Counted from the stretch's first letter, positions 1 to 64,000 are shown. The stretch is DNA of 64,000 nt from Tsukamurella sp. 1534 (GCF_000312385.1 NZ_HE997627.1:253911-317910); one strand, 5' to 3'. The notes: generated from the letters alone by a model not told the origin. Numbers and translations: made by a program.

Positions 1-82
1 CGTGGTGTCGCAGTGGAACACCGTGAAGAACCATCCGTACAAGTCGATGATGTTCACCGGCCCGCTGCGCAGGCCGCGGTAG
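1..82 (+). CDS. C-terminal tail of an unidentified protein (partial)
   Basis: Codons starting at base 2 read as the last 26 residues of a protein, including WNTVKNHPYKSMMF, ending at TAG 80-82. The mix of aromatic, Lys and Met residues looks like real coding sequence rather than a GC-driven random frame. The rest of the gene lies upstream of the window, so no function can be given. It runs toward the TetR gene that ends at 101, so the two are convergent. Confidence 0.5.
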   Translation, partial: VVSQWNTVKNHPYKSMMFTGPLRRPR

Positions 83-100
83 CGACGGGGCGGGGCGGGG

Positions 101-712
101 TCAGCCCGAGAGCTGCGACTCCAGGGCCTCGACGGTGCGCTCGATCAGCGGGCGCAGGACGGCCTGTACGTCGTCGTCGGACAGCGGGCGACCGAGGAGG
201 ACGGCGCCGAGTTGCGGCACCATGAACGGCGCCGCCTGGAGGCCGATGGCCACGAACAGGGTGACGGCGACGCGGAGCCGGTCCTCGTCACCGGAGATGG
301 CCTGCAGGCGCGCGACCTTCTGTCCGTAGAACTCCCGACGGGCCTCGCTGAACGGGGGCAGCTCCCCCTCGCCCGCGTCGTAGTGCAGCGATTCCCACAT
401 CAGCAGCCGCACCAGCTCGGGATCGCGACGGTGGTGGTCGTAGGCGGCCATGACGTGGTCGGTGAGGCTCTGCCCGTCCAGGAAGGGCGTCTGTTCCACG
501 TGTTCGGTCAGGGCCTTGCTCATGACCACCTCGAACAGGCCCTCCTTGCTCCCGAAGTAGCCGTAGATCCGCTCCTTGTTGACCCCCGCCGAGGCGGCGA
601 TGCGGGCGACTCGGGCGCCGTCGAAGCCGCGCCGGGTGAACTCCTCGCGGGCGGCGGCGATGAGCGCCTCGCTGGTGGGGGTCGATTCGTACACGGCACC
701 GGTCACGGGCAC
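101..712 (-). CDS. TetR-family transcriptional regulator
   Basis: This is a 203-residue DNA-binding repressor. The N-terminal helix-turn-helix reads ALIAAAREEFTRRGFDG, then VARIAASAGVNKERIYGYFG at about residues 27-46, a classic TetR recognition helix with the YGYFGSKEGLF signature. The C-terminal ligand domain has a Trp-rich helix (LMWESLHYDAGEGE). The GTG at 712 is chosen, but GTG at 706 is equally possible. It is divergent from the MFS gene at 770, with two palindromes between them (723-756). It most likely represses the exporter and itself, releasing on binding the exported compound. The ligand cannot be told. Confidence 0.9.
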   Translation of the reverse strand: MPVTGAVYESTPTSEALIAAAREEFTRRGFDGARVARIAASAGVNKERIYGYFGSKEGLFEVVMSKALTEHVEQTPFLDGQSLTDHVMAAYDHHRRDPELVRLLMWESLHYDAGEGELPPFSEARREFYGQKVARLQAISGDEDRLRVAVTLFVAIGLQAAPFMVPQLGAVLLGRPLSDDDVQAVLRPLIERTVEALESQLSG

Positions 713-722
713 AGCGTACCGC

Positions 723-756
723 CAACCGAACGGTTGACCGGCCAACCGCGCGGTTG
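723..756. promoter_or_regulatory. Twin TetR-type operator between tetR and MFS genes
   Basis: Two 14-bp palindromes of the form CAACCG-NN-CGGTTG lie at 723-736 (centre AA) and 743-756 (centre CG), offset by exactly 20 bp, about two helical turns. They sit in the 57-bp gap of a divergent TetR/MFS pair, 13 bases before the MFS start. Two in-phase copies fit two TetR dimers binding on one DNA face. Confidence 0.8.
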
Positions 757-769
757 CTACGGTCGCCGC

Positions 770-1933
770 ATGACAGTCCCCACCCTCGCTCCGCCGGGCT
801 CGCAGCGGCTGTGGCGCACCGGCACGATCGGCGCCCTGGGCGCGATCCCGATGGTCGGCCAGCTCTACGTCGTCCTCCCGCTCGCGTCCGAGATCCGCTC
901 GCTGCCCGGCGCTTCCGCCGGGACGGCGGCGCTGGCGACCACCGCCTTCGCACTGGTGTACGCGGCGGGCATCCTGGCGCTGGGTCCGCTGGCCGATCGG
1001 TTCGGCGCCCGTCGGCTGATGGTCGCGAGCGCGGCCGCGACCGCCGTCGTCACGGCCGCGACGGCGCTCGCCCCGTCGGCCGGATTCTTCCTCCTGGGAC
1101 GCGCCGCGCAGGGCCTCGCGGCCGCCGCGTTCACTCCCGCCACGCTGGCCTACATCGCCCGCACCACCGCACCCGCGCAGCGGGTGCCGCTCAACACCGC
1201 CGCGATCGGGGCGGGCCTCGCGTCGGCGGTCGTGAGCCAGGTGGCGGCGCAACTGCTGGCGCCCCACACCGGACTCACGGGCGTCTTCCTCGTGTCGGCC
1301 GCGGCGTGCGCGCTCGCCGCCGTCGCGGTGCGCACCCTCCTCCCGGGCGACCCGGTGCCCGACGGGGACCGCCCCTCGGCGGCGACCGTGTACCGGGCGA
1401 TCCCCGGATTGCTCGCCCGGCCCCGCCTGGTGCTGCTGTACTGCACCGGCTTCACCTTCCTCAGCGTGCTCGTGTCGCTCTACACCGCGCTCGCCGCGGA
1501 CGGCCGGTGGTCCTCGACGACGCTGCTGGTGCTGCGGGCGAGTTCGCTGCCGGCGGTCGTCGCTGCGGGGCTGCTCACCCTGAAGCTCGGCGGAACGCCC
1601 GCACGGGCCCGCATCCTCGGGGCGGTGGGGACGGCGGCACTGGGCGCGCTGGTCTGCGCCACGGGCAGCACGCTCGCGGTCGGCGTGGGACTGTTCCTGT
1701 TCGTCGGCGCGGTCGCGGTCGCGGCCCCGTCGGTCGTGGCCGAGGTGACGCGGCTGGGAGCGCCCGCCGTGGGCGCCGCCGCCTCGCTCTACACGGTGAC
1801 CATCTTCGGCGGAGCGAGCCTCGGTGCGCCGCTCGACGCCGCGCTGGGCGGCGGGCTCACGACGGTGGCACTGGGCGGAGCGGCGGTGCTCGCGCTCGGT
1901 GGTGCGACAGCGGCGATCGCGACCCGCGCGTAG
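770..1933 (+). CDS. MFS transporter (drug/metabolite efflux type)
   Basis: This is a 387-residue integral membrane protein of the major facilitator superfamily with about 12 hydrophobic segments. The loop after the second segment carries GPLADRFGARRLM (about residues 74-86), the MFS motif A form G-x-LaDrxGrrxxl. The start ATG lies just after the double operator. The divergent TetR gene suggests drug-inducible or metabolite-inducible efflux. Secondary transport driven by proton motive force is a family property; the substrate is unknown. Confidence 0.88.
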   Translation: MTVPTLAPPGSQRLWRTGTIGALGAIPMVGQLYVVLPLASEIRSLPGASAGTAALATTAFALVYAAGILALGPLADRFGARRLMVASAAATAVVTAATALAPSAGFFLLGRAAQGLAAAAFTPATLAYIARTTAPAQRVPLNTAAIGAGLASAVVSQVAAQLLAPHTGLTGVFLVSAAACALAAVAVRTLLPGDPVPDGDRPSAATVYRAIPGLLARPRLVLLYCTGFTFLSVLVSLYTALAADGRWSSTTLLVLRASSLPAVVAAGLLTLKLGGTPARARILGAVGTAALGALVCATGSTLAVGVGLFLFVGAVAVAAPSVVAEVTRLGAPAVGAAASLYTVTIFGGASLGAPLDAALGGGLTTVALGGAAVLALGGATAAIATRA

Positions 1934-1956
1934 CGGATTCGGCGTCGGCGTCGAAC

Positions 1957-1970
1957 GAGAACATGTTCTC
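1957..1970. promoter_or_regulatory. Perfect 14-bp palindrome GAGAACATGTTCTC before the OYE gene
   Basis: GAGAACATGTTCTC is self-complementary and ends 8 bases before the ATG at 1979. Its AAC-NN-GTT core matches the core of actinobacterial KstR-type TetR operators, although the outer T...A pair is missing. It sits between the MFS stop and the flavin oxidoreductase gene and probably controls the latter. The cognate regulator is not obvious. Confidence 0.6.
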
Positions 1971-1978
1971 ATCGAAGG

Positions 1979-3157
1979 ATGACGGACCCGTACGCCCCCG
2001 CCGATCTGGGCCCCCTGCGCCTCCGGAACCGCACGATCAAGGCCGCGACGTTCGAGGGGCGTACACCGGACGCCCTGGTCACGGACGACCTCATCGATTT
2101 CCACGCCGAGTTCGCCCGGGGCGGTGTCGGGATGACCACCGTCGCCTACTGCGCGGTGGCCCCGGAGGGCCGCACCGAGCGGCGGCAGTTGTGGATGCGC
2201 CCGGAGGCGGTTCCCGGCCTCCTCCGGCTCACCGCGGCCGTCCACGCGGAGGGTGCCGCGGTCTCCGCGCAGCTGGGACACGCCGGCCCCGTCGCGGACG
2301 GGGCCGAGCACCGCACGCCCGTCACCCCCAGCCGCATGGTGAGCCCGCTTGCACTGCGCCGCACCGCGCGCCCCGACGCCGCCCACGTCCGCCGGCTGGT
2401 CGCGGCGCACGCGGAGGCGGCCGTCCTCGCGGCCGACGCCGGATTCGACGCGGTGGAGCTGCACTTCGGCCACAACTACCTGATCAGCGCATTCCTCAGC
2501 CCATTGCTGAATCGCCGGCGCGACGGGTACGGCGGCTCCCTGCCGGCGCGGGCCCGGTTGGCGCGGGAGGTCGCGATCGCGGTCCGCGAGGCGGTGGGCG
2601 ACCGCATTGCGGTCACGGCCAAGCTCAACATGACCGACGGGGTGCCCGGGGGCCTCAGGCCCGACGACGCGCTGCGGGTGACGCGGTGGCTCGAGTCCGA
2701 CGGTGCGCTGGACGCGCTGGAGCTCACCGCGGGCAGCTCGCTGCTCAACCCGATGTACCTGTTCCACGGCACGCCGCCGCGCAGCGAGTTCGCGGCGGCG
2801 TTCCCGAGCCCGGCGCTGCGGGCGGGACTGCGGGTGGCCGGGCCCGCGTTCCTCCGCGCGTACCCGTACCGGCCCGCGTACCTGCTGGACCTCGCGCGCC
2901 GCTTCAGGGCGGCGCTGTCGATGCCGCTGGTCCTCCTCGGCGGGGTGTCCGACGGCGCCACGGTGCAGCGCGCGATGGACGAGGGATTCGAGTTCGTGGC
3001 CCTCGGCCGGGGCCTGCTGCGCACGCCGGACCTGGTGCGCCGGATGGCGGCCGATCCGCACGAGGAGGACCGGTGCACGCACTGCAACCTGTGCATGCCC
3101 ACCATCTACCGCCGCACGGAATGCCCGGTGCGGACTGCGGAGGAGGCCGGGGCCTGA
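1979..3157 (+). CDS. Old yellow enzyme family NADH:flavin oxidoreductase
   Basis: This is a 392-residue FMN-dependent TIM-barrel protein. The opening PLRLRNRTIKAATFEG is the OYE/2,4-dienoyl-CoA reductase N-terminus, QLGHAG is the usual substrate/FMN strand, and DAVELHFGHNYLISAFLSP and NRRRDGYGGSL are family hallmarks. VLLGGVSDG near residue 320 is the phosphate-binding strand. The C-terminus has CTHCNLC, a cysteine cluster seen in the larger 2,4-dienoyl-CoA reductase-like members. However, the protein is too short for the extra FAD/NAD domains of those enzymes. It probably reduces activated C=C bonds of enones or similar electrophiles, using NAD(P)H. GAAGG lies very close to the ATG, so translation may start on a short leader. 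Confidence 0.88.
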   Translation: MTDPYAPADLGPLRLRNRTIKAATFEGRTPDALVTDDLIDFHAEFARGGVGMTTVAYCAVAPEGRTERRQLWMRPEAVPGLLRLTAAVHAEGAAVSAQLGHAGPVADGAEHRTPVTPSRMVSPLALRRTARPDAAHVRRLVAAHAEAAVLAADAGFDAVELHFGHNYLISAFLSPLLNRRRDGYGGSLPARARLAREVAIAVREAVGDRIAVTAKLNMTDGVPGGLRPDDALRVTRWLESDGALDALELTAGSSLLNPMYLFHGTPPRSEFAAAFPSPALRAGLRVAGPAFLRAYPYRPAYLLDLARRFRAALSMPLVLLGGVSDGATVQRAMDEGFEFVALGRGLLRTPDLVRRMAADPHEEDRCTHCNLCMPTIYRRTECPVRTAEEAGA

Positions 3158-3163
3158 CGGGGG

Positions 3164-3688
3164 TCAGGCGATGCCGGGCACCTCGGTGGCGGCGAAGTCG
3201 GCGAGTGCCTCGGTGACGATCCCCGGCACGTCCCCCGAGACGTTGACCGTGACGCCGAACTCGTCGGGATCGAGCGGCTCGAGGATCGCGAGCTGCGAGG
3301 CCAGCATGTCGGCCTTCATGAAGTGGCCCTCGCGCCCCTGCATACGCCGCATGAGAACGTCCTCGCCGCCGGTCAGGAACACGAAGTACACACTCGCGCC
3401 GGCGGCCCGGATCCGGTCGCGGTAGACGCGCTTGAGTGCCGAGCACGCGACGACGGCGGGGCGGCCCGCGATCATCTCGTCCCGCAGGTGGGCGCCGATG
3501 GCGGCGAGCCAGGGCCACCGGTCCTCGTCGGTCAGCGGGGTGCCCGCGGCCATCTTGGCGCGGTTGGCGTTGCTGTGGAAGTCGTCGCCGTCGGCGAAGT
3601 CCCGTCCGAGGTGCCGCGCCAGCTCGGCGCCCACCGTGGACTTCCCGGAGCCGGACACTCCCATCACACAGATCTGGATCGTGGCCAC
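3164..3688 (-). CDS. gntK: Gluconokinase
   Basis: This is a 174-residue P-loop kinase that phosphorylates D-gluconate to 6-phosphogluconate for the pentose phosphate pathway. The P-loop is MGVSGSGKST at about residues 9-18. GDDFHSNANRAKMAAGTPLTDEDRWPWL is the very characteristic gluconokinase substrate region (quoted here as its two parts: GDDFHSNANRAKMAAG and TPLTDEDRWPWL). CSALKRVYRDRIR is also conserved, as is FLTGGEDVLMRRMQGREGHFMK. Length is normal for the family. It stands alone, convergent with the OYE gene (6-base gap), with no gluconate permease next to it. Confidence 0.95.
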   Translation of the reverse strand: MATIQICVMGVSGSGKSTVGAELARHLGRDFADGDDFHSNANRAKMAAGTPLTDEDRWPWLAAIGAHLRDEMIAGRPAVVACSALKRVYRDRIRAAGASVYFVFLTGGEDVLMRRMQGREGHFMKADMLASQLAILEPLDPDEFGVTVNVSGDVPGIVTEALADFAATEVPGIA

Positions 3689-3763
3689 CCGTCGAGTAGA
3701 TCACGCCGCCGCGGGCGGCCACCGCATAATGGGTCGGCGGAACGGTCGTACGGGGGTGGATCG

Positions 3764-4480
3764 ATGTCGACGGGCGCGGTGGTGGGCCTGACGGTGCTCG
3801 GTGCCGTCGTGCTGCTGTGCGCCGGGGAGTTCGCGGCGCGGGCGCTGGTGCGGGCGCGGCTGGCCGGGATGTGCGCCGACGTGCTGTTCCACCGCCCGGC
3901 GGTGGCGCTCGGGGCCCGGCCCGTACTGCTGCAGCTGGCCGAGCGGCGCCTGGCGCGGGTGGGCGTGGACACGGACGGCGAGCCCGCCGATCCCCGCGCG
4001 CTGCTGCTGCGCGGCGAGGCCCGCGGTGTCAGCACCGCACCGGGCGGCCTCCGGCTGCGGGCGCTCGACGCGCGTGCCACGCTGCCCCTCCCCTGGATTC
4101 GGTACGCCGCCGAGGCGGCGGGCGGGAACGGCGACGGCGTCGTGGTCCGGTCGATCTCCCTGATGCCGCGCCGCGGCGCCCTGTCGGTCACGGTGGGGCT
4201 GCCGGTGGCCTTCGGCCGCGGCATCGACGTCCGGATGGCGATCGCCGTGACGGTGGCGGACGGGCGGCTCGCGTTCCGCGCGACGGACCTGTCGATGCCG
4301 CTCAGCCCGGTGCCCGTACCGATCCCGATGGCGTGGGCGATCGATTCGTGGATCGTCGCGCTGCGCGCGAAGGTCATTCCGCCGGCGCTCGACGCCTTGA
4401 CCATCACCGCCGTGGAGTGGGGCCGGGACGCCGTGATCGTGGACGTCACGGCCCACGATGCGACCGTCCCGATGTCCTGA
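3764..4480 (+). CDS. DUF2993 (LmeA-like) membrane-anchored protein
   Basis: This 238-residue protein has one N-terminal hydrophobic segment (about residues 5-22, GLTVLGAVVLLCAGEFAA) followed by a soluble domain of alternating strands. The layout, single anchor then short acidic/basic helix and a long beta-rich region with LSVTVGLPVAF and VTVADGRLAF, fits the DUF2993/LmeA family of lipid-binding envelope proteins in mycolate-bearing actinobacteria. LmeA itself supports lipomannan elongation in mycobacteria, but this assignment is to the family only. It is divergent from gntK and 15 bases before the SDR gene, so the two may be cotranscribed. Confidence 0.6.
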   Translation: MSTGAVVGLTVLGAVVLLCAGEFAARALVRARLAGMCADVLFHRPAVALGARPVLLQLAERRLARVGVDTDGEPADPRALLLRGEARGVSTAPGGLRLRALDARATLPLPWIRYAAEAAGGNGDGVVVRSISLMPRRGALSVTVGLPVAFGRGIDVRMAIAVTVADGRLAFRATDLSMPLSPVPVPIPMAWAIDSWIVALRAKVIPPALDALTITAVEWGRDAVIVDVTAHDATVPMS

Positions 4481-4495
4481 GGGACACTGTTCCCC

Positions 4496-5950
4496 ATGCC
4501 CGGCCCCATCGATCCCGCCGACCTCGCCGCCTTCCACCGTGTGTTGGATGCCGCCTCGGGGCTCGACGAGGACGATCCGCAGTCGATCGAGGTGCAGCGC
4601 GCCGTGGGCCACATGTTCAAGGCCGCGAAGAAGGCCCGCCGGAGGGCGGCCCGGGACCGGGTCCGCGACGCGGACAGGGAGGTCCTGGAGAGAACCGCCA
4701 CCGGCTCGGGCGCCCGCATCGACGACGAGACCGCGGGCATCCTGTTGACCACGCCCACGGTGGGCGAGAGCGCGGGTGAGCTGGCGCGGCCGCAGAACTG
4801 CTACATCTGCAAGAGGCCCTATACCCGGGTCGACGCGTTCTACCACCAGCTGTGCCCGGAGTGCGCGGCGTTCAGCCATGCCAAGCGGGACGCCACCACG
4901 GACCTCACGGGCAGGCGGGCTCTGCTCACGGGCGGCCGCGCGAAGATCGGCATGTACATCGCGCTGCGGCTGTTGCGGGACGGCGCCGACCTGACGATCA
5001 CCACCCGCTTCCCCACCGACGCCGCCCGTCGGTTCGCCGAGCTGGCGGACAGCGCGGAGTGGCTGGACAGACTGCACATCGTGGGCATCGACCTGCGCGA
5101 CCCGTCGCAGGTGAGCGCACTGGCCGACGCCGTCGCCGCGCGCGGCCCGCTGGACATCATCATCAACAACGCCGCCCAGACCGTGCGCCGCTCCCCCGGC
5201 GCGTACTCGGCGCTCGTGGACGCCGAAGCCGGCGACGTGCCGCCCCAGCTCGCGGACCGCATCATCCGGTTCGGCCGGGCCAGTTCCGCGCACCCGGCCG
5301 CGCTCACGGAGGCGCTCGACGGGCACACGCTGGACCGGTCCGGTGACGTGACGGCACTGGACCCGGCTGCGCTCACCGCGCTCGCCCTGCGCGGGGGCTC
5401 CGCCTCGGCCGCCCGGATCGAGGACGGCAGCGCGATCGACGCGGGTGGGTTGCTGCCCGATCTCGTGCACACGAACTCCTGGGTGCAGACGGTCGACGAA
5501 GTGGAGCCGCTGGAGCTGCTGGAGGTGCAGTTGTGCAACTCGGTGGCGCCGTTCATCCTCATCTCCAAGCTGCGGCCCGCGCTGCGGGCGTCGCCGGCCC
5601 GCCGCAAGTACGTGGTGAACGTCTCGGCGATGGAGGGGCAGTTCGGCCGCAAGTACAAGGGCGCGGGCCACCCGCACACCAACATGGCCAAGGCCGCGCT
5701 GAACATGCTCACCCGCACGTCCAGCGAGGAGATGCTCGCCGACGGGATCCTGATGACCGCCGTGGACACGGGCTGGATCACCGACGAGCGCCCCCATCAC
5801 ACCAAGATGCGGCTCGCCGACGAGGGGTTCCGCGCCCCGCTCGACCTGGTGGACGGCGCGGCCCGGGTGTACGACCCGATCGTCCAGGGCGAGGCGGGGA
5901 TCGACCTGTACGGCTGCTTCCTCAAGGATTACCGGCCCTCGCCCTGGTGA
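4496..5950 (+). CDS. Atypical SDR with an N-terminal four-cysteine zinc-finger-like module
   Basis: This protein has 484 residues, far longer than a 250-residue SDR. Residues 1-95 are mostly helical and charged. Cys102-x2-Cys105-x14-Cys120-x2-Cys123 looks like a zinc ribbon or treble clef. The Rossmann domain then starts with TGGRAKIG (residues 145-152, the TGxxxxIG dinucleotide loop) and has the NNAA strand. The usual YxxxK is absent: Lys399 is preceded at the -4 position by Thr395, and the nearest Tyr is 387. Ser377 is in place. The C-terminal end GCFLKDYRPSPW is unusual. It may be an oxidoreductase with changed chemistry or a binding protein. Cofactor use is inferred only from the Gly-rich loop. 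Confidence 0.75.
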   Translation: MPGPIDPADLAAFHRVLDAASGLDEDDPQSIEVQRAVGHMFKAAKKARRRAARDRVRDADREVLERTATGSGARIDDETAGILLTTPTVGESAGELARPQNCYICKRPYTRVDAFYHQLCPECAAFSHAKRDATTDLTGRRALLTGGRAKIGMYIALRLLRDGADLTITTRFPTDAARRFAELADSAEWLDRLHIVGIDLRDPSQVSALADAVAARGPLDIIINNAAQTVRRSPGAYSALVDAEAGDVPPQLADRIIRFGRASSAHPAALTEALDGHTLDRSGDVTALDPAALTALALRGGSASAARIEDGSAIDAGGLLPDLVHTNSWVQTVDEVEPLELLEVQLCNSVAPFILISKLRPALRASPARRKYVVNVSAMEGQFGRKYKGAGHPHTNMAKAALNMLTRTSSEEMLADGILMTAVDTGWITDERPHHTKMRLADEGFRAPLDLVDGAARVYDPIVQGEAGIDLYGCFLKDYRPSPW

Positions 5951-5970
5951 CGGGCGGCTAGGCTCGGGGC

Positions 5971-7008
5971 GTGGCGGAAACGAAGGTCCTGTTCGACTGC
6001 GACACCGGCGTCGATGATTCCCTGGCCCTGCTGTACCTGCTGGCGCAGCCGGAGGTGAACCTGCTCGGCATCGTCTCGACGGCGGGCAACGTGCCCGGCC
6101 CGCAGGTGGTGGAGAACAATCTGGGCTGGCTGGAGTTGTTGGGGCGCAACGATGTCGAGGTGTACGTCGGGTCGGACTCCCCGCTGTCGACGCCGCTCAT
6201 CACGACCGAGGAGACGCACGGCCCGTTCGGGGTGGGGTACGCGGAGTTGCCCACGCCGAGCCGCGCACCGTCGGATGTGCCGGGCGCGCAGGCGTGGTCG
6301 GATCTGACCAGGGCCCACCCCGGTGAAGTGGTGGGGCTGGTCACCGGCCCGTGCACGAACCTCGCGCTGGCGCTCCGCGACGACCCGGGCATCCTGGCCC
6401 GGCTCCGGCGGCTGGTGATCATGGGCGGCGTGTTCTGGCATCCGGGCAACACCACCCCGACGTCGGAGTGGAACGTGGCGGTGGACCCGGAGTCGCTGTG
6501 GGAGGTGTTGCGCGCCTACGGCGAACTCGACGGGACGGGCACGCCGCTGCCGATCCTGTGCCCGCTCGACCTCACCGAGACGATCGAGCTCACCCCGGAT
6601 CACGTGCTCCGGCTCGCGGACGCCGCCGGCAGCAGCCCGGCGGAGGTCCTCGCCCCGGAGGACGACGACGGGACGCGCTCCACGGCGAGCGATCCGGTGG
6701 TGCGGGCGGTGTCGGACGCGGTGCGGTTCTACTTCGAGTTCCACCGCGACCACGACCACGGCTACATAGCCCACATGCACGACCCGTTCGCCGCCGCGGT
6801 GGCCCTCGATCCCACGATCGCCGAGACCGCGCCGTACACCGTGGACGTGGAGCTCGCCGGGGCCCTGACCCGCGGTACGACGATCGCGGACACCTACGGC
6901 GCGTGGAACCGGCCGCACACCGCGCAGATCGCGCAGTCCACCGATCCGGTGCGGTTCTTCGACCGCCTCGTCGATTCGATCGGGAGGCTCGCCCGTGCCG
7001 GCGTCTGA
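5971..7008 (+). CDS. Nucleoside hydrolase (IunH/RihA-type)
   Basis: This 345-residue protein hydrolyses the N-glycosidic bond of nucleosides to base and ribose. The Ca-binding motif FDCDTGVDDSLAL gives Asp9, Asp11, Asp15 and Asp16 as the metal and catalytic aspartates. LVTGPCTNLALAL, MGGVFWHPGNTTPTSEWN and HMHDPFAAA are the other family blocks. The last gives the conserved Asp that completes the metal site. The GTG start is chosen because it directly precedes the signature. The next gene overlaps its 3' end by 14 bases, which suggests cotranscription of hydrolase, DinB-like and ASCH-like genes. Substrate preference (purine or pyrimidine) cannot be read. Confidence 0.92.
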   Translation: MAETKVLFDCDTGVDDSLALLYLLAQPEVNLLGIVSTAGNVPGPQVVENNLGWLELLGRNDVEVYVGSDSPLSTPLITTEETHGPFGVGYAELPTPSRAPSDVPGAQAWSDLTRAHPGEVVGLVTGPCTNLALALRDDPGILARLRRLVIMGGVFWHPGNTTPTSEWNVAVDPESLWEVLRAYGELDGTGTPLPILCPLDLTETIELTPDHVLRLADAAGSSPAEVLAPEDDDGTRSTASDPVVRAVSDAVRFYFEFHRDHDHGYIAHMHDPFAAAVALDPTIAETAPYTVDVELAGALTRGTTIADTYGAWNRPHTAQIAQSTDPVRFFDRLVDSIGRLARAGV

Positions 7009-7477
7009 GGGGCAGATCGCGGCGTTCCTGTCCGTCGCGGCCGAGACCCTCGACACCGTCGACCGGGTGCTCGGCGACTGCGACGACACGACCGTGAACG
7101 CCGTCCCGCCGGTGCCCGGCGTCAATTCGGTGTTCGCCCTCGTCACGCACGTGGCCGGGGCACTCGGCTACTGGGGCGGTTCGCTGCTCGCGGGTGAGGA
7201 CATCCCCCGGGACCGGGCGAGCGAGTTCCACGCGACGGGCACCGTCGACGAGGCCCACGCGATCGTCGCGCGCCTGCGCGTGGACCTGCCGCGCTGGGAT
7301 CCCGTGGCGGCCAATGGGATTCGCAACCCCGAGGCGACGGGCACCACCCGGCGCAACGCCGCGACGGCGACGCCGGAGTGGGTGCTCACGCACATGCTGC
7401 GCGAGCTGACCCAGCACACGGGGCACATGGAGATCTGTCGCGACGTGGTCGCCCGGCGCGCGGACCGACCGTGCTGA
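6995..7477 (+). CDS. DinB/DUF664-like four-helix metal-binding protein
   Basis: This 160-residue protein is likely a four-helix bundle of the DinB/MDMPI superfamily. SVFALVTHVAGALGYW carries the first His, and ELTQHTGHMEICRD carries the later His pair, giving a three-His metal site as in mycothiol- or bacillithiol-dependent transferases of this family. GTG at 6995 overlaps the hydrolase stop. A mycothiol-S-transferase or isomerase role is possible because mycothiol is the actinobacterial thiol, but this is inference. The gene overlaps the next one by 7 bases. Confidence 0.75.
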   Translation: MPASEGQIAAFLSVAAETLDTVDRVLGDCDDTTVNAVPPVPGVNSVFALVTHVAGALGYWGGSLLAGEDIPRDRASEFHATGTVDEAHAIVARLRVDLPRWDPVAANGIRNPEATGTTRRNAATATPEWVLTHMLRELTQHTGHMEICRDVVARRADRPC

Positions 7478-8097
7478 TTCCGAAGGCGATCGCCGAGGGT
7501 GTGCGCGACGGCCGGGTCACCACCCAGTACCGCCGGTGGGACTCCCCACGCGTGAAGGTGGGCGGCACCCAGCTCACGCCGGCCGGGCTGCTGCGTTTCA
7601 CGCGGGTCACGAGAGTGCCGGAGGTGGAGAAGATCTCGGACCGCGCCGCGCGCGCCGCGGGGATGAAGGACGCAGCTGCCCTGCGCCGGGCCCTGCGGCC
7701 GCGCGATCCGGACGCGCTCCGTCGGGAGCGGTCCGCGCGCGGCGGCGAGCACGTCTACCGGATCCACCTCGAGTGGGCGGGCGAAGACCCGCGCCTGGCT
7801 CTGCGGGAGGAGCTGCCCGATGCCGACGAGCTGGAAGCCATCGCGAAGCGCCTGTCCCGCCTCGACGCGCGGGACACCGGGCCGTGGACCCGCGACATCC
7901 TGGCGTGGATCCGCGAACACCCCCACGTGGTGTCCAAGGAGCTCGCGGCCGAGCGGGGCGTGGAACTGCTGCCGATGAAGGCGGACATCCGCAAGCTCAA
8001 GGGCATGGGTCTGACCATCAGCCACGACGTGGGCTACGAGCTCTCCCCGCGCGGCGCCGCCTACCTCGCGTGGGTGGACGGCGCCGCAGGTTCCTAG
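7471..8097 (+). CDS. ASCH-like / winged-helix small protein
   Basis: This 208-residue protein starts at GTG 7471, overlapping the DinB-like stop. The first 50 residues (PKAIAEGVRDGRVTTQYRRW and LLRFTRVTRV) resemble an ASCH-type RNA/ligand-binding fold. The C-terminal half (IREHPHVVSKELAAERG, MKADIRKLKGMGLTIS) has the look of a winged helix: helix, turn, recognition helix, then a wing ending in SPRGAAYL. Such two-part proteins occur in actinobacteria without known function. Its TAG stop shares the CTAG tetranucleotide with the stop of the convergent fadD gene. I am sure it is a gene, less sure of the fold. Confidence 0.65.
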   Translation: MLIPKAIAEGVRDGRVTTQYRRWDSPRVKVGGTQLTPAGLLRFTRVTRVPEVEKISDRAARAAGMKDAAALRRALRPRDPDALRRERSARGGEHVYRIHLEWAGEDPRLALREELPDADELEAIAKRLSRLDARDTGPWTRDILAWIREHPHVVSKELAAERGVELLPMKADIRKLKGMGLTISHDVGYELSPRGAAYLAWVDGAAGS

Positions 8098-9725
8098 GCC
8101 GGCTGCTCCGATTCGGCGGCCACCTCGGCGGTCGACTTGGCCCAGCGGTAGTCCGCCTTGCCCGCCGGGGTCCGCTTCACCTGGTCCACGAAGACGACGG
8201 TGCGCGGCACCTTGTACCCGGCCAGCTCCGAGCGGGCGAAGGTCTGGATGTCCTCGACGGACGGGCGCTCGTGCCCCTCGGCCACCGCGACGACGGCGGC
8301 CACGCGCTGGCCGTACCGGGCGTCGGGCACGGGGACGACGAGCGCGTCGGCGATCGCCGGGTGGCCGTGCAGGGTGGCCTCGACCTCCTCGGCGTACACC
8401 TTTTCGCCGCCGCTGTTGATGCACTGGCTGCCGCGGCCGAGGAACACGATGCCGCCGTCCTCCGCGGGGTAGCCCATGTCCCCGAGGACCGAGATGCGGC
8501 GGCCGTCGGCGAGCGTCGGGAAGGTGCGCGCGGACTTCTCGGGGTCGTTGTAGTAGCCGAGCGGCACGTTGCCGACGCGGGCGATGTACCCCACCTCGCC
8601 GGGCGTGGTGATCTGCTGGAAGGTCTCGTCGACCACCATCATCTTGTCCGTGGGCGGCGCGTGCAGGTTCCCGTCGTCGTCGAGCTGCATGACGCCGTCG
8701 TTGCCGGATTCGGAGGCGCCGAAGTTGTCCCGGAGGATGAGCTCGGGCTTGATCGCGGCCATCCTGTCGCGCACATGCTTGGACCAGATGGCGCCGCCGG
8801 AGGTGATCGAGAACAGCGACGAGAAGTCGGCGGTGTCCTTCTGCTTCTCCATCTCCTCCACCAGCGGGATGCCCATGGCGTCGCCCACGATGAGGATGGT
8901 CTGCGTCTGGTCGCGCGCGATGTTCCGCACGATCTGCCCGGCGTTGAAGTCGCGTTCGAGGATGATCCGGGAGCCGAGGACGAAGAACGTGAACAGCGAG
9001 TACGACGCGGCGCCGTGCATGAGCGGCGCGGCGATGAGGAACGCCAGTGACGGGAACGATTTCGCGCCCTCCCCCACCTCGTCGAGGTTCTGCCGCGGCT
9101 CGCCGCCGTACGGGACGCCGGCGGAGAGCGGCTTGCGGAAGAAGTCGTCGTGCTGCCACACGACGCCCTTGGGGTACCCGGTGGTGCCGCCGGTGTAGAT
9201 GATGTAGTGCTCCTCGCCGGTGCGCGGCTCGAAATCGCGCGCGGTGGAGTTCTTCTCGGCCTCGGAGAACGGGACGAGCTCGACCCCGGGGGCCGCGGCG
9301 ACGGCGTCGGCGAGTTCGGGCTCGGTCTCGCCGACCACGAACACGACCTTGAGGTCCGGGAGCGCACCGACGAGGCCCGCGAGCGTGCGCTGGTGCTCGG
9401 CCATCTCGACGACGATGCCCTTGGAGTCCGAGTTGGTGAAGATGTACTCGAGCTCGGGGCCGGTGTAGCGGTAGTTCACGTTGACCGGGACCGCGCGCAC
9501 CTTGATCAGGCCCACGAGGGACTGGACGTGCTCCACGCTGTTCTTGAGGAACAGCGCGACGTGGTCGAACGCCCCGATGCCGTGCGCGGCGAACAGGTGC
9601 GCCACCTGATTCGCCTGCTCGTCCATCTCCGCGTAGCTGGTCTGCGCGCCCTCATAGCTCAGGACGATTCGCTCGGGAACCGCGTCGACGACCGCCTCGA
9701 AGATGTCGGCGAGGTTGAACTTCAT
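8094..9725 (-). CDS. Long-chain / steroid-side-chain type acyl-CoA synthetase (FadD family)
   Basis: This 543-residue ANL-superfamily enzyme adenylates a carboxylate and transfers it to CoA. The P-loop-like motif is YIIYTGGTTGYPKGVVW. The A5 motif is LRDNFGASESGNDG. A7/A8 read GDMGYPAEDGGIVFLGRGSQCINSGGEKVYAEEVE (shown as GDMGYPAEDGGI and INSGGEKVYAEEVE). The catalytic Lys is in the C-terminal RTPAGKADYRWAK. The N-terminal layout (NLADIFEAVVDAVPERIVL, VNVNYRY) resembles FadD19/FadD17-type synthetases. Two KstR-type palindromes lie in its promoter, supporting a role in sterol or branched-acyl activation. The gene is transcribed alone, toward the ASCH gene. Confidence 0.9.
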   Translation of the reverse strand: MKFNLADIFEAVVDAVPERIVLSYEGAQTSYAEMDEQANQVAHLFAAHGIGAFDHVALFLKNSVEHVQSLVGLIKVRAVPVNVNYRYTGPELEYIFTNSDSKGIVVEMAEHQRTLAGLVGALPDLKVVFVVGETEPELADAVAAAPGVELVPFSEAEKNSTARDFEPRTGEEHYIIYTGGTTGYPKGVVWQHDDFFRKPLSAGVPYGGEPRQNLDEVGEGAKSFPSLAFLIAAPLMHGAASYSLFTFFVLGSRIILERDFNAGQIVRNIARDQTQTILIVGDAMGIPLVEEMEKQKDTADFSSLFSITSGGAIWSKHVRDRMAAIKPELILRDNFGASESGNDGVMQLDDDGNLHAPPTDKMMVVDETFQQITTPGEVGYIARVGNVPLGYYNDPEKSARTFPTLADGRRISVLGDMGYPAEDGGIVFLGRGSQCINSGGEKVYAEEVEATLHGHPAIADALVVPVPDARYGQRVAAVVAVAEGHERPSVEDIQTFARSELAGYKVPRTVVFVDQVKRTPAGKADYRWAKSTAEVAAESEQPA

Positions 9726-9765
9726 GCGCTCTCCTGTTCCTGACCTGCGAACCCATCCGGATAAG

Positions 9766-9795
9766 CAGAACCTGTTCTAGTTGTAACAGGTTCTA
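9766..9795. promoter_or_regulatory. Two KstR-type operators upstream of fadD
   Basis: The KstR consensus TnnAACnnGTTnnA is met exactly by 9782-9795 (TGTAACAGGTTCTA) and with one change by 9766-9779 (CAGAACCTGTTCTA). The two also form a 10-bp inverted repeat: AGAACCTGTT at 9767-9776 and AACAGGTTCT at 9785-9794. They lie 41-70 bases before the fadD start. The pattern fits repression by a KstR or related TetR protein in the absence of sterol-CoA type ligands. The regulator is not in this window. Confidence 0.72.
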
Positions 9796-9843
9796 CCTCA
9801 CTCCGGGGCGAATTGGCGCAGAAGTCCGGGCCGGTGCGTCGCG

Positions 9844-11031
9844 TCAGCTCAGGCAGGAGGGACCACCGACGCCCTCGGCGAGCGCGCCGAGCACGGCGTG
9901 CGCGGCCGCGATCCGCGCCGCATTGGGCACGTTGCGGTTCATCATCACGACTACACCACGTCCCTCGCCGGGAAGGGCGAGAACGTAGGCACCGAAGCCG
10001 CCCGTCGAGCCCGTCTTGTCGAGCACGCACGTCGCCCGACGATCCGCCGGGGCCGTCGCGTGCGGCGCGCTCGCGACGTCGGGGGCGTTCCCCGCCTGCA
10101 GCGCCTGCAGCGTCGTGGGCGCCGGGAAGGCCTCCCATCCGAGCGCCTGGCCGACGGGGCCGATCGAGTACCGCACGGCCGCCGACGCGCGGACCGCCCG
10201 GGCGATCGCACCGTCGCCGGGCCGGACGACTGCGGCGAGGAAGTCGGTCATGTCGGCCGCCGTCGACTTCAGCCCGTACGCCTCGGCATCGAGCGGCCCG
10301 GGCGCGACCCTCGCCCGCGTGGAGGTGGCCGTGCGGCCCCACGCGTAGCGCGCCTCGTCCGCGGCGGGAATCCGCACGTGAGTGTCGTCCAGCCCCAGCG
10401 GATCGAGAACCTCTCGCCCGACGGCCGTCGCGAAGTCCGTGCCGTAGGACGTGGCCGCCGCACGACCGAGCAGCCCGATGCTCGGATTCGAGTACAGGCG
10501 GCTCGTTCCGGGAGCTGTGACCGGCTGCCAGCCCGTGAAGTACTCGCGCATCGACTCGTCGTCCGTCACGCCGGAAGGGAACTGGAGCGGCAACCCGCCA
10601 CCGGCGTAGGTACCGAGCTGGCCCAGCGTCGCGGCGTCGACGGCGCTGCCCCGCAACCAGGGCAGGTACCGGCCCGGCCTCTCCTCCAGGGACAGCCGGC
10701 CGCCCACGACCGCCGACTCGGCGAGGATCGCGGTGAACAGCTTGCTGACCGAGCCGATCTCGAACAGGGTGTCGGGCCGCACCGGGCGCGGATCGTCCGC
10801 TCCCATCCGTCCGTACGCGAAGACCCTGGTGCGCGGACCGTCGACCACCCCGACGGCGACCCCCGGCACGTCGTGCGCGGTGCGCAGTTCCTCAGCCACC
10901 CGGCCCACCGCCTCGCCGACCGAGTCCCGCTCCTCCGGCACGGGTTCCGGCGACGAGGGGGTGCAGGCGGCCAGGGCGAGGGTCAGCACGAGCGCCCCTA
11001 CGACGCCTCGCAGGTGGGTGAATGATCGCAT
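9844..11031 (-). CDS. Class C (AmpC-like) serine beta-lactamase lipoprotein
   Basis: This 395-residue secreted hydrolase has a lipoprotein signal peptide, with LALAAC placing the lipidated Cys at residue 23. All three active-site motifs are present: SVSK (Ser94-x-x-Lys97), YSN (Tyr180-Ser-Asn182) and KTG (from Lys339). TYAGGGLPLQFP, WQPVTAPGTSRLYSN and KTGSTGGFGAYV match the AmpC pattern (GGLPLQ, WQP..PGT.RLY.N, TGGFG.YV) more closely than generic family S12 esterases or DD-peptidases. Size also fits AmpC. It likely hydrolyses cephalosporins at the cell surface. No AmpR-type regulator lies beside it. ATG 11031 is preferred over an upstream in-frame start because it begins the signal peptide. 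Confidence 0.85.
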   Translation of the reverse strand: MRSFTHLRGVVGALVLTLALAACTPSSPEPVPEERDSVGEAVGRVAEELRTAHDVPGVAVGVVDGPRTRVFAYGRMGADDPRPVRPDTLFEIGSVSKLFTAILAESAVVGGRLSLEERPGRYLPWLRGSAVDAATLGQLGTYAGGGLPLQFPSGVTDDESMREYFTGWQPVTAPGTSRLYSNPSIGLLGRAAATSYGTDFATAVGREVLDPLGLDDTHVRIPAADEARYAWGRTATSTRARVAPGPLDAEAYGLKSTAADMTDFLAAVVRPGDGAIARAVRASAAVRYSIGPVGQALGWEAFPAPTTLQALQAGNAPDVASAPHATAPADRRATCVLDKTGSTGGFGAYVLALPGEGRGVVVMMNRNVPNAARIAAAHAVLGALAEGVGGPSCLS

Positions 11032-11142
11032 GCCGCCACGACACCACGGCGCGCCGTCCACGGCATCGCGACGATGGGCGCGGCCGTCATCGCGAACGGC
11101 TATCACCCGAGGTGGGAGGGCGCGCTCGCGGCGGGATTCCGG

Positions 11143-11874
11143 TCAGCCGAGGAGCGCGGCGCGGTCGGAGTGGAAGAACGTGACGAGCGTCGTGATCCCG
11201 CAGAGGATCCCGGTCGCCAGGATCACCTGCGGCCCGGTGAAGACCGACGCGACGACGCCGCCGACAGCGGCGCCGCCGAGGAAGCCCGCGTAGAGGAGCG
11301 CGTAGCCGAGCCAGTCGTACACCGTGCCGCCGCCCGTCGCGTGCCGCTCGATCCCCTGCCCCAGTTTCACGAGCGTCCCGGTCACATAGGACAGCGGCAC
11401 CGAGACCTCGCCATTCTTGATGAACGACGTGTTCAGCGCGCCGATCGAGAACGTGATGATGACGATCGGCACGAATCGCACCTCGGAGTAGGCGAATCCG
11501 TCGTAGAGGAAGTCGATCGCCGCCGCGAGCAGCAGGCCGGCAGTCGTGAGCACAGTGGGCCCGTGCGGGTGGTTGCGCCAGAATCGGCGGCGGCAGAACG
11601 ACGCGGCGGTCACGCCGGCGATGAACGCGATCAGCAGGGTGATCGCCGCGACCGCGCCGGCGCCGGCGATCTTCTGCTCCGAGGAGACCGTGAACCATTC
11701 CAGCACTGCGCGTTCCGTGTTGCCCGTCATGAACGTGACGAAGTAGCCGGCGCTGTGCAGGAACGCGACGGCGCCGACCATGCCCGCGACGCCCGCCAGG
11801 AGCCAGGACAGTCGCGCCTCGCTTCCGACGGCGGTCTCACGGCTGACGACGGGGCCTCGGGTGTCGGGACTCAT
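11143..11874 (-). CDS. DUF1275 (YoaK-type) membrane protein
   Basis: This 243-residue protein has about six hydrophobic segments. FMTGNTERAV near the N-terminus and YVTGTLVKLGQG in the second half are the duplicated TGN/TGT loops that define DUF1275. ALNTSFIKNGE between them is also conserved. The function of the family is unknown; members have been suggested to be transporters. The gene is divergent from the HNH gene. The 111 bases between it and the beta-lactamase start hold nothing I can identify. Confidence 0.85.
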   Translation of the reverse strand: MSPDTRGPVVSRETAVGSEARLSWLLAGVAGMVGAVAFLHSAGYFVTFMTGNTERAVLEWFTVSSEQKIAGAGAVAAITLLIAFIAGVTAASFCRRRFWRNHPHGPTVLTTAGLLLAAAIDFLYDGFAYSEVRFVPIVIITFSIGALNTSFIKNGEVSVPLSYVTGTLVKLGQGIERHATGGGTVYDWLGYALLYAGFLGGAAVGGVVASVFTGPQVILATGILCGITTLVTFFHSDRAALLG

Positions 11875-11993
11875 GTCCCATGCGTACCGATTCGTCCGAC
11901 GGTCCGCTGTTCGACGGGGACAACGTCACTACGGCACCTCAGAGCGACTCCCGTCACACCAGATCGAATTCTTCTGCGCGCGAGGAGAACTCC

Positions 11994-12022
11994 TCGACAT
12001 CCTCGGACGCCTGGCGTACACT
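11994..12022 (+). promoter_or_regulatory. Sigma-A type promoter of the DUF222/HNH gene
   Basis: A -35 hexamer TCGACA (11994-11999) and a -10 hexamer TACACT (12017-12022) are separated by 17 bases, an optimal spacing. They lie 33 bases before the start at 12055. A GGGGGA ribosome-binding site at 12042-12047 follows. Confidence 0.55.
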
Positions 12023-12054
12023 CGAACATATGAGCTAGATCGGGGGATCTGGAA

Positions 12055-13584
12055 ATGACGGCAATAATCGAGGACGCCTTCGAACCGTTCTGGGGATCGT
12101 TCTCCTGCTTCGACCGCACCTCGGTGGTGGACCTCATCGACGAGTGCAGCCGTGCCATCAACCGCGCCGAGACTCGCCGGCTCGCCTGGATCGCCACCCG
12201 GCACGACCAGGTGTACGACGAATGGGCCGCCACTGCACACGAATCGACAGCGTCGATGCGGCGATTCACCGATGAACTCGACCAGGTGGTAGCCGAAGTC
12301 GGAGCGGTGATCGGCCGCGGCCCCACCGCCGCACGCAACGCGATCGAACTGGCGCTCACTCTCCGCGACCGCACCCCCGCCGTGTTCGAGCTGCTGTACG
12401 AAGGACTCGTCAGCAAGACCGTCGCTCGCACGATCGCGCGCCGGGCCGAGGCGGTCACCGACCCGGCCCTCCTGCACCGGTACGACGCGGCGGTCTCCGA
12501 ACAGCTGGCGCGCAAGCTCGCCCGCGGCCGCGCCGTGGTCACCGAGAACGACGCGAAACGCCTGGCCGACGGCGTGCTCGCGAAGCTCGACCCGGCCGCG
12601 ATCCCGCCCGCCCGCACGGCACAGCGCCGCGGAGTCTGGTTCGACAAACGCCGCGACGGCCTCACCGAGTTCGCCGGGGTGACGTTCTGCGAGGATGCCG
12701 CTGACGTCGAGCGCCAGATCGAGCGGGTCGCGAACACCGTGTGCCGCAAGGATCCCCGCACCATGGGCGAGCGCCGCGCAGACGCCCACTCCGCGCTCAT
12801 CCAGGGCTACGACAGCCTCGGGTGCCGCTGCGAGACCCCCGGCTGCGATCACGCCGAGCGAATTCCCCGGCACGCCACTGTGGAAGCCAAGACCATCGCC
12901 GACGTCACCATGGTGATGAACGAATCCACTCTCGCCGGCATCGACGACGAGCCGGTCCTCATCGACGGCAACCCCACCGCCGCCGGCGTCGGCCGCGACC
13001 TCCTCGCTCGCGTCGGCACGGCCTGGTTCCGTCCGCTCGGCAAGCCCGTCGACGGTGAACGCCGCGTGATCGCCCACGACGTCGCCGGTTACCGGCCCTC
13101 CGACCAGCAGGCCCGCTTCCTCAGGGTCAGGTACCCCACGTGCGTCTTTCCCGGCTGCCAAACCCCGTTCTCCCGCTGTCAGATCGACCACGTCGCGGAA
13201 CGGAACCATCGCGACCCCGGCCTCGGCGGCGCCACCGCCATCGGCAACCTGGTGCCGCTCTGCGGCAGGCACCACCGCATCAAGACCGAACAGGACTGGC
13301 TCTCGGACGTCCTCCCCGACGGCACCGTCGAATGGCACGCGCCCACCGGCCACAGCTACCGCACCGCACAGGTTCAGGGCGACGACTGGTTCCCCGACCT
13401 CGAACGCATCCGATGGCTCCCACCCACTCGCCCCCTCCCCACGCCGGCGGACACCGCTCCCGGCCGCGCCGAGGTCCGCAACGCCGCCCGGGAGGCCAGG
13501 CGTCGCGAGTACCGGCGCGAGCGAGAGCAACAACACCGCGAGCACCCGAACACACCCGCCCCGGACGACCCACCGCCCTTCTGA
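12055..13584 (+). CDS. DUF222 + HNH endonuclease protein (13E12-repeat family)
   Basis: This 509-residue protein has a helical DUF222 domain (about residues 20-330) rich in RAE/RAIARR heptads and a C-terminal HNH nuclease. The HNH block has CVFPGCQTPFSRCQIDHV, then the Asn in GNLVPLC, then GRHHRIK. The paired Cys residues (CVFPGC and LC) can hold structural zinc. The last 60 residues are Arg-rich with repeated RRREYRRER. This family is multicopy in mycolate actinobacteria and was first known as the 13E12 repeat of M. tuberculosis. Its cellular role is not settled. ATG 12055 has a good GGGGGA site. The surrounding genes give no clue. Confidence 0.92.
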   Translation: MTAIIEDAFEPFWGSFSCFDRTSVVDLIDECSRAINRAETRRLAWIATRHDQVYDEWAATAHESTASMRRFTDELDQVVAEVGAVIGRGPTAARNAIELALTLRDRTPAVFELLYEGLVSKTVARTIARRAEAVTDPALLHRYDAAVSEQLARKLARGRAVVTENDAKRLADGVLAKLDPAAIPPARTAQRRGVWFDKRRDGLTEFAGVTFCEDAADVERQIERVANTVCRKDPRTMGERRADAHSALIQGYDSLGCRCETPGCDHAERIPRHATVEAKTIADVTMVMNESTLAGIDDEPVLIDGNPTAAGVGRDLLARVGTAWFRPLGKPVDGERRVIAHDVAGYRPSDQQARFLRVRYPTCVFPGCQTPFSRCQIDHVAERNHRDPGLGGATAIGNLVPLCGRHHRIKTEQDWLSDVLPDGTVEWHAPTGHSYRTAQVQGDDWFPDLERIRWLPPTRPLPTPADTAPGRAEVRNAAREARRREYRREREQQHREHPNTPAPDDPPPF

Positions 13585-13663
13585 TCGCCGGTCCGCAGCG
13601 GAATACGTTCACGGCGCGGCGAACTCTCGTCAAACCCGCCGGGCGCGAGGACAGTTCCGTGGC

Positions 13664-14875
13664 ATGACGACCTCGCTGACCCGCTCCCCGTCCGATGCCG
13701 AACTCGATGCGACGTTCGGCCCCGTCTACGCCCGCATCGCCGAGGGCGCCGTCCACCGCGAACGCGACCGAATCCTGGCGCACGACGCGGTCACGGCGCT
13801 CAAGGCCGCGGGATTCACGGCGCTGCGCGTCCCCGAGGAGTTCGGTGGCGCGGGAGTCACACTGCGACAGTTCTTCCGGCAGTTGATCAACCTGGCGGCG
13901 GCCGATTCCAACATTCCGCAAGCCCTGCGCGTGCACCTGCTGTTCGTCGAGGACCAGCGCGTGGCCCACACGCCCGAGGGTGACGCGCGGCTGCGTGCGG
14001 TGACGGACGGACTGATCGTGGGCAACGCCATCACCGAGCCGGGCACCGGGTCCGTGGGTGGCTACAACACCACCCTCACCCGGCGCGACGACGGCGATTA
14101 CACGCTCAACGGCACCAAGTTCTACTCGACGGGCACCCTGTACGCGGACGAGATCATCGTGGCCGCCGATCTCGACGGCGAGCGCGTGGGCCTCATCGTG
14201 GACGCGAATGCCGACGGCGTGCGGAAGGTGGACGACTGGAACGGTTTCGGCCAGCGCCTCACCGCGAGCGGTACCACGGTGTTCACCGATGTCCGCATCT
14301 CCGCCGACCGCCTCCTCGGCCCCGGCTACGGCGTGCCGGGGCCCACCTACTCCACCTCCTTCCTGCAGCTCGTGCAGCTCGCCGGCCTGGCCGGCATCGC
14401 GCAGCGGGCGACGGACGACACGGTGGAGTGGGTTCGCGCCCGGACCCGCACCTTCTCGCACGCGGCGGCCGACCTGCAGCGCGACGATCCGCTGGTGCAG
14501 CAGGTGATCGGCCGGCTCTCGGCGGCCGCGTTCGCGGCGAGGCAGTCCGTGCTCGCCGTCGCCGATGTGCTGGACGAGGCCCTGGCGGACCGTCGGGTCC
14601 ACGAGGACCTCCTGCCGGAGGCGGAACTGGCGGCCGCGCACGCCCAGCTCGCCGTGATCGACGTGGTGCTCAAGGCCACGTCCGACCTGTTCGAGGTGGG
14701 CGGCGCCTCCATCGTCGACGCCGATCTCGCGCTCGATCGGCACTGGCGCAACGCCCGCACGCTCGCCGTGCACAACCCGGCCATCCAGAAGGCCCGCTCC
14801 ATCGGCGATCTCCTGCTCAACGGCGCCGAGCTCCCCTACGCGTGGAACGCCGGTTCCCGCACCGACAAGCACTGA
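13664..14875 (+). CDS. DszC/SfnB-like flavin-dependent monooxygenase (acyl-CoA dehydrogenase fold)
   Basis: This 403-residue protein has the acyl-CoA dehydrogenase fold. LRVPEEFGGAGVTLRQF, NAITEPGTGSVGGYN and LNGTKFYSTG are the flavin and substrate strands. The C-terminal NARTLAVHNPAIQKARSIGD matches the HNP..K...IGD block of DszC, SfnB and related reduced-flavin monooxygenases rather than true dehydrogenases. It would add oxygen to sulfur or nitrogen, or desulfonate, using FMNH2 from a separate reductase. It is first in a run of five co-directional genes. StyA-like monooxygenase follows after 24 bases; no flavin reductase is present in the run. The substrate is unknown. Confidence 0.8.
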   Translation: MTTSLTRSPSDAELDATFGPVYARIAEGAVHRERDRILAHDAVTALKAAGFTALRVPEEFGGAGVTLRQFFRQLINLAAADSNIPQALRVHLLFVEDQRVAHTPEGDARLRAVTDGLIVGNAITEPGTGSVGGYNTTLTRRDDGDYTLNGTKFYSTGTLYADEIIVAADLDGERVGLIVDANADGVRKVDDWNGFGQRLTASGTTVFTDVRISADRLLGPGYGVPGPTYSTSFLQLVQLAGLAGIAQRATDDTVEWVRARTRTFSHAAADLQRDDPLVQQVIGRLSAAAFAARQSVLAVADVLDEALADRRVHEDLLPEAELAAAHAQLAVIDVVLKATSDLFEVGGASIVDADLALDRHWRNARTLAVHNPAIQKARSIGDLLLNGAELPYAWNAGSRTDKH

Positions 14876-14899
14876 CCGACTGAGAGGAAGGTACGAACG

Positions 14900-16204
14900 A
14901 TGACGCAGAACCGCATCGCCGTGATCGGCGCGGGCGTGGTGGGTGCCACCGCCGCCCTCGTCCTGGCCCGCGCGGGCCACCAGGTGGACCTGTACACGGA
15001 TCGCGCGCCGCAGCAGCTCCGCGACGACGTGCCCGCCACGGGAACCGCCGTGCTGTTCGGCCACTCCCGGGACGTCGACCACACGCTGGTCGAGGAGCTC
15101 TACCCGGACGCTCCGTTGTCGACGGGCATGAACACCCGCCTGCAGACCGGCGAACCGGGCGCCCTCACCCAGGTGCTCGCGTTCGACCCCGATTTCACCT
15201 ACACCGCCGCGGGCATCGACGTGCGGCTGCGCGCCCACGACCGCATCCGGCTGTTCGAGCAGGCGGGCGGCACCGTCGTCGTCGACACGGTCACCCCGGA
15301 GAGCCTCGACACCATCGCCGGGCAGCACGACCTCACGCTGGTCTCCACCGGCAAGGGCGGGCTCTCCGGCCTGTTCCCGGTCGACGAGTCGCGCACCGTC
15401 TACCGCTCCCCGCAGCGCGAACTGCTCGCGGCCGCGTTCACCGGCCTCGGCCACGGTCCGGACGTGTTCACCGCCCGGGGGCACGGCGCCGGCGCGCACA
15501 ACGTGTTCAACCTGCACACCGACCACGGCGAGATCTGGATCGGCCCGTACTGGCACAAGGACGCGGGCGCGTCGTGGAGCGTGCTCGGGTTCGCCAAGCC
15601 CGACGGGGCGTGGGTCGAGCGCTTCAACGAGGTCACGGACGCGGAGAGCGCCTTGGAGGTCGTGGTGGGCGTCTACCGGGACTACTTCCCGGACGATCTG
15701 CCCGACATCGAGAAGCTGCGGGTGATCGATCGGGACAAGCGGTCCTGGCTGCGCGGCGCCGTGACCCCCACGGTGCGGCAGGGCGTGGGGTACACCCGGA
15801 GCGGGCATCCGGTCGCGGCGCTCGGCGACACGTCGATCGCGTTCGACCCCATCGCGGGCCAGGGGGCGCAGACGGGCCTCATCCAGGTCGCCGCACTGGT
15901 CAAGGCGGTCGAGGCGCGCGGTTCCGACTTCACCGCGGAGTGGATAGCGGACCAGTTCGACCGGCACTGGGAGGAGCGCGGGCATGCCGCCGCCGAGGTG
16001 ACGCGGCTGTTCCTCGGCGACCCGGAGTACGCGTTCGCCGCCGGACCGCTGTTCGCCGGGGCGACGGAGGACGACGCCGTCGGAGCCGCGCTCTTCGGCC
16101 TGCTCTCGGTGCCCGATCCGATCCTGGAGTTCCGCACGGAGGAGGACGTACTGCGGTTCATCGATGGGGCCAAGGAGGCTGCGGAGGCGTACGAACGGGT
16201 GTAG
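14900..16204 (+). CDS. StyA-like (styrene/indole) FAD monooxygenase
   Basis: This 434-residue protein begins with a classic FAD-binding beta-alpha-beta motif, AVIGAGVVGATAALVLARAG (GxGxxG at residues 10-15). The FAD-ribose strand GDTSIAFDPIAGQGAQTG is the group A monooxygenase DG/GD motif in the styrene monooxygenase form (DPIAGQGA). Length matches StyA (about 415). StyA enzymes are external flavoproteins that epoxidise styrene or oxidise indole using FADH2 from StyB. No StyB is adjacent, so a reductase elsewhere would be needed. A strong GAGAGGAAGG site precedes the ATG. It sits between two other genes of the same run with 24 and 11 base gaps. Confidence 0.85.
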   Translation: MTQNRIAVIGAGVVGATAALVLARAGHQVDLYTDRAPQQLRDDVPATGTAVLFGHSRDVDHTLVEELYPDAPLSTGMNTRLQTGEPGALTQVLAFDPDFTYTAAGIDVRLRAHDRIRLFEQAGGTVVVDTVTPESLDTIAGQHDLTLVSTGKGGLSGLFPVDESRTVYRSPQRELLAAAFTGLGHGPDVFTARGHGAGAHNVFNLHTDHGEIWIGPYWHKDAGASWSVLGFAKPDGAWVERFNEVTDAESALEVVVGVYRDYFPDDLPDIEKLRVIDRDKRSWLRGAVTPTVRQGVGYTRSGHPVAALGDTSIAFDPIAGQGAQTGLIQVAALVKAVEARGSDFTAEWIADQFDRHWEERGHAAAEVTRLFLGDPEYAFAAGPLFAGATEDDAVGAALFGLLSVPDPILEFRTEEDVLRFIDGAKEAAEAYERV

Positions 16205-16215
16205 CGTCCCGCGGA

Positions 16216-17679
16216 ATGGACATCCTGCGGACCAAACCCATCGCCAGGATCAAAGCCGACGGTGCCGCGGAGGGCGGCCTCCGCCGCGATCTGGGCCTCA
16301 AGGATCTCATCGGCTTCGGTGTCGGCATCGTGATCGGGACCGGCATCTTCACCCTCACCGGCATTCAGGCGAAGGTGAACGCCGGTCCCGGCATCGCGCT
16401 CTCGTTCGTGGTGGCGGGGCTGGTCAGCCTCTTCGCGGCACTCTGTTACGCCGAGCTCGCGGCGGCCGTCCCCACCGCGGGCAGCGCGTACACCTACGCG
16501 TACGCCACGATCGGCGAGGTCTTCGCGTGGATCATCGGCTGGGACCTGCTCCTGGAGTTCGGCCTCGGCGCGGCGGTGGTGTCGCGCAGCTGGTCCGGCT
16601 ATCTCGCGGACCTGTTCGGGCTCCCGCCCGAGCTGTTCACCGAGGAGGCGCCGGTGAACATCGGCGCGATCCTCATCATCGTGGTGCTGGGCGTCGTCGC
16701 GACGGTCGGCATCCGCGAATCGGCGCGCGTCACCAACGGATTGGTCCTGGTGAAGGTCGCGATCTCCGTGTTCGTCGTCATCGTGGGCGCGTTCTTCGTC
16801 ACCCGATCGAACCTGACGCCGTTCATCCCCGATTCGGTCCCGGCCGAACAGGGTGGATCCGCCATGGATCGCCCGCTGATCGAGACCTTCCTGGGCGGCG
16901 CCCCGTCCCACTTCGGCGTCGCCGGCATCCTCACCGCGGCCGCGGTGGTGTTCTTCGCCTACACCGGTTTCGAGGCGGTCGCCAACCTCGGCGAGGAGTC
17001 CAAGAACCCGGCCCGGGACATGCCGCGCGCCCTGATCGGCACGTTGCTCGCCTGCACCCTGCTCTACGTCCTCGTGTCCATCGTGCTCACCGGCATGGTC
17101 GAGTACACAGACATCGACTCCAGCGCACCGCTGTCCAAGGCGTTCGAGGTGGTCGGCGCGAGTTGGGCCGGTGATCTGGTCGCGATCGCGGCGGTCGCGG
17201 GCCTCACCTCGGTGATCCTCGTGGAACTCGTCACGATGGGGCGGATCGGGTACGCCATGGGCCGCGACGGGCTCATCCCGCCCGCGGTCGCCAAGGTCTC
17301 GCCGAAGTACGGCACTCCCGTCCGGTTCACCATCGGCGTCGTGGTCGTCTGCGCGCTCATGGGCGGCTTCATCCCGATCGAGGACCTGTCGGAGATGGTG
17401 AGCATCGGCGCGCTCTTCGCGTTCCTGCTCGTCTCCCTCGCGGTGCCGATCCTGCGCCGCACGAAGCCCGATCTCGCGCGGCCGTTCAAGGTGCCCTTCT
17501 CGCCGGTGATCCCGATCCTGTCCGGGCTGGCGTGCGTGTACCTGATGATGAACCTGGCGATCGCCACCTGGCTGCGTTTCCTGATCTGGTTCGCACTGGG
17601 CATCGCCATCTACGTGGTCTACGGGCGCCTGCACTCCAAGGTCGGCGAGGAGGCCGACGAGGCCGGGGCCCCGTCGTGA
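16216..17679 (+). CDS. APC-family amino acid permease (CAT type)
   Basis: This 487-residue protein has about 12-14 hydrophobic segments. GVGIVIGTGIFTLTGIQA is the APC substrate-binding unwound helix 1, with GIGTGIF-like residues. CYAELAAAVPTAGSAYTYAYATIGEV is the conserved helix 3 region (AELAAAVPTAGSAYTY). FFAYTGFEAVANLGEESKNP marks helix 8 of the cationic amino acid transporter group. The gene lies between the StyA-like and Gfo/Idh genes. Import of the substrate of the flanking oxidoreductases is plausible, so an amine or amino acid derivative may be the pathway substrate. Confidence 0.9.
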   Translation: MDILRTKPIARIKADGAAEGGLRRDLGLKDLIGFGVGIVIGTGIFTLTGIQAKVNAGPGIALSFVVAGLVSLFAALCYAELAAAVPTAGSAYTYAYATIGEVFAWIIGWDLLLEFGLGAAVVSRSWSGYLADLFGLPPELFTEEAPVNIGAILIIVVLGVVATVGIRESARVTNGLVLVKVAISVFVVIVGAFFVTRSNLTPFIPDSVPAEQGGSAMDRPLIETFLGGAPSHFGVAGILTAAAVVFFAYTGFEAVANLGEESKNPARDMPRALIGTLLACTLLYVLVSIVLTGMVEYTDIDSSAPLSKAFEVVGASWAGDLVAIAAVAGLTSVILVELVTMGRIGYAMGRDGLIPPAVAKVSPKYGTPVRFTIGVVVVCALMGGFIPIEDLSEMVSIGALFAFLLVSLAVPILRRTKPDLARPFKVPFSPVIPILSGLACVYLMMNLAIATWLRFLIWFALGIAIYVVYGRLHSKVGEEADEAGAPS

Positions 17680-18554
17680 CCCTCCGGATCGGTCTGGTCG
17701 GCGCGGGCCCGTGGGCGCAGGACACCCACGCCCCCGCGCTGGCCGCGCATCCGGGCGTCGATTTCGTGGGCGGCTGGGCCCGCGATCCCGAGGCCGCTGC
17801 GCGCGTGTTCCCGCGTGCCTTCGAATCACCGAGCGCCCTGTTCGATGCGGTCGACGCCGTGGCGTTCGCGGTGCCGCCGAACGTGCAGGCGCCGTTGGCG
17901 ATCGAGGCGGCTCGGGCGGGCCGGCACGTGATCCTCGACAAGCCGATCGCGCTCGACCTCGACGGGGCGACGGCACTCGCGGAGGCGGTGTCCGGGGCGG
18001 GGGTGCGGTCGATCGTGGCGTTCACCCGCCGCTTCGCGCCCGAGACCCGCGAGTTCATCACCGCGGCACGGGCATTGGGCCCCGTCGCCGTGGAGGGGCA
18101 ATGGCTCTCGGGCGCCGTCCTCGGCGGCAAGTACGCGGCGTCGCAGTGGCGGCACGAGGACGGAGCGCTCTACGACGTGGGCCCCCACGTGATCGATCTG
18201 GTGGACGCCGTCGCCGGTCCCGTCGAATCCGTCACGGCCGCCTCGCACGACGGCCCCAGCGACACCTGGACCGTGCAGGCCGTGCACGAAGGCGGCGCCG
18301 CATCCTCGATGTCGTTGTCCATCAAGACGCCCGTGACCCCCACGGTGATGCGGGTGACCGCGCACTCGGGGGCCGGGTGCGCGGTGCTCGACAGCCGGGC
18401 GACGCCCGCCACCGAATGCTTCGCGGTCCTTCTCGACGAGTTCCTCGAGTCCGTCGCCACGGGCCGGGACCACCCGCTCGGGGTGCTGCGAGGGTTGCAC
18501 GTCCAGCGAGTGATCGCCCAGGTCCGGGCCGGGGTCCGCCCGCCGGTGCTGTGA
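17676..18554 (+). CDS. Gfo/Idh/MocA-family NAD(P)-dependent oxidoreductase
   Basis: This 292-residue protein has an N-terminal Rossmann motif RIGLVGAGPWAQ (GxGxxA type). The EKP-like motif of the family is seen as HVILDKPIALDL, with Lys at about residue 88. The C-terminal substrate domain includes GALYDVGPHVIDLV, which carries the active-site Asp and His of the GG.L.D.G.H.iD motif. Family members oxidise sugars, inositols or dihydrodiols. GTG at 17676 overlaps the permease stop (GTGA), and its own stop overlaps the next start the same way. Translational coupling to the permease and the c-di-GMP gene is therefore likely. Confidence 0.88.
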   Translation: MTLRIGLVGAGPWAQDTHAPALAAHPGVDFVGGWARDPEAAARVFPRAFESPSALFDAVDAVAFAVPPNVQAPLAIEAARAGRHVILDKPIALDLDGATALAEAVSGAGVRSIVAFTRRFAPETREFITAARALGPVAVEGQWLSGAVLGGKYAASQWRHEDGALYDVGPHVIDLVDAVAGPVESVTAASHDGPSDTWTVQAVHEGGAASSMSLSIKTPVTPTVMRVTAHSGAGCAVLDSRATPATECFAVLLDEFLESVATGRDHPLGVLRGLHVQRVIAQVRAGVRPPVL

Positions 18555-21388
18555 ACCCCCGCGGCGACGGGCCCCGCCTCGACGACGGGTTCTACCGCGC
18601 CTTCATCGAGATGTCGCTCGACGGCTTCTTCGTGCACGACGCCGACGGCCGGTTCGTCGCCGTCAACGACACCGCCTGCATCACCACGGGGTACAGCCGC
18701 GAGGAGCTCCTGCGGATGAACGCGCTCGAGGTGGTCCAGGTGACCGTCGACGACGCGCGCCGCACCTGGGACACGGCCATGGCGGGCGCGTCGGTCCTGG
18801 TGCCCGCGATGCACCGGCGCAAGGACGGGACCACCTTCCCGGTCGAGGCGCACATCTCCTGCCTGGCGATCGACGGCCACACCTACATCGTGGGCCTGAT
18901 CCGCGACATCACGGACCGGGTCGCGTCCGATCGGGCGAAGCAGGAGGCCACCCGGCGGCTCGAGGAGCGGGTCGCCGAATCGCGGACCTCGTCGCAGCGG
19001 GTCGCGAACCTGCTGCAGGCCGTGATCGACACGGCCCCGGACCTCGTATACATCAAGGACCGCGACGGCCGCTACCAGTACGTCAACGCCGCGGTGTCGC
19101 GGCTGATGGGTATCCCGGTCGCGACGGCCGTCGGGAAGGACGATTCGCAGCTGTTCCCCGCGGATCTCGCGCAGACGTTGATCGCGACGGACCGCGCCAT
19201 CATGGACTCCGGGATCGGCCGGGAGGTCGAGGAGTACCCCGTGGTCGACGGGGAGCGCCGCACGTACCTGTCGAACAAGGCGCCCTACTGGGGTGCGAGC
19301 GGCGACGTGGTGGGCCTCATCGGAATCTCCCGCGACATCACTGCGACCCGCCGCGATCAGGCCCTGCTCCGGCACGTGGAGGCGCGCTGGCAATTCGCGA
19401 TCGACGGTGCGGGGGACGGCATCTGGGATTGGGACGTGGGGTCGGGCACGGTGTTCTACTCGCAGCAGTGGAAGGCGATGCTGGGCTATTCGGACGAGGA
19501 CGTGGGCACGTCCGTGGAGGATTGGGCCGGGCGCGTCCACCCCGACGACTACGTGCGCTGCTGGGAGATCATCTCGCAGGTGGTGCGCGGCGAGGTCGCC
19601 GAGTTCCGGTTCGAGCACCGGATGCGGACGAAGGACGGATCCTGGCGCTGGATCCACGACCGCGGCCGGGCGATGGAGATCGGCCCGAGCGGCCTGCCGA
19701 GCCGGCTGATCGGCACGCACACGGACATCACGGACCGGCGCAGCTCGGAGGAGGAGATCCGCGAGCTCAACCTGCGGCTGCGGCGACGCGCCGATCACGA
19801 CGACCTCACCGATCTCCTCGGCCGGGCGGGGTTCATCGAGCGGGCCACCGAGGTGGTGCGGCGACGGCGCGCCGACGGTGCCGCGCTGGCCGTGCTGTGG
19901 ATCGACCTGGACTCGTTCAAGCGGATCAACGACTCGCTCGGCCACAAGCTGGGCGATCAGGTGCTGCAGGTGGTGGCCCGAAGGCTCGTCGACGCGAGTC
20001 TTGCGACCGATCTCGTGGCGCGCCTGGGCGGCGACGAGTTCGTCGTCCTCCGCCCGCGCGTGGCCGGCGGCGACCCCACCGAGGAGTGGGCGGAGCGGGT
20101 GCGGGCCGCCATGGGTGAGCCGGTGGAGATCGACGGGCTGCAGCTCACCGTCACCTGCTCCATCGGCCTGGTGGAGTCGGGTGCGACGGACGACGGGATC
20201 TCCCAGCTGTTGATCGACGGGGATCTGGCACTGCTGCAGGCGAAGCGCGACGGCCGGAACCGCATCGTGCAGTACACCGCCGGGCTGCGGGCGCCCCAAC
20301 AGGAGCGGGTGGCGCTGGCCACCCGGGTCCGCGCCGCCGTCGAGGGCGGCGACGTCGTGGTCCGCTACCAGCCGGTCGTCGACCTCGCGACGGGCGAGCG
20401 GGTGGGCGCCGAGGCGCTGACCCGGATCGCCGGCCCGGACGGTGCGGAGCTGGCCCCCGCGGAGTTCCTCCCCCATCTCGAGGCACTCGGGTTGCTGCCC
20501 GCGCTGGCGCGGCTCGTCCTCGGCAGGGCCTGCGCCGATTTCGCCGCCGACCCGTCCCTGGGCTGGGTGTCGGTGAATCTGGCGTCGGAAGACCTCGCGG
20601 ATCCGCAGCTGCCCTCCGTGGTGGAGCGCACCCTGGAGCGGACAGGCCTCGACCCCGCCCGCCTGATCCTGGAGATCAACGAGCGGGTGGTTCCGGAGCG
20701 GCACGTGCTCGCCGCGACGCACCGCCTCATCGAGCTGGGTGCGCGGATCGCGCTGGACGACTTCGGTACCGGGTGGTCGAGCCTGGCGCAGCTCAAGGAC
20801 CTCGACCTGGCGCTGGTGAAGATCGACAGGTCGGTGGTCGTCGCCTCCGCGCGGCGCGAGGACCACCGCCTGGAGGCGATGCTGACGGCCGCCATCGCGA
20901 TGGCGCGCGCGCTCGACCTGGACGTGATCGCGGAGGGGGTCGAACAGCCCGAGCAGGCCGCGGCGCTCGCGGCGGCGGGGGCCCGGTACGCCCAGGGGTT
21001 CCTCTGGAGTCCTGCGGTCGACGTCGACGTCCTGGCGGGCCTCCGCGGCTACGCTGGGGCCATGACGAATCCCGGCGATGCCCAGCCCACCGGCGACCAG
21101 GCCTCGGAGCCGATCGACGCGGAGATCGTGGACACACCCGCTCCGGCGGCTCCCTCACTGGAGGAGGTCACGGGGTACACCGCGGGCGGTGTGCCGACGT
21201 TCGACCACGTCCGGGACAGGATCGAGCAGCGGACCACGACCGCGCTGGGCGCGGAGGAGTTGGCGCACGGGACCGCGGCCGGGCAGGACACCGAGCGCCG
21301 GTTCGCTGAGCGGGAGAAGGCGGCCAAGGCCAAGCTCGACGAGATCCGGGCGTCGATGAACCGCACCCCTCCGGACGCGCCGGCCTGA
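18551..21388 (+). CDS. PAS-PAS-PAS-GGDEF-EAL c-di-GMP protein with a fused C-terminal tail
   Basis: This 945-residue signalling protein has three PAS domains (about 12-122, 150-275, 278-405). The third is PAS-PAC with WDWDVGSGTVFYS. The GGDEF motif is intact (residues 493-497), but the usual RxxD inhibitory site is absent. The EAL domain begins with Glu621-Ala-Leu and has DDFGTGWSSL, KIDRSVV and AEGVEQPEQ, so phosphodiesterase activity is likely. From about residue 838 (ATG 21062, in frame) the chain continues for 108 residues into a small helical module ending in AKAKLDEIRASMN, usually found as a separate small actinobacterial protein. GTGA overlap couples it to the Gfo/Idh gene. No signal peptide, so cytosolic. 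Confidence 0.9.
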   Translation: MNPRGDGPRLDDGFYRAFIEMSLDGFFVHDADGRFVAVNDTACITTGYSREELLRMNALEVVQVTVDDARRTWDTAMAGASVLVPAMHRRKDGTTFPVEAHISCLAIDGHTYIVGLIRDITDRVASDRAKQEATRRLEERVAESRTSSQRVANLLQAVIDTAPDLVYIKDRDGRYQYVNAAVSRLMGIPVATAVGKDDSQLFPADLAQTLIATDRAIMDSGIGREVEEYPVVDGERRTYLSNKAPYWGASGDVVGLIGISRDITATRRDQALLRHVEARWQFAIDGAGDGIWDWDVGSGTVFYSQQWKAMLGYSDEDVGTSVEDWAGRVHPDDYVRCWEIISQVVRGEVAEFRFEHRMRTKDGSWRWIHDRGRAMEIGPSGLPSRLIGTHTDITDRRSSEEEIRELNLRLRRRADHDDLTDLLGRAGFIERATEVVRRRRADGAALAVLWIDLDSFKRINDSLGHKLGDQVLQVVARRLVDASLATDLVARLGGDEFVVLRPRVAGGDPTEEWAERVRAAMGEPVEIDGLQLTVTCSIGLVESGATDDGISQLLIDGDLALLQAKRDGRNRIVQYTAGLRAPQQERVALATRVRAAVEGGDVVVRYQPVVDLATGERVGAEALTRIAGPDGAELAPAEFLPHLEALGLLPALARLVLGRACADFAADPSLGWVSVNLASEDLADPQLPSVVERTLERTGLDPARLILEINERVVPERHVLAATHRLIELGARIALDDFGTGWSSLAQLKDLDLALVKIDRSVVVASARREDHRLEAMLTAAIAMARALDLDVIAEGVEQPEQAAALAAAGARYAQGFLWSPAVDVDVLAGLRGYAGAMTNPGDAQPTGDQASEPIDAEIVDTPAPAAPSLEEVTGYTAGGVPTFDHVRDRIEQRTTTALGAEELAHGTAAGQDTERRFAEREKAAKAKLDEIRASMNRTPPDAPA

Positions 21389-21395
21389 CGGCGGA

Positions 21396-22694
21396 TCAGG
21401 CGAGGGCGCCCGAGAGGTACTCCGCGTAGGCGGGAAGGTCCAGCTGCCCGTGGCCGGAGAGCCCGATCACGAGCACCTCGCCGTCGTGCTCGCGGGCGTA
21501 CTCGGCCGCGGCGGCGATGGCGTGGGTGGATTCCGGCGCCGGCACGATGCCCTGCGACCGGGCGAACTGCACGCCGGCCGCGAACGCGTCGTTCTGGCCG
21601 ACTGCGCGGCCCTCGACGTGGCCCAGCTCCACCGTGTGGCTCAGCGCCGGCGACATGCCGTGGTAGCGCAGGCCGCCCGCGTGGATGGGGTCCGGCACGA
21701 AGTCCATGCCGAGGGTGTGCATCTTGAGCAGCGGCGTGAGTCCGGCGACGTCGCCGTGGTCGTAGCGGTACTCCCCCTGTGTGATCGAGGGACACGCAGC
21801 GGGTTCGACGGCCACGATCCGTGGGTCCTGGCGGCCGTGGATCTTCTCCCGCAGGAACGGGAACGCGAGCCCCGCGAGGTTCGAACCGCCGCCCGCGCAG
21901 CCGAACACGACGTCGGCGCCCTTCTCATGGACACTCAGCTGTTCGACGGCCTCGAGGCCGATCACGGACTGGTGCAGCACCACGTGGTTGAGCACGCTGC
22001 CCAGCGCGTAGCGGGCTTCGGGATCCTGCGCGGCGACCTCCACCGCCTCCGAGACGGCCATGCCGAGGCTGCCGGTGGTGTGCGGATCCTTCGCGAGCAT
22101 GGCGCGCCCCGCCTCGGTGAGGTCCGACGGGCTCGGGTGCACGGTTCCGCCGTAGGTGCGCATGAGGTGTCCGCGGTACGGCTTGGAGTCGAAGGAGGCG
22201 CGCACCTGCCACACCTCCACGTCGATCCCGAACTGCGCGCCCGCGAACGAGAGTGCGCTGCCCCACTGGCCGGCACCGGTCTCGGTGGTGAGCTTCTTCA
22301 CCCCGTCGACGGAGTTGTAGTAAGCCTGCGCCACAGCCGAATTCGTCTTGTGCGAGCCGACGGGGCTGACGCCCTCGTACTTGACGTAGATGCGGCAGGT
22401 GGTGCCGATCGCCTCCTCGAACCGGCGGGCGCGGATGAGCGGCGCGGGCCGCCACATGGAGAGGATCTCCCGGACCGGCTCCGGGATCGCGTGGTACGGC
22501 TCAGTGGACGCCTCCTGCGCGATGAGCCCGCTCGCGAAGAGCGGCGCCAGGTCCTCGGGTCGCACCGGTTCCCTGGTGCCGGGGTGCAGGTGCGGCGGGA
22601 TCGGCGTCTCCAGCTCGGCGGCCAGGTTGTACCAGTGCGTCGGCACCTCGACGGTGGTGATGTCCTGGTGCTGCGCGGCGTCCGGGAGTGTCAT
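21396..22694 (-). CDS. trpB2: Tryptophan synthase beta chain, TrpB2 type
   Basis: This 432-residue PLP enzyme converts indole and serine to tryptophan. The Schiff-base Lys is in VGSHKTNSA, and ETGAGQWG and GCAGGGSN are PLP-binding loops. The long N-terminal extension ([21 protein letters not shown]) and the Q-rich [11 protein letters not shown] form are features of the TrpB2 subgroup, which lacks strong coupling to TrpA. It is alone here, not near trpA. Its 3' end is 8 bases from the EAL gene stop. ATG 22694 is chosen over an in-frame upstream ATG because TrpB2 proteins begin near MTLPDAA-like sequence. Roles in indole salvage or serine metabolism are possible. Confidence 0.88.
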
Positions 22695-22834
22695 GGATCT
22701 CAGCTTAGGAGACCGCCGCCGCCCCGGTTGCGGGCCCGGGAGTTTCACCGTTCCGCACCGGCGGATGAGTCATTCTGCTGAAATGATGCACACCCTCGGG
22801 AGCGCCGTGGGTCGCTCGACCGAGGAGTCCGGAC

Positions 22835-23149
22835 ATGAGCAGGTTCTCGCTACGGGGTCTGTACGACCAGATCGAACAGCGGATCACGCCCCCGGTCGAA
22901 GCCGTCGTCCACTCCGAGGAGTTCACCGCGACCCTGAAGGTCGTCGGCCGCACCCGCGACGCGATCGGCGGGCGGATCGACGCCGCGGGCGCCGCCGTGC
23001 TGCACGCCGTGAACCTCCCCGCGGGTTCGGACATCCGCAAGCTCCGCCGGCAGGTGGGCGACCTGGATTACGAGATCCGGCGCTTGCGCCGCGAGCTCGC
23101 CGACCGCGACGAGCGCGGGCCGCGCGACGACCTCGACGGGGAGCTCTGA
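22835..23149 (+). CDS. Small PhaE/phasin-like partner of PHA synthase
   Basis: This 104-residue acidic-basic helical protein has an N-terminal amphipathic helix, a middle segment (VLHAVNLPAGSDIRKL) and a C-terminal coiled coil (RRQVGDLDYEIRRLRREL). The order LxLPxxxDIxxLxxxVxxLexExRxL is the pattern of the C-termini of PhaE and PhaR, subunits that activate class III and IV PHA synthases. The gene ends 1 base before phaC. PhaE proper is about 350 residues, so this would be a minimal version. It may also act as a granule-coating phasin. ATG 22835 follows GAGGAGTCCG (22821-22830). Confidence 0.6.
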   Translation: MSRFSLRGLYDQIEQRITPPVEAVVHSEEFTATLKVVGRTRDAIGGRIDAAGAAVLHAVNLPAGSDIRKLRRQVGDLDYEIRRLRRELADRDERGPRDDLDGEL

Positions 23150-23150
23150 C

Positions 23151-24233
23151 GTGGGCGTCACCGACGGTCCGCGCTCGGCACTGGACCGGGTCCGGCAGGA
23201 GATCGAGCGGAACGCGCTCCGGGCGCGCAACGGGATCAGGATGGCCGCGGGGATGTCGGCGCCGCGGCTCGGCGCGACCCCTCGCGACGAGGTCTGGCGG
23301 GACGGTCGGGCACGCCTGTTCCGGTACCGCAACGACGACGTGCGGCACCGCCCTCCGCTGCTGATCGTGTTCAGCCTGGTCAGCCGCAGCTACATCCTCG
23401 ACCTCACGCCCGGCAACAGCTTCGTCGAGCACCTCCTGCGCGCCGGCTTCGACGTGTACCTCCTGGACTGGGGCGTCCCCGACGAGCGGGACGCGTCGAA
23501 CGGCCTCGAGTACTACGCGGACGCCGCGATCCCGGCGGCGATCCGCGTGACCTGCCGCAGGTCGGGCACCGACGAGGTGAACCTGCTCGGCTACTGCTTC
23601 GGCGGGAACCTGACGCTGCTGCACGCGGCGCACCACACGGACTCCCCGATCCGCAGCCACTCGGTGGTCGCGTGCCCCGTCGACTACTCCGAGATGCCCT
23701 TCACGTCGGTGCTGAACAGCGGGCCGGACGAAGTGGAGCGGGCGATCGGTGACGACGGGAACATCCCGTCCGACGTGGTCTACGGCGCGTTCCGCTCCCT
23801 CAAGCCGGTCGCCGAACTCACGGGATACGTCGACCTGCTCGAACGCATGTGGAGCGACGAGTACGTGGCCGCCTACCAGGCCATGAACGGCTGGGGCACC
23901 GACCACATCCCGCTGCCGGGCGGCGTCGCGCGCCAGATGGCGTCGATGCTCAGCGCGGACAACGGCTTCATGACCGACCGGCTCTTCCTCGGCGGTGACC
24001 GGATCCACCTCGCCGACATCCGGACCCCGTTCCTCGCGGTGGTCGGCGAGAAGGACCACATCGTCCCCATCGCCGCCGCCGGGCCGGTGATCGACCTCGT
24101 CGGGTCCGAGGACAAGACCGAGCTGCGCCTCAAGGGCGGGCACGTCGGCCTCGTCGTCGGGCGCACCGCGGCGAAGACCACCATCCCCACCATCATCGAA
24201 TTCCTGATCACGCAGAGCGAGGCCGTCCGATGA
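23151..24233 (+). CDS. phaC: Class III-type polyhydroxyalkanoate synthase
   Basis: This 360-residue alpha/beta-hydrolase-fold synthase joins hydroxyacyl-CoA units into PHA. The nucleophile is the lipase-like box GYCFGG, with Cys149 in place of Ser. The other triad members are Asp302 (EKDHIVP) and His331 (GGHVGLV). These three positions equal the Cys149/Asp302/His331 numbering of the Allochromatium PhaC, and length (about 355 there) matches class III rather than the 560-residue class I. DVYLLDWGVPD is the family strand. Start is GTG 23151, directly after the small PhaE-like gene. The gene is followed by GNAT with an ATGA overlap. Confidence 0.9.
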   Translation: MGVTDGPRSALDRVRQEIERNALRARNGIRMAAGMSAPRLGATPRDEVWRDGRARLFRYRNDDVRHRPPLLIVFSLVSRSYILDLTPGNSFVEHLLRAGFDVYLLDWGVPDERDASNGLEYYADAAIPAAIRVTCRRSGTDEVNLLGYCFGGNLTLLHAAHHTDSPIRSHSVVACPVDYSEMPFTSVLNSGPDEVERAIGDDGNIPSDVVYGAFRSLKPVAELTGYVDLLERMWSDEYVAAYQAMNGWGTDHIPLPGGVARQMASMLSADNGFMTDRLFLGGDRIHLADIRTPFLAVVGEKDHIVPIAAAGPVIDLVGSEDKTELRLKGGHVGLVVGRTAAKTTIPTIIEFLITQSEAVR

Positions 24234-24760
24234 CCGACATCACCATCCGCGCACTGGCCGCCGGCGACGAGGCGGGGCTCGCCGAGATGTTCGCCGGGCT
24301 GTCGGCACACGACCTCACGGTGATCCGCGAGGACCTCAGCGCGCCGACGGCGGGCATCGTCGACCAGCCGGGACTGCGCTGGGTCGCGGCGGCCGACGGT
24401 GCCGTGCTCGGCTACGCCTCCCTCGCCCGACTCCCCGGCTGGTCGGATCACGTCGGCGAACTCCGCCTCGTCGTCGGCGCGGCCCGCCGCGGCGCCGGCA
24501 TCGGCCGCCGCCTGGTCCAGGAGGCGCTACGGGCCGGGATCTCCGCGGGACTGACCAAGGTCATGATCGAGCTGGCCACCGACGAGGACCGGGTGCTCAC
24601 GATGTTCAACGAACTGGGGTTCACCGGCGAGGCCCTGCTGCGCGATCACATCCGCGGCCGGGACGGCGAACTGCGCGACCTCATCGTGCTCGCCCACCAC
24701 GCACGCGACTCCGCCGAGGCGATCGGCCTCGTCGGCGTCGCCGATGACTTCGACGCCTGA
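24230..24760 (+). CDS. GNAT-family acetyltransferase
   Basis: This 176-residue GNAT domain has the acetyl-CoA pyrophosphate loop AARRGAGIGRRLVQEAL (R-x-x-G-x-G/A form). TKVMIELATDEDRVLTMFNELGFTGEA is the usual C-terminal strand-helix. The ATG overlaps the phaC stop (ATGA), so it is translated together with phaC. Its role beside PHA genes is unclear. It could modify a regulator or small molecule, or protect against acyl-CoA imbalance. Confidence 0.85.
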   Translation: MTDITIRALAAGDEAGLAEMFAGLSAHDLTVIREDLSAPTAGIVDQPGLRWVAAADGAVLGYASLARLPGWSDHVGELRLVVGAARRGAGIGRRLVQEALRAGISAGLTKVMIELATDEDRVLTMFNELGFTGEALLRDHIRGRDGELRDLIVLAHHARDSAEAIGLVGVADDFDA

Positions 24761-24802
24761 CCTCCTTCCTGCCCCGGCCCCCGACGGAACGGATCGACCA
24801 CG

Positions 24803-25570
24803 ATGACGAACCCCCTGGACCTCTTCCGCCTCGACGGCCGCGTCGCCGTGGTGACCGGCGCCTCGAGCGGATTGGGCGTCGGCTTCGCCCGGGCCCTCGC
24901 GGCCGCGGGCGCCGACGTCGTGCTCGCCGCGCGGCGCGCCGACCGCCTCGCCGACACCGCCGCACTGGTGGAGGCCGCCGGCCGCCGCGCCCTCCCGGTG
25001 GCCTGCGACGTCGTCGATCCCGACGCCTGTACGGCGGTGATCGACGCTGCGACAAGGGAGTTCGGGCGCGTCGACGTGCTGGTGAACAACGCCGGGATCG
25101 CGACCGCCGTGCCCGCGCTGCGGGAGGATCCCGACGACTTCCGCAAGGTGGTCGACGTGAACCTCAACGGCACGTACTGGATGGCGCAGGCGGCGGCGCG
25201 CGCGATGCGACCGGGCAGCTCGATCATCAACATCGCCAGCGTCCTCGGCCTGACCAGTGTCCTCATGCCGCAGGCGGCGTACTCGGCGTCGAAGGCCGCG
25301 GTGGTCGGCCTGACCCGTGACCTCGCGCAACAGTGGGGCTCGCGCCGCGGGATCCGGGTGAACGCGATCGCTCCGGGCTACTTCGCCTCGGAGATGACCG
25401 ACGATTTCGAGGACGGCGTCCTCGACGAGCGCGTGCTCCCGCGCACCGTGCTCGGCAGGCTCGGCGCCGAAGGCGAACTGAACCCCGCGCTGCTCTTCCT
25501 CGCGAGCGACGCGTCCAGCTACGTCACCGGCATCACGATGCCGGTCGACGGCGGCATGCTGACGAATTGA
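24803..25570 (+). CDS. SDR oxidoreductase (PhaB/FabG-like)
   Basis: This 255-residue classical SDR has the NAD(P) loop TGASSGLG, the NNAG motif, catalytic Ser in NIASVLG and YSASK as the Tyr-x3-Lys pair. Length and the closing VDGGM sequence match 3-oxoacyl reductases. In the PHA context it may supply (R)-3-hydroxyacyl-CoA as PhaB does. A different alcohol substrate cannot be excluded, since no PhaA thiolase lies nearby. A gap of 42 bases follows the GNAT gene. Confidence 0.85.
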   Translation: MTNPLDLFRLDGRVAVVTGASSGLGVGFARALAAAGADVVLAARRADRLADTAALVEAAGRRALPVACDVVDPDACTAVIDAATREFGRVDVLVNNAGIATAVPALREDPDDFRKVVDVNLNGTYWMAQAAARAMRPGSSIINIASVLGLTSVLMPQAAYSASKAAVVGLTRDLAQQWGSRRGIRVNAIAPGYFASEMTDDFEDGVLDERVLPRTVLGRLGAEGELNPALLFLASDASSYVTGITMPVDGGMLTN

Positions 25571-25576
25571 GGCGCG

Positions 25577-26347
25577 ATGACCACCGTCGATCACGTCCGC
25601 GCACCCGGCCCGGCCCTCCTGGCGACCGACTGCGCCCGCGCATTCTGGGAGGGCGGCGCCCTCGCCTGGACCTGGCCGGCCCTGCTGCGCGCGCCGGCCG
25701 GTGACGGGAGGCCGATCCTCGTCCTGCCCGGACTCGGGACCTCGGACGCGACCACGCTGCCCCTGCGCCGCACCCTGCGCATGCTCGGGTACCGCGTGCA
25801 CGGCTGGCGCCTCGGCACCAACATCGGCCCGTCCGAGAAGATCCTGCGCGGCATGCCCGCACGGCTCCGCGCGATCGCCGATCAGGAGGGCCCGGTCACG
25901 CTGATCGGCTGGAGCCTGGGCGGCATCTTCGCCCGGCGGCTCGCGCGGGGGCACCCCGACCAGGTCCGCCAGGTGGTCACGCTCGGCAGCCCGTTCCGGC
26001 TGTCGGACCACGGGCAGAGCAACGCCCGACTGGTTTACGAGGTGTTCGGCCGGTGGCACGCGGAGGAACTCGGGCTGCCGCTCGAGCCCGACGGTGCGCC
26101 GCTCCCCGTGCCGTCCGTGGCGATCTACAGCAGGCTCGACGGCATCGTGCCGTGGCAGCTGTGCCGGGACCCGGCACCGTCGGCCGAGAACATCGAGGTG
26201 CTCGGCTCCCATCTGGGCCTCGGCGCCAATCCCGCGGTGCTGTGGGCGCTCGCCGACCGACTCGCCCACGGGCCCGGCGGTCCGCCGTTCCGCCCGCCGC
26301 CCGCGTTCACGTTCGCGTACCCGGCGACCGCGACCGATCGGGCGTGA
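25577..26347 (+). CDS. Alpha/beta hydrolase (triglyceride lipase or PHA depolymerase-like)
   Basis: This 256-residue alpha/beta hydrolase has LVLPGLGTSDATTLPLR as the oxyanion-hole strand, GWSLGG as the nucleophile elbow (Ser in the middle), Asp in SRLDGIVPW and His in GSHLGLG. This pattern fits the esterase/lipase class with a PGAP1-like lid. It lies in the PHA locus, 6 bases after the SDR gene. Intracellular PHA or lipid hydrolysis is the natural guess, but the substrate is not shown by sequence. Confidence 0.8.
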   Translation: MTTVDHVRAPGPALLATDCARAFWEGGALAWTWPALLRAPAGDGRPILVLPGLGTSDATTLPLRRTLRMLGYRVHGWRLGTNIGPSEKILRGMPARLRAIADQEGPVTLIGWSLGGIFARRLARGHPDQVRQVVTLGSPFRLSDHGQSNARLVYEVFGRWHAEELGLPLEPDGAPLPVPSVAIYSRLDGIVPWQLCRDPAPSAENIEVLGSHLGLGANPAVLWALADRLAHGPGGPPFRPPPAFTFAYPATATDRA

Positions 26348-26349
26348 AA

Positions 26350-26363
26350 TGTGATACTGCACA
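26350..26363. promoter_or_regulatory. Palindrome TGTGATACTGCACA at the tetR start
   Basis: TGTG-ATACTG-CACA lies directly before the ATG at 26365. It contains GATACT (26353-26358), a good -10 hexamer 6 bases before the ATG, so the message may be leaderless and autorepressed by its own product. No clear -35 is seen. Confidence 0.45.
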
Positions 26364-26364
26364 G

Positions 26365-26973
26365 ATGACGAGCGGGGCCTCCGACACCGCGGGCGACGGC
26401 CGGGACCGGCGCGACGCGGTGATCGCGCGGGCCACGGAGATCTTCCTCGCCGGGCGCCGAGTGGAGATGAACGAGCTCGCCGCCTACGCGGAAGTCAACC
26501 GGAACACGCTCTTCCGCTGGTTCGGTGGGCGCGACCGGCTGATGGGCGAGGTGGTGTGGTCGATCACGGCGCCGGCGTTCGACCGCGTCGCCCGGCGCGC
26601 CGAGGGCGAGGGCGCGGTGCGGATCGCCAACGTGATGGGCGATTTCGCGTCGGTCGCGAACCGCGGGTCCGCGTTCGTCCCGTTCGTCCGCAGCGAACCG
26701 GAACGCGCTTTCCGCGTCATGACGACCCAGGCGGGTGGCGTGCACCACCGGATCCTCGCCCGGATCGCCGCGGTCATCGAGGAGGAGGTCGACGCGGGGC
26801 GGTACACGCCCGAACTGCCGATCGACGATCTCGCGTTCCTGCTGCTGCGCACCGCTGAGGCGTACGTGTACTCACCGATCATCACGGGCGAGCAGCCGGA
26901 CACCGAGAAGGCACGGCTGTCCTGCGCCGCCGTGCTCGGCGTCGCCTCCCGGTTCCTTCCCGCACGTCCCTGA
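26365..26973 (+). CDS. TetR-family regulator (QsdR-like)
   Basis: This 202-residue regulator has an N-terminal HTH: AVIARATEIFLAGRRVEMNEL then AYAEVNRNTLFRWFGGRDRL. The NTLFRWFG recognition helix is typical of the QsdR-type TetR group. The C-terminal ligand domain ends with a helical RTAEAYVYSP segment. It is the last gene of the PHA cluster and probably controls it, or itself, through the 26350-26363 palindrome. The ligand may be an acyl-CoA or an acyl lactone, but this is a guess. Confidence 0.85.
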   Translation: MTSGASDTAGDGRDRRDAVIARATEIFLAGRRVEMNELAAYAEVNRNTLFRWFGGRDRLMGEVVWSITAPAFDRVARRAEGEGAVRIANVMGDFASVANRGSAFVPFVRSEPERAFRVMTTQAGGVHHRILARIAAVIEEEVDAGRYTPELPIDDLAFLLLRTAEAYVYSPIITGEQPDTEKARLSCAAVLGVASRFLPARP

Positions 26974-26989
26974 GGCGCACGGCGTCCGG

Positions 26990-28015
26990 TCACGTCCGCA
27001 CGAGCGCGGACCCCGCGAAGTCGCCGGCGTGCGCGAACGCGGCGAGCACCACGTCCTCCCCCGGCGCGATCCGGCCGTCCGCGAGGGCGGTCGCGAAGGT
27101 GTGCGGGACGCCCACGGCGAATAGGTTGCCGCACTCGTCGAAGGTGTCCGGGTGGCGTTCGGGCGGAAGTTCCAGCGCCTCGCGCCAGTTCCGCAGGAAC
27201 GTGCGGTTGGGCTGGTTGGTGACGAGGTGCCCCACCTGCGGGCCGGTCAGCCCGCCCGCCGCGGCCGCCTGGAGCGCGACCTCGGGGACGAGGCGGTTGC
27301 CGCGCGCGAGGACCTTCGCGATCTTCGACTCGGTGAAGCCCACGTGGAGCTGTCCCTCACCGGCCTCCCAGTACCTGCGGGGCGGGTCGACCGCCGCGGT
27401 CATGTCACCCGCGTACTCGCTGTGCTGGGCGACGGTCACGTTCCGCACCTCGATGCCGCCCACGCCCGGGTCGGCGACCACCAGGGCCGCCGCGGCGCCG
27501 TCGCCGGGGATCGCGGCCTGCGGCAGGTTCCGCACCCGGTCCTGGGTGAACACGTTGCCCGCGGCGTTCGTCGCGGTGAGCAGGAGCGCGGAGCGGGCGG
27601 TCCCGGCGGCGGCCATGGTGCGCACGAGGTGCAGCATCAGCATGAACGCGGCGCAGCCGCCGTTGTGCAGGTCCAGCACGAGCGTGGGGCGCACGCCCAG
27701 CCGGCGCGCCACATCGCCGCCGCACCCCACGACGGGCAGGTCGGGCAGCTGGGAGTGGGTGAGGATCACGTCGGCCCGCTCGATCGCATCGGATCCGACC
27801 TGCTCCCGGAGCCGGTCGACGGCCGCGCACATGAGCTCCACGTTGGACTCCTCGGGCGCGGCGTGGTGCCGGAACGCGGGTGGCGCGAACATCGGATTCG
27901 AGGTCAGGGTGCGGCTGTCGGCGTCAGCGAACTCACGGAAGTAGTCGGCGGAGACCCGGTTCTCGGGCAGGTAGGACGCGAGCCCGACGATGCGGGGGTT
28001 CGCGGGGGCGGTCAC
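26990..28015 (-). CDS. KAS III-like condensing or acyltransferase enzyme, atypical triad
   Basis: This 341-residue thiolase-fold protein resembles 3-oxoacyl-ACP synthase III. The nucleophile Cys121 lies in DLHNGGCAAFM. The His of the usual HQAN motif is replaced: the aligned sequence is TNQPNRTF, with Asn267. The later Asn (CGNLF, about residue 297) is kept. GDGAAAALVV is a thiolase-family Gly-rich loop. Loss of His argues against a normal decarboxylative condensation. Start GTG 28015 overlaps the upstream SRPBCC gene stop (GTGA). It is the third gene of a coupled operon with a ThDP enzyme and an SRPBCC-like protein. Confidence 0.82.
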   Translation of the reverse strand: MTAPANPRIVGLASYLPENRVSADYFREFADADSRTLTSNPMFAPPAFRHHAAPEESNVELMCAAVDRLREQVGSDAIERADVILTHSQLPDLPVVGCGGDVARRLGVRPTLVLDLHNGGCAAFMLMLHLVRTMAAAGTARSALLLTATNAAGNVFTQDRVRNLPQAAIPGDGAAAALVVADPGVGGIEVRNVTVAQHSEYAGDMTAAVDPPRRYWEAGEGQLHVGFTESKIAKVLARGNRLVPEVALQAAAAGGLTGPQVGHLVTNQPNRTFLRNWREALELPPERHPDTFDECGNLFAVGVPHTFATALADGRIAPGEDVVLAAFAHAGDFAGSALVRT

Positions 28016-28644
28016 GACTCCATCCATTCGGGCCGGATGGGCCGCCCCGCGGCATGGCGGTGTTCTGCGATCGCCTTGAGGTTCTCGAGCTCCATCTGGT
28101 GGCCGCCGGAGAAGGTGTCCCACAGGTCGCCGACCCACACCGGGCGCTCCGGGGGCGCGGTCTCCGGGTAGGGGTTCTCGTCGTAGAACGGGTGGTGACA
28201 GTTGGTCCACAGCACCACCGACCCGGGCTTGTCGAACACCGTCTTCGCGTCGACCACCCGCATCAGGTAGATCATCCAGAGGTGCTTGCCCTGGTCCCAG
28301 GCGCAGTGGTAGTCGACGGTCCGCGCGTTCGGGTCCGCGACGGTGCGGGTGTAGATCTCGGTGTCAGCGCCGAGCATGTCGCGGGCCACCCACAGGCCCG
28401 GTTCGTCCGTCTCGCGGAACCCGCGCAGGCTGTACGTCCACTCCTCCAGCGAACGGGTGTCGGAGAGCCAGTCGTAGAGCTCGTCGGGCGGGGCGTCGAC
28501 GTAGGAGTGCACGGTGCAGAACTCGCCGTAGACCTGGTCGTGCGGATAGACGGACCGCAGGCGGTCCATGAGGATCGGCTGCGCCACGGGGCGCGGGTGG
28601 CTCTCGATCCGGATCGTGCCTTCGATCTCTTCTCTCGGGATCAT
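28012..28644 (-). CDS. SRPBCC-like (START/polyketide-cyclase type) protein
   Basis: This 210-residue protein has the layout of a START/Bet v1-like pocket: VYGEFCTVHSYVDAPPDELYDWLSD, a helix, then beta strands. SLEEWTYSLRGF and TVDYHCAWDQGKHLWM are typical of ligand-binding SRPBCC proteins, which close rings or carry hydrophobic molecules. It overlaps both neighbours by 4 bases, so its product probably acts on the same pathway as the ThDP enzyme and the KAS III-like enzyme. No catalytic residues can be assigned. Confidence 0.6.
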   Translation of the reverse strand: MIPREEIEGTIRIESHPRPVAQPILMDRLRSVYPHDQVYGEFCTVHSYVDAPPDELYDWLSDTRSLEEWTYSLRGFRETDEPGLWVARDMLGADTEIYTRTVADPNARTVDYHCAWDQGKHLWMIYLMRVVDAKTVFDKPGSVVLWTNCHHPFYDENPYPETAPPERPVWVGDLWDTFSGGHQMELENLKAIAEHRHAAGRPIRPEWMES

Positions 28645-30293
28645 CGGGGCTCCTTCGCGGTGTCGGGGAGGATCGCGGCGAACGGCGGCACCTCGAGCGG
28701 GTCCGTGTTCACCACCAGTGCGGAGGGACCGGCGGCGCGGAGCAGGTCCGCGCCGGCGGCGCGCGTGTCGGCCACCGTGTCGGCCGTGACCACCCTCAGG
28801 GACGGGAACATCGCCGCGAGCCCGTCGCCGATTCGCGTGTGCCGGAACGTGTTCAGGCTCGGCAGCCCGGCGAAGAACCGATCCTCACGCGCCACGCACA
28901 TGCCGTGCGCGTCGTTGTTGAGCACCACCAACAACACCGGCGCCCCGGATTCCACGGCGGTGTGGATCTCCATGCCGTGCATGTAGAAGGCGCCGTCGCC
29001 GGCGATGATCACGGTGCGCCGCCCGCCGGCGATCGCGGCGCCGACTCCGGCGGCGATGCCGTAGCCCATGCCGCCCATGCCGAGCGCCACGAGGAACCGG
29101 GAGCCGGTGTGCGGAGGCATCCGGTGGACCACCGCGGCGCCGGCGTTACCGGCGTCGGCGAACACCAGCGCGTCGGCGGGGATCGCACCGGACAGGGCCA
29201 GAACGGCGTCGGTGCAGGTGATCCGGTCGTTCCCGGAGCGCGGTGGCTCGATCGGCTCCGGCGGTGCGGTGGTCCACGGCGCGCGGGGGCGGCGCCCGCT
29301 GAGGCCGGCGGCGAGAGCGGCGACGTAACCGGCGAGGTCGGCGGTCGGCTCGTGCAGGCCGACGGGGTACAGCGGCGGCTCCGCGGCGATGTGCACGGTG
29401 CGGACGGCGTCGAGCGCGGGTTCCAGGCCCGCTCGGTCCATGATGTCCAGGTCGGTTCCGAGCGCCAGGATGAGGTCGGCCTCCGCTGCCGCCCGCGGCA
29501 CCGACGGGTGCCCCATGGGGCCGGAGACGCCGACGAAGTGCGCGCCGGCCGGCAGCGCGTCGCGGCCGTTGGGCCCCAGAGCGAACACCGCGCCGGTCGC
29601 GCGGGCGAGGGCACCCGCGGGGTTGGCCAGCCCGGCGCGGGAGGCGGCCTCGCCGAGCACGATCAGCGGCCGGGACGCGGTGGCCAGCGCGCTGCGGACC
29701 GCCGCAGACGGTTCGGGCGCCGGCGCGGGCGGCGACGGGATCCGGTGCCGGTCCGACGGTGCGGCGGGCGCGGTCTGCACGTCCTTGGGCAGGAGGAGGA
29801 CCGCGGGGTGGCCTCGCTCCAGCGCGTCGAGCGCACCGTCGAGCGCGGGCCACAGATGCTCGGGTGAGGAGACCTTCGCGGCGTAGCCGGTGATACCGCG
29901 GTACACCGCGAGGGCGTCGACGGTCCGCGGGTGTGCGCACATGTCCTGGAACCCGCCGCGGCCCTCCGACGCCGTCGGGGCGGACCCGACCAGAGCCAGT
30001 ACCGGCACCCGGGACTGGTACGACTCCGCCAGTGCGGGAACGCAGTTCATCGCGGCGCCGCCGGAGGTGGCGATGAGGCAGGCGGGACGGCCGGTCATCC
30101 GAGCGGTGCCGTCGGCCATGGCCCCCGCGCCGAATTCGTGCTTGGCGATGGTCAGCCGCAGGCGCGCCTCGGGAGGTTCGCGCAGCACCGCGGCGAACAG
30201 GTCCTCCGAGTTCGCCCCGTGGATACCGTACGCGTCACGAATTCCGTACGCGTACAAAGCTTTCGCCAGCACGTCCGCCACTGTGGGATCCAC
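28641..30293 (-). CDS. Thiamine diphosphate-dependent carboligase or decarboxylase
   Basis: This 550-residue enzyme has the three-domain acetolactate synthase/benzoylformate decarboxylase layout. The catalytic Glu53 is in AKHEFGAGAMADG, and the ThDP-Mg motif is GDGAFYMHGMEI through VVLNNDAHG (GDG...NN). The central domain has GPNGRDALP and GTDLDIM. It probably joins or decarboxylates 2-oxo acids to give an acyloin or aldehyde. It lacks a dedicated small subunit. It is first in a three-gene coupled operon and overlaps the next start (ATGA). The upstream 59 bases hold an inverted TTGC-GATG-GCAA (30336-30347) of uncertain meaning. Confidence 0.88.
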   Translation of the reverse strand: MDPTVADVLAKALYAYGIRDAYGIHGANSEDLFAAVLREPPEARLRLTIAKHEFGAGAMADGTARMTGRPACLIATSGGAAMNCVPALAESYQSRVPVLALVGSAPTASEGRGGFQDMCAHPRTVDALAVYRGITGYAAKVSSPEHLWPALDGALDALERGHPAVLLLPKDVQTAPAAPSDRHRIPSPPAPAPEPSAAVRSALATASRPLIVLGEAASRAGLANPAGALARATGAVFALGPNGRDALPAGAHFVGVSGPMGHPSVPRAAAEADLILALGTDLDIMDRAGLEPALDAVRTVHIAAEPPLYPVGLHEPTADLAGYVAALAAGLSGRRPRAPWTTAPPEPIEPPRSGNDRITCTDAVLALSGAIPADALVFADAGNAGAAVVHRMPPHTGSRFLVALGMGGMGYGIAAGVGAAIAGGRRTVIIAGDGAFYMHGMEIHTAVESGAPVLLVVLNNDAHGMCVAREDRFFAGLPSLNTFRHTRIGDGLAAMFPSLRVVTADTVADTRAAGADLLRAAGPSALVVNTDPLEVPPFAAILPDTAKEPR

Positions 30294-30352
30294 ACCGACA
30301 ACGGTAGGCGCGTCGCACGACCATCACAACGAAAGTTGCGATGGCAAACGCT

Positions 30353-30814
30353 TTAGGTTTCAATGAAGCGCTGCGCGTACGAGGCGGCCGCGTCGAGGTC
30401 GGCGCCGGTCGGGTGCCCTTTGTTCATCCCGCCGATCCACCCGATGGGGCCCATGGTGTCCCACCCGCGACAGAGGAACGCCTCGTCGGCGACATCGAAA
30501 CCGCGCTCCTCGAGCAGCGACCGGAGCCCACGGGTGTAGCGGCGCACCGGCGTCTCGGGCATCCCGCTGGTGGCGAAGACGAACGCGGAGCCGCGCGACT
30601 TCGACGGCAACGTTCGGATCAGGTCCGTCAGCGCGGAGTCGAACGACATCCAGTACACGCCCGATCCGAAGCCGACCAGATCCGCGCCGTCGATCTCCTC
30701 CTCGGTGACGTCGGCAGGGGCGACGACCCGGGCGTCGAGCACCGACGCGAGCCGGTCCGCGACCCTGCGGGTGTTGCCGTGATGCGTGGACGCGCAGACA
30801 AGTAGTACCGCCAT
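30353..30814 (-). CDS. Flavodoxin-family protein
   Basis: This 153-residue protein starts with LLVCASTHHGNTRRVADRL, the flavodoxin FMN phosphate loop (T/SxTGNT form). VGFGSGVYWMSF and FVFATSGMPETPVRRY are the second and third FMN loops. Length is that of a short-chain flavodoxin. It could donate electrons to the ThDP or KAS III pathway 60 bases downstream, but it also could serve the many flavin enzymes elsewhere. ATG 30814 is followed upstream by 84 bases of AT-richer sequence containing the divergent promoter region to the lipase gene. Confidence 0.88.
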   Translation of the reverse strand: MAVLLVCASTHHGNTRRVADRLASVLDARVVAPADVTEEEIDGADLVGFGSGVYWMSFDSALTDLIRTLPSKSRGSAFVFATSGMPETPVRRYTRGLRSLLEERGFDVADEAFLCRGWDTMGPIGWIGGMNKGHPTGADLDAAASYAQRFIET

Positions 30815-30898
30815 GTATCAATCGTGACGCCTGATCGCCTGCAACGACAGAGAATCATACCTAACATTGCAATCACATAACTGAGGCGACGAAAGAGA

Positions 30899-31888
30899 AT
30901 GCACATGAAGAAGGCCTTGGCGGTCCTCCTGGCGATCCTCTCGGCGACGGCGCTGACCTCGGCCGGCGGCGGCGCGGCGGGAGCCGCTCCGCTCCCTGTC
31001 CGGTGGGACCTGCTGTCCGCGGTCGTTCCCGCGTTGTTCCCCGAGACGCCCCCACCCGGCGCCAACGTGCCGTGCAAGCCGAGCGCCGCGCACCCCGACC
31101 CGGTGATCCTGGTCAACCCGACGTTCGCGAACCAGGCCACCGCCTTCCAGGCCGGCGCGCCGTACCTGAAGAACGCGGGGTACTGCGTGTACTCCTTCAA
31201 CTACGGCAACCCGGCCTACCTGCCGGAGACGCCGGTGCAGGCGCTCGGCGACATCCGAGACGGCGGACGCACGCTGCAGGCGAAGGTGCGCGCGGTCCTC
31301 GCCGAGACCGGCGCGAAGAAGGTGGACCTCGTCGGGCACTCACAGGGCGGCGGGATCATGCCCGCGTACTACGTCAACGTCCTCGGCGGCGCGAAGTACG
31401 TGGACAAATTCGTCGGCATCTCCCCGAGCAACCACGGCACCACCCTGTCCACCATCGCGTTGTTGCAGCCGACCCTCGGCCCCGTGGGCCCCGGCGTCAT
31501 GAAGATCCTCGACGTCCTGGGCCCGGCGCTCAGCCAGCAGGCCATCGGGTCCGAGCTGGCCAAGGAGGTGTACGCCGGCGGCGACACCCGGCCCGGCGTC
31601 ACCTACACCACCATCGTCTCGATCCACGACCAGGTGGTGACCCCCTACCCCCGGCAGTACCTCAAGGGCGACGCCGTCACGAACATCACCCTGCAGGAGG
31701 GCTGTCTCAAGGACTGGTCCGAGCACCTGTCCACCGTCTACAGCCGCCGCGCGTGGAACCACGTGCTCAACGCGCTGGACCCGGGGAACGCGAAACCCGT
31801 TCCGTGCGAGGCGGTCGCACCGTACTTCGGCTCCGAACCGCAACCCTGGGCCTACGACATGACCATGCTCGAGCAGCTCGCCAACTGA
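30899..31888 (+). CDS. Secreted lipase/esterase, first of a tandem pair
   Basis: This 329-residue protein has a signal peptide (KKALAVLLAILSATALTSAGGGAAGAAP, seen as a charged start and a hydrophobic core ending near AGAAP). The mature part has LVGHSQGG, with catalytic Ser148 in GHSQGG, and GISPSNHGTTLS. The next Cys pair (CKPS and GYCVY) probably forms a disulfide. It is an EstA/lipase class 2-like extracellular lipase. A second copy follows 11 bases after the stop; the two share most sequence. ATG 30905 is an alternative start two codons in. Confidence 0.88.
   Translation: MHMKKALAVLLAILSATALTSAGGGAAGAAPLPVRWDLLSAVVPALFPETPPPGANVPCKPSAAHPDPVILVNPTFANQATAFQAGAPYLKNAGYCVYSFNYGNPAYLPETPVQALGDIRDGGRTLQAKVRAVLAETGAKKVDLVGHSQGGGIMPAYYVNVLGGAKYVDKFVGISPSNHGTTLSTIALLQPTLGPVGPGVMKILDVLGPALSQQAIGSELAKEVYAGGDTRPGVTYTTIVSIHDQVVTPYPRQYLKGDAVTNITLQEGCLKDWSEHLSTVYSRRAWNHVLNALDPGNAKPVPCEAVAPYFGSEPQPWAYDMTMLEQLAN
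31780..31872 (+). repeat. 93-bp direct repeat, copy 1, 3' end of the first lipase
   Basis: This 93-base stretch, in the coding sequence of the last 36 codons or so, is identical to 32772-32864, including synonymous sites. It points to recent gene conversion or duplication. It begins CCCGGGGAACGC and ends ATGCTCGA. Confidence 0.8.
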
Positions 31889-31899
31889 AGGCGGGCGAG

Positions 31900-32880
31900 A
31901 TGAGAAGCCTTCGCCGCTCCGTCGCCGTCGGAGTGGTCGCGGCCGTCATCGCCGGGACGTGTGCCGCGCCGGCGGGCGCGGCACTCCCGGTCCGGTGGGA
32001 CGTGCTCACCGCGATCGGACCCGGCCTGCTCCCCGAAACGCCGCCGCCCGGCGCGAACCTCCCGTGCAAACCCGGCCCGCAGCATCCGAATCCGGTAGTC
32101 CTCATCAACCCGAGCGCCACCAACCAGGCGCTCGCCTTCCAGGCCGGCGCCCCGTTCCTCAAGAACGCCGGGCACTGCGTGTTCACCTTCAACTACGGCA
32201 ACGCCGCTTATCTGCCCGAGATCCCGGTACAGGCCGTGGACGACGTCCGTCGCAGCGCCCGAACACTGCGCGACAGGGTCCGCGCCGTCCTCGCCGAGAC
32301 CGGCGCGAAGAAGGTGGATCTCGTCGGGCACTCGCAGGGCGGCGGGGTGTTGCCCGCGTACTTCATCAATGTGCTCGACGGTGCCCGCTACGTCGACAAG
32401 TTCGTCGGCATCTCCCCGAGTAACCACGGAACCACCCTCTCCACCGCCGCCCTGCTGCAGCCGACCCTCGTTCCCCTCGGGCCCGCGGTGCGGAAGGTTC
32501 TCGACGTTTTCGTGCCCGCACTCGGCCAGCAGACCGTCGGATCGGACCTCGCACGGGAGGTGTACGGCGCCGGTGACACCCGGCCGGGCGTCACCTACAC
32601 CACCATCGTGACCGTCAACGATCAGGTGGTGACCCCGTACCCGCGGCAGTACCTCAAGGGTGAGAAGGTCACGAACATCACCCTGCAGGAGGGCTGTCTG
32701 AAGGACTGGTCCGAGCACATCAGCACCGTGTACAACCGACGCGCGTGGACCCATGTGCTCAACGCGCTGGCCCCGGGGAACGCGAAACCCGTTCCGTGCG
32801 AGGCGGTCGCACCGTACTTCGGCTCCGAACCGCAACCCTGGGCCTACGACATGACCATGCTCGAACAGCTCGCTGATTGA
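31900..32880 (+). CDS. Secreted lipase/esterase, second of a tandem pair
   Basis: This 326-residue paralogue of the preceding protein has its own signal peptide, RSLRRSVAVGVVAAVIAG ending at about APAGA. The same GHSQGG nucleophile, GISPSNHGTTLS block and Cys positions (CKPG, GHCVF) occur. The C-terminal 90 bases are identical to copy 1. Two co-directional copies 11 bases apart suggest a duplication that still exchanges sequence. The pair may divide the work on different acyl chains. The host may use them on external lipids. Confidence 0.88.
   Translation: MRSLRRSVAVGVVAAVIAGTCAAPAGAALPVRWDVLTAIGPGLLPETPPPGANLPCKPGPQHPNPVVLINPSATNQALAFQAGAPFLKNAGHCVFTFNYGNAAYLPEIPVQAVDDVRRSARTLRDRVRAVLAETGAKKVDLVGHSQGGGVLPAYFINVLDGARYVDKFVGISPSNHGTTLSTAALLQPTLVPLGPAVRKVLDVFVPALGQQTVGSDLAREVYGAGDTRPGVTYTTIVTVNDQVVTPYPRQYLKGEKVTNITLQEGCLKDWSEHISTVYNRRAWTHVLNALAPGNAKPVPCEAVAPYFGSEPQPWAYDMTMLEQLAD
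32772..32864 (+). repeat. 93-bp direct repeat, copy 2, 3' end of the second lipase
   Basis: This copy is identical to 31780-31872. Upstream sequence of the two genes diverges by many synonymous and replacement changes, so the identity is local. Confidence 0.8.
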
Positions 32881-32884
32881 CGGG

Positions 32885-33870
32885 TCAGGACGGCGCGTCG
32901 AAGGCGTCGAGGATGCGCTGCGCGGCGAGGGCCGGGGTGAGGGAGCCGTCCTGGACGGCGGCCTCGACCTCGTCGCGTACGGACCGCACACCGTCGGACC
33001 GCTCGACCCGTCCGAGAACGGCGTCGCGCACCATGGTCCAGGTCCACTCCACCTGCTGCTCCCGGCGCCGGCGGTCGAACTCCCCCGCCTCCTTCAGCGT
33101 GCGCTGGTGCCGCAGGACCTCGTCCCAGAACTCGGCGACGCCCGTGCCCTCGAGCGCGCTCATGGTGAGCACCGGCGGGCGCCACAACGAGCCCTTCGGG
33201 TGGATCAGGCGCAGCGCGCCGGACAGCTCGCGGGCGGCGACCCGCGCCTCCACGACGTGCTCCCCGTCGGCCTTGTTCACCGAGACCACGTCGGCGAGCT
33301 CCAGGACGCCCTTCTTGATGCCCTGCAGCTGATCACCGGTGCGGGCCAGGGTGAGGAAGGCGAAGGTGTCCACCATGTTCGCGACCGTCACCTCGGACTG
33401 CCCCACGCCGACGGTCTCCACCAGGACCACGTCGAAACCGGCGGCCTCCATGAGCACCATGGTCTCCCGGGTCGCCTTGGCGACGCCGCCGAGCGTGCCC
33501 GACGTGGGCGACGGGCGGATGTACGCACGCGGGTTCACCGCGAGCGTCCCCATCCGCGTCTTGTCCCCGAGGATCGATCCGCCGCTGCGCGTGGACGACG
33601 GATCCACTGCGAGCACGGCCACCTTGTGCCCCAACGAGATCAGGTGATTGCCCAGGGCCTCGATCGTCGTGGACTTGCCGACGCCGGGCACACCCGTGAT
33701 CCCCACGCGGGTCGCGATCGGCGCATCGGGCGGCGGCGTCAGTTCCAGCAGCAGCCGCTGCGCCAGCTCCTGGTGATCCGCGCGGCGCGATTCCACCAGG
33801 GTGATCGCCCGCGCGAGGACGGCGCGGCGGTCCTCCCGGACGCCGGCCGCCAACTCCTCGACGGTCAGCA

Positions 33871-33871
<1 letters not shown>
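32885..33871 (-). CDS. meaB: MeaB/ArgK-type G-protein chaperone of methylmalonyl-CoA mutase
   Basis: This 328-residue GTPase loads and protects B12 on methylmalonyl-CoA mutase. The P-loop is GVPGVGKST, DPSSTRSGGSILGDKTRM is the switch region unique to MeaB/ArgK, and VETVGVGQSEV is the Walker B area. NKADGEH is the guanine-specificity NKxD. Start GTG 33871 shares one base with the mutB stop (TAGTG), so mutA-mutB-meaB is a tight operon. In M. tuberculosis, mazEF4 lies between mutB and its meaB homologue; it is missing here. A 328-residue length is normal. Confidence 0.95.
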
Positions 33872-36098
<2,227 letters not shown>

Positions 36099-36099
<1 letters not shown>

Positions 36100-37892
36100 C
36101 ACGCCCCCAATCGCGTCAGCAGGTCGTCGAGCACGGCGGCCGCGTCGATCTTCGCGTGCAGGTAGAAGTCGATCATGCCGTCGTCGACGGTCCCCGGCTT
36201 CCCCGCGAGCAGCACCAGGTCGCCCTCGTCGCGCAGTGACCGGGCGAGGGCCTCGCCCTCCTCGGCGTAACCGGTGTCGGATCCGGCCAGGACCGTGATC
36301 CGGGCGCCCGGCGAACCGTCGACGGTGGCGGTCCCCGCCTTCTGCTCCTCGGCGTCCAGGACGGTCTCGATGCCGCCGGAGGCGAGCAGGTTGGTGAGGA
36401 ACGTCGACCTGGCGTTGTACTGCGCGACGGTGCCGATGGTGACCATCCGGATCCGCGGCCGCACGCCGTGGTCGCGGAGGAAGCCGTCGGAGCGGGCGCG
36501 GAGCGCCTCGAACGGCGCGGCGTGCGACCGCACGACGGCACCGTTCCGGGCGGGCGACGGGGCGATGGGCGGTTCCGCGAGGTTCGGGAACTCGTTGACG
36601 CCGGTGAGCTTGGTGGCGCGGCGCGAGACGGCGTCGTCGCGGCGGTCCGCGGACTCCCCGATCGTCGCGGCGATCGTCTCGTCGGCGACGCCCCGGGCGA
36701 ACCCGCCGTCCCGTTCGGTGGCCTGCAGTACCGTCCAGGCGTTGCGGGCCAGGTCGTCGGTGAGGGACTCCACGTGCCAGGATCCGGCACCCGGGTCCAC
36801 CACGCGGCCGAGGTTCGACTCCTCGAGCAGCAACAGCTGGGTGTTGCGGGCGATGCGCCGCGCGAACGCCGGCGAGTAGCCCTCGACGCCGCCCGGCAGC
36901 GCGGCGTCGAATTGGAGAGTGGTCACGTAGTCCGCGCCGCCGAGGCCGGCGCCGAACGCGGCGACGGTGGTGCGCAGCATGTTGACCCACGGATCGCGCT
37001 GTGTGGTCGCGGCGAGCGAGGTCACCGCGTGCACCGGGGCGTTGCCGGCCTCGGGGTGGCCGAGCTGCTTGGCCACCCGTGCCCACACCGCGCGCCAGGC
37101 GCGGATCTTGGCGAGGGTGAGGAACTGGTCGTCGGTGGCGGCGAGCCGGATCGTGAGCTGCCGCAGGGCTGCGTCGGTGGCCAGACCGGACGCGACGAGC
37201 GCGCGGACGTGGTCGAGGCCCGCGGCCGCCGCGAGGCCCAGCTCCTGCGCGCAGGTGGCGCCCGCGTTGTGCAGGTCGGCACCGTCGACGACGATCGCGC
37301 GCACGTCCTCGGGGCGGGTGTCCGCGGCGCGGGCCAGGTCGGCGGCCTCGTCGGGCGCGACGTCGGCACGGCCCACGACCTGGGAGGTCAGGGGCGCCGC
37401 GCCGAGGCTGACGCGCACCAGGTCGGCGCGGTACTGGTCGCTCTCGGCCGCCGCGTCGAGAGCGGCGTACACCTGGGTGGCGGCATCCGCGGCGCGTCCG
37501 CCGGCGGTGAGCAGGATCGGGGCCATGTCGGGGTAGACGCCCTGGAGCAGCGGGGCCGGATCGGGCCGCTCGATCCAGAGCGCGCTCGCGCCGGATTCGA
37601 GAGCGCCCAGCACGTCCGCGGCGTCCTCGCCGGGGCCGAAGCGCTCCGCGACCTTCCAGCCCAGACGGACGTCGGGCGTGGGGTTCCCGCCGCGGGTGTA
37701 CGGGTAGGACCCTGGCAGGGGCGCCTGGGGCAGCTCGTCCCGCCCGCTGTAGAGCGGCGCGATCTGGACGCCGTCGTCCTCCGTGGGCGTGGTCAACGCC
37801 GCGATCGGATCCTCGGGCGGCGTTCCGCCTCGGGACTTGGCGAGCACGGCACCGACCGAATCGCGCCACGCGTCGTAGGGGTTGTCCGCCAC
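36099..37892 (-). CDS. mutA: Methylmalonyl-CoA mutase small subunit
   Basis: This 597-residue partner of MutB has the same barrel ([28 protein letters not shown]) but a degenerate B12 domain without the DxHxxG His. The GTG start at 37892 follows a GAGGAGG site about 4 bases upstream in the mRNA sense. The 150-base region to the divergent TVP38 gene holds a short hairpin (37941-37955, GCCGCT/AGCGGC) and the mutA promoter. I see no B12 riboswitch. The order and overlap with mutB are as in mycobacteria. Confidence 0.95.
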
Positions 37893-38042
37893 TAGACCTC
37901 CTCACCTGTGGCCCAGCGCACGCACGGGCCGCGAGGCACCGCCGCTCACAGCGGCACCCGAGAATCCACGTTAACCGATTCGTTCTGGTACGCCCCAGTA
38001 GGGTCACGCCGATCCGTTCATCGCCGCGTATCTTGGCTCGAC

Positions 38043-38732
38043 GTGGGTGCCAACGAATCTCGCCTCCGGCCCGGCGACCGCGGAATGGTGGTCCGCGCGG
38101 TGGTCGGCTGCGGCGTGATCCTCGCGATCGTCATCGTCGGCATGCTGCTGCCGCATCCGGCCGCGTCCACCATCCGGGCCTGGGCGGATTCGACCGGTTC
38201 ATGGTTCCTCGTGCTGTTCCTGCTCGCACACATCGTGATCACGGTGTTCCCGATCCCCCGCACGATGTTCACCGTGTCGGCCGGGTTCCTGTTCGGCCCC
38301 GTCGTCGGGATCGGGGTGTGCATGGTCGCGTCCACGATCGCCGCGAGCATCGCCTTCCTCGGGGTGCGGGAGATAGACCGCCGGCACCCGTCGGTGGTCA
38401 TCGCCCGGGTCCGCGAGCACCGCGTGTACGCGCCGATCGCGGCGCGCCTCCGCGCGCGGGGTTGGCTCGCGGTGGGATCGCTGCGGCTCATCGCCGCGGT
38501 GCCGTTCTCGCTGCTGAACTACGCGTCCGCCCTCTCGCCGGTCCGGTTCTGGCCGTACCTGGTGGCGACGGTGGCGGGCCTCGCCCCGGGCACCATCGCG
38601 GTGGTGCTGCTCGGGGACGCTCTCACGGGCGCGTCCTCGCCGTGGTTGGTCGTGATCAGCGGAGCGCTCATGGCCGTCGGCGTCGCGGGGCTGCTCCTCG
38701 ACGCGCGGCTACCCGCAAGACCTGAAGCTTGA
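38043..38732 (+). CDS. TVP38/TMEM64 (DedA-like) membrane protein
   Basis: This 229-residue protein has about five hydrophobic segments. [23 protein letters not shown] and [18 protein letters not shown] are the signature re-entrant loops (F-P-xP-x..GFLFG and R..P..P...NY..). The family fits the DedA/VTT scramblase class of lipid transporters. It stands in the place of M. tuberculosis Rv1491c, divergent from mutA. GTG 38043 is chosen because TATCTT (38029-38034) is a likely -10, giving a leaderless message; ATG 38085 is the alternative. Confidence 0.85.
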
Positions 38733-38751
38733 CCGAGAGGTCTGCAAGCCT

Positions 38752-39435
38752 TCAGCGTTGCGGAAGGAGGAGGGCGGGGAGGTCGACGACGCCGCCGAGC
38801 ACGTGGGCTGCGCCCGCCTCGGCGAGCACGTCCGGTGCGGCCTTCCCCGTCAGGACGCCCACCGACACCGCGCCGGCGTTGTTCGCCGCCTCCACGTCGA
38901 CGGCCGTGTCGCCGGCCGCGAGGACGCGGCGCACGTCGCGGACGCCGGTGCGTTCCATGGCGCGGTGGATCATGTACGGCGCCGGGCGGCCGGCCGCCAC
39001 GTCGGAGGTCGTGACCACGGCGTCCACCACGCCGCCCACGTCCCAGCCGATCGCCGCGAGCAGAGGGTGGGCGACCGCATCGTCGAACCCGGTGGTGAGC
39101 GCGACCTTGACGCCGCGGCGCCGCAGCTCGGCCAGCGCCTCGGGAACGCCGGCGATCGGCGTCGGGGGCGCCTGGATGTAGGCCTCCTGCAGGCGTTCCC
39201 GGAACCGCGCGAACCCGGCGGTCACCCGTTCGCCGGTCGGTTCGAGCCCTCCCAGGCGCAACAGGTTGGTGATGGCCTCCACCTTGTCGGTCCCCATCCA
39301 CACCTGCAGGTCGTCCTGGGCGACGGCGGCGCCCGCGTCCTCCACGGCGCCGCGCAGCGCCTCGTAGACCGCGCCCCCGTCGTCGATGGTGGTGCCGGCC
39401 ATGTCGAGCGCGACGAGTTCGATCGGTGCTTTCAT
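38752..39435 (-). CDS. phnX: Phosphonoacetaldehyde hydrolase-like HAD enzyme
   Basis: This 227-residue HAD enzyme starts with LVALDMAGTTIDDGG. Asp11 is the nucleophile (DxAGTT). Lys51 in MGTDKVEA aligns with the Schiff-base Lys of PhnX (MGLLK...). AGDTAVDVEAANNAG and TTGFDD are the other HAD loops. It would cleave the C-P bond of phosphonoacetaldehyde to acetaldehyde and phosphate. At 227 residues it is shorter than Bacillus PhnX (about 265), as in the phosphonatase-like subgroup. ATG 39435 overlaps the gntR stop (ATGA). The neighbouring FAD oxidoreductase and AEP-type ABC importer support the role. Confidence 0.85.
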   Translation of the reverse strand: MKAPIELVALDMAGTTIDDGGAVYEALRGAVEDAGAAVAQDDLQVWMGTDKVEAITNLLRLGGLEPTGERVTAGFARFRERLQEAYIQAPPTPIAGVPEALAELRRRGVKVALTTGFDDAVAHPLLAAIGWDVGGVVDAVVTTSDVAAGRPAPYMIHRAMERTGVRDVRRVLAAGDTAVDVEAANNAGAVSVGVLTGKAAPDVLAEAGAAHVLGGVVDLPALLLPQR

Positions 39436-40196
39436 GCGTTTCTCCTGATCGGGATGGGCGCCTGCGCCCCGGTGGGCGCGGCGAAGAGGCGGTTCTCGAC
39501 GGTCACGGTGGTCACGCCCGGGACGTAGCGGTCCTCGGCGTACTCGACGACGTCGCCGGCGGCGTCGGTGGTGATGCGCCGGACCCGCAGGAGCGGGGCC
39601 CCGGGTTCCAGGCCGAGCTGTTCCGCGTCCTCGACCGTCGCGGCCACGGCGTCCAGTTGATGGGTCGAGGCGAAGAGATCGGCACCGTTGTCGAGCAGGA
39701 AACGGTTGACCGAGCCCGAGTCCGGGTCGAACTCCATGAGCGTGCGTCCCACGCTCCACACGAAGTACATGTGTTCGCGCAGAGCGGGTTCCCCGTCGAG
39801 GGTACGGACGCGCCGGAGTTCGAGGACGGGCTCGCCGGGCGCGACCTGCAGGAGCTCGGCGATCTCCGCGGTGGCGGGCACCCGCGCCTGCAGCGTGGTG
39901 CGCTGGCCGGGCTCACTGCCGTGCTCGCGCGCCCACGCGGTGAAGGATCCGAGTGCGCTGGCGGTGTGCGCGGGAACGTTGCGCCGCACGACGGGCGATC
40001 GACCCTGGCCGCCGACGATGAGCCCCTCGGCGCGCAGCGTCGCGAGCGCCTGGCGCACGGGCCCGCGGGAGGTGCCGAACTCCTCGCACAGCGCCGCCTC
40101 GCTCGGGGCCTGCCGGCCCTCGGGCCACCTCCCGGAGGAGATGCGCGCGCGGAACTCGGCGGCCAGTCGTTGATGGAGAGGCTCTGCTGCGACCAC
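39432..40196 (-). CDS. GntR-family regulator with UTRA domain (phosphonate locus)
   Basis: This 254-residue regulator has an N-terminal winged helix (LHQRLAAEFRARISSGRWPEG, SEAALCEEFGTSRGPVRQAL) and a UTRA ligand domain (LQVAPGEPVLELRRVRTLDGEPALRE). GTG 40196 lies 7 bases after TATACT on its strand, so its transcript is likely leaderless. It overlaps phnX. It probably represses the divergent FAD oxidoreductase/ABC operon and its own, binding TATACAAGT boxes at 40206-40214 and 40288-40296, and releases with a phosphonate ligand. Confidence 0.88.
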   Translation of the reverse strand: MVAAEPLHQRLAAEFRARISSGRWPEGRQAPSEAALCEEFGTSRGPVRQALATLRAEGLIVGGQGRSPVVRRNVPAHTASALGSFTAWAREHGSEPGQRTTLQARVPATAEIAELLQVAPGEPVLELRRVRTLDGEPALREHMYFVWSVGRTLMEFDPDSGSVNRFLLDNGADLFASTHQLDAVAATVEDAEQLGLEPGAPLLRVRRITTDAAGDVVEYAEDRYVPGVTTVTVENRLFAAPTGAQAPIPIRRNA

Positions 40197-40203
40197 GTTG
40201 TTG

Positions 40204-40298
40204 AGTATACAAGTGGTTGGACCACGTGCGGGACCTCCGAGTGAACGCCGGATGAACACGGGCTCTACGTGTGTGTACACCGGACCAACTTGTATAGA
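40204..40298. promoter_or_regulatory. Divergent promoter with paired GntR-type boxes
   Basis: TATACAAGT at 40206-40214 and its inverse ACTTGTATA at 40288-40296 bracket the gap. Each covers a -10: TATACT on the minus strand (40209-40204), 7 bases before gntR GTG; TATAGA (40293-40298) on the plus strand. Nearby GGTTGG and GGACCAAC halves extend the resemblance to UTRA-type operators. This fits shared repression of both directions. Confidence 0.65.
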
Positions 40299-40351
40299 CA
40301 GACTTGCTCGAGCCCTTGCCAGCGGTCCGAGCCGGGGCCACGCTGTGAGCC

Positions 40352-41470
40352 ATGGACATCCCTGAGGGCGCCGCGACCGAGGTACTCGTCGTCGGCGCCG
40401 GCATCGTCGGCCTCGCGCACGCGGCGGAGGCCCTGCGACGCGGGCACCGCGTCACCGTCATCGAGCGGGACCGGCGCGCCGTGGGCGCGTCGATCCGCAA
40501 CTTCGGCCACGCCTGCGTGACCGGGCAGTCCGGCGACCTGGCCGAGCTGGCCCTCGTGGCCCGCGAACGATGGCTCGACCTGGACGCGGCCGCGGGCCTC
40601 GGTGCCCGCCCGACGGGCGGCCTCGCCGTCGCCCGGCACGCCACCGAGATGGCCGTACTCGAAGAACTGGCCGGCCTCCGGCCGGATGACGTCGAACTGC
40701 GGCCGGCGGACCGGGTGCGGGCGGACCTGCCCGGTGGCGGGAGCGACGACGTGGTCGGTGGCGCGGCTCTGCTCGCCGACCTCCGGGTGGATCCCCGGAT
40801 CACCGTCGGGCGCCTCGCGGCGTGGCTGCACGACCAGCACGGAGCCGACGTGCGGTTCGGCACCGCCTACCTCGGATTCGACGGGACGCACGCGCACACC
40901 AGCCGCGGGCGGATCGCCGCCGACCACGTGATCGTGTGCGTCGGGCACGACCTCGACCACCTGTACCCGGCCGTCGCGGACGAGCACGAGGTGCGGCGGT
41001 GTTCCCTGCAGATGGCGCGCGCCGCCGATCCGGGCCGCGAGGTCGTGCCCGCCGTGCTCACCGCCACGTCGCTGCTGCGGTACCCGGCGTTCGCCGAGAC
41101 CCGCGCCGCGGCGGCGCTGCGCGCCCGGATGGAGACCGAGCGTCCGGATCTGCTCGGCATCGACGCGAACGTCATGTTCACCCAACGCCCCGACGGCACG
41201 CTGCTCATCGGCGATTCGCACCACACCGAACCCACGGTCGACCCCTTCCTCGACGAGGCGACCACCGACCTGCTCAGCGCCGAGGCGGCCCGCGTCATGG
41301 GGTTGCCCGCGCTCACCCTCGTCGAGCGGTGGCAGGGCGTCTACGCCTCCAGCCCGCACCGCCCGTACCTCGTCGCCGAACCGGAGGACCGCGTGAGCGT
41401 CCGCATCGTCACCTCCGGCGTCGGAATGACCATCGCGCACGGCCTCGCCCGGCGCCACTTCCCGCACTGA
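40352..41470 (+). CDS. FAD-dependent amine oxidoreductase of phosphonate clusters (TIGR03364-type)
   Basis: This 372-residue DAAO/GlyOx-fold protein has the FAD loop VLVVGAGIVGLAHAAEALRRG, then the FAD-ribose Glu-type strand. ASIRNFGHACVTGQSG is the conserved block of the phosphonate-linked FAD oxidoreductase group. It ends with GVGMTIAHGLAR. Its place between phnX/gntR and an AEP-type importer, with no PhnW transaminase in the window, suggests oxidative deamination of 2-aminoethylphosphonate or an N-methyl derivative to phosphonoacetaldehyde, which PhnX then cleaves. This last step is inference. Confidence 0.85.
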   Translation: MDIPEGAATEVLVVGAGIVGLAHAAEALRRGHRVTVIERDRRAVGASIRNFGHACVTGQSGDLAELALVARERWLDLDAAAGLGARPTGGLAVARHATEMAVLEELAGLRPDDVELRPADRVRADLPGGGSDDVVGGAALLADLRVDPRITVGRLAAWLHDQHGADVRFGTAYLGFDGTHAHTSRGRIAADHVIVCVGHDLDHLYPAVADEHEVRRCSLQMARAADPGREVVPAVLTATSLLRYPAFAETRAAAALRARMETERPDLLGIDANVMFTQRPDGTLLIGDSHHTEPTVDPFLDEATTDLLSAEAARVMGLPALTLVERWQGVYASSPHRPYLVAEPEDRVSVRIVTSGVGMTIAHGLARRHFPH

Positions 41471-41534
41471 CCCGTCCGCCATCCGTCCCGACTCACCATC
41501 CGCGCTCTCCCCGAATACGAAGGGCTACTCCCCC

Positions 41535-42566
41535 ATGCGCCTCTCCCGAACCCTCACCGCCGTCCTCGCCGCGGCCTCCGTGTTCGCCGTCTCCGCCTGC
41601 GGCGGCACCGGCGGCGGCTCCGGTGCCCCCGACACAGTGACCGTCTACAGCGCCGACGGCCTCGGCGACTGGTACAAGGCCGAATTCGCCGACTTCACCG
41701 CGCACACCGGCATCAAGGTCTCCCTCGTCGAGGCCGGCTCGGGCGAGGTGGTCTCGCGCGCCCAGAAGGAGAAGGCGAATCCGCAGGTCGACGTGCTGGT
41801 CACCCTGCCGCCGTTCATCCAGCAGGCGCAGCAGCAGGGCTCCCTGGCGCAGTCGGGCCTCGACCTCGGCGCGGTGCCGCCCGAGCTGAAATCCGCCGAC
41901 GGCAGCTACGTGGCCGTGGTCAACAACTACTTCGCCATGATCCGCAACACGGCCGCCCAGCCGAAGCCCACCGCCTGGAACGACTTCACCGGCCCCGGGT
42001 TCAAGCAGAAGGTCCAGTACTCCACGCCCGGCAAGGCCGGCGACGGGACCGCGCTGCTGCTGCTCCTGCAGCACGTCATGGGCAAGGAGGCCGCCCTGAA
42101 GTACTTGACGGACCTGCAGGCCAACAACGTCGGCCCCTCCACGTCCACGGGCAAGCTCGGCCCGAAGACCTCGAAGGGCGAACTGACCGTGGCCAATTCG
42201 GACGTGCAGATGGCACTCGCCGCGATCGCCGCCGACAAGGTGGCGTACGAGGTGTTCTACCCGGAGTGGAACGGCAAGCGCACCACGCTGCCGCTGCCGT
42301 ACTACATGGGCCTCGCCGACAAGGCCCCGCAGGCCGCCAACGGCAAGAAGCTGATGGAGCACCTGCTGTCGAAGGAGGTGCAGCAGAACATCCCCGCGAA
42401 GGCGTGGGGTTCGCCCGTGCGCACCGACGTCACCGCGTCCGGCCCCGAGGCGGACGCGTTCCGGAAGGCGCTCGACGGCGTGGAGCTCTGGTACCCGAAT
42501 TGGGACGACGTGCTCCGCGACCTGGACGGCGACATCAAGGACTACGAGAAGGCGACGGGCCAGTGA
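41535..42566 (+). CDS. 2-aminoethylphosphonate-type ABC transporter substrate-binding lipoprotein
   Basis: This 343-residue lipoprotein has a lipobox VSAC (Cys at about residue 22) after a signal peptide. The mature part is a two-lobed binding protein of the iron/AEP family: TVYSADGLGDWYKAEF, GSGEVVSRAQKEK and FYPEWNGKRTTLPLPYYMG. AEP-binding members share the VYSADGL and GVGP-like blocks. It precedes the ATPase gene with a GTGA overlap. A GAAGGG site at 41519-41524 precedes the ATG at 41535. Confidence 0.85.
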   Translation: MRLSRTLTAVLAAASVFAVSACGGTGGGSGAPDTVTVYSADGLGDWYKAEFADFTAHTGIKVSLVEAGSGEVVSRAQKEKANPQVDVLVTLPPFIQQAQQQGSLAQSGLDLGAVPPELKSADGSYVAVVNNYFAMIRNTAAQPKPTAWNDFTGPGFKQKVQYSTPGKAGDGTALLLLLQHVMGKEAALKYLTDLQANNVGPSTSTGKLGPKTSKGELTVANSDVQMALAAIAADKVAYEVFYPEWNGKRTTLPLPYYMGLADKAPQAANGKKLMEHLLSKEVQQNIPAKAWGSPVRTDVTASGPEADAFRKALDGVELWYPNWDDVLRDLDGDIKDYEKATGQ

Positions 42567-43711
42567 GCCGCGCGGAGCGGGGCGCGGAGCGGATCGTGAA
42601 CGCACCCAAGGGACTCGACGACGACGCAGTGGACCGCACCGTCCGCCGCCGGGTCGCCGTCGGCCTGGACGCCGTCGCGGTCCGCTACGGCGACACGGTC
42701 GCCCTGCGGGACTGCACCTTCGAGGTGGCCCGCGGCGAGACGGTAGCGCTGCTCGGCCCGTCCGGCTCGGGGAAGTCGACCGCGCTCAAGGCGATCGCGG
42801 GCTTCGAGCAGGTGTCCTCGGGCACAGTCACGATCGACGGACGCGATGTGACGCGCCTGTCCCCGGCCGAGCGCGGCATCGGCATCGTGGTGCAGAGCTA
42901 CGCGCTGTTCCCGCACATGTCCGTGCGCGGCAACGTCGCGTTCGGCCTGAAATCCCGGCGGGCGGAACGCTCCTCGATCCGCCCGCGTGTCGACGAGGTG
43001 CTGCGCATGGTGGGCATGGAGGAGTACGCGGATCGGCTGCCCAAGCAACTGTCGGGTGGTCAGCAGCAGCGGGTCGCCATCGCCCGCGCGCTGGCGACCC
43101 GCCCCGACGTGGTGCTGCTCGACGAGCCGCTGTCCGCACTGGACGCGGGCATGCGCAAGGACATGCTCGGCGAGCTCCAGCGGCTGCGCTCCGAGCTGCC
43201 CGATGTGGCGATGGTCTACGTGACTCACGACCAGAGCGAGGCGCTGGCCCTCGCCGACCGCATCGCGATCATGCGGGACGCGCGGCTCGAATCCCTCGGC
43301 CGCGCGGAGGATCTCTTCCACCGCCCGCCCACCGAGTTCACGGCGACGTTCCTCGGCGGCGCGGACGTGCTGGAGATGACGGACGTCCACCCCGACGGCG
43401 CGGGCCTCCGCGGTTCGTACGGCGACACCGCGCTCCGCACCGCCCGATCCGCGCCCGGCGGGGACGGCCGCGTCGGCTTCGCGGTCCGCCCCTGGGCGTG
43501 GCGGTTCGTGCGTACCGCACCGTCGAACGGGGTGGAGGTGACCGTCGAGCAGGAACAGTGGCGCGGCGCCGTCCGGCACGTGACGGCGAGGGTGCTCGCC
43601 ACGGGGCAGAAACTCGGGGTGGACGTACCGGTCCTCGTCGACGCGCCGCTCAAGGCCGAACGGCTGTGGGTGGAGGCGGATCCCGCCGACGTGATGGTGG
43701 TCCCGCTGTGA
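42563..43711 (+). CDS. ABC transporter ATP-binding protein (phosphonate importer)
   Basis: This 382-residue ATPase has Walker A GPSGSGKST, signature LSGGQQQR, Walker B VVLLDEPLSALD and the H-loop His in YVTHDQSEA. A C-terminal TOBE domain (about residues 290-382) is present, as in AEP and spermidine importers. GTG 42563 overlaps the binding-protein stop, and its own stop overlaps permease 1 (GTGA at 43708). Confidence 0.92.
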   Translation: MSRAERGAERIVNAPKGLDDDAVDRTVRRRVAVGLDAVAVRYGDTVALRDCTFEVARGETVALLGPSGSGKSTALKAIAGFEQVSSGTVTIDGRDVTRLSPAERGIGIVVQSYALFPHMSVRGNVAFGLKSRRAERSSIRPRVDEVLRMVGMEEYADRLPKQLSGGQQQRVAIARALATRPDVVLLDEPLSALDAGMRKDMLGELQRLRSELPDVAMVYVTHDQSEALALADRIAIMRDARLESLGRAEDLFHRPPTEFTATFLGGADVLEMTDVHPDGAGLRGSYGDTALRTARSAPGGDGRVGFAVRPWAWRFVRTAPSNGVEVTVEQEQWRGAVRHVTARVLATGQKLGVDVPVLVDAPLKAERLWVEADPADVMVVPL

Positions 43712-44556
43712 CCGCCACCGCCGCGCCCGCCGTCGGCCGCCCGGCCGTGCCCCGCTGGGTGTGGGTGCTGCCCCCGGTCGCGTTCATCCTGGTCGCCGTC
43801 GGATACCCCCTGGTGGGCATCGTGTCCCGGACGTTCACCGACAAGGCCGAGCGCCCGGCGGGCCTGGCGACGTGGGAGTCCACGCTCACCGACGACGCCG
43901 TGCTCTCGGCGCTCGGCACCACCGTGCAGGTGGCGGCGCTGTCGACGGCGGGTTGTCTCGTCGCGGGCACGTTCCTCGCGTTGGTGTTGGCGTTCGTCCC
44001 GTTCCCGGGCTCGGGTGGCGTGGTCCGCCTGATCGAGGCCGTCGTCTCCTTCCCCAGCTTCCTCATCCCGCTCGCGCTCGGCGTGCTGCTCGGCCCGGTG
44101 GGGGTGGCGAACGCCGTCCTCGGGCCACTGGGGATGTCCACGGGCTCGTTCACGTCCAGCCTGTGGGGAGTCGTGCTCGCGGAGATCGCGTTCTACACGC
44201 CGTTCGTGGTGCGCCCCGTGCTCGCATCGTTGCGCCAGTTCCCCGCGGATCAGGTCAACGTCGCGTCGTCCCTCGGGGCGGGCCCGCTGCGGATCGTCGG
44301 CCGCGTCATCCTCCCGTCCGCCCTGCCCGCGCTCGCGGCGGCGGGCTCGCTGACGTTCCTGTTGACGCTCAACGAGTTCGGCATCGTCCTGTTCACCGGC
44401 GCCAAGGACGTCATCACGCTGCCGATGCTCATCTACACCCGTTCCATCGTGGGGCAGGACTTCGCCTCGGCCGCGGTCCTCGCCACGGTGCAGCTCGTCA
44501 TCTCGGTGGGCGTGTACGTGCTGTACCGCCTGCTCGTCCGGAAGGGAGCACGCTGA
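43708..44556 (+). CDS. ABC transporter permease 1 (phosphonate importer)
   Basis: This 282-residue protein has six hydrophobic segments. The EAA-like loop is SSLGAGPLRIVGRVILPSALPALAAAG (EAA form with G at the conserved spot). It starts with GTG 43708 overlapping the ATPase stop and ends sharing one base with the ATG of permease 2. It forms the membrane channel with permease 2. Confidence 0.9.
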   Translation: MTATAAPAVGRPAVPRWVWVLPPVAFILVAVGYPLVGIVSRTFTDKAERPAGLATWESTLTDDAVLSALGTTVQVAALSTAGCLVAGTFLALVLAFVPFPGSGGVVRLIEAVVSFPSFLIPLALGVLLGPVGVANAVLGPLGMSTGSFTSSLWGVVLAEIAFYTPFVVRPVLASLRQFPADQVNVASSLGAGPLRIVGRVILPSALPALAAAGSLTFLLTLNEFGIVLFTGAKDVITLPMLIYTRSIVGQDFASAAVLATVQLVISVGVYVLYRLLVRKGAR

Positions 44557-45347
44557 TGTTGGTGCGAAACCCCGTCGCCCGCACGGCCGTCTGGCTGCTG
44601 TTCGCGGTCGTGTTGCTGGGCCTGGTGGTGACGCCGATCCTGGTCACCGTGATCACCGCGTTCAGCGCCGGGTGGACGTCGGTGCTGCCGTCCGCGCTCA
44701 CCACCGACCACGTCGCGGCGACGTTCACGGCGGACAACGCCGCCAGCATCGGGGTCTCGGTGCAGACGGCGATCCTCGCGTCCGCACTCGCCGTGGCCGC
44801 CGGCACGTGGGCCGCGCTCGCGGTGCCGGGACTTCCGCCGCGGCTGCGCGGCGCGGCGGACGCGTTCTTCCACCTCCCGGTGGCGGTGCCGTCCGTCGTG
44901 GTGGGCCTCGGTGTGCTGGTGGCGTTCTCGGCTCCGCCGCTCATCCTCAGCGGCACACCGTCGATCGTGATCCTGGTGCAGGCGATCCTGGTGTTCGCCT
45001 TCGCCTACTCGATGGTGTCCGCGGCGGCGTCGCAGCTGGATCCGATGCTGGACAAGGTGGGCGGCTCACTCGGCGCGTCGCCGCTGCGGCTGCTGCTCAC
45101 CGTGCGGCTCCCGCTGCTGCTGCCGGCCATCGCCGCGGCGGCGGGCCTGTCGGTGGCGCTGTGCATGGGTGAGCTGGGCGCCACGATCATGGTCTACCCC
45201 GCGTCCTGGCGCACGCTGCCGGTCACGGTGTTCACGCAGTCCGATCGCGGCGACATCTTCGGCGCCGCGGCGAACACACTGCTGTTGGTGCTCGTCACGG
45301 TGGTCATCCTCGGGTTGCTCTCGTTCCTCCGGCGGCGCGACCGCTAG
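44556..45347 (+). CDS. ABC transporter permease 2 (phosphonate importer)
   Basis: This 263-residue membrane protein has six hydrophobic segments and an EAA-like loop GGSLGASPLRLLLTVRLPLLLPAI. The ATG at 44556 shares its A with the TGA of permease 1. Its 3' end overlaps the convergent LysR gene by 44 bases. It is the last gene of the importer operon. Confidence 0.88.
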   Translation: MLVRNPVARTAVWLLFAVVLLGLVVTPILVTVITAFSAGWTSVLPSALTTDHVAATFTADNAASIGVSVQTAILASALAVAAGTWAALAVPGLPPRLRGAADAFFHLPVAVPSVVVGLGVLVAFSAPPLILSGTPSIVILVQAILVFAFAYSMVSAAASQLDPMLDKVGGSLGASPLRLLLTVRLPLLLPAIAAAAGLSVALCMGELGATIMVYPASWRTLPVTVFTQSDRGDIFGAAANTLLLVLVTVVILGLLSFLRRRDR

Positions 45348-46224
45348 CGACGGCGAGCAGCGTGGAGACCACCTCGCGCGGTGCGGCGTCCTTGCGCCGC
45401 ACCGCGCGCAGGCGCCGGTGCAGATCGATTCCGGTGGTGGCGATCTCCACCAGCCGCCCCTCGCGCAGCTCCGCCGCCACCGCCAGCTCGCTGAGCACCG
45501 CGGCGTGCGCGCCGGCGGCCACCATCACCTTCACGGCGGCGTTGGTCCCGAGCGCCACGCAGTCGGCGGCGGGGCGCTGCCCGGCCGCCGCCAGGGCGGA
45601 TTCGAAGGCGTCGCGGGTGCCGGCGCCCGGTTCCCGCGTCACGAGTTCGAGTTCGGTCAGCTCGGCCGCGGTGACCGGCCGGCCATCCCGCCGACGGGTC
45701 AGCGGGTGCCCCGGCGCCACGACGAGCACCATGCGGTCGGTGCGGACCGTGCGGGACGCGAGGTCGTCGGGCACCCGGGGCCCCTCGACGAAGCCGACGT
45801 CCGCCACGTGGCCGCGTACCTCGGCGATGACGGCCGCCGTGTTCCCGACGGTGAGGTGCACGGGCTCGTCGGTGTGCTCGCGCAGGCGCGCGAGCCACGC
45901 GGGCATGAGGTACTCGGCGATGGTCTGGCTGCACGCGATCCGCACAGTGTGATCGGCCCGGAGCGCTTCCGCGCCCGTCTCGAGCGCCGCCATCGCGGCG
46001 ACGACGCTGCGCGCCCACTCGATGACCGCCGCGCCCTCGGGGGTCAACTCGGCGCCGCGAGTGCGCCGGTCGAGCAGTTCGAGACGGAGTTGCCGTTCGA
46101 GGTGGCGCAGGCGCGAGCTCGCGCTGGGCTGCGAGATCTCGCAGGCCCTGGCCGCGGCCGAGATGGACCCCAGGTCCGCGACGGCGACCAGCAGGCGCAG
46201 CGATTCCACCGACGGCGTCTCCAT
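45304..46224 (-). CDS. LysR-family regulator
   Basis: This 306-residue LysR protein has an N-terminal winged helix (VESLRLLVAVADLGSISAAAR, SQPSASSRLRHLERQL) and a periplasmic-binding-like effector domain (VRIACSQTIAEYLMPAWL, LVLVVAPGHPL-type strand). It is divergent from a YeiH-type transporter gene, a pairing seen with YeiE/CysB-like control of sulfur export. A T-N11-A palindrome covers its start (46221-46239). Its 3' end overlaps the importer permease 2 gene by 44 bases in antisense. The effector is unknown. Confidence 0.92.
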   Translation of the reverse strand: METPSVESLRLLVAVADLGSISAAARACEISQPSASSRLRHLERQLRLELLDRRTRGAELTPEGAAVIEWARSVVAAMAALETGAEALRADHTVRIACSQTIAEYLMPAWLARLREHTDEPVHLTVGNTAAVIAEVRGHVADVGFVEGPRVPDDLASRTVRTDRMVLVVAPGHPLTRRRDGRPVTAAELTELELVTREPGAGTRDAFESALAAAGQRPAADCVALGTNAAVKVMVAAGAHAAVLSELAVAAELREGRLVEIATTGIDLHRRLRAVRRKDAAPREVVSTLLAVASGRAAGGTRATRG

Positions 46225-46239
46225 AGAGTCAGTCTATGG
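46221..46239. promoter_or_regulatory. LysR-type box over the LysR start codon
   Basis: CCATAGA-gtcag-TCTATGG is a perfect 7-bp inverted repeat with a 5-base spacer. T46224 and A46236 give the T-N11-A signature. It covers the LysR ATG (46224-46222) and the gap to the divergent YeiH gene, so autoregulation and control of YeiH are both likely. Confidence 0.75.
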
Positions 46240-46295
46240 GTAGATAGCGATGCTGTGGCTACCGCGGTCACGCCGGGCGCGCGATCGTGGTGGAC

Positions 46296-47351
46296 ATGAG
46301 CACAGCCACCGTCGGAGCCCCCGTCTCGCACCGGTCGCGCGTCCCTCGGCTGCGGCGCGCCCTTCCGGGTGCCGCGCTGGCGCTGGCGGTGGCCGCGGTG
46401 GCGACACTCGCGGGCCGGGCGCTCCCCGTGCTCGGCGCCCCGGTGGCGGCGGTGCTCCTGGGAGCGGTGCTCGCGACGGCGCTTCGGCCGGCGCGGCGGT
46501 GGCCCGGGACGTCGTCCGGATTCGCGCTCACCGGCGGTGTGGCGCTGCAGGTCGCGGTCGTGCTGCTCGGCGCGCAGCTGTCCCTGGGGCAGGCGTGGGC
46601 CGTCGGGAAGTCGTCGGTGCCGGTCATGGTCGGGACGATCGCGGTGTGCCTCGTCGCGGCCGCGGTGCTGGGCCGCGTGCTCGGGATCGAGCCGACGCTC
46701 CGGACGTTGCTCGGCGTGGGCACGGCGATCTGCGGGGCGTCCGCGATCGCGGCGGTGACCCCCGTGCTCCGGCCGAAGCCCGCCACCGTGGCCTACGCGC
46801 TGTCCACGGTGTTCGTGTTCAACGTCGCGGCGGTGCTCACCTTCCCGTGGCTCGGGCACGTCCTCGGCATGGGGCAGCACGCGTTCGGGGTGTTCGCCGG
46901 GACCGCGGTGAACGACACCTCCTCGGTGGTCGCCGCGGCGGTCACGTTCGGCCCGGAGGCGGCGCGGACCGCCGTCGTGGTGAAGCTGACCAGGGCGCTC
47001 ATGATCGTGCCGGTGGTGCTGATCCTAGCCGCCGTCGTCGCGCGGCGGCGGGCGGGCGCGGAGGGGGCGGCCCGGCCGAGCGCCCTCCGCTTGATCCCGT
47101 GGTTCCTGGTGGGGTTCGTGGCGCTGGCCGGCGTCAACTCCCTCGCGCCGCTGCCCGACGGTGCGCGGTCCGCCCTCGCGGTGACCTCCACGCTGCTCAT
47201 CACCTGGGCCCTCGCCGCGATCGGACTGTCCACGGACCTGGGGGCCCTGCGCCGCACGGGCTGGACGCCCCTGCTGTTCGGCGGGCTGCTCTGGGTGGCG
47301 GTCACCGGGTCGAGCCTGGCGATCCAGGCGCTGACCACAGGCCTGGGTTGA
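46296..47351 (+). CDS. YeiH-family putative sulfate exporter
   Basis: This 351-residue membrane protein has about ten hydrophobic segments. GGVALQVAVVLLGAQLSLGQ, GVGTAICGASAIAAVTPVL and FAGTAVNDTSSVVAAA are the family UPF0324 blocks. Members are called sulfate exporters on genetic grounds; the substrate is not proven. The LysR gene next door and the shared box support coregulation. ATG 46296 is used; GTG 46287 is an alternative. Confidence 0.9.
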   Translation: MSTATVGAPVSHRSRVPRLRRALPGAALALAVAAVATLAGRALPVLGAPVAAVLLGAVLATALRPARRWPGTSSGFALTGGVALQVAVVLLGAQLSLGQAWAVGKSSVPVMVGTIAVCLVAAAVLGRVLGIEPTLRTLLGVGTAICGASAIAAVTPVLRPKPATVAYALSTVFVFNVAAVLTFPWLGHVLGMGQHAFGVFAGTAVNDTSSVVAAAVTFGPEAARTAVVVKLTRALMIVPVVLILAAVVARRRAGAEGAARPSALRLIPWFLVGFVALAGVNSLAPLPDGARSALAVTSTLLITWALAAIGLSTDLGALRRTGWTPLLFGGLLWVAVTGSSLAIQALTTGLG

Positions 47352-47363
47352 GCAAGCCCAAAC

Positions 47364-47400
47364 CCTTGCGGAACCGTAAGGCAAGGCTATAGCCTTGCCT
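47364..47400. promoter_or_regulatory. Perfect 22-bp palindrome plus extra half-site before the SatD-like gene
   Basis: A self-complementary 22-mer spans 47379-47400, made of AGGCAAGGCTA and its inverse TAGCCTTGCCT with no spacer. A further CCTTGC half-site lies at 47364-47369. It ends 1 base before the ATG at 47402 and holds CTATAG, so the gene may be leaderless. The encoded protein has its own HTH, suggesting autoregulation. Confidence 0.7.
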
Positions 47401-47401
47401 G

Positions 47402-47992
47402 ATGATCGTACTCACCGCCGACCAGCAGGGAAGCCGCTCGGACACGGACCGGGTGGACGACGCCCGCGCGGCGCTCGCCTCCTTCGGATGGACCCGGCCG
47501 CCGGACCGTACCGCCGGCGACGAGCTGCAGGCCGTGACGACGAATCCGGAGGCCGCGGTCGACGGTGCGCTCGCCCTCCTCGCCGACGGGCACTGGAGCG
47601 TCGGACTCGGGGTCGGCACCGTCGAGGAGCCGCTGCCCGCCGAGACCCGCGCGGGGCGCGGCAGGGCGTTCGAGGCGGCGCGGGAGGCCGTCGAGGCCGC
47701 GAAGAACGCCGCCGTCCCCGTCCGGGTACGGGGTTCCGACGCCGCGGGCGCGGGACGCGCCGAGGCGATCCTGTCGGTGCTCGGCCTTATCGTGGGCCGC
47801 AGGTCGAAGGAGGGAACGGAGGTGGCCGCATTGCTCAGGTCGGGTCAGACCATCACGGAAGCCGCGAAGGTGCTCGGCGTCTCGCGGCAGGCGGCGTCGC
47901 AGCGCGCGTCCGCGGCCGGCTGGGCGGTGGAGCCGGCGGGCCGCGCGCTGGCCGTCGAGCTGCTCGCCGCCGTGGACGGGGCGTCGTCGTGA
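47402..47992 (+). CDS. SatD-like protein with C-terminal HTH
   Basis: This 196-residue protein has an N-terminal part (IVLTADQQGSRSD, RTAGDELQAVTTNPEAAVDGAL, WSVGLGVGTVE) like SatD family proteins, which have a small-molecule or nucleotide-like domain. The last 50 residues are a HTH (SGQTITEAAKVLGVSRQAASQR), sigma-70 region 4-like. The stop overlaps the start of a small membrane protein (GTGA). The pair may form a regulated membrane system. The family name is moderately supported; DNA binding is clearer. Confidence 0.6.
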   Translation: MIVLTADQQGSRSDTDRVDDARAALASFGWTRPPDRTAGDELQAVTTNPEAAVDGALALLADGHWSVGLGVGTVEEPLPAETRAGRGRAFEAAREAVEAAKNAAVPVRVRGSDAAGAGRAEAILSVLGLIVGRRSKEGTEVAALLRSGQTITEAAKVLGVSRQAASQRASAAGWAVEPAGRALAVELLAAVDGASS

Positions 47993-48516
47993 CCGCTGTG
48001 GCGACGTTGCTGCTCGTGGCTGCGGGGCTCGCCGGGGCTCTCGTCGCGCGCCGCGGCTCCTCCGGGCGGGCGGGCGTCGCGATGGCGGCGGTGCCCGTCG
48101 TCCTCGTCTGCGCGGCCGCGGCCGTTGCCCTCGCTGCTCCCGCGGCACAGGGCTTCGGGCTCGCGGCGGTGCGCGTGGCGGCCGTGACCGCCGCGATGGC
48201 GGGCGGCAGCGTCCTGGTCACGGCGGCGTTCCGGCTCGCCGGGGCGGACGCGGTGCCCGCCCCGACCGAGGACGGCGAGGACCCGTCGCCCCTGCGCGGC
48301 GGTCTCGCGATCGGCGTGCTCGAGCGCGCGGCGATCGCCGTGTGCATCCTCGCCAATTTCTCGGCCGGCCTCGCGGTGATCGTGGCGGCGAAGGGCCTGG
48401 CGCGCTATCCCGAGCTGCGCAACCCCGCCGCGGCGGAGCAGTTCATCATCGGCACGTTCGTGTCCGTGCTGTGGGCCTGCGCGTGCGCGGGTGTGGCCGT
48501 CGCGATCGGCCGCTGA
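47989..48516 (+). CDS. Small four- to five-helix membrane protein
   Basis: This 175-residue protein is very hydrophobic (AVATLLLVAAGLAGALV, AVPVVLVCAAAAVALAAP, AIAVCILANFSAGLAVIVAAKGLARYPEL). I see no known catalytic motif. ARYPELRNP and AEQFIIGTFVSVLWAC are short conserved-looking stretches of a SatD-partner protein family. It is translationally coupled to the SatD-like gene and convergent with the SPFH gene, leaving a 1-base gap. Confidence 0.65.
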   Translation: MTAVATLLLVAAGLAGALVARRGSSGRAGVAMAAVPVVLVCAAAAVALAAPAAQGFGLAAVRVAAVTAAMAGGSVLVTAAFRLAGADAVPAPTEDGEDPSPLRGGLAIGVLERAAIAVCILANFSAGLAVIVAAKGLARYPELRNPAAAEQFIIGTFVSVLWACACAGVAVAIGR

Positions 48517-48517
48517 C

Positions 48518-49774
48518 TCAGGACTGCGGCGGGTGAGCCCGCTGCTGCGGCGGGAACCCCGGCTGCTGCACCTCGTAGGGCGAGCGCTGTTCCGGCGTCA
48601 CGGGCAACTGCGCGGTGGCGTCGGCGGACTCGGAGGTGAGGTCGACGGCGCTCTCCGGTGCGGGCTCCGGGACGGCCCTGGTGCGCAGCGGGGCGTCCGG
48701 TGCCACGTCCTCGGTGACGACGACCGGCGCGACCGGCTCGGGCGTGTCGAACCAGCCCTCGGTGTCGAGGTCCGGCCCCGCCGGCACATCGCCCTCGTCG
48801 GTCGGCTCGAACCGGAACACGCCGTCGCCGCCCTGGGTGCCCAGGTTGCGCATGAATCCCTGCAGCGCCGCGTTGAAATCGCTGGGCACCACCCACACCT
48901 TGTTCGCGTCGCCCTGCGCCATCTCGGGCAGCGTCTGCAGGTACTGGTAGGCCAGCAGCTCCGGCGTCGGACGGCCGGATTTGATCGCCGAGAAGGTGGT
49001 CTCGATGGCCTTCGCCTCGCCCTGCGCCTCGAGGTACGACGCGGCGCGGCGGCCCTCGGCGCGCAGGATCTCGGACTGCCGGTCGGCCTCGGCCGCGAGG
49101 ATCGCGGCCTGCCGCTCGCCCTCGGCGAGCAGGATCCGGCTGGCCTTGTCGCCCTCGGCGGATTTGATGGCGGCCTCGCGATGCCCCTCGGCGGACAGGA
49201 TGGTGGCGCGCTTCTCGCGGTCCGCCTTCATCTGCTTCTCCATCGACTCCTGGATCGACGGGGGCGGGAAGATCGACTTCAGCTCGACACGCGCCACCCG
49301 CAGGCCCCACCGGGAGGTCGCCTCGTCGAGCACGCCGCGCAGCTGGCCGTTGATGATCTCGCGGGAGGTGAGCGTCTCCTCGAGGGTCATGCCGCCCACC
49401 ACGTTCCGCAGCGTGGTGGTGGTGATCTGCTCGACGCCCACCACGTAGTTGTTGATCTCGTAGACCGCGGCCTCGGGGCGGGTCACCTGGAAGTAGACGA
49501 CGGTGTCGATGTTCACCGTCAGGTTGTCCTGGGTGATCACCGGCTGGGGCGGGAACGAGACCACCTGCTCGCGGAGGTCCACCCTCGCCCGCACCTTGTC
49601 GATGAACGGGATCAGCACGGCCAGCTGCCCGGACACCGTGCGCGTGTAGCGGCCGAGCCGCTCGATCACCGCGGCCTGTGCCTGCGGCACCAGCACCAAC
49701 GACTTCACCAGCACGACCACGGCCGCGAGGATGAGGACCAGTAGCACTACCAGTCCGACTCCGATTCCGTCCAT
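48518..49774 (-). CDS. SPFH/stomatin-like protein (Rv1488 position)
   Basis: This 418-residue protein has an N-terminal membrane anchor (GVGLVVLLVLILAAVVVLVK) then an SPFH domain (VPQAQAAVIERLGRYTRTV, LTVNIDTVVYFQVTRPEAA). A long coiled coil rich in SAEG/EGER repeats follows (about residues 190-280). A Pro-rich acidic tail ends at about 418. It pairs with NfeD 16 bases upstream, as in M. tuberculosis Rv1487-Rv1488 and in bacterial NfeD-stomatin gene pairs, likely in membrane quality control. Confidence 0.92.
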   Translation of the reverse strand: MDGIGVGLVVLLVLILAAVVVLVKSLVLVPQAQAAVIERLGRYTRTVSGQLAVLIPFIDKVRARVDLREQVVSFPPQPVITQDNLTVNIDTVVYFQVTRPEAAVYEINNYVVGVEQITTTTLRNVVGGMTLEETLTSREIINGQLRGVLDEATSRWGLRVARVELKSIFPPPSIQESMEKQMKADREKRATILSAEGHREAAIKSAEGDKASRILLAEGERQAAILAAEADRQSEILRAEGRRAASYLEAQGEAKAIETTFSAIKSGRPTPELLAYQYLQTLPEMAQGDANKVWVVPSDFNAALQGFMRNLGTQGGDGVFRFEPTDEGDVPAGPDLDTEGWFDTPEPVAPVVVTEDVAPDAPLRTRAVPEPAPESAVDLTSESADATAQLPVTPEQRSPYEVQQPGFPPQQRAHPPQS

Positions 49775-49790
49775 CACAGTTTCCCTTCGC

Positions 49791-50222
49791 TCAGCTGTCC
49801 ACGACGACCGCGACCGCGCCGTCGATCTCGACGATGGTGACCTCGGCGCCCACGGGGATCGGCGCACCGTCGTACGGCGTCCGCGCGGACCACTCCTCAC
49901 CCCCGACCAGAACGCGGCCGCCCGAACCGGAGACGGCCTGCAGCACCGTGACCGTGCTGCCCGGGAGGCTCTCCAGGTAGGAGGGCGCGTCGCCGCGCCG
50001 CTTCTCCACGTACCGCCGCAGCGGCGGGCGCGCGAGCACCAGCAGCAGGACGGAGGAGACGGCGAACACGAGGCCCTGTCCCCAGGTGGGGAGCCCGAAG
50101 ATCCCCGTTGCCCCGGCCGTGATGAGCGCCCCGCCGCCCAGCATGAGCAGGGTGAACTCGCCGGCCGCGACCTCCGCCACGGCCAGCACCACCGCCCCGA
50201 TGAGCCACAGCGCCGCTGTCAT
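49791..50222 (-). CDS. NfeD-like membrane protein (Rv1487 position)
   Basis: This 143-residue protein has three N-terminal hydrophobic segments (WLIGAVVLAVAEVAAGEF, LLMLGGGALITAGA, GLVFAVSSVLLLVLARP) and a C-terminal OB-fold (about residues 85-143, LPGSTVTVLQAV, GAPIPVGAEVTIVEIDG). It lacks the protease domain of long NfeD. Length equals that of Rv1487 (144). It is upstream of, and cotranscribed with, the SPFH gene. Confidence 0.92.
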   Translation of the reverse strand: MTAALWLIGAVVLAVAEVAAGEFTLLMLGGGALITAGATGIFGLPTWGQGLVFAVSSVLLLVLARPPLRRYVEKRRGDAPSYLESLPGSTVTVLQAVSGSGGRVLVGGEEWSARTPYDGAPIPVGAEVTIVEIDGAVAVVVDS

Positions 50223-50288
50223 ACCTCGATCCTGCCAGAAACGGACATCCCCGACGAGCCCCGCGTCGCGCGTCGCTAGCCTGGACGG

Positions 50289-51167
50289 ATGACGCACACC
50301 CAGGGGCGCAGCTCGTACGTCACCACTCGCGACGGACGGCGGCTGCACGCGGCGGTTCTCGACGGTCCGCCGGACGCCCCGGTCGTGGTCTTCGAGGCCG
50401 GTGCCGGCGGGAGCCGGTCCACGTGGGGCGCAGTACAACCCGCGGTGGGCGCCTTCGCGACCGCCGTGGCGTACGACAGGTCCGGGCTCGGCCGGAGCGA
50501 GCCCGACCCCGCGGACCGCACGTTCGTGCGCATGGCGGACGACCTCGACGATCTCCTCGACGGACTGACGACGGGCGACGACATGCGTTTCGTGCTGGTG
50601 GGCCACAGCCTGGGCGGTGTGATCGCCCGGCTCGCGGCATCCCGGCGGCCGCACCGCATCGCCGGGTTGGTGCTGGTGGACCCGTCGGAGGAGGGCGCCG
50701 ACGACATGTTCCGCGGAAACACCGCGCGGCGCGTGGCGATCTCCACCGCGCTGATGCGGGCGCTCGCGCGGACGGGAATCCTCCGCCTGCTGGGCGCCCT
50801 CCTGTTCCGGTCCGCACCCGCCGACGTCAAGGCCGACCTCGCCCGCGAGGCCACCACCCCGCGCGCCGTCGAGACCATGGAGCAGGAGCTGAAGACCTTC
50901 TACCCCGAGCTCGAATCGTGGCGGGGCGCCGCGCCGGAGCTCGGCCGGGTCCCCGTCACCGTGATCTCGGGAGTGAAGGGCGGCGGCATGGGGAAGGCGG
51001 TCCGCGGGCGGGTCAATGAGGCCCACGCGCGGCGGGCCGCGGCGTCGCCGGCCGGCCGGCACGTGCTCGCGGAGAACTCCGGCCACCAGGTGCCGATCAC
51101 CGATCCCGGGCTCGTCGTCGACGAGGTCCGCCGGCTCGTGGCGGGTTCCCCGGAGGGGGCGAGTTAG
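50289..51167 (+). CDS. Alpha/beta hydrolase, first of a tandem pair
   Basis: This 292-residue protein has VVVFEAGAGGSRSTW as the oxyanion strand, GHSLGG as the nucleophile elbow and His in ENSGHQVP. AYDRSGLGRSEPDP is the usual strand after the oxyanion residue. It begins MTHTQGRSSYVTTRDGRRLH, repeated almost word for word in the next gene. The natural substrate is unknown. It is divergent from nfeD, which starts 66 bases away. Confidence 0.85.
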   Translation: MTHTQGRSSYVTTRDGRRLHAAVLDGPPDAPVVVFEAGAGGSRSTWGAVQPAVGAFATAVAYDRSGLGRSEPDPADRTFVRMADDLDDLLDGLTTGDDMRFVLVGHSLGGVIARLAASRRPHRIAGLVLVDPSEEGADDMFRGNTARRVAISTALMRALARTGILRLLGALLFRSAPADVKADLAREATTPRAVETMEQELKTFYPELESWRGAAPELGRVPVTVISGVKGGGMGKAVRGRVNEAHARRAAASPAGRHVLAENSGHQVPITDPGLVVDEVRRLVAGSPEGAS

Positions 51168-51180
51168 GTTAGCCTTGCAA
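51164..51180. promoter_or_regulatory. IdeR-like half-box before the second hydrolase gene
   Basis: TTAGGTTAGCCTTGCAA (51164-51180) matches the left half of the IdeR/DtxR consensus (TTAGGTTAGSCT) but not the right half. It overlaps the stop of the first hydrolase gene and ends 2 bases before the second ATG at 51183. Iron control is possible but unproven. Confidence 0.4.
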
Positions 51181-51182
51181 GC

Positions 51183-52070
51183 ATGACGAGCGGGACGCAC
51201 ACCCAGGGGCGGAGCCTGTACGTGACCACCCGGGACGGCCGCGGCCTGCACGCCGCGAGGCTCGACGGTCCGCCCGGGTCGCCGATCGTGGTCTTCGAGG
51301 CCGGCGCGGCCGCCAGCAGGTCGACGTGGGCCGCGGTGCAGCCGGGCGTCGCGGAGTTCGCCACCGCGGTGGCCTACGACCGATCCGGACTGGGGCGCAG
51401 CGCACCGGATCCCGTGGGGCGCACGCTGGACCGGATGGCGGACGATCTCAACGACCTGCTCGACGGCCTGGCCGACGACGCCCGGTTCGTTCTCGTCGGG
51501 CACAGCGCGGGCGGGCCCATCGTGCGCCTGGCGGCGGCGCGTCGCCCGCACCGGATCGCAGGCCTGGTGCTCGTGGACGCCACCGACGAGGCCGCGGACG
51601 CGCTGTTCGGGCGCGCCTTCAAGGCCATGGAGATCGCGTCGATCGCCATCATGGGGGCACTGGCCCGAGTGGGCCTCCTCGGGCGCCTGTTCGCCGGGCA
51701 GTTCGCCGACGCGCCCGCGGACGTCCGCGAGGACGCGGCACGGGAGGCCTTCACCCCCGGCGTGATCCGCACCCAGGCGCGGCAGGCGCGGACCTTCCTC
51801 TCCGAACTGCGGGCGTGGCGCGGGGATCCGCCCGCCCTGGGCGAGATCGCCGTGACGGCGATCTCGGGCGCGCGGGCCGCCGACGGGATGACTCCGGCAC
51901 TGCGGGCGGCGGCCAACGCCGCGCACGCCGAGCGCGCGGCGGCTTCGCCCGCCGGGCGCCACGTGCTCGCTGAGAACTCCGGCCACTACGTGCCGATGAC
52001 CGACCCGGAGTTGATCGTCGACGAGATCCGCCGGATCGCGGCCGGGCCGGCCATCGGTGGTGAGGGGTGA
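51183..52070 (+). CDS. Alpha/beta hydrolase, second of a tandem pair
   Basis: This 295-residue paralogue shares the start (THTQGRSLYVTTRDGRGLH), VVFEAGAAASRSTW, AYDRSGLGRSAPDP, GHSAGG as the elbow (Ala in place of Leu) and ENSGHYVP. The middle cap domain differs more. Tandem duplication is clear. An IdeR-like box sits immediately upstream, unlike the first copy, so the two copies may have separate control. It is convergent with the DUF4873 gene (1-base gap). Confidence 0.85.
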   Translation: MTSGTHTQGRSLYVTTRDGRGLHAARLDGPPGSPIVVFEAGAAASRSTWAAVQPGVAEFATAVAYDRSGLGRSAPDPVGRTLDRMADDLNDLLDGLADDARFVLVGHSAGGPIVRLAAARRPHRIAGLVLVDATDEAADALFGRAFKAMEIASIAIMGALARVGLLGRLFAGQFADAPADVREDAAREAFTPGVIRTQARQARTFLSELRAWRGDPPALGEIAVTAISGARAADGMTPALRAAANAAHAERAAASPAGRHVLAENSGHYVPMTDPELIVDEIRRIAAGPAIGGEG

Positions 52071-52071
52071 G

Positions 52072-52842
52072 TCAGAGCGGGAACGGCGGAGCGCCGACGC
52101 CCACCAGGCGGTAGGTGCCCCACACGGTCTTATCGGTCACCTTCGCCGGCACGTCCTCGCCGCCCGCGACGGAGACGGTCACGCTGCCGCGCGGCATCTT
52201 CTTGAGCGCGGCGCCGACCTCGAGATCGTCGACGGTGCCGTACCAGTGGTAGTTCCCGTCGAGGGGCTCGAGGTGACCGGACAGGCGAACCGGCGAGACG
52301 GCCTCGTAGTCACCGGACCGCAGCACCGCCGCCCCCGCGTACACTCCCTCGTCGCGGATGTGGTCGTTCGACAGGTCGACGGCGTCCCGGTCCGGCTTCG
52401 CGGGGCGTTTGCGGCCCCTGGCGATCCACCGCGCGGTCACCGGCGGGCGGGAGAGGAGCCGCGTGGCCGCCTCGGTGTACATCCACCCCGTCCATGCCTC
52501 GAGTGTCTTCAGTTGCAGCGCACGGGGCTTCGGCTCCTCGCTGAGCAGCACCAGGTTCGGCACCCCGTCGATCAGCATGCCGAGGTAGGCGCGCTCCGCG
52601 TCCGCCGGGCCGACGAGTTCCGGTGGCACCACCCGCGGGTCGAGGGCGGGTACGTCGACGGTGGCGGTCGCGCCGGCGAGCACGACCAGGTCGTAGTCGG
52701 TCTCCCCCGCCGCCGTGGTGAGCGTCCAGGCATCGCGGTCGGGCCGGAACCGGAGGCCGGTGATGTCCGCGGGCGCGACGACGGCGCCGTCGATCCCGGA
52801 GACGCGATCGCCGACGACGGCCACCCGCAGGTGCTCCGTCAC
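52072..52842 (-). CDS. DUF4873 protein
   Basis: This 256-residue protein holds DUF4873 in the C-terminal part (DEGVYAGAAVLRSGDYEAVSPVRLSGHLEPLDGNYHWYG; given here as YAGAAVLRSGDYEA and SGHLEPLDGNYHWYG). The N-terminal part includes RVAVVGDRV and TDYDLVVLAGATATVDVP, a remnant like the C-terminal half of an FAD monooxygenase; DUF4873 is often fused to such enzymes. GTG 52842 overlaps the AurF-like stop (GTGA). It probably helps the di-iron oxygenase, but its job is not known. Confidence 0.7.
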   Translation of the reverse strand: MTEHLRVAVVGDRVSGIDGAVVAPADITGLRFRPDRDAWTLTTAAGETDYDLVVLAGATATVDVPALDPRVVPPELVGPADAERAYLGMLIDGVPNLVLLSEEPKPRALQLKTLEAWTGWMYTEAATRLLSRPPVTARWIARGRKRPAKPDRDAVDLSNDHIRDEGVYAGAAVLRSGDYEAVSPVRLSGHLEPLDGNYHWYGTVDDLEVGAALKKMPRGSVTVSVAGGEDVPAKVTDKTVWGTYRLVGVGAPPFPL

Positions 52843-53744
52843 GGGAGGAACCCCGCGCGGGTCCAGGACCAGCGGGCGAATCGGCCCATGAGGCCGACGG
52901 ATTCGAGGAACCGCCCGAGGTCGCGGAAGCCGTCCTGCTTGGCCTTCTTGTGGTGCGGGTTGGCCACGGCGGCCCGGTACGCCTGCTTGGCGTCGAGGCC
53001 GACGCGGGCGTACATACGCGGGTTCGCGAACAGCATCCGGAAGCCGAAGGCCGCGCCGGCGTGCAGGTTCCCGACGAGCAGCGTCTGCAGCCGGCTGCGA
53101 TCGGCCTCGCCGCGGCGCGCCCCGTCGCGGGCGTAGCCGATGTGCCGGGCCTCCTCCGTGACGTGGATCTGCATGAGCCGCGCGACGATCGGCTGCAGCT
53201 CCGGATCGTCCTTGATCTGCCGCTGCTGGGCGTCGAAGATCTCCTCGCCCACGAGCGCGGCGATCCACACGGCCTGCCCGCGGATCACCGGCGCGAGGAC
53301 GTATTTCACGACGCCGAGCTGCCATCCGCGCAGCCGGAACGGGCGTTCGCCGACGCGGTCGATGACCTTGCCGAACATCACCATGTGGCGGCACTCGTCG
53401 CCCATCTCGGTGAGCGAGTAGAAGGCGTCGCGCGACGTGGGGTCCTTGGACAGGAGGTCGCGCAGCAGCAGGCGGTTGAGCAGATTCTCGAACCAGATGC
53501 CCATCGACAGCAGATTCACCATCTCCTGCTTGGAGAGCTCGATCTGCTGCTCGCGGGTCATGCCGTTCCAGATGTCGGTGCCGTACAGGGTGCACATGTG
53601 CGGCGGCAGGAAGTACTTGTCCGGCTCGATCGGAGCGTCCCAGTCGATGTCCACGACGGGGGCGTACGAGCGCTTCACGGATCCGCCGAGCAGCCGTTCG
53701 GCGACGTCATCCCGGGTGCGTTCGGGCAGGGTCGTATCGGTCAT
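52839..53744 (-). CDS. AurF-like di-iron oxygenase
   Basis: This 301-residue ferritin-like protein has the metal motifs EMGDECRHMVMFGK (D/ExxH) and HVTEEARHIGYARDG (ExxH) as second and later pairs, with IWFENLLNRLLL before them and EEIFDAQQR between them. The set E...DExxH...E...EExxH is the pattern of the AurF/p-aminobenzoate N-oxygenase group of mu-oxo di-iron enzymes. The chemistry could be N-oxygenation or hydroxylation; the substrate is unknown. A TetR gene and an operator-like repeat lie upstream, and DUF4873 is coupled downstream. Confidence 0.85.
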   Translation of the reverse strand: MTDTTLPERTRDDVAERLLGGSVKRSYAPVVDIDWDAPIEPDKYFLPPHMCTLYGTDIWNGMTREQQIELSKQEMVNLLSMGIWFENLLNRLLLRDLLSKDPTSRDAFYSLTEMGDECRHMVMFGKVIDRVGERPFRLRGWQLGVVKYVLAPVIRGQAVWIAALVGEEIFDAQQRQIKDDPELQPIVARLMQIHVTEEARHIGYARDGARRGEADRSRLQTLLVGNLHAGAAFGFRMLFANPRMYARVGLDAKQAYRAAVANPHHKKAKQDGFRDLGRFLESVGLMGRFARWSWTRAGFLP

Positions 53745-53767
53745 GTGGCGAACGTAACACCGCTACC

Positions 53768-53790
53768 AGACAGTGTCCAGTATTCTGTCT
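53768..53790. promoter_or_regulatory. Inverted repeat AGACAG...CTGTCT before the AurF-like gene
   Basis: AGACAG (53768-53773) and CTGTCT (53785-53790) form a 6-bp inverted repeat with an 11-base spacer in the 68-base gap between the TetR gene (ending 53813) and the AurF-like ATG (53744). TGGACA on the minus strand within it may be a -35. It is the natural operator for the adjacent TetR protein. Confidence 0.55.
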
Positions 53791-53812
53791 ATCGCCGCAG
53801 GTTGCTGGCCTG

Positions 53813-54436
53813 TCAGCGCACGAACTGCGCCCGTGCCGGCAGGACGAACATCTCCGCGTACCGCCGGCCCGCCTCCAGGTTCGCCGCGGTCGGCCCGCGG
53901 TGATCCGGTGGATCCTCGAGCCCCTCCACCGGCGGTAGCGGGGTGAGCAGCAGAGAATGCAGCTGACGTACGAAGAAGTCCGCGAAGGCGTCCACGTCGG
54001 CGTCCTCGCGGAATTCGCCGATCCGGATCTCCTTCACGACGAAGTTCCGGCCCTGCTGGATCTGCCGCGACTCCCCGTGGATGTACGGGAGCAGCATCGC
54101 CGGACTGACCGCGAGGACCCTCTGCAGCGCCCGGTGCTCGCGCAGGTACGCGTACGCGAAGCCGAAGCCCCTGACCAGCCGTTCGTCGTTGTCGGCGATG
54201 CCCTCGGCGTAGTCGTGGATGCGGGCGTAGAACTTGTCGAGCTCGCTGGAGACGACCGCTTCGATCAGCGCTTCCTTGCCGGTGAAGTGCTGGTAGAGCG
54301 TCGCGCGGGCGAGCCGCGCCCGCTTGGCCAGGGCCCCCATCGAGATCCGCGTCAGCCCCGCCTCGTCGACCCAGTCCAGCGCCGCGTGCAGGATCTGCGC
54401 GCGGGTATCCGGTTTCGCCGGTGTCTTCGAGGCCAC
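53813..54436 (-). CDS. TetR-family regulator
   Basis: This 207-residue TetR protein has an HTH (RAQILHAALDWVDEAGLTRISMGALAKRARLARATLYQHFTGKEAL; key parts ILHAALDWVDEAGL and ARATLYQHFTGKEAL). The C-terminal domain has a FAYAYLREHRAL helix. GTG 54436 is used. It is upstream of, and co-directional with, the AurF-like and DUF4873 genes. Local control through the 53768-53790 repeat is likely. Confidence 0.9.
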   Translation of the reverse strand: MASKTPAKPDTRAQILHAALDWVDEAGLTRISMGALAKRARLARATLYQHFTGKEALIEAVVSSELDKFYARIHDYAEGIADNDERLVRGFGFAYAYLREHRALQRVLAVSPAMLLPYIHGESRQIQQGRNFVVKEIRIGEFREDADVDAFADFFVRQLHSLLLTPLPPVEGLEDPPDHRGPTAANLEAGRRYAEMFVLPARAQFVR

Positions 54437-54471
54437 CTACGAATCCTAGCGACCCCGGGTGGGCGGGACGC

Positions 54472-55293
54472 TCAGTCGTCCGGTTCGGTGACGAAATCCA
54501 CGAGCCGCTCGACCGCGCCGATCAGCGACGAGTCGAGATCGCGGAACGAGGTGACGGCGCCCTGGACCCGGCGCCAGCCGTCCTGCGGCGTGCCCCACCC
54601 GAGCCGCGCGCAGGTCCCCGTCTTCCAGTCCTCGCCGCGCGGCACGTCGGGCCAGGCCGCGATGCCGACGGACGCGGGTTTGACGGCCGCCCAGATGTCG
54701 ATGAAGGGGTGGCCGGTGACCATGACGTACTTCCCCAGCGCCTGGGTCATCCGCGACTCCTTCGAGCCCTCCACGAGGTGGTCGGCGAGCACGCCCACCT
54801 TGCGGCCGGGCCCGGGCCGGAACTCGGCGAGCCGGGCTCCCAGGTGGTCGAGGCCCTCGAGCTGTTCCACGACCACGCCCTCGACGCGCAGGTCGTGCCC
54901 CCAGACGCGTTCCACGAGCGCGGCGTCGTGGATGCCCTCCACCCAGATCCGGCTCGGCAGGGCGACGCGCGCCTTCACGCCGTCGACGCGGGTCGAGCCC
55001 GACGCGCTGCGAGCGGGGCCCGACGGTGCGGTCGCCTTCGGGCGGACGAGCGTGACGGGCGCGCCGTCGATGAGGAAGGCCGCCTTACGCATCGCGAAGA
55101 GGCGCACCGTGCCGCGGGCGTCCTCGAGCTTCACGAACAGGCCGTCGTAGCTCTTGTCGAATCCGACGACGGCGCCGCAGAACCCGGTCGCCGCGTCCTC
55201 GGCGACGAGGCCCGGGTCGGCCGGCACCTCGGGCACGGTGCGGGCCCGCTTGCTCGCGTGCCCGGCGTAGATGTCTCCATAGCTGTTCGCCAC
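54472..55293 (-). CDS. DUF3097 protein
   Basis: This 273-residue protein starts, after a short lead, with TVPEVPADPGLVAEDAATGF and AVVGFDKSYDGLFVKLED, the DUF3097 opening found across actinobacteria. EGIHDAALVERVWGHDLR and GVLADHLVEGSKES in the middle and VMVTGHPFIDIWAAV are further blocks, the last with a possible His/Asp site. The middle resembles a TOPRIM-like arrangement (E...D.D), but I cannot prove it. GTG 55293 is taken. No function is known. Confidence 0.75.
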   Translation of the reverse strand: MANSYGDIYAGHASKRARTVPEVPADPGLVAEDAATGFCGAVVGFDKSYDGLFVKLEDARGTVRLFAMRKAAFLIDGAPVTLVRPKATAPSGPARSASGSTRVDGVKARVALPSRIWVEGIHDAALVERVWGHDLRVEGVVVEQLEGLDHLGARLAEFRPGPGRKVGVLADHLVEGSKESRMTQALGKYVMVTGHPFIDIWAAVKPASVGIAAWPDVPRGEDWKTGTCARLGWGTPQDGWRRVQGAVTSFRDLDSSLIGAVERLVDFVTEPDD

Positions 55294-55334
55294 GGCGATC
55301 CACGGTAGCCGAGGAACGCCCCGGATCCGTGGAC

Positions 55335-56453
55335 CTACGGCGCCGGGTCGACGTACTGGGTGAACCCGTACCGCTCGTGCGGGCCGATGGCGCCGAACTC
55401 GAACAGCCCCTCGCCCTCGACCCGGGCGCCGTCCGCCCCGGTCACCGTGAACCGCGCGAGGTATTCGACGGGCACCAGCATGGTGAGGTTCACGTCCAGC
55501 TCGGACACACGGAAGCGGCGTCCCTGCACCGCGAGGTCGCCCTGCCACATGCCGTGCCGCCAATCCTGATCCAGCCCGTACCCGGTGCCGAACCCGAAGT
55601 GGTTGGCGGCCAGGATCTCCACGTCGACGGTGGTGCGCGCACCGTCGGCCCCGGTGAACGTGAGCCGGGCCGAGGACGCCTGCCGGGTGCCCGGGACGAA
55701 CGTGATGTCGTGGGCCACGTGCCCCAGCCACCGGGGTTCGGTGCCGTCGTGCGGGATCCACGTGGCGTCCTCGACGATCGGGCGCCCGCGGACGTCCTCC
55801 TGGAGCACCACGCAGATGCCGGCCTCGGGCAGTGTCATCACCGAGTAGATCCAGAAGAAGTTGCCCGCCTCGGCGACCCGGCGTCCGGGCGGCTCCGCCT
55901 CGCCGACCGGACGCACGCCCCACGACCGGTCTCGGTTGCCGCGCCAGGTGGCGGCGTCGTACGTGCGGCCGTCCACCGTGAGGCTCCCGGCCCACGTGCC
56001 CACCTGGACGAAGCGCTGGGTGTCGAAGGTGACGCGCTCGATCTGGCGGTGGAAGTGCCGGGGCTCGAGGTGCGCCGGACCGGTGCCGGTGAACGTGAGA
56101 TCGAAGGCCAGGTCGTACTCCTCGCCGGGTTCGAGCACCACACGCAGCCGCCGCAGCCCTTCGAGCACCTCGATCCGCAGCGGCCCCACCCGCAGGTCGG
56201 CCCGATCCGCGCCGAGCGCCTTGGAGGCGCGGAACACGATCTGATCGTCGCCGTGCCGCACCACGGCGAAGCAGTCGGCGACGCCCAGGTTGGGGTACAC
56301 CCCGAGCCCGAGGACGAGGAACGGATCGTCGCCGGTTCCGTTGTGCGCGTTGAAGTAGTAGCGGTCGTAGAAGTTCCGGTCCGACGTGGCGGGGTGCCGG
56401 ATCACCTCGGCCACCTGGTGGATCGGGTAGTCGTCGAAGCTGGAGAGCGTCAT
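55335..56453 (-). CDS. DUF7064/DUF7065-like beta-rich protein
   Basis: This 372-residue protein is rich in beta strands and Trp (DRNFYDRYYFNAHNG, WRGNRDRSWGVRPVG, NFFWIYSVMTL). DRSWGVRP is the strongest block; a similar D.SWG.R stretch occurs in DUF7064/7065 (svf1-like lipocalin fold) proteins. These are encoded beside APH-family genes in actinobacterial sterol and lipid clusters. ATG 56453 overlaps the APH stop (ATGA). It is probably a lipid-binding or lipid-modifying partner. Confidence 0.7.
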   Translation of the reverse strand: MTLSSFDDYPIHQVAEVIRHPATSDRNFYDRYYFNAHNGTGDDPFLVLGLGVYPNLGVADCFAVVRHGDDQIVFRASKALGADRADLRVGPLRIEVLEGLRRLRVVLEPGEEYDLAFDLTFTGTGPAHLEPRHFHRQIERVTFDTQRFVQVGTWAGSLTVDGRTYDAATWRGNRDRSWGVRPVGEAEPPGRRVAEAGNFFWIYSVMTLPEAGICVVLQEDVRGRPIVEDATWIPHDGTEPRWLGHVAHDITFVPGTRQASSARLTFTGADGARTTVDVEILAANHFGFGTGYGLDQDWRHGMWQGDLAVQGRRFRVSELDVNLTMLVPVEYLARFTVTGADGARVEGEGLFEFGAIGPHERYGFTQYVDPAP

Positions 56454-57559
56454 CGCACGGCCTCCCAGTAGGTCCCGTCGAGCATCTTCTCGATCGAGGC
56501 GCGGTGCAGGATCATGTCGTCGGGGTTCTCCGGCTCCGCGGAGGCGCCGAAATCGACGGCGCGGGTCTGGATCCGGTACATGATCACGCCGTGCACGACG
56601 GCCGCGTACGCGGTGTAGAACTCCATGTCCCGCGGCGTGCGGCCGGTCGCCCGCGCGTACCGGCGCTCGACGTCGGCGCGGCGCAGGAAATCGGGGAGGC
56701 CCGGCTGTCCGGCCGTTTCGGCGAGGTCCTGGAAGAAGCGGTGCAGGTACACGAACCAGCCCAGGTCGAGCTCGGCCGGCCCGACGGTGGCCATCTCCCA
56801 GTCGAGCACGGCCACGGGCGCCGCCCCGTGGTAGATGAGGTTGCCGATCCGGGCATCGCCCCAGCTGAGCAGCTGATCGTCGTGCGCGGGGAGGTGCTGC
56901 TGCGCCCAGCCCAGTGCCCGGTCCAGGATCGGCGCTCGGCGGTGCCCGGTCGCGGCCCAGTCGTAGAACGCGCGCAGCCGGCGCAGGTGCGCGGCGAGCG
57001 CGGTCTCCCCCGGTTCGGGGCGCGGCACCGGCAGGTCGTCGGGGACGGGGACCGCGTGGATCGCGGCGATCGCGTCCACGGAGGCGTCGGCGAGCGCCCG
57101 GCGGTCGGCGTCGGTGGCGTCGGGCCGCCACGCGCCGAACGTGTAGGGCATGAGGTCGGGCGGTACGTCGCCGTCCACGCGGTCCATCACGAGGAACGGC
57201 GCGCCGAGGACGCCCGCATCCTGTTCCACCCACAGACAGGCCGGCGCGGGGACTCCGTGCGCGGCGGCGTGCCGCATCACGGCGAACTGCGCGGGCAGGT
57301 CGTAGCTCGGGAACACGGGATCGGATTCGGGCCGCGGGGCCACGCGGATCACGAGCCGGCGCGGCTCCCCGTCGATCCGGGCCTCGGCGAGCAGGGTCTC
57401 GCTCGACATGCCGTTGCCCTCGGGGTGCTGCAGGTCGGTCAGCCGCGCCCCCGGCGCGCGCGCGGCGAGCCAGTCCTGCAGCTGGGCGCGGACCTCGTCG
57501 GGGCCCAGCTGCGACGACGCGGGGCGGGCCTGTTCGGCGAAGTCGTGCGAGTCGGTCAT
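56450..57559 (-). CDS. Aminoglycoside phosphotransferase-family kinase (FadE36-like)
   Basis: This 369-residue APH-fold protein has the Brenner motif in LLSWGDARIGNLIYHG (GDxxxxN, here with Asp replacing His-Gly in the usual H-G-D) and the DFG-like VLDWEMATVGPAELDLGW (DWE). Such APH-like proteins annotated near acyl-CoA dehydrogenases include FadE36 in mycobacteria. The first GDA reads SWGDARIGN rather than HGD, so the catalytic base Asp is kept. The gene is first of a two-gene operon with a KstR-type box 32 bases upstream of its ATG (57559). Confidence 0.85.
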   Translation of the reverse strand: MTDSHDFAEQARPASSQLGPDEVRAQLQDWLAARAPGARLTDLQHPEGNGMSSETLLAEARIDGEPRRLVIRVAPRPESDPVFPSYDLPAQFAVMRHAAAHGVPAPACLWVEQDAGVLGAPFLVMDRVDGDVPPDLMPYTFGAWRPDATDADRRALADASVDAIAAIHAVPVPDDLPVPRPEPGETALAAHLRRLRAFYDWAATGHRRAPILDRALGWAQQHLPAHDDQLLSWGDARIGNLIYHGAAPVAVLDWEMATVGPAELDLGWFVYLHRFFQDLAETAGQPGLPDFLRRADVERRYARATGRTPRDMEFYTAYAAVVHGVIMYRIQTRAVDFGASAEPENPDDMILHRASIEKMLDGTYWEAVR

Positions 57560-57590
57560 GGCGCTCAGGCTAGATCGCCACGGTCCCACC

Positions 57591-57604
57591 TAGAACCTGT
57601 TTCA
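57591..57604. promoter_or_regulatory. KstR-type operator before the APH/DUF706x operon
   Basis: TAGAACCTGTTTCA matches TnnAACnnGTTnnA exactly. It lies 32 bases before the APH-like ATG on the minus strand and 39 bases before the divergent gene at 57643. A second exact match is found 48 kb away at the fadD gene (9782-9795). Confidence 0.7.
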
Positions 57605-57642
57605 GAAATGTCGTGGGCGGGGCCGCGTATCCTGGTCGGGTC

Positions 57643-58419
57643 ATGACCGAAGTCGCAACATTGGCGCGCCGCGCCACCGCCGGGCCCGCGCAGGGCTTCG
57701 CCGTGTGGTCCGCCGCGTGGCTCGCGGGATCCGCCGGCACGGACGAACTGCTCGCCGCCCTCGGCGAGTGGGCGCCCGTGCAATCCGTGGTCGACGGCGA
57801 CCTGCCCGATCTCCTCGCCGAACTGCGCGCGCTCGAACCGCACACCGTCCGGTTGCTGTTGCCCGCCCCGGGCGACGCCCGCGGGCTGCCCGCGGGGACG
57901 GACCTCGAGGAGGCCGCGATGGCCCGCGGCGAGGTCGTCGTGTTCGACGGGGCCGTGCGATCCATCGCCCTGGTGCCGACGCCCGAGGCGGGCGACGTGA
58001 TGCGGTGGCAGGCATTCTGGCACGAGCCGGCGTTGGTGGATCCGGACCCGGCGCCGCTGGGCGCGGCCGAGCACGAACTCCGGGACGCGGTGAAGCAGGC
58101 ACCGTCGGCGCTGGCCAGCCTGCCGCCCGCGCCGGACGCGGCCGCCGACCCGCGCTCCACCGTGATGGAACTGACCCGCCACCTGGGCTCGCACCGGCTG
58201 CCGCGCACCGCGTCCGAGCGCGCGCACCGCGTGCTCGACAGCGCGGGGATGGTGGAGGCGATCCTGTTGGTGGCGGGCACCGAGAACCCGTACGCGGGCC
58301 TCACCCTGGCCTCGGCGCAGGGCGGGGACGCCGCGTACCGCGACCTGTGGCGCACCGTCCGCGCCGCCCGCGTGGCCGCGGTCAACGCGGTGTGCCGCGA
58401 GGAACTGCGCGCGTTCTGA
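57643..58419 (+). CDS. Conserved protein in the Rv1486c position
   Basis: This 258-residue protein is Ala/Leu/Glu-rich and mostly helical with strands (HTVRLLLPAPGDARGLP, GEVVVFDGAVRSIALVP). GTENPYAGLTLASAQGG near the C-terminus may be a loop. It has no known motif. It lies between the hemH gene and the nfeD side, in the orientation of Rv1486c of M. tuberculosis, opposite to hemH. Start ATG 57643 is clear. No function can be assigned. Confidence 0.6.
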   Translation: MTEVATLARRATAGPAQGFAVWSAAWLAGSAGTDELLAALGEWAPVQSVVDGDLPDLLAELRALEPHTVRLLLPAPGDARGLPAGTDLEEAAMARGEVVVFDGAVRSIALVPTPEAGDVMRWQAFWHEPALVDPDPAPLGAAEHELRDAVKQAPSALASLPPAPDAAADPRSTVMELTRHLGSHRLPRTASERAHRVLDSAGMVEAILLVAGTENPYAGLTLASAQGGDAAYRDLWRTVRAARVAAVNAVCREELRAF

Positions 58420-58480
58420 AACCGGCGCGCAACGGCATCAGGATGGAAATGCTGCGCCGCGACCGCGTTCGGCGCCGGTT

Positions 58481-59491
58481 TCAGGAGCGAACGGGACGGC
58501 GGACCGCGGGACAGCAGCCCTCGACACAGGCGGCCCCGTCCGTGCTGACGCCGAGCCCGGCCGACGTCCCGGCGAACGCGTCGTCCACCAGGTCCGCGAC
58601 CATCTGCGCGAACCGCGGGTCACGGCCGCAGGTGGCGGCGCGGGCGAAGGGCATGCCCAGCTCCCCCGCGAGGTCCCGGGCCTCGGTGTCCAGATCCCAG
58701 ATCACCTCGAGGTGATCGGACACGAAACCGACGGGTACCACGGCGACGCCGGGCACCCGCTGCTCCCAGAGCGACCGGATGTGGTCGCACACATCGGGTT
58801 CGAGCCACGGCACCTGCGGCGGTCCCGACCTGGACTGCCACACCACGTCGAAGTCGACCCCGAGCCGGGCGGCCACGTTCGCCGCCGCGTCGCGCACCTG
58901 GCGCGAGTACAGGTTCGCCGTTCCCGGGGGGCCGGCGGCGTCGTCGGCGGCGGTGGGGATCGAGTGCGCCGTGAAGACGAGTCGCGATCCCGCGGGCACC
59001 GTCGCCAGTGCGGCCTGCGCCGCGTCGGCGAAGCACTCCAGGAACAGCTCGTGATCGGAGAACTGCGGCAGCTTGGTGAGCCGCGGCGCGCCCTCGACGG
59101 CCGCGCGGCCGCGGGCGATGTCCTCGTCGTACTGCCGGCAACCGGAGTAGCCGCCCCACGCCGACGTGGCGAACACGAGGGCGTTCCGGACGCCGTCGTC
59201 GGCCATCCGCTGCACCGTGTCCTCGATCATCGGGTGCCAGTTGCGGTTCCCGAAATAGACCGGCAGCGCGCGGCCGCGGCGCGCGAACTCGTCCTCGACG
59301 GCGCCGATCAGCTCCCGGTTCTGGGCGTTGATCGGCGAGACGCCGCCGAAGCGCAGGTAGTGCTGTTCGACGGCGTCGAGCCGCTCCGGCGGTACGCCCC
59401 GACCCCGGGTGACGTTCTCGAGGAACGGCCGCACGTGATCGGGGTGCTCGGGCCCTCCGAACGAGAGCACGAGAAGCGCGTCGTAGATCAC
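58481..59491 (-). CDS. hemH: Ferrochelatase (coproporphyrin or protoporphyrin) with 2Fe-2S cysteines
   Basis: This 336-residue protein inserts ferrous iron into the porphyrin. [43 protein letters not shown] (with the catalytic His) and [17 protein letters not shown] (catalytic Glu) are conserved. Cys in YSGCRQYDE and the C-terminal CVEGCC supply the [2Fe-2S] cluster of actinobacterial enzymes. Actinobacteria use the coproporphyrin-dependent branch, so the true product is likely Fe-coproporphyrin. GTG 59491 overlaps the inhA stop (GTGA), as in a coupled inhA-hemH unit. Confidence 0.95.
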
Positions 59492-60330
59492 GACTGCGCG
59501 TTGATCATTTCCTCCGGGAACCAGGTGTTGTGGCTGGCGCCGCCGTCCACGTAGACGATCGAGCCGGTGGTGCCGGGCAGCCAGTCGGACAGCAGCGCGC
59601 ACACGCTCTTGCCCACGACCTCCGGGTCGTCGACGTTCCAGCCGATCGGCGAGGCGCCGTCCCAGTAGGTGTTGAGCATGTTGAGCTTCTTCGCGTCGTC
59701 CGTCGCGGTGCCCGAGATGGCCTTGGCGGCCAGCGTCTTGATCGGGCCGGCGGCCACGAGGTTCGACCGGATCTTCTTGGCGTAGCCGACCTCGCGCGCG
59801 ACGTAGCGGTTCACCGACTCCAGCGCCGCCTTCTGCACGCCCATCCAGTTGTAGTCGGGCAGCGCGGTGCGGGGGTCGAAGTCCATGCCCACGATGGAGC
59901 CGCCCTCGTTCATGACGGGCAGCACGGCGCGGGCCAGCGAGGCGTAGCTCCACGCGGAGATCTCGAAGGACTTCGCCACGTCGGGGCCCGGGCCCTCGAG
60001 GAACGGCAGCGCGTCGGGGCCCATCAGGGTGCGGGGCGCGAACGCGATCGAGTGCAGCACACCGTCGACGCCCTCGGGGGCGACCTCGCGGATCTTGTCG
60101 GCGAGGACGCCGAGGTACTCCTCGTCGGTCACGTCGAGCGGGATCGCCGGCGGCACCTCCTGCGGGAGGCGCTTGGCGATGCGGTCGATGAGCCGCAGCC
60201 GCTCGGGGATGCCGGTGATGATCACCTTGGCGCCCTGCTCCTGGGCCACCTTCGCCGCGGAGAACGCGATGGAGGCGTCGGTGATGATGCCGGTGATGAG
60301 GATGGTCTTGCCTTCGAGCAGTCCGGTCAC
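59488..60330 (-). CDS. inhA: Enoyl-ACP reductase InhA
   Basis: This 280-residue NADH-dependent FAS-II enoyl reductase acts in mycolic acid synthesis. [12 protein letters not shown] is the NAD loop with Ile21 as in M. tuberculosis. Ser94 (LHSIAF) is conserved. Tyr160-x6-Lys167 (YNWMGVQK) are the catalytic pair, offset by two from Tyr158/Lys165. Phe151 lies in MDFDP. It is 11 residues longer than the M. tuberculosis enzyme (269). GTG 60330 is the start. It lies 60 bases after fabG1 and is coupled to hemH. It is the isoniazid and ethionamide target in the family. Confidence 0.97.
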
Positions 60331-60390
60331 GGACGTGCCTCCTTCGGGTGTTTCGGTGCGGCTGAGGGTGATTCGACGGTGTCGGGCGGC

Positions 60391-62113
<1,723 letters not shown>

Positions 62114-63046
62114 CTAGGAAGCACCAGCCAATCCACGTCGACGTGCGGCGGTGAACCGCACGATGTCGGCGAGCCAGTCGCGGTCGGTGCGCAGCTGCAG
62201 GATCGGCGCACCGACGCCGCGGAGGGTGCGGGCCACCTGCTGCCGGTGCTCCTCGGCCGCGTCCGCGAAGCGCGCCTGCAGCTCGGGGGTCACGGTGAGC
62301 TCGCGGACGGCGCCGGTCTCCGCGTCGCGCAGCGCGATCTCGCCGATATCCGGCAGCTCCAGGTCCCGCGGGTCCAGCACCTCGACGGCGAGGATCTCGT
62401 GGCGCCCGCCGAGGCCGCGGAGCTCGCGGACGTAGTCGACGTCGCCGAGGAAGTCGCTGATCACGACGACGAGCCCGCGGGGTTGTTCGGGCCGCCGGAG
62501 CAGGTCGAGGGCCTCGCGCAGGTCGCCCCGGGTGCCCTCGGGGGCGCGGGGCGCGGTGGCGATCGTCCGCAGGACGAGCTGCTTCTGGGCGCGTCCGGCG
62601 CGCGGGGGCACGCGCAGGATGGTCTCGCCGTTGGTGACCAGGCAGCCGATCCGGTTCGCGGCGCCGGAGACCAGGTGGGCCACGGCGGCGGACGCCGCGA
62701 TCGCGAGGTCGCGCTTCGTACCGCCGACGGAGCCGAAGTCCATCGACGCGGAGAGGTCGACCACGACCCACGTCTGCAGTTCCCGGTCGGCGATCATCTG
62801 CCGCACGTGCGGGTGCGTGGTGCGCGCGGTGACGGACCAATCCATGAGCCGGACGTCGTCGCCGGGGTTGTACGGCCGCGACTCGCCCGGTTCGGAGCCG
62901 GGTCCGGGCAGCAGCCCCTGGTGGTCGCCCTTGAGCACACCGTCGAGCCGGCGGCGCACGAGCAGCTCGAGCGTCTTGAGCGACGCCTGCATGCGGGCCT
63001 CGTCGACCTCGCCGCCGGCGAAGCTCGGGAGCGGGGTTGCGGGCAT
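62114..63046 (-). CDS. DUF58 protein (Rv1480 position)
   Basis: This 310-residue protein has the DUF58 core GSEPGESRPYNPGDDVRLMDW (shown by GESRPYNPGDDVR and MDWSVTAR) and a VWA-like fold (VVVDLSASMDFG). It pairs with MoxR ATPase and VWA protein. The stop abuts the next ATG with no gap and the start is 2 bases after moxR. Its partner role is known only by association. Confidence 0.92.
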   Translation of the reverse strand: MPATPLPSFAGGEVDEARMQASLKTLELLVRRRLDGVLKGDHQGLLPGPGSEPGESRPYNPGDDVRLMDWSVTARTTHPHVRQMIADRELQTWVVVDLSASMDFGSVGGTKRDLAIAASAAVAHLVSGAANRIGCLVTNGETILRVPPRAGRAQKQLVLRTIATAPRAPEGTRGDLREALDLLRRPEQPRGLVVVISDFLGDVDYVRELRGLGGRHEILAVEVLDPRDLELPDIGEIALRDAETGAVRELTVTPELQARFADAAEEHRQQVARTLRGVGAPILQLRTDRDWLADIVRFTAARRRGLAGAS

Positions 63047-63048
63047 CC

Positions 63049-64000
<952 letters not shown>

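Follow-up and report, generated by a model that had tools for sequence, protein, structure and literature searches.

The whole stretch of DNA analysed, here called the window, comprises 64,000 nucleotides from Tsukamurella sp. 1534 and contains a three-gene operon on its minus strand in which neighbouring pairs share 4 bases each (ATGA and GTGA). The first gene (28641–30293) encodes a 550-residue ThDP-dependent carboligase, the counterpart of CqsB3/NzsH, with a catalytic glutamate (Glu53) and a GDG...NN ThDP/Mg motif. The second (28012–28644) encodes a 210-residue SRPBCC protein that resembles carbazole synthase and is the counterpart of the cyclases CqsB2/NzsI. The third (26990–28015) encodes a 341-residue KAS III-like condensing enzyme, the counterpart of CqsB1/NzsJ, with Cys121, Asn267 and Asn297 in its active site; the Asn267 codon (27215–27217, minus strand) stands where a catalytic histidine would be specified. 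The original prediction had placed the operon at these coordinates and named these residues and Glu53, and its reading of the first and middle proteins as an acyloin-type ThDP carboligase and a hydrophobic-pocket SRPBCC protein holds.

The operon leader (30294–30352, minus strand) was compared in an alignment of 14 upstream regions. A CRP-like element, TTGTGA-N6-TCACA, is conserved in the leader of other Tsukamurella and degenerate in the window; in L049 and L065 it matches the CRP consensus perfectly. Beyond the leader lies a gene for a Flavodoxin_5 protein (30353–30814, minus strand; Pfam PF12724). Its membership in the operon is doubtful, as several Tsukamurella trios have no such gene next to them, and we do not count it as a firm operon part since the separate leader with its CRP-like site divides it from the ThDP gene. 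Among the loci compared, no genus other than Tsukamurella has a flavodoxin gene beside the trio. Two tandem, closely similar genes for alpha/beta-hydrolase-like proteins (30899–32880) also adjoin the operon; both proteins have signal-like N-termini and the C-terminus PYFGSEPQPWAYDMTMLEQLA.

The middle gene encodes a relative of carbazole synthase

The SRPBCC protein matches no Pfam family, and its identity is therefore not obvious. Its sequence identity to CqsB2, which acts as carbazole synthase in the carquinostatin pathway, is 43%. A phmmer search of all PDB sequences gave CqsB2 (6ipv) as the only real match (E = 2.5e-49 over 179 residues). A Foldseek search with the predicted structure also returned 6ipv as the top match, which we take as support and not as proof because the model is of moderate quality (pLDDT 72).

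In the biosynthesis of carquinostatin, one of the carbazole antioxidants of Streptomyces, CqsB3 (ThDP) joins indole-3-pyruvate and pyruvate, the KAS III-like CqsB1 condenses the resulting β-keto acid with an acyl-ACP, releasing CO2, and CqsB2 then closes the ring; NzsH, NzsJ and NzsI perform the same steps for neocarazostatin, and both sets have been reconstituted in vitro (PMC7466098). The original prediction was thus mistaken in treating this combination of enzymes as undescribed, as CqsB3/CqsB2/CqsB1 and NzsH/NzsI/NzsJ are the same set (PMC7466098). Other systems are alike in part: xenocyloin XclA/XclB/XclC combines acyloin-type ThDP chemistry with a KAS III-like protein, and scytonemin ScyA/ScyC combines it with a cyclase, although the match of the SRPBCC protein to ScyC is weak (only 19 bits). 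To our knowledge, neither the Xcl nor the Scy set contains the complete trio.

The trio is conserved across actinobacterial genera

A scan of named genomes gave 544 loci, and the best 80 of these are mostly from Tsukamurella (including T. pseudospumae JCM 13375), Gordonia, Nocardia and Mycobacterium. In the window's genus, 14 of the 15 other genomes have the SRPBCC gene, which is single-copy in nearly all Tsukamurella genomes; it is also present in 202 of the 297 genomes of the genus taken as Mycobacterium (about two thirds of species). It is rarer in the genus of G289, taken as Streptomyces (26/296), where two kinds occur: six genomes have CqsB2-type proteins (71–100% identical to the CqsB2 fragment), others have proteins of the window kind (43–48%), and G289 alone has both. 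The CqsB2 fragment is matched at 100% identity in the genome of L178, and the real carquinostatin-type loci recovered contain the same three families. We refer to loci with window-kind proteins, as distinct from the six carquinostatin-type loci, as ‘type M’.

The original prediction had called for a search for the trio in actinobacteria, and the search shows that it is conserved. About 100 loci in Tsukamurella, Gordonia, Nocardia, Mycobacterium and Streptomyces were compared, and nearly all have the order ThDP–SRPBCC–KAS III, the type-M exceptions being L129, L197 and L112 (a cut contig), whereas the carquinostatin and neocarazostatin clusters have the order KAS–SRPBCC–ThDP. High-GC genomes are rich in ThDP, SRPBCC and KAS III paralogues, from which housekeeping or unrelated genes could be brought together by chance; against this stand the 4-base overlaps, the gene order conserved across genera and the gain or loss of the whole block between rslA and marR (see below), and we consider a chance grouping extremely improbable.

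Apart from the three genes themselves, the gene met most often at these loci encodes a HisC-like aminotransferase and lies directly downstream of the trio (72/108 loci). The carquinostatin and neocarazostatin clusters use a HisC-like aminotransferase, as do most type-M loci; in carbazole clusters a histidinol-phosphate-transaminase-like enzyme makes the indole-3-pyruvate (PMC10100901). No such gene lies beside the Tsukamurella trio; the genome's nearest homologue is located elsewhere and has 39% identity. Unlike the two characterized clusters, type-M trios have no dedicated ACP, FabH or prenyltransferase gene as a conserved neighbour.

Several loci depart from the general pattern. The large genome G397, of the same family, has three divergent SRPBCC gene copies (L195–L197); at L197 the genes for the KAS and the aminotransferase are detached from the others and inverted. 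The ThDP and SRPBCC genes of Tsukamurella sp. PLM1 (L059/L081) are interrupted by frameshifts, through decay or sequencing error. The metagenome bin BOG_194 bears the label Acidobacteriaceae, which is probably wrong; in the KAS tree its trio (L070) clusters with those of Tsukamurella.

Active-site residues of the cyclase and carboligase

Residue mapping places Tyr126, Tyr154, His182 and Glu185 of the SRPBCC protein on Tyr144, Tyr172, His206 and Glu209 of CqsB2, and Asp89 on Glu105. Four of the five proposed CqsB2 catalytic residues are thus kept in the window cyclase, and the fifth is changed from Glu to Asp. The first four positions are invariant in 99 of 99 type-M cyclases, while the Glu105 position is Asp in all 99 and Glu in all six carquinostatin-type proteins. 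The change is conservative.

The ThDP protein contains the TPP_enzyme N, M and C domains (Pfam) and is 34–36% identical to the ThDP gene product of carquinostatin-type loci; Glu53, the GDG motif and Asn460 are invariant in an alignment with these loci. The sequence around the catalytic Glu is KHEFGA in type M and KREDGA in the carquinostatin type, a clade-fixed difference. Identity as a canonical acetolactate synthase was rejected by the curated cut-off.

An altered triad in the KAS III-like enzyme

The KAS III-like protein contains ACP_syn_III N- and C-terminal domains (Pfam) and is 27–30% identical to CqsB1-type proteins. Its AlphaFold2 model (pLDDT 87) adopts the fold of FabH, and PqsD and PqsBC rank among its best structural matches. 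In an alignment with a sequence that we take to be E. coli FabH, Cys121, Asn267 and Asn297 fall on C112, H244 and N274, and an independent alignment to 4ryb from the PDB also sets Asn267 opposite the His of the HQAN motif. The protein is not a plain FabH: it scores 74.7 bits against the FabH model, below the curated cut-off of 292.1, and the His is replaced.

The altered triad described in the original prediction is borne out by its homologues. The His244 column is Asn, not the His of HQAN, in 102 of 102 type-M loci and His in all six carquinostatin-type loci; the Cys and the other Asn are unchanged. The change is therefore old and fixed, and a sequencing error at Asn267 is rejected. In a KAS tree, type M and the carquinostatin type are sister clades relative to three FabH-type outgroups, though the branches are long and the outgroups few, so that the depth of the split is uncertain. 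Given the constant Cys-Asn-Asn set, where CqsB1 has Cys-His-Asn, we assign the window operon to a variant clade instead of listing it as a carquinostatin-type member. Judged by sequence, it adds a new branch to the carbazole machinery of bacteria, a distinct sister clade with a fixed Cys-Asn-Asn condensing enzyme. All three type-M enzymes have clade-fixed changes (KAS III His to Asn, cyclase E105D and ThDP KREDGA to KHEFGA).

Precedents for the loss of this His diverge. It lowers FabH activity only ~10-fold, according to work cited in PMC4807248. In PqsBC, whose substrate is a free β-keto acid as predicted for type M, the cost is >10,000-fold and the His is essential (PMC4807248); the effect of Asn in type M is therefore not readable from precedent. 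PqsBC resembles the type-M enzyme in its KAS III fold and its incomplete FabH triad, and it performs the condensation proposed here for type M, of a fatty acyl group with a free β-keto acid, but PqsC keeps the His and lacks the Asn (Val299), and PqsBC is a heterodimer that makes a quinolone. Invariant His residues of the type-M protein include His87 and His329, and one might speculate that such residues partly compensate for the missing one. The fixed His-to-Asn change constitutes a natural test of the need for the KAS III triad when the nucleophile is a free β-keto acid.

The original prediction had suggested non-decarboxylative acyl transfer or esterification as the consequence of the altered triad. 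The Cys-Asn-Asn enzyme would then O-acylate an acyloin, as XclB/XclC (xenocyloin) and CerJ (cervimycin) do, and the SRPBCC protein would only bind or rearrange the product. Such KAS III-like acyltransferases exist, the His serves decarboxylation in FabH-type enzymes, and Pau29, a proposed ester former, also has Asn at this position (PMC4425429). CerJ and Pau29, however, depend on a different Cys/Ser-His-Asp set. The modest cost of His loss in FabH and the ease with which a free β-keto acid gives up CO2 also argue against this pathway, as does the partner cyclase: its invariant CqsB2 catalytic residues point to a CqsB2-like substrate and only make sense after carbon–carbon bond formation. Esterification is therefore less likely than decarboxylative C-acylation, and we regard an acyloin ester pathway as improbable.

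A candidate pathway to lipocarbazoles

From the same three enzyme families and the common cyclase residues, we judge it likely that the trio forms the core of a pathway of carbazole type, and most likely of the lipocarbazole pathway of Tsukamurella. T. pseudospumae Acta 1857 is a lipocarbazole producer, according to reference 7 of PMC7466098, and another strain of that species, JCM 13375, carries one copy of the trio. Lipocarbazoles and carazostatin have a common 1-alkyl-2-methyl-carbazole frame (PMC11350554), which fits the chemistry predicted for the trio. Our literature search found no gene assignment for the lipocarbazoles, and the trio provides candidate genes.

By analogy with CqsB3/B1/B2, the ThDP carboligase would join indole-3-pyruvate and pyruvate into an acyloin-type β-keto acid. 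The KAS III-like enzyme would be loaded with a fatty acyl group on Cys121 and condense it with the β-keto acid as CO2 is lost (decarboxylative C-acylation); Asn267 and Asn297 may take over from the usual His/Asn pair in holding the enolate as it forms. The SRPBCC protein would then close ring A at indole C2, and the product would be a 1-alkyl-2-methyl-carbazole with oxygen at C3. Indole-3-pyruvate is a putative substrate here, as no aminotransferase gene adjoins the trio in Tsukamurella. The substrates may differ from those of the characterized proteins, given the distance from them (28–43% identity) and the clade-fixed active-site change in each enzyme.

Phenylpyruvate or 4-hydroxyphenylpyruvate could take the place of indole-3-pyruvate in the same chemistry, which would then produce a naphthalene or another non-carbazole ring. 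HisC-like aminotransferases accept several aromatic amino acids, the changes beside the ThDP catalytic Glu could alter donor choice, and the pathway of ScyC, the weak SRPBCC match, takes two aromatic keto acids. CqsB2 chemistry needs the nucleophilic indole C2, however, and a benzene ring is far less reactive; moreover, Tsukamurella is a known carbazole producer (PMC7466098). We consider this variant quite unlikely, slightly more so than the ester pathway.

The essential His of PqsBC counts against the lipocarbazole reading, and so does the redox balance. By our calculation from formulae, intermediate 1 minus one water equals the carquinostatin catechol, and a mono-oxygenated carbazole needs two more electrons, a reduction that CqsB2 chemistry does not supply. 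The trio loci compared contain no conserved reductase gene for this step, and the flavodoxin gene was dropped as a firm candidate for the missing reductant given its patchy occurrence in Tsukamurella. The trio offers a way into how mono-oxygenated carbazoles are made, a question posed as open in PMC7466098.

Association with sigL–rslA in Mycobacterium and Nocardia

The M. triplex cassette is found in the context secY-adk-mapA-sigL-rslA-[ThDP-SRPBCC-KAS-aminotransferase]-marR. Four Mycobacterium genomes that lack the cassette (L230–L233) have marR directly after rslA, a clean empty site: acquisition or loss affects the cassette as a whole. Cassettes located away from secY can still adjoin sigL-rslA (L219 and L220), and in three of the four Nocardia loci examined in detail sigL-rslA lies on the cassette's other side in the opposite orientation; the link is therefore not mere synteny.

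The pattern TGAAC...CGT, which we take to be the SigL promoter consensus, was fixed before upstream regions were inspected. Among 91 loci, 57 have it in front of the ThDP gene compared with 1.5 expected from shuffles, and permuted motifs occur in 0–5 of 80. The strict form TGAACY-N16-CGT is found in 44/52 Mycobacterium and 6/6 Nocardia loci and in 0/33 from Tsukamurella, Gordonia and Streptomyces (background 0.006 per 270 bases); these counts are non-independent events, as related species share ancestry. Its spacing is sharply fixed (e.g. L100:7178 and L082:7178), and it also lies just upstream of sigL in several genomes. The operon in the Tsukamurella window has no SigL site.

SigL is released by RslA upon oxidation (PMC2877774), and the MarR protein of the rslA-marR site controls sigL-rslA (PMC13002591). 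Together with the SigL-type motif, these properties suggest that the operon in Mycobacterium and Nocardia encodes an antioxidant pathway induced by oxidative stress. We tentatively propose, with rather less confidence than for the carbazole core itself, that a pathway to membrane-soluble, lipocarbazole-like antioxidants has been overlooked in most Mycobacterium species and in Nocardia, Gordonia and Tsukamurella. It would use Cys-Asn-Asn KAS III-like condensation, be switched on by SigL/RslA in Mycobacterium and Nocardia, be cleanly absent as a block from some species and persist as a decayed relic in genomes like those of leprosy bacilli. No such product is described for Mycobacterium in the literature searched, and the distribution of the trio points to a natural product pathway, tied to the redox sensor SigL/RslA, that would be present in about two thirds of species in this genus.

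Three reduced Mycobacterium genomes, L217 (G1165; 3,268,203 bp), L216 (G1130) and L218 (G1142), contain broken cassette remnants at the ancestral site downstream of secY-adk-mapA. These genomes probably belong to leprosy bacilli and their kin.
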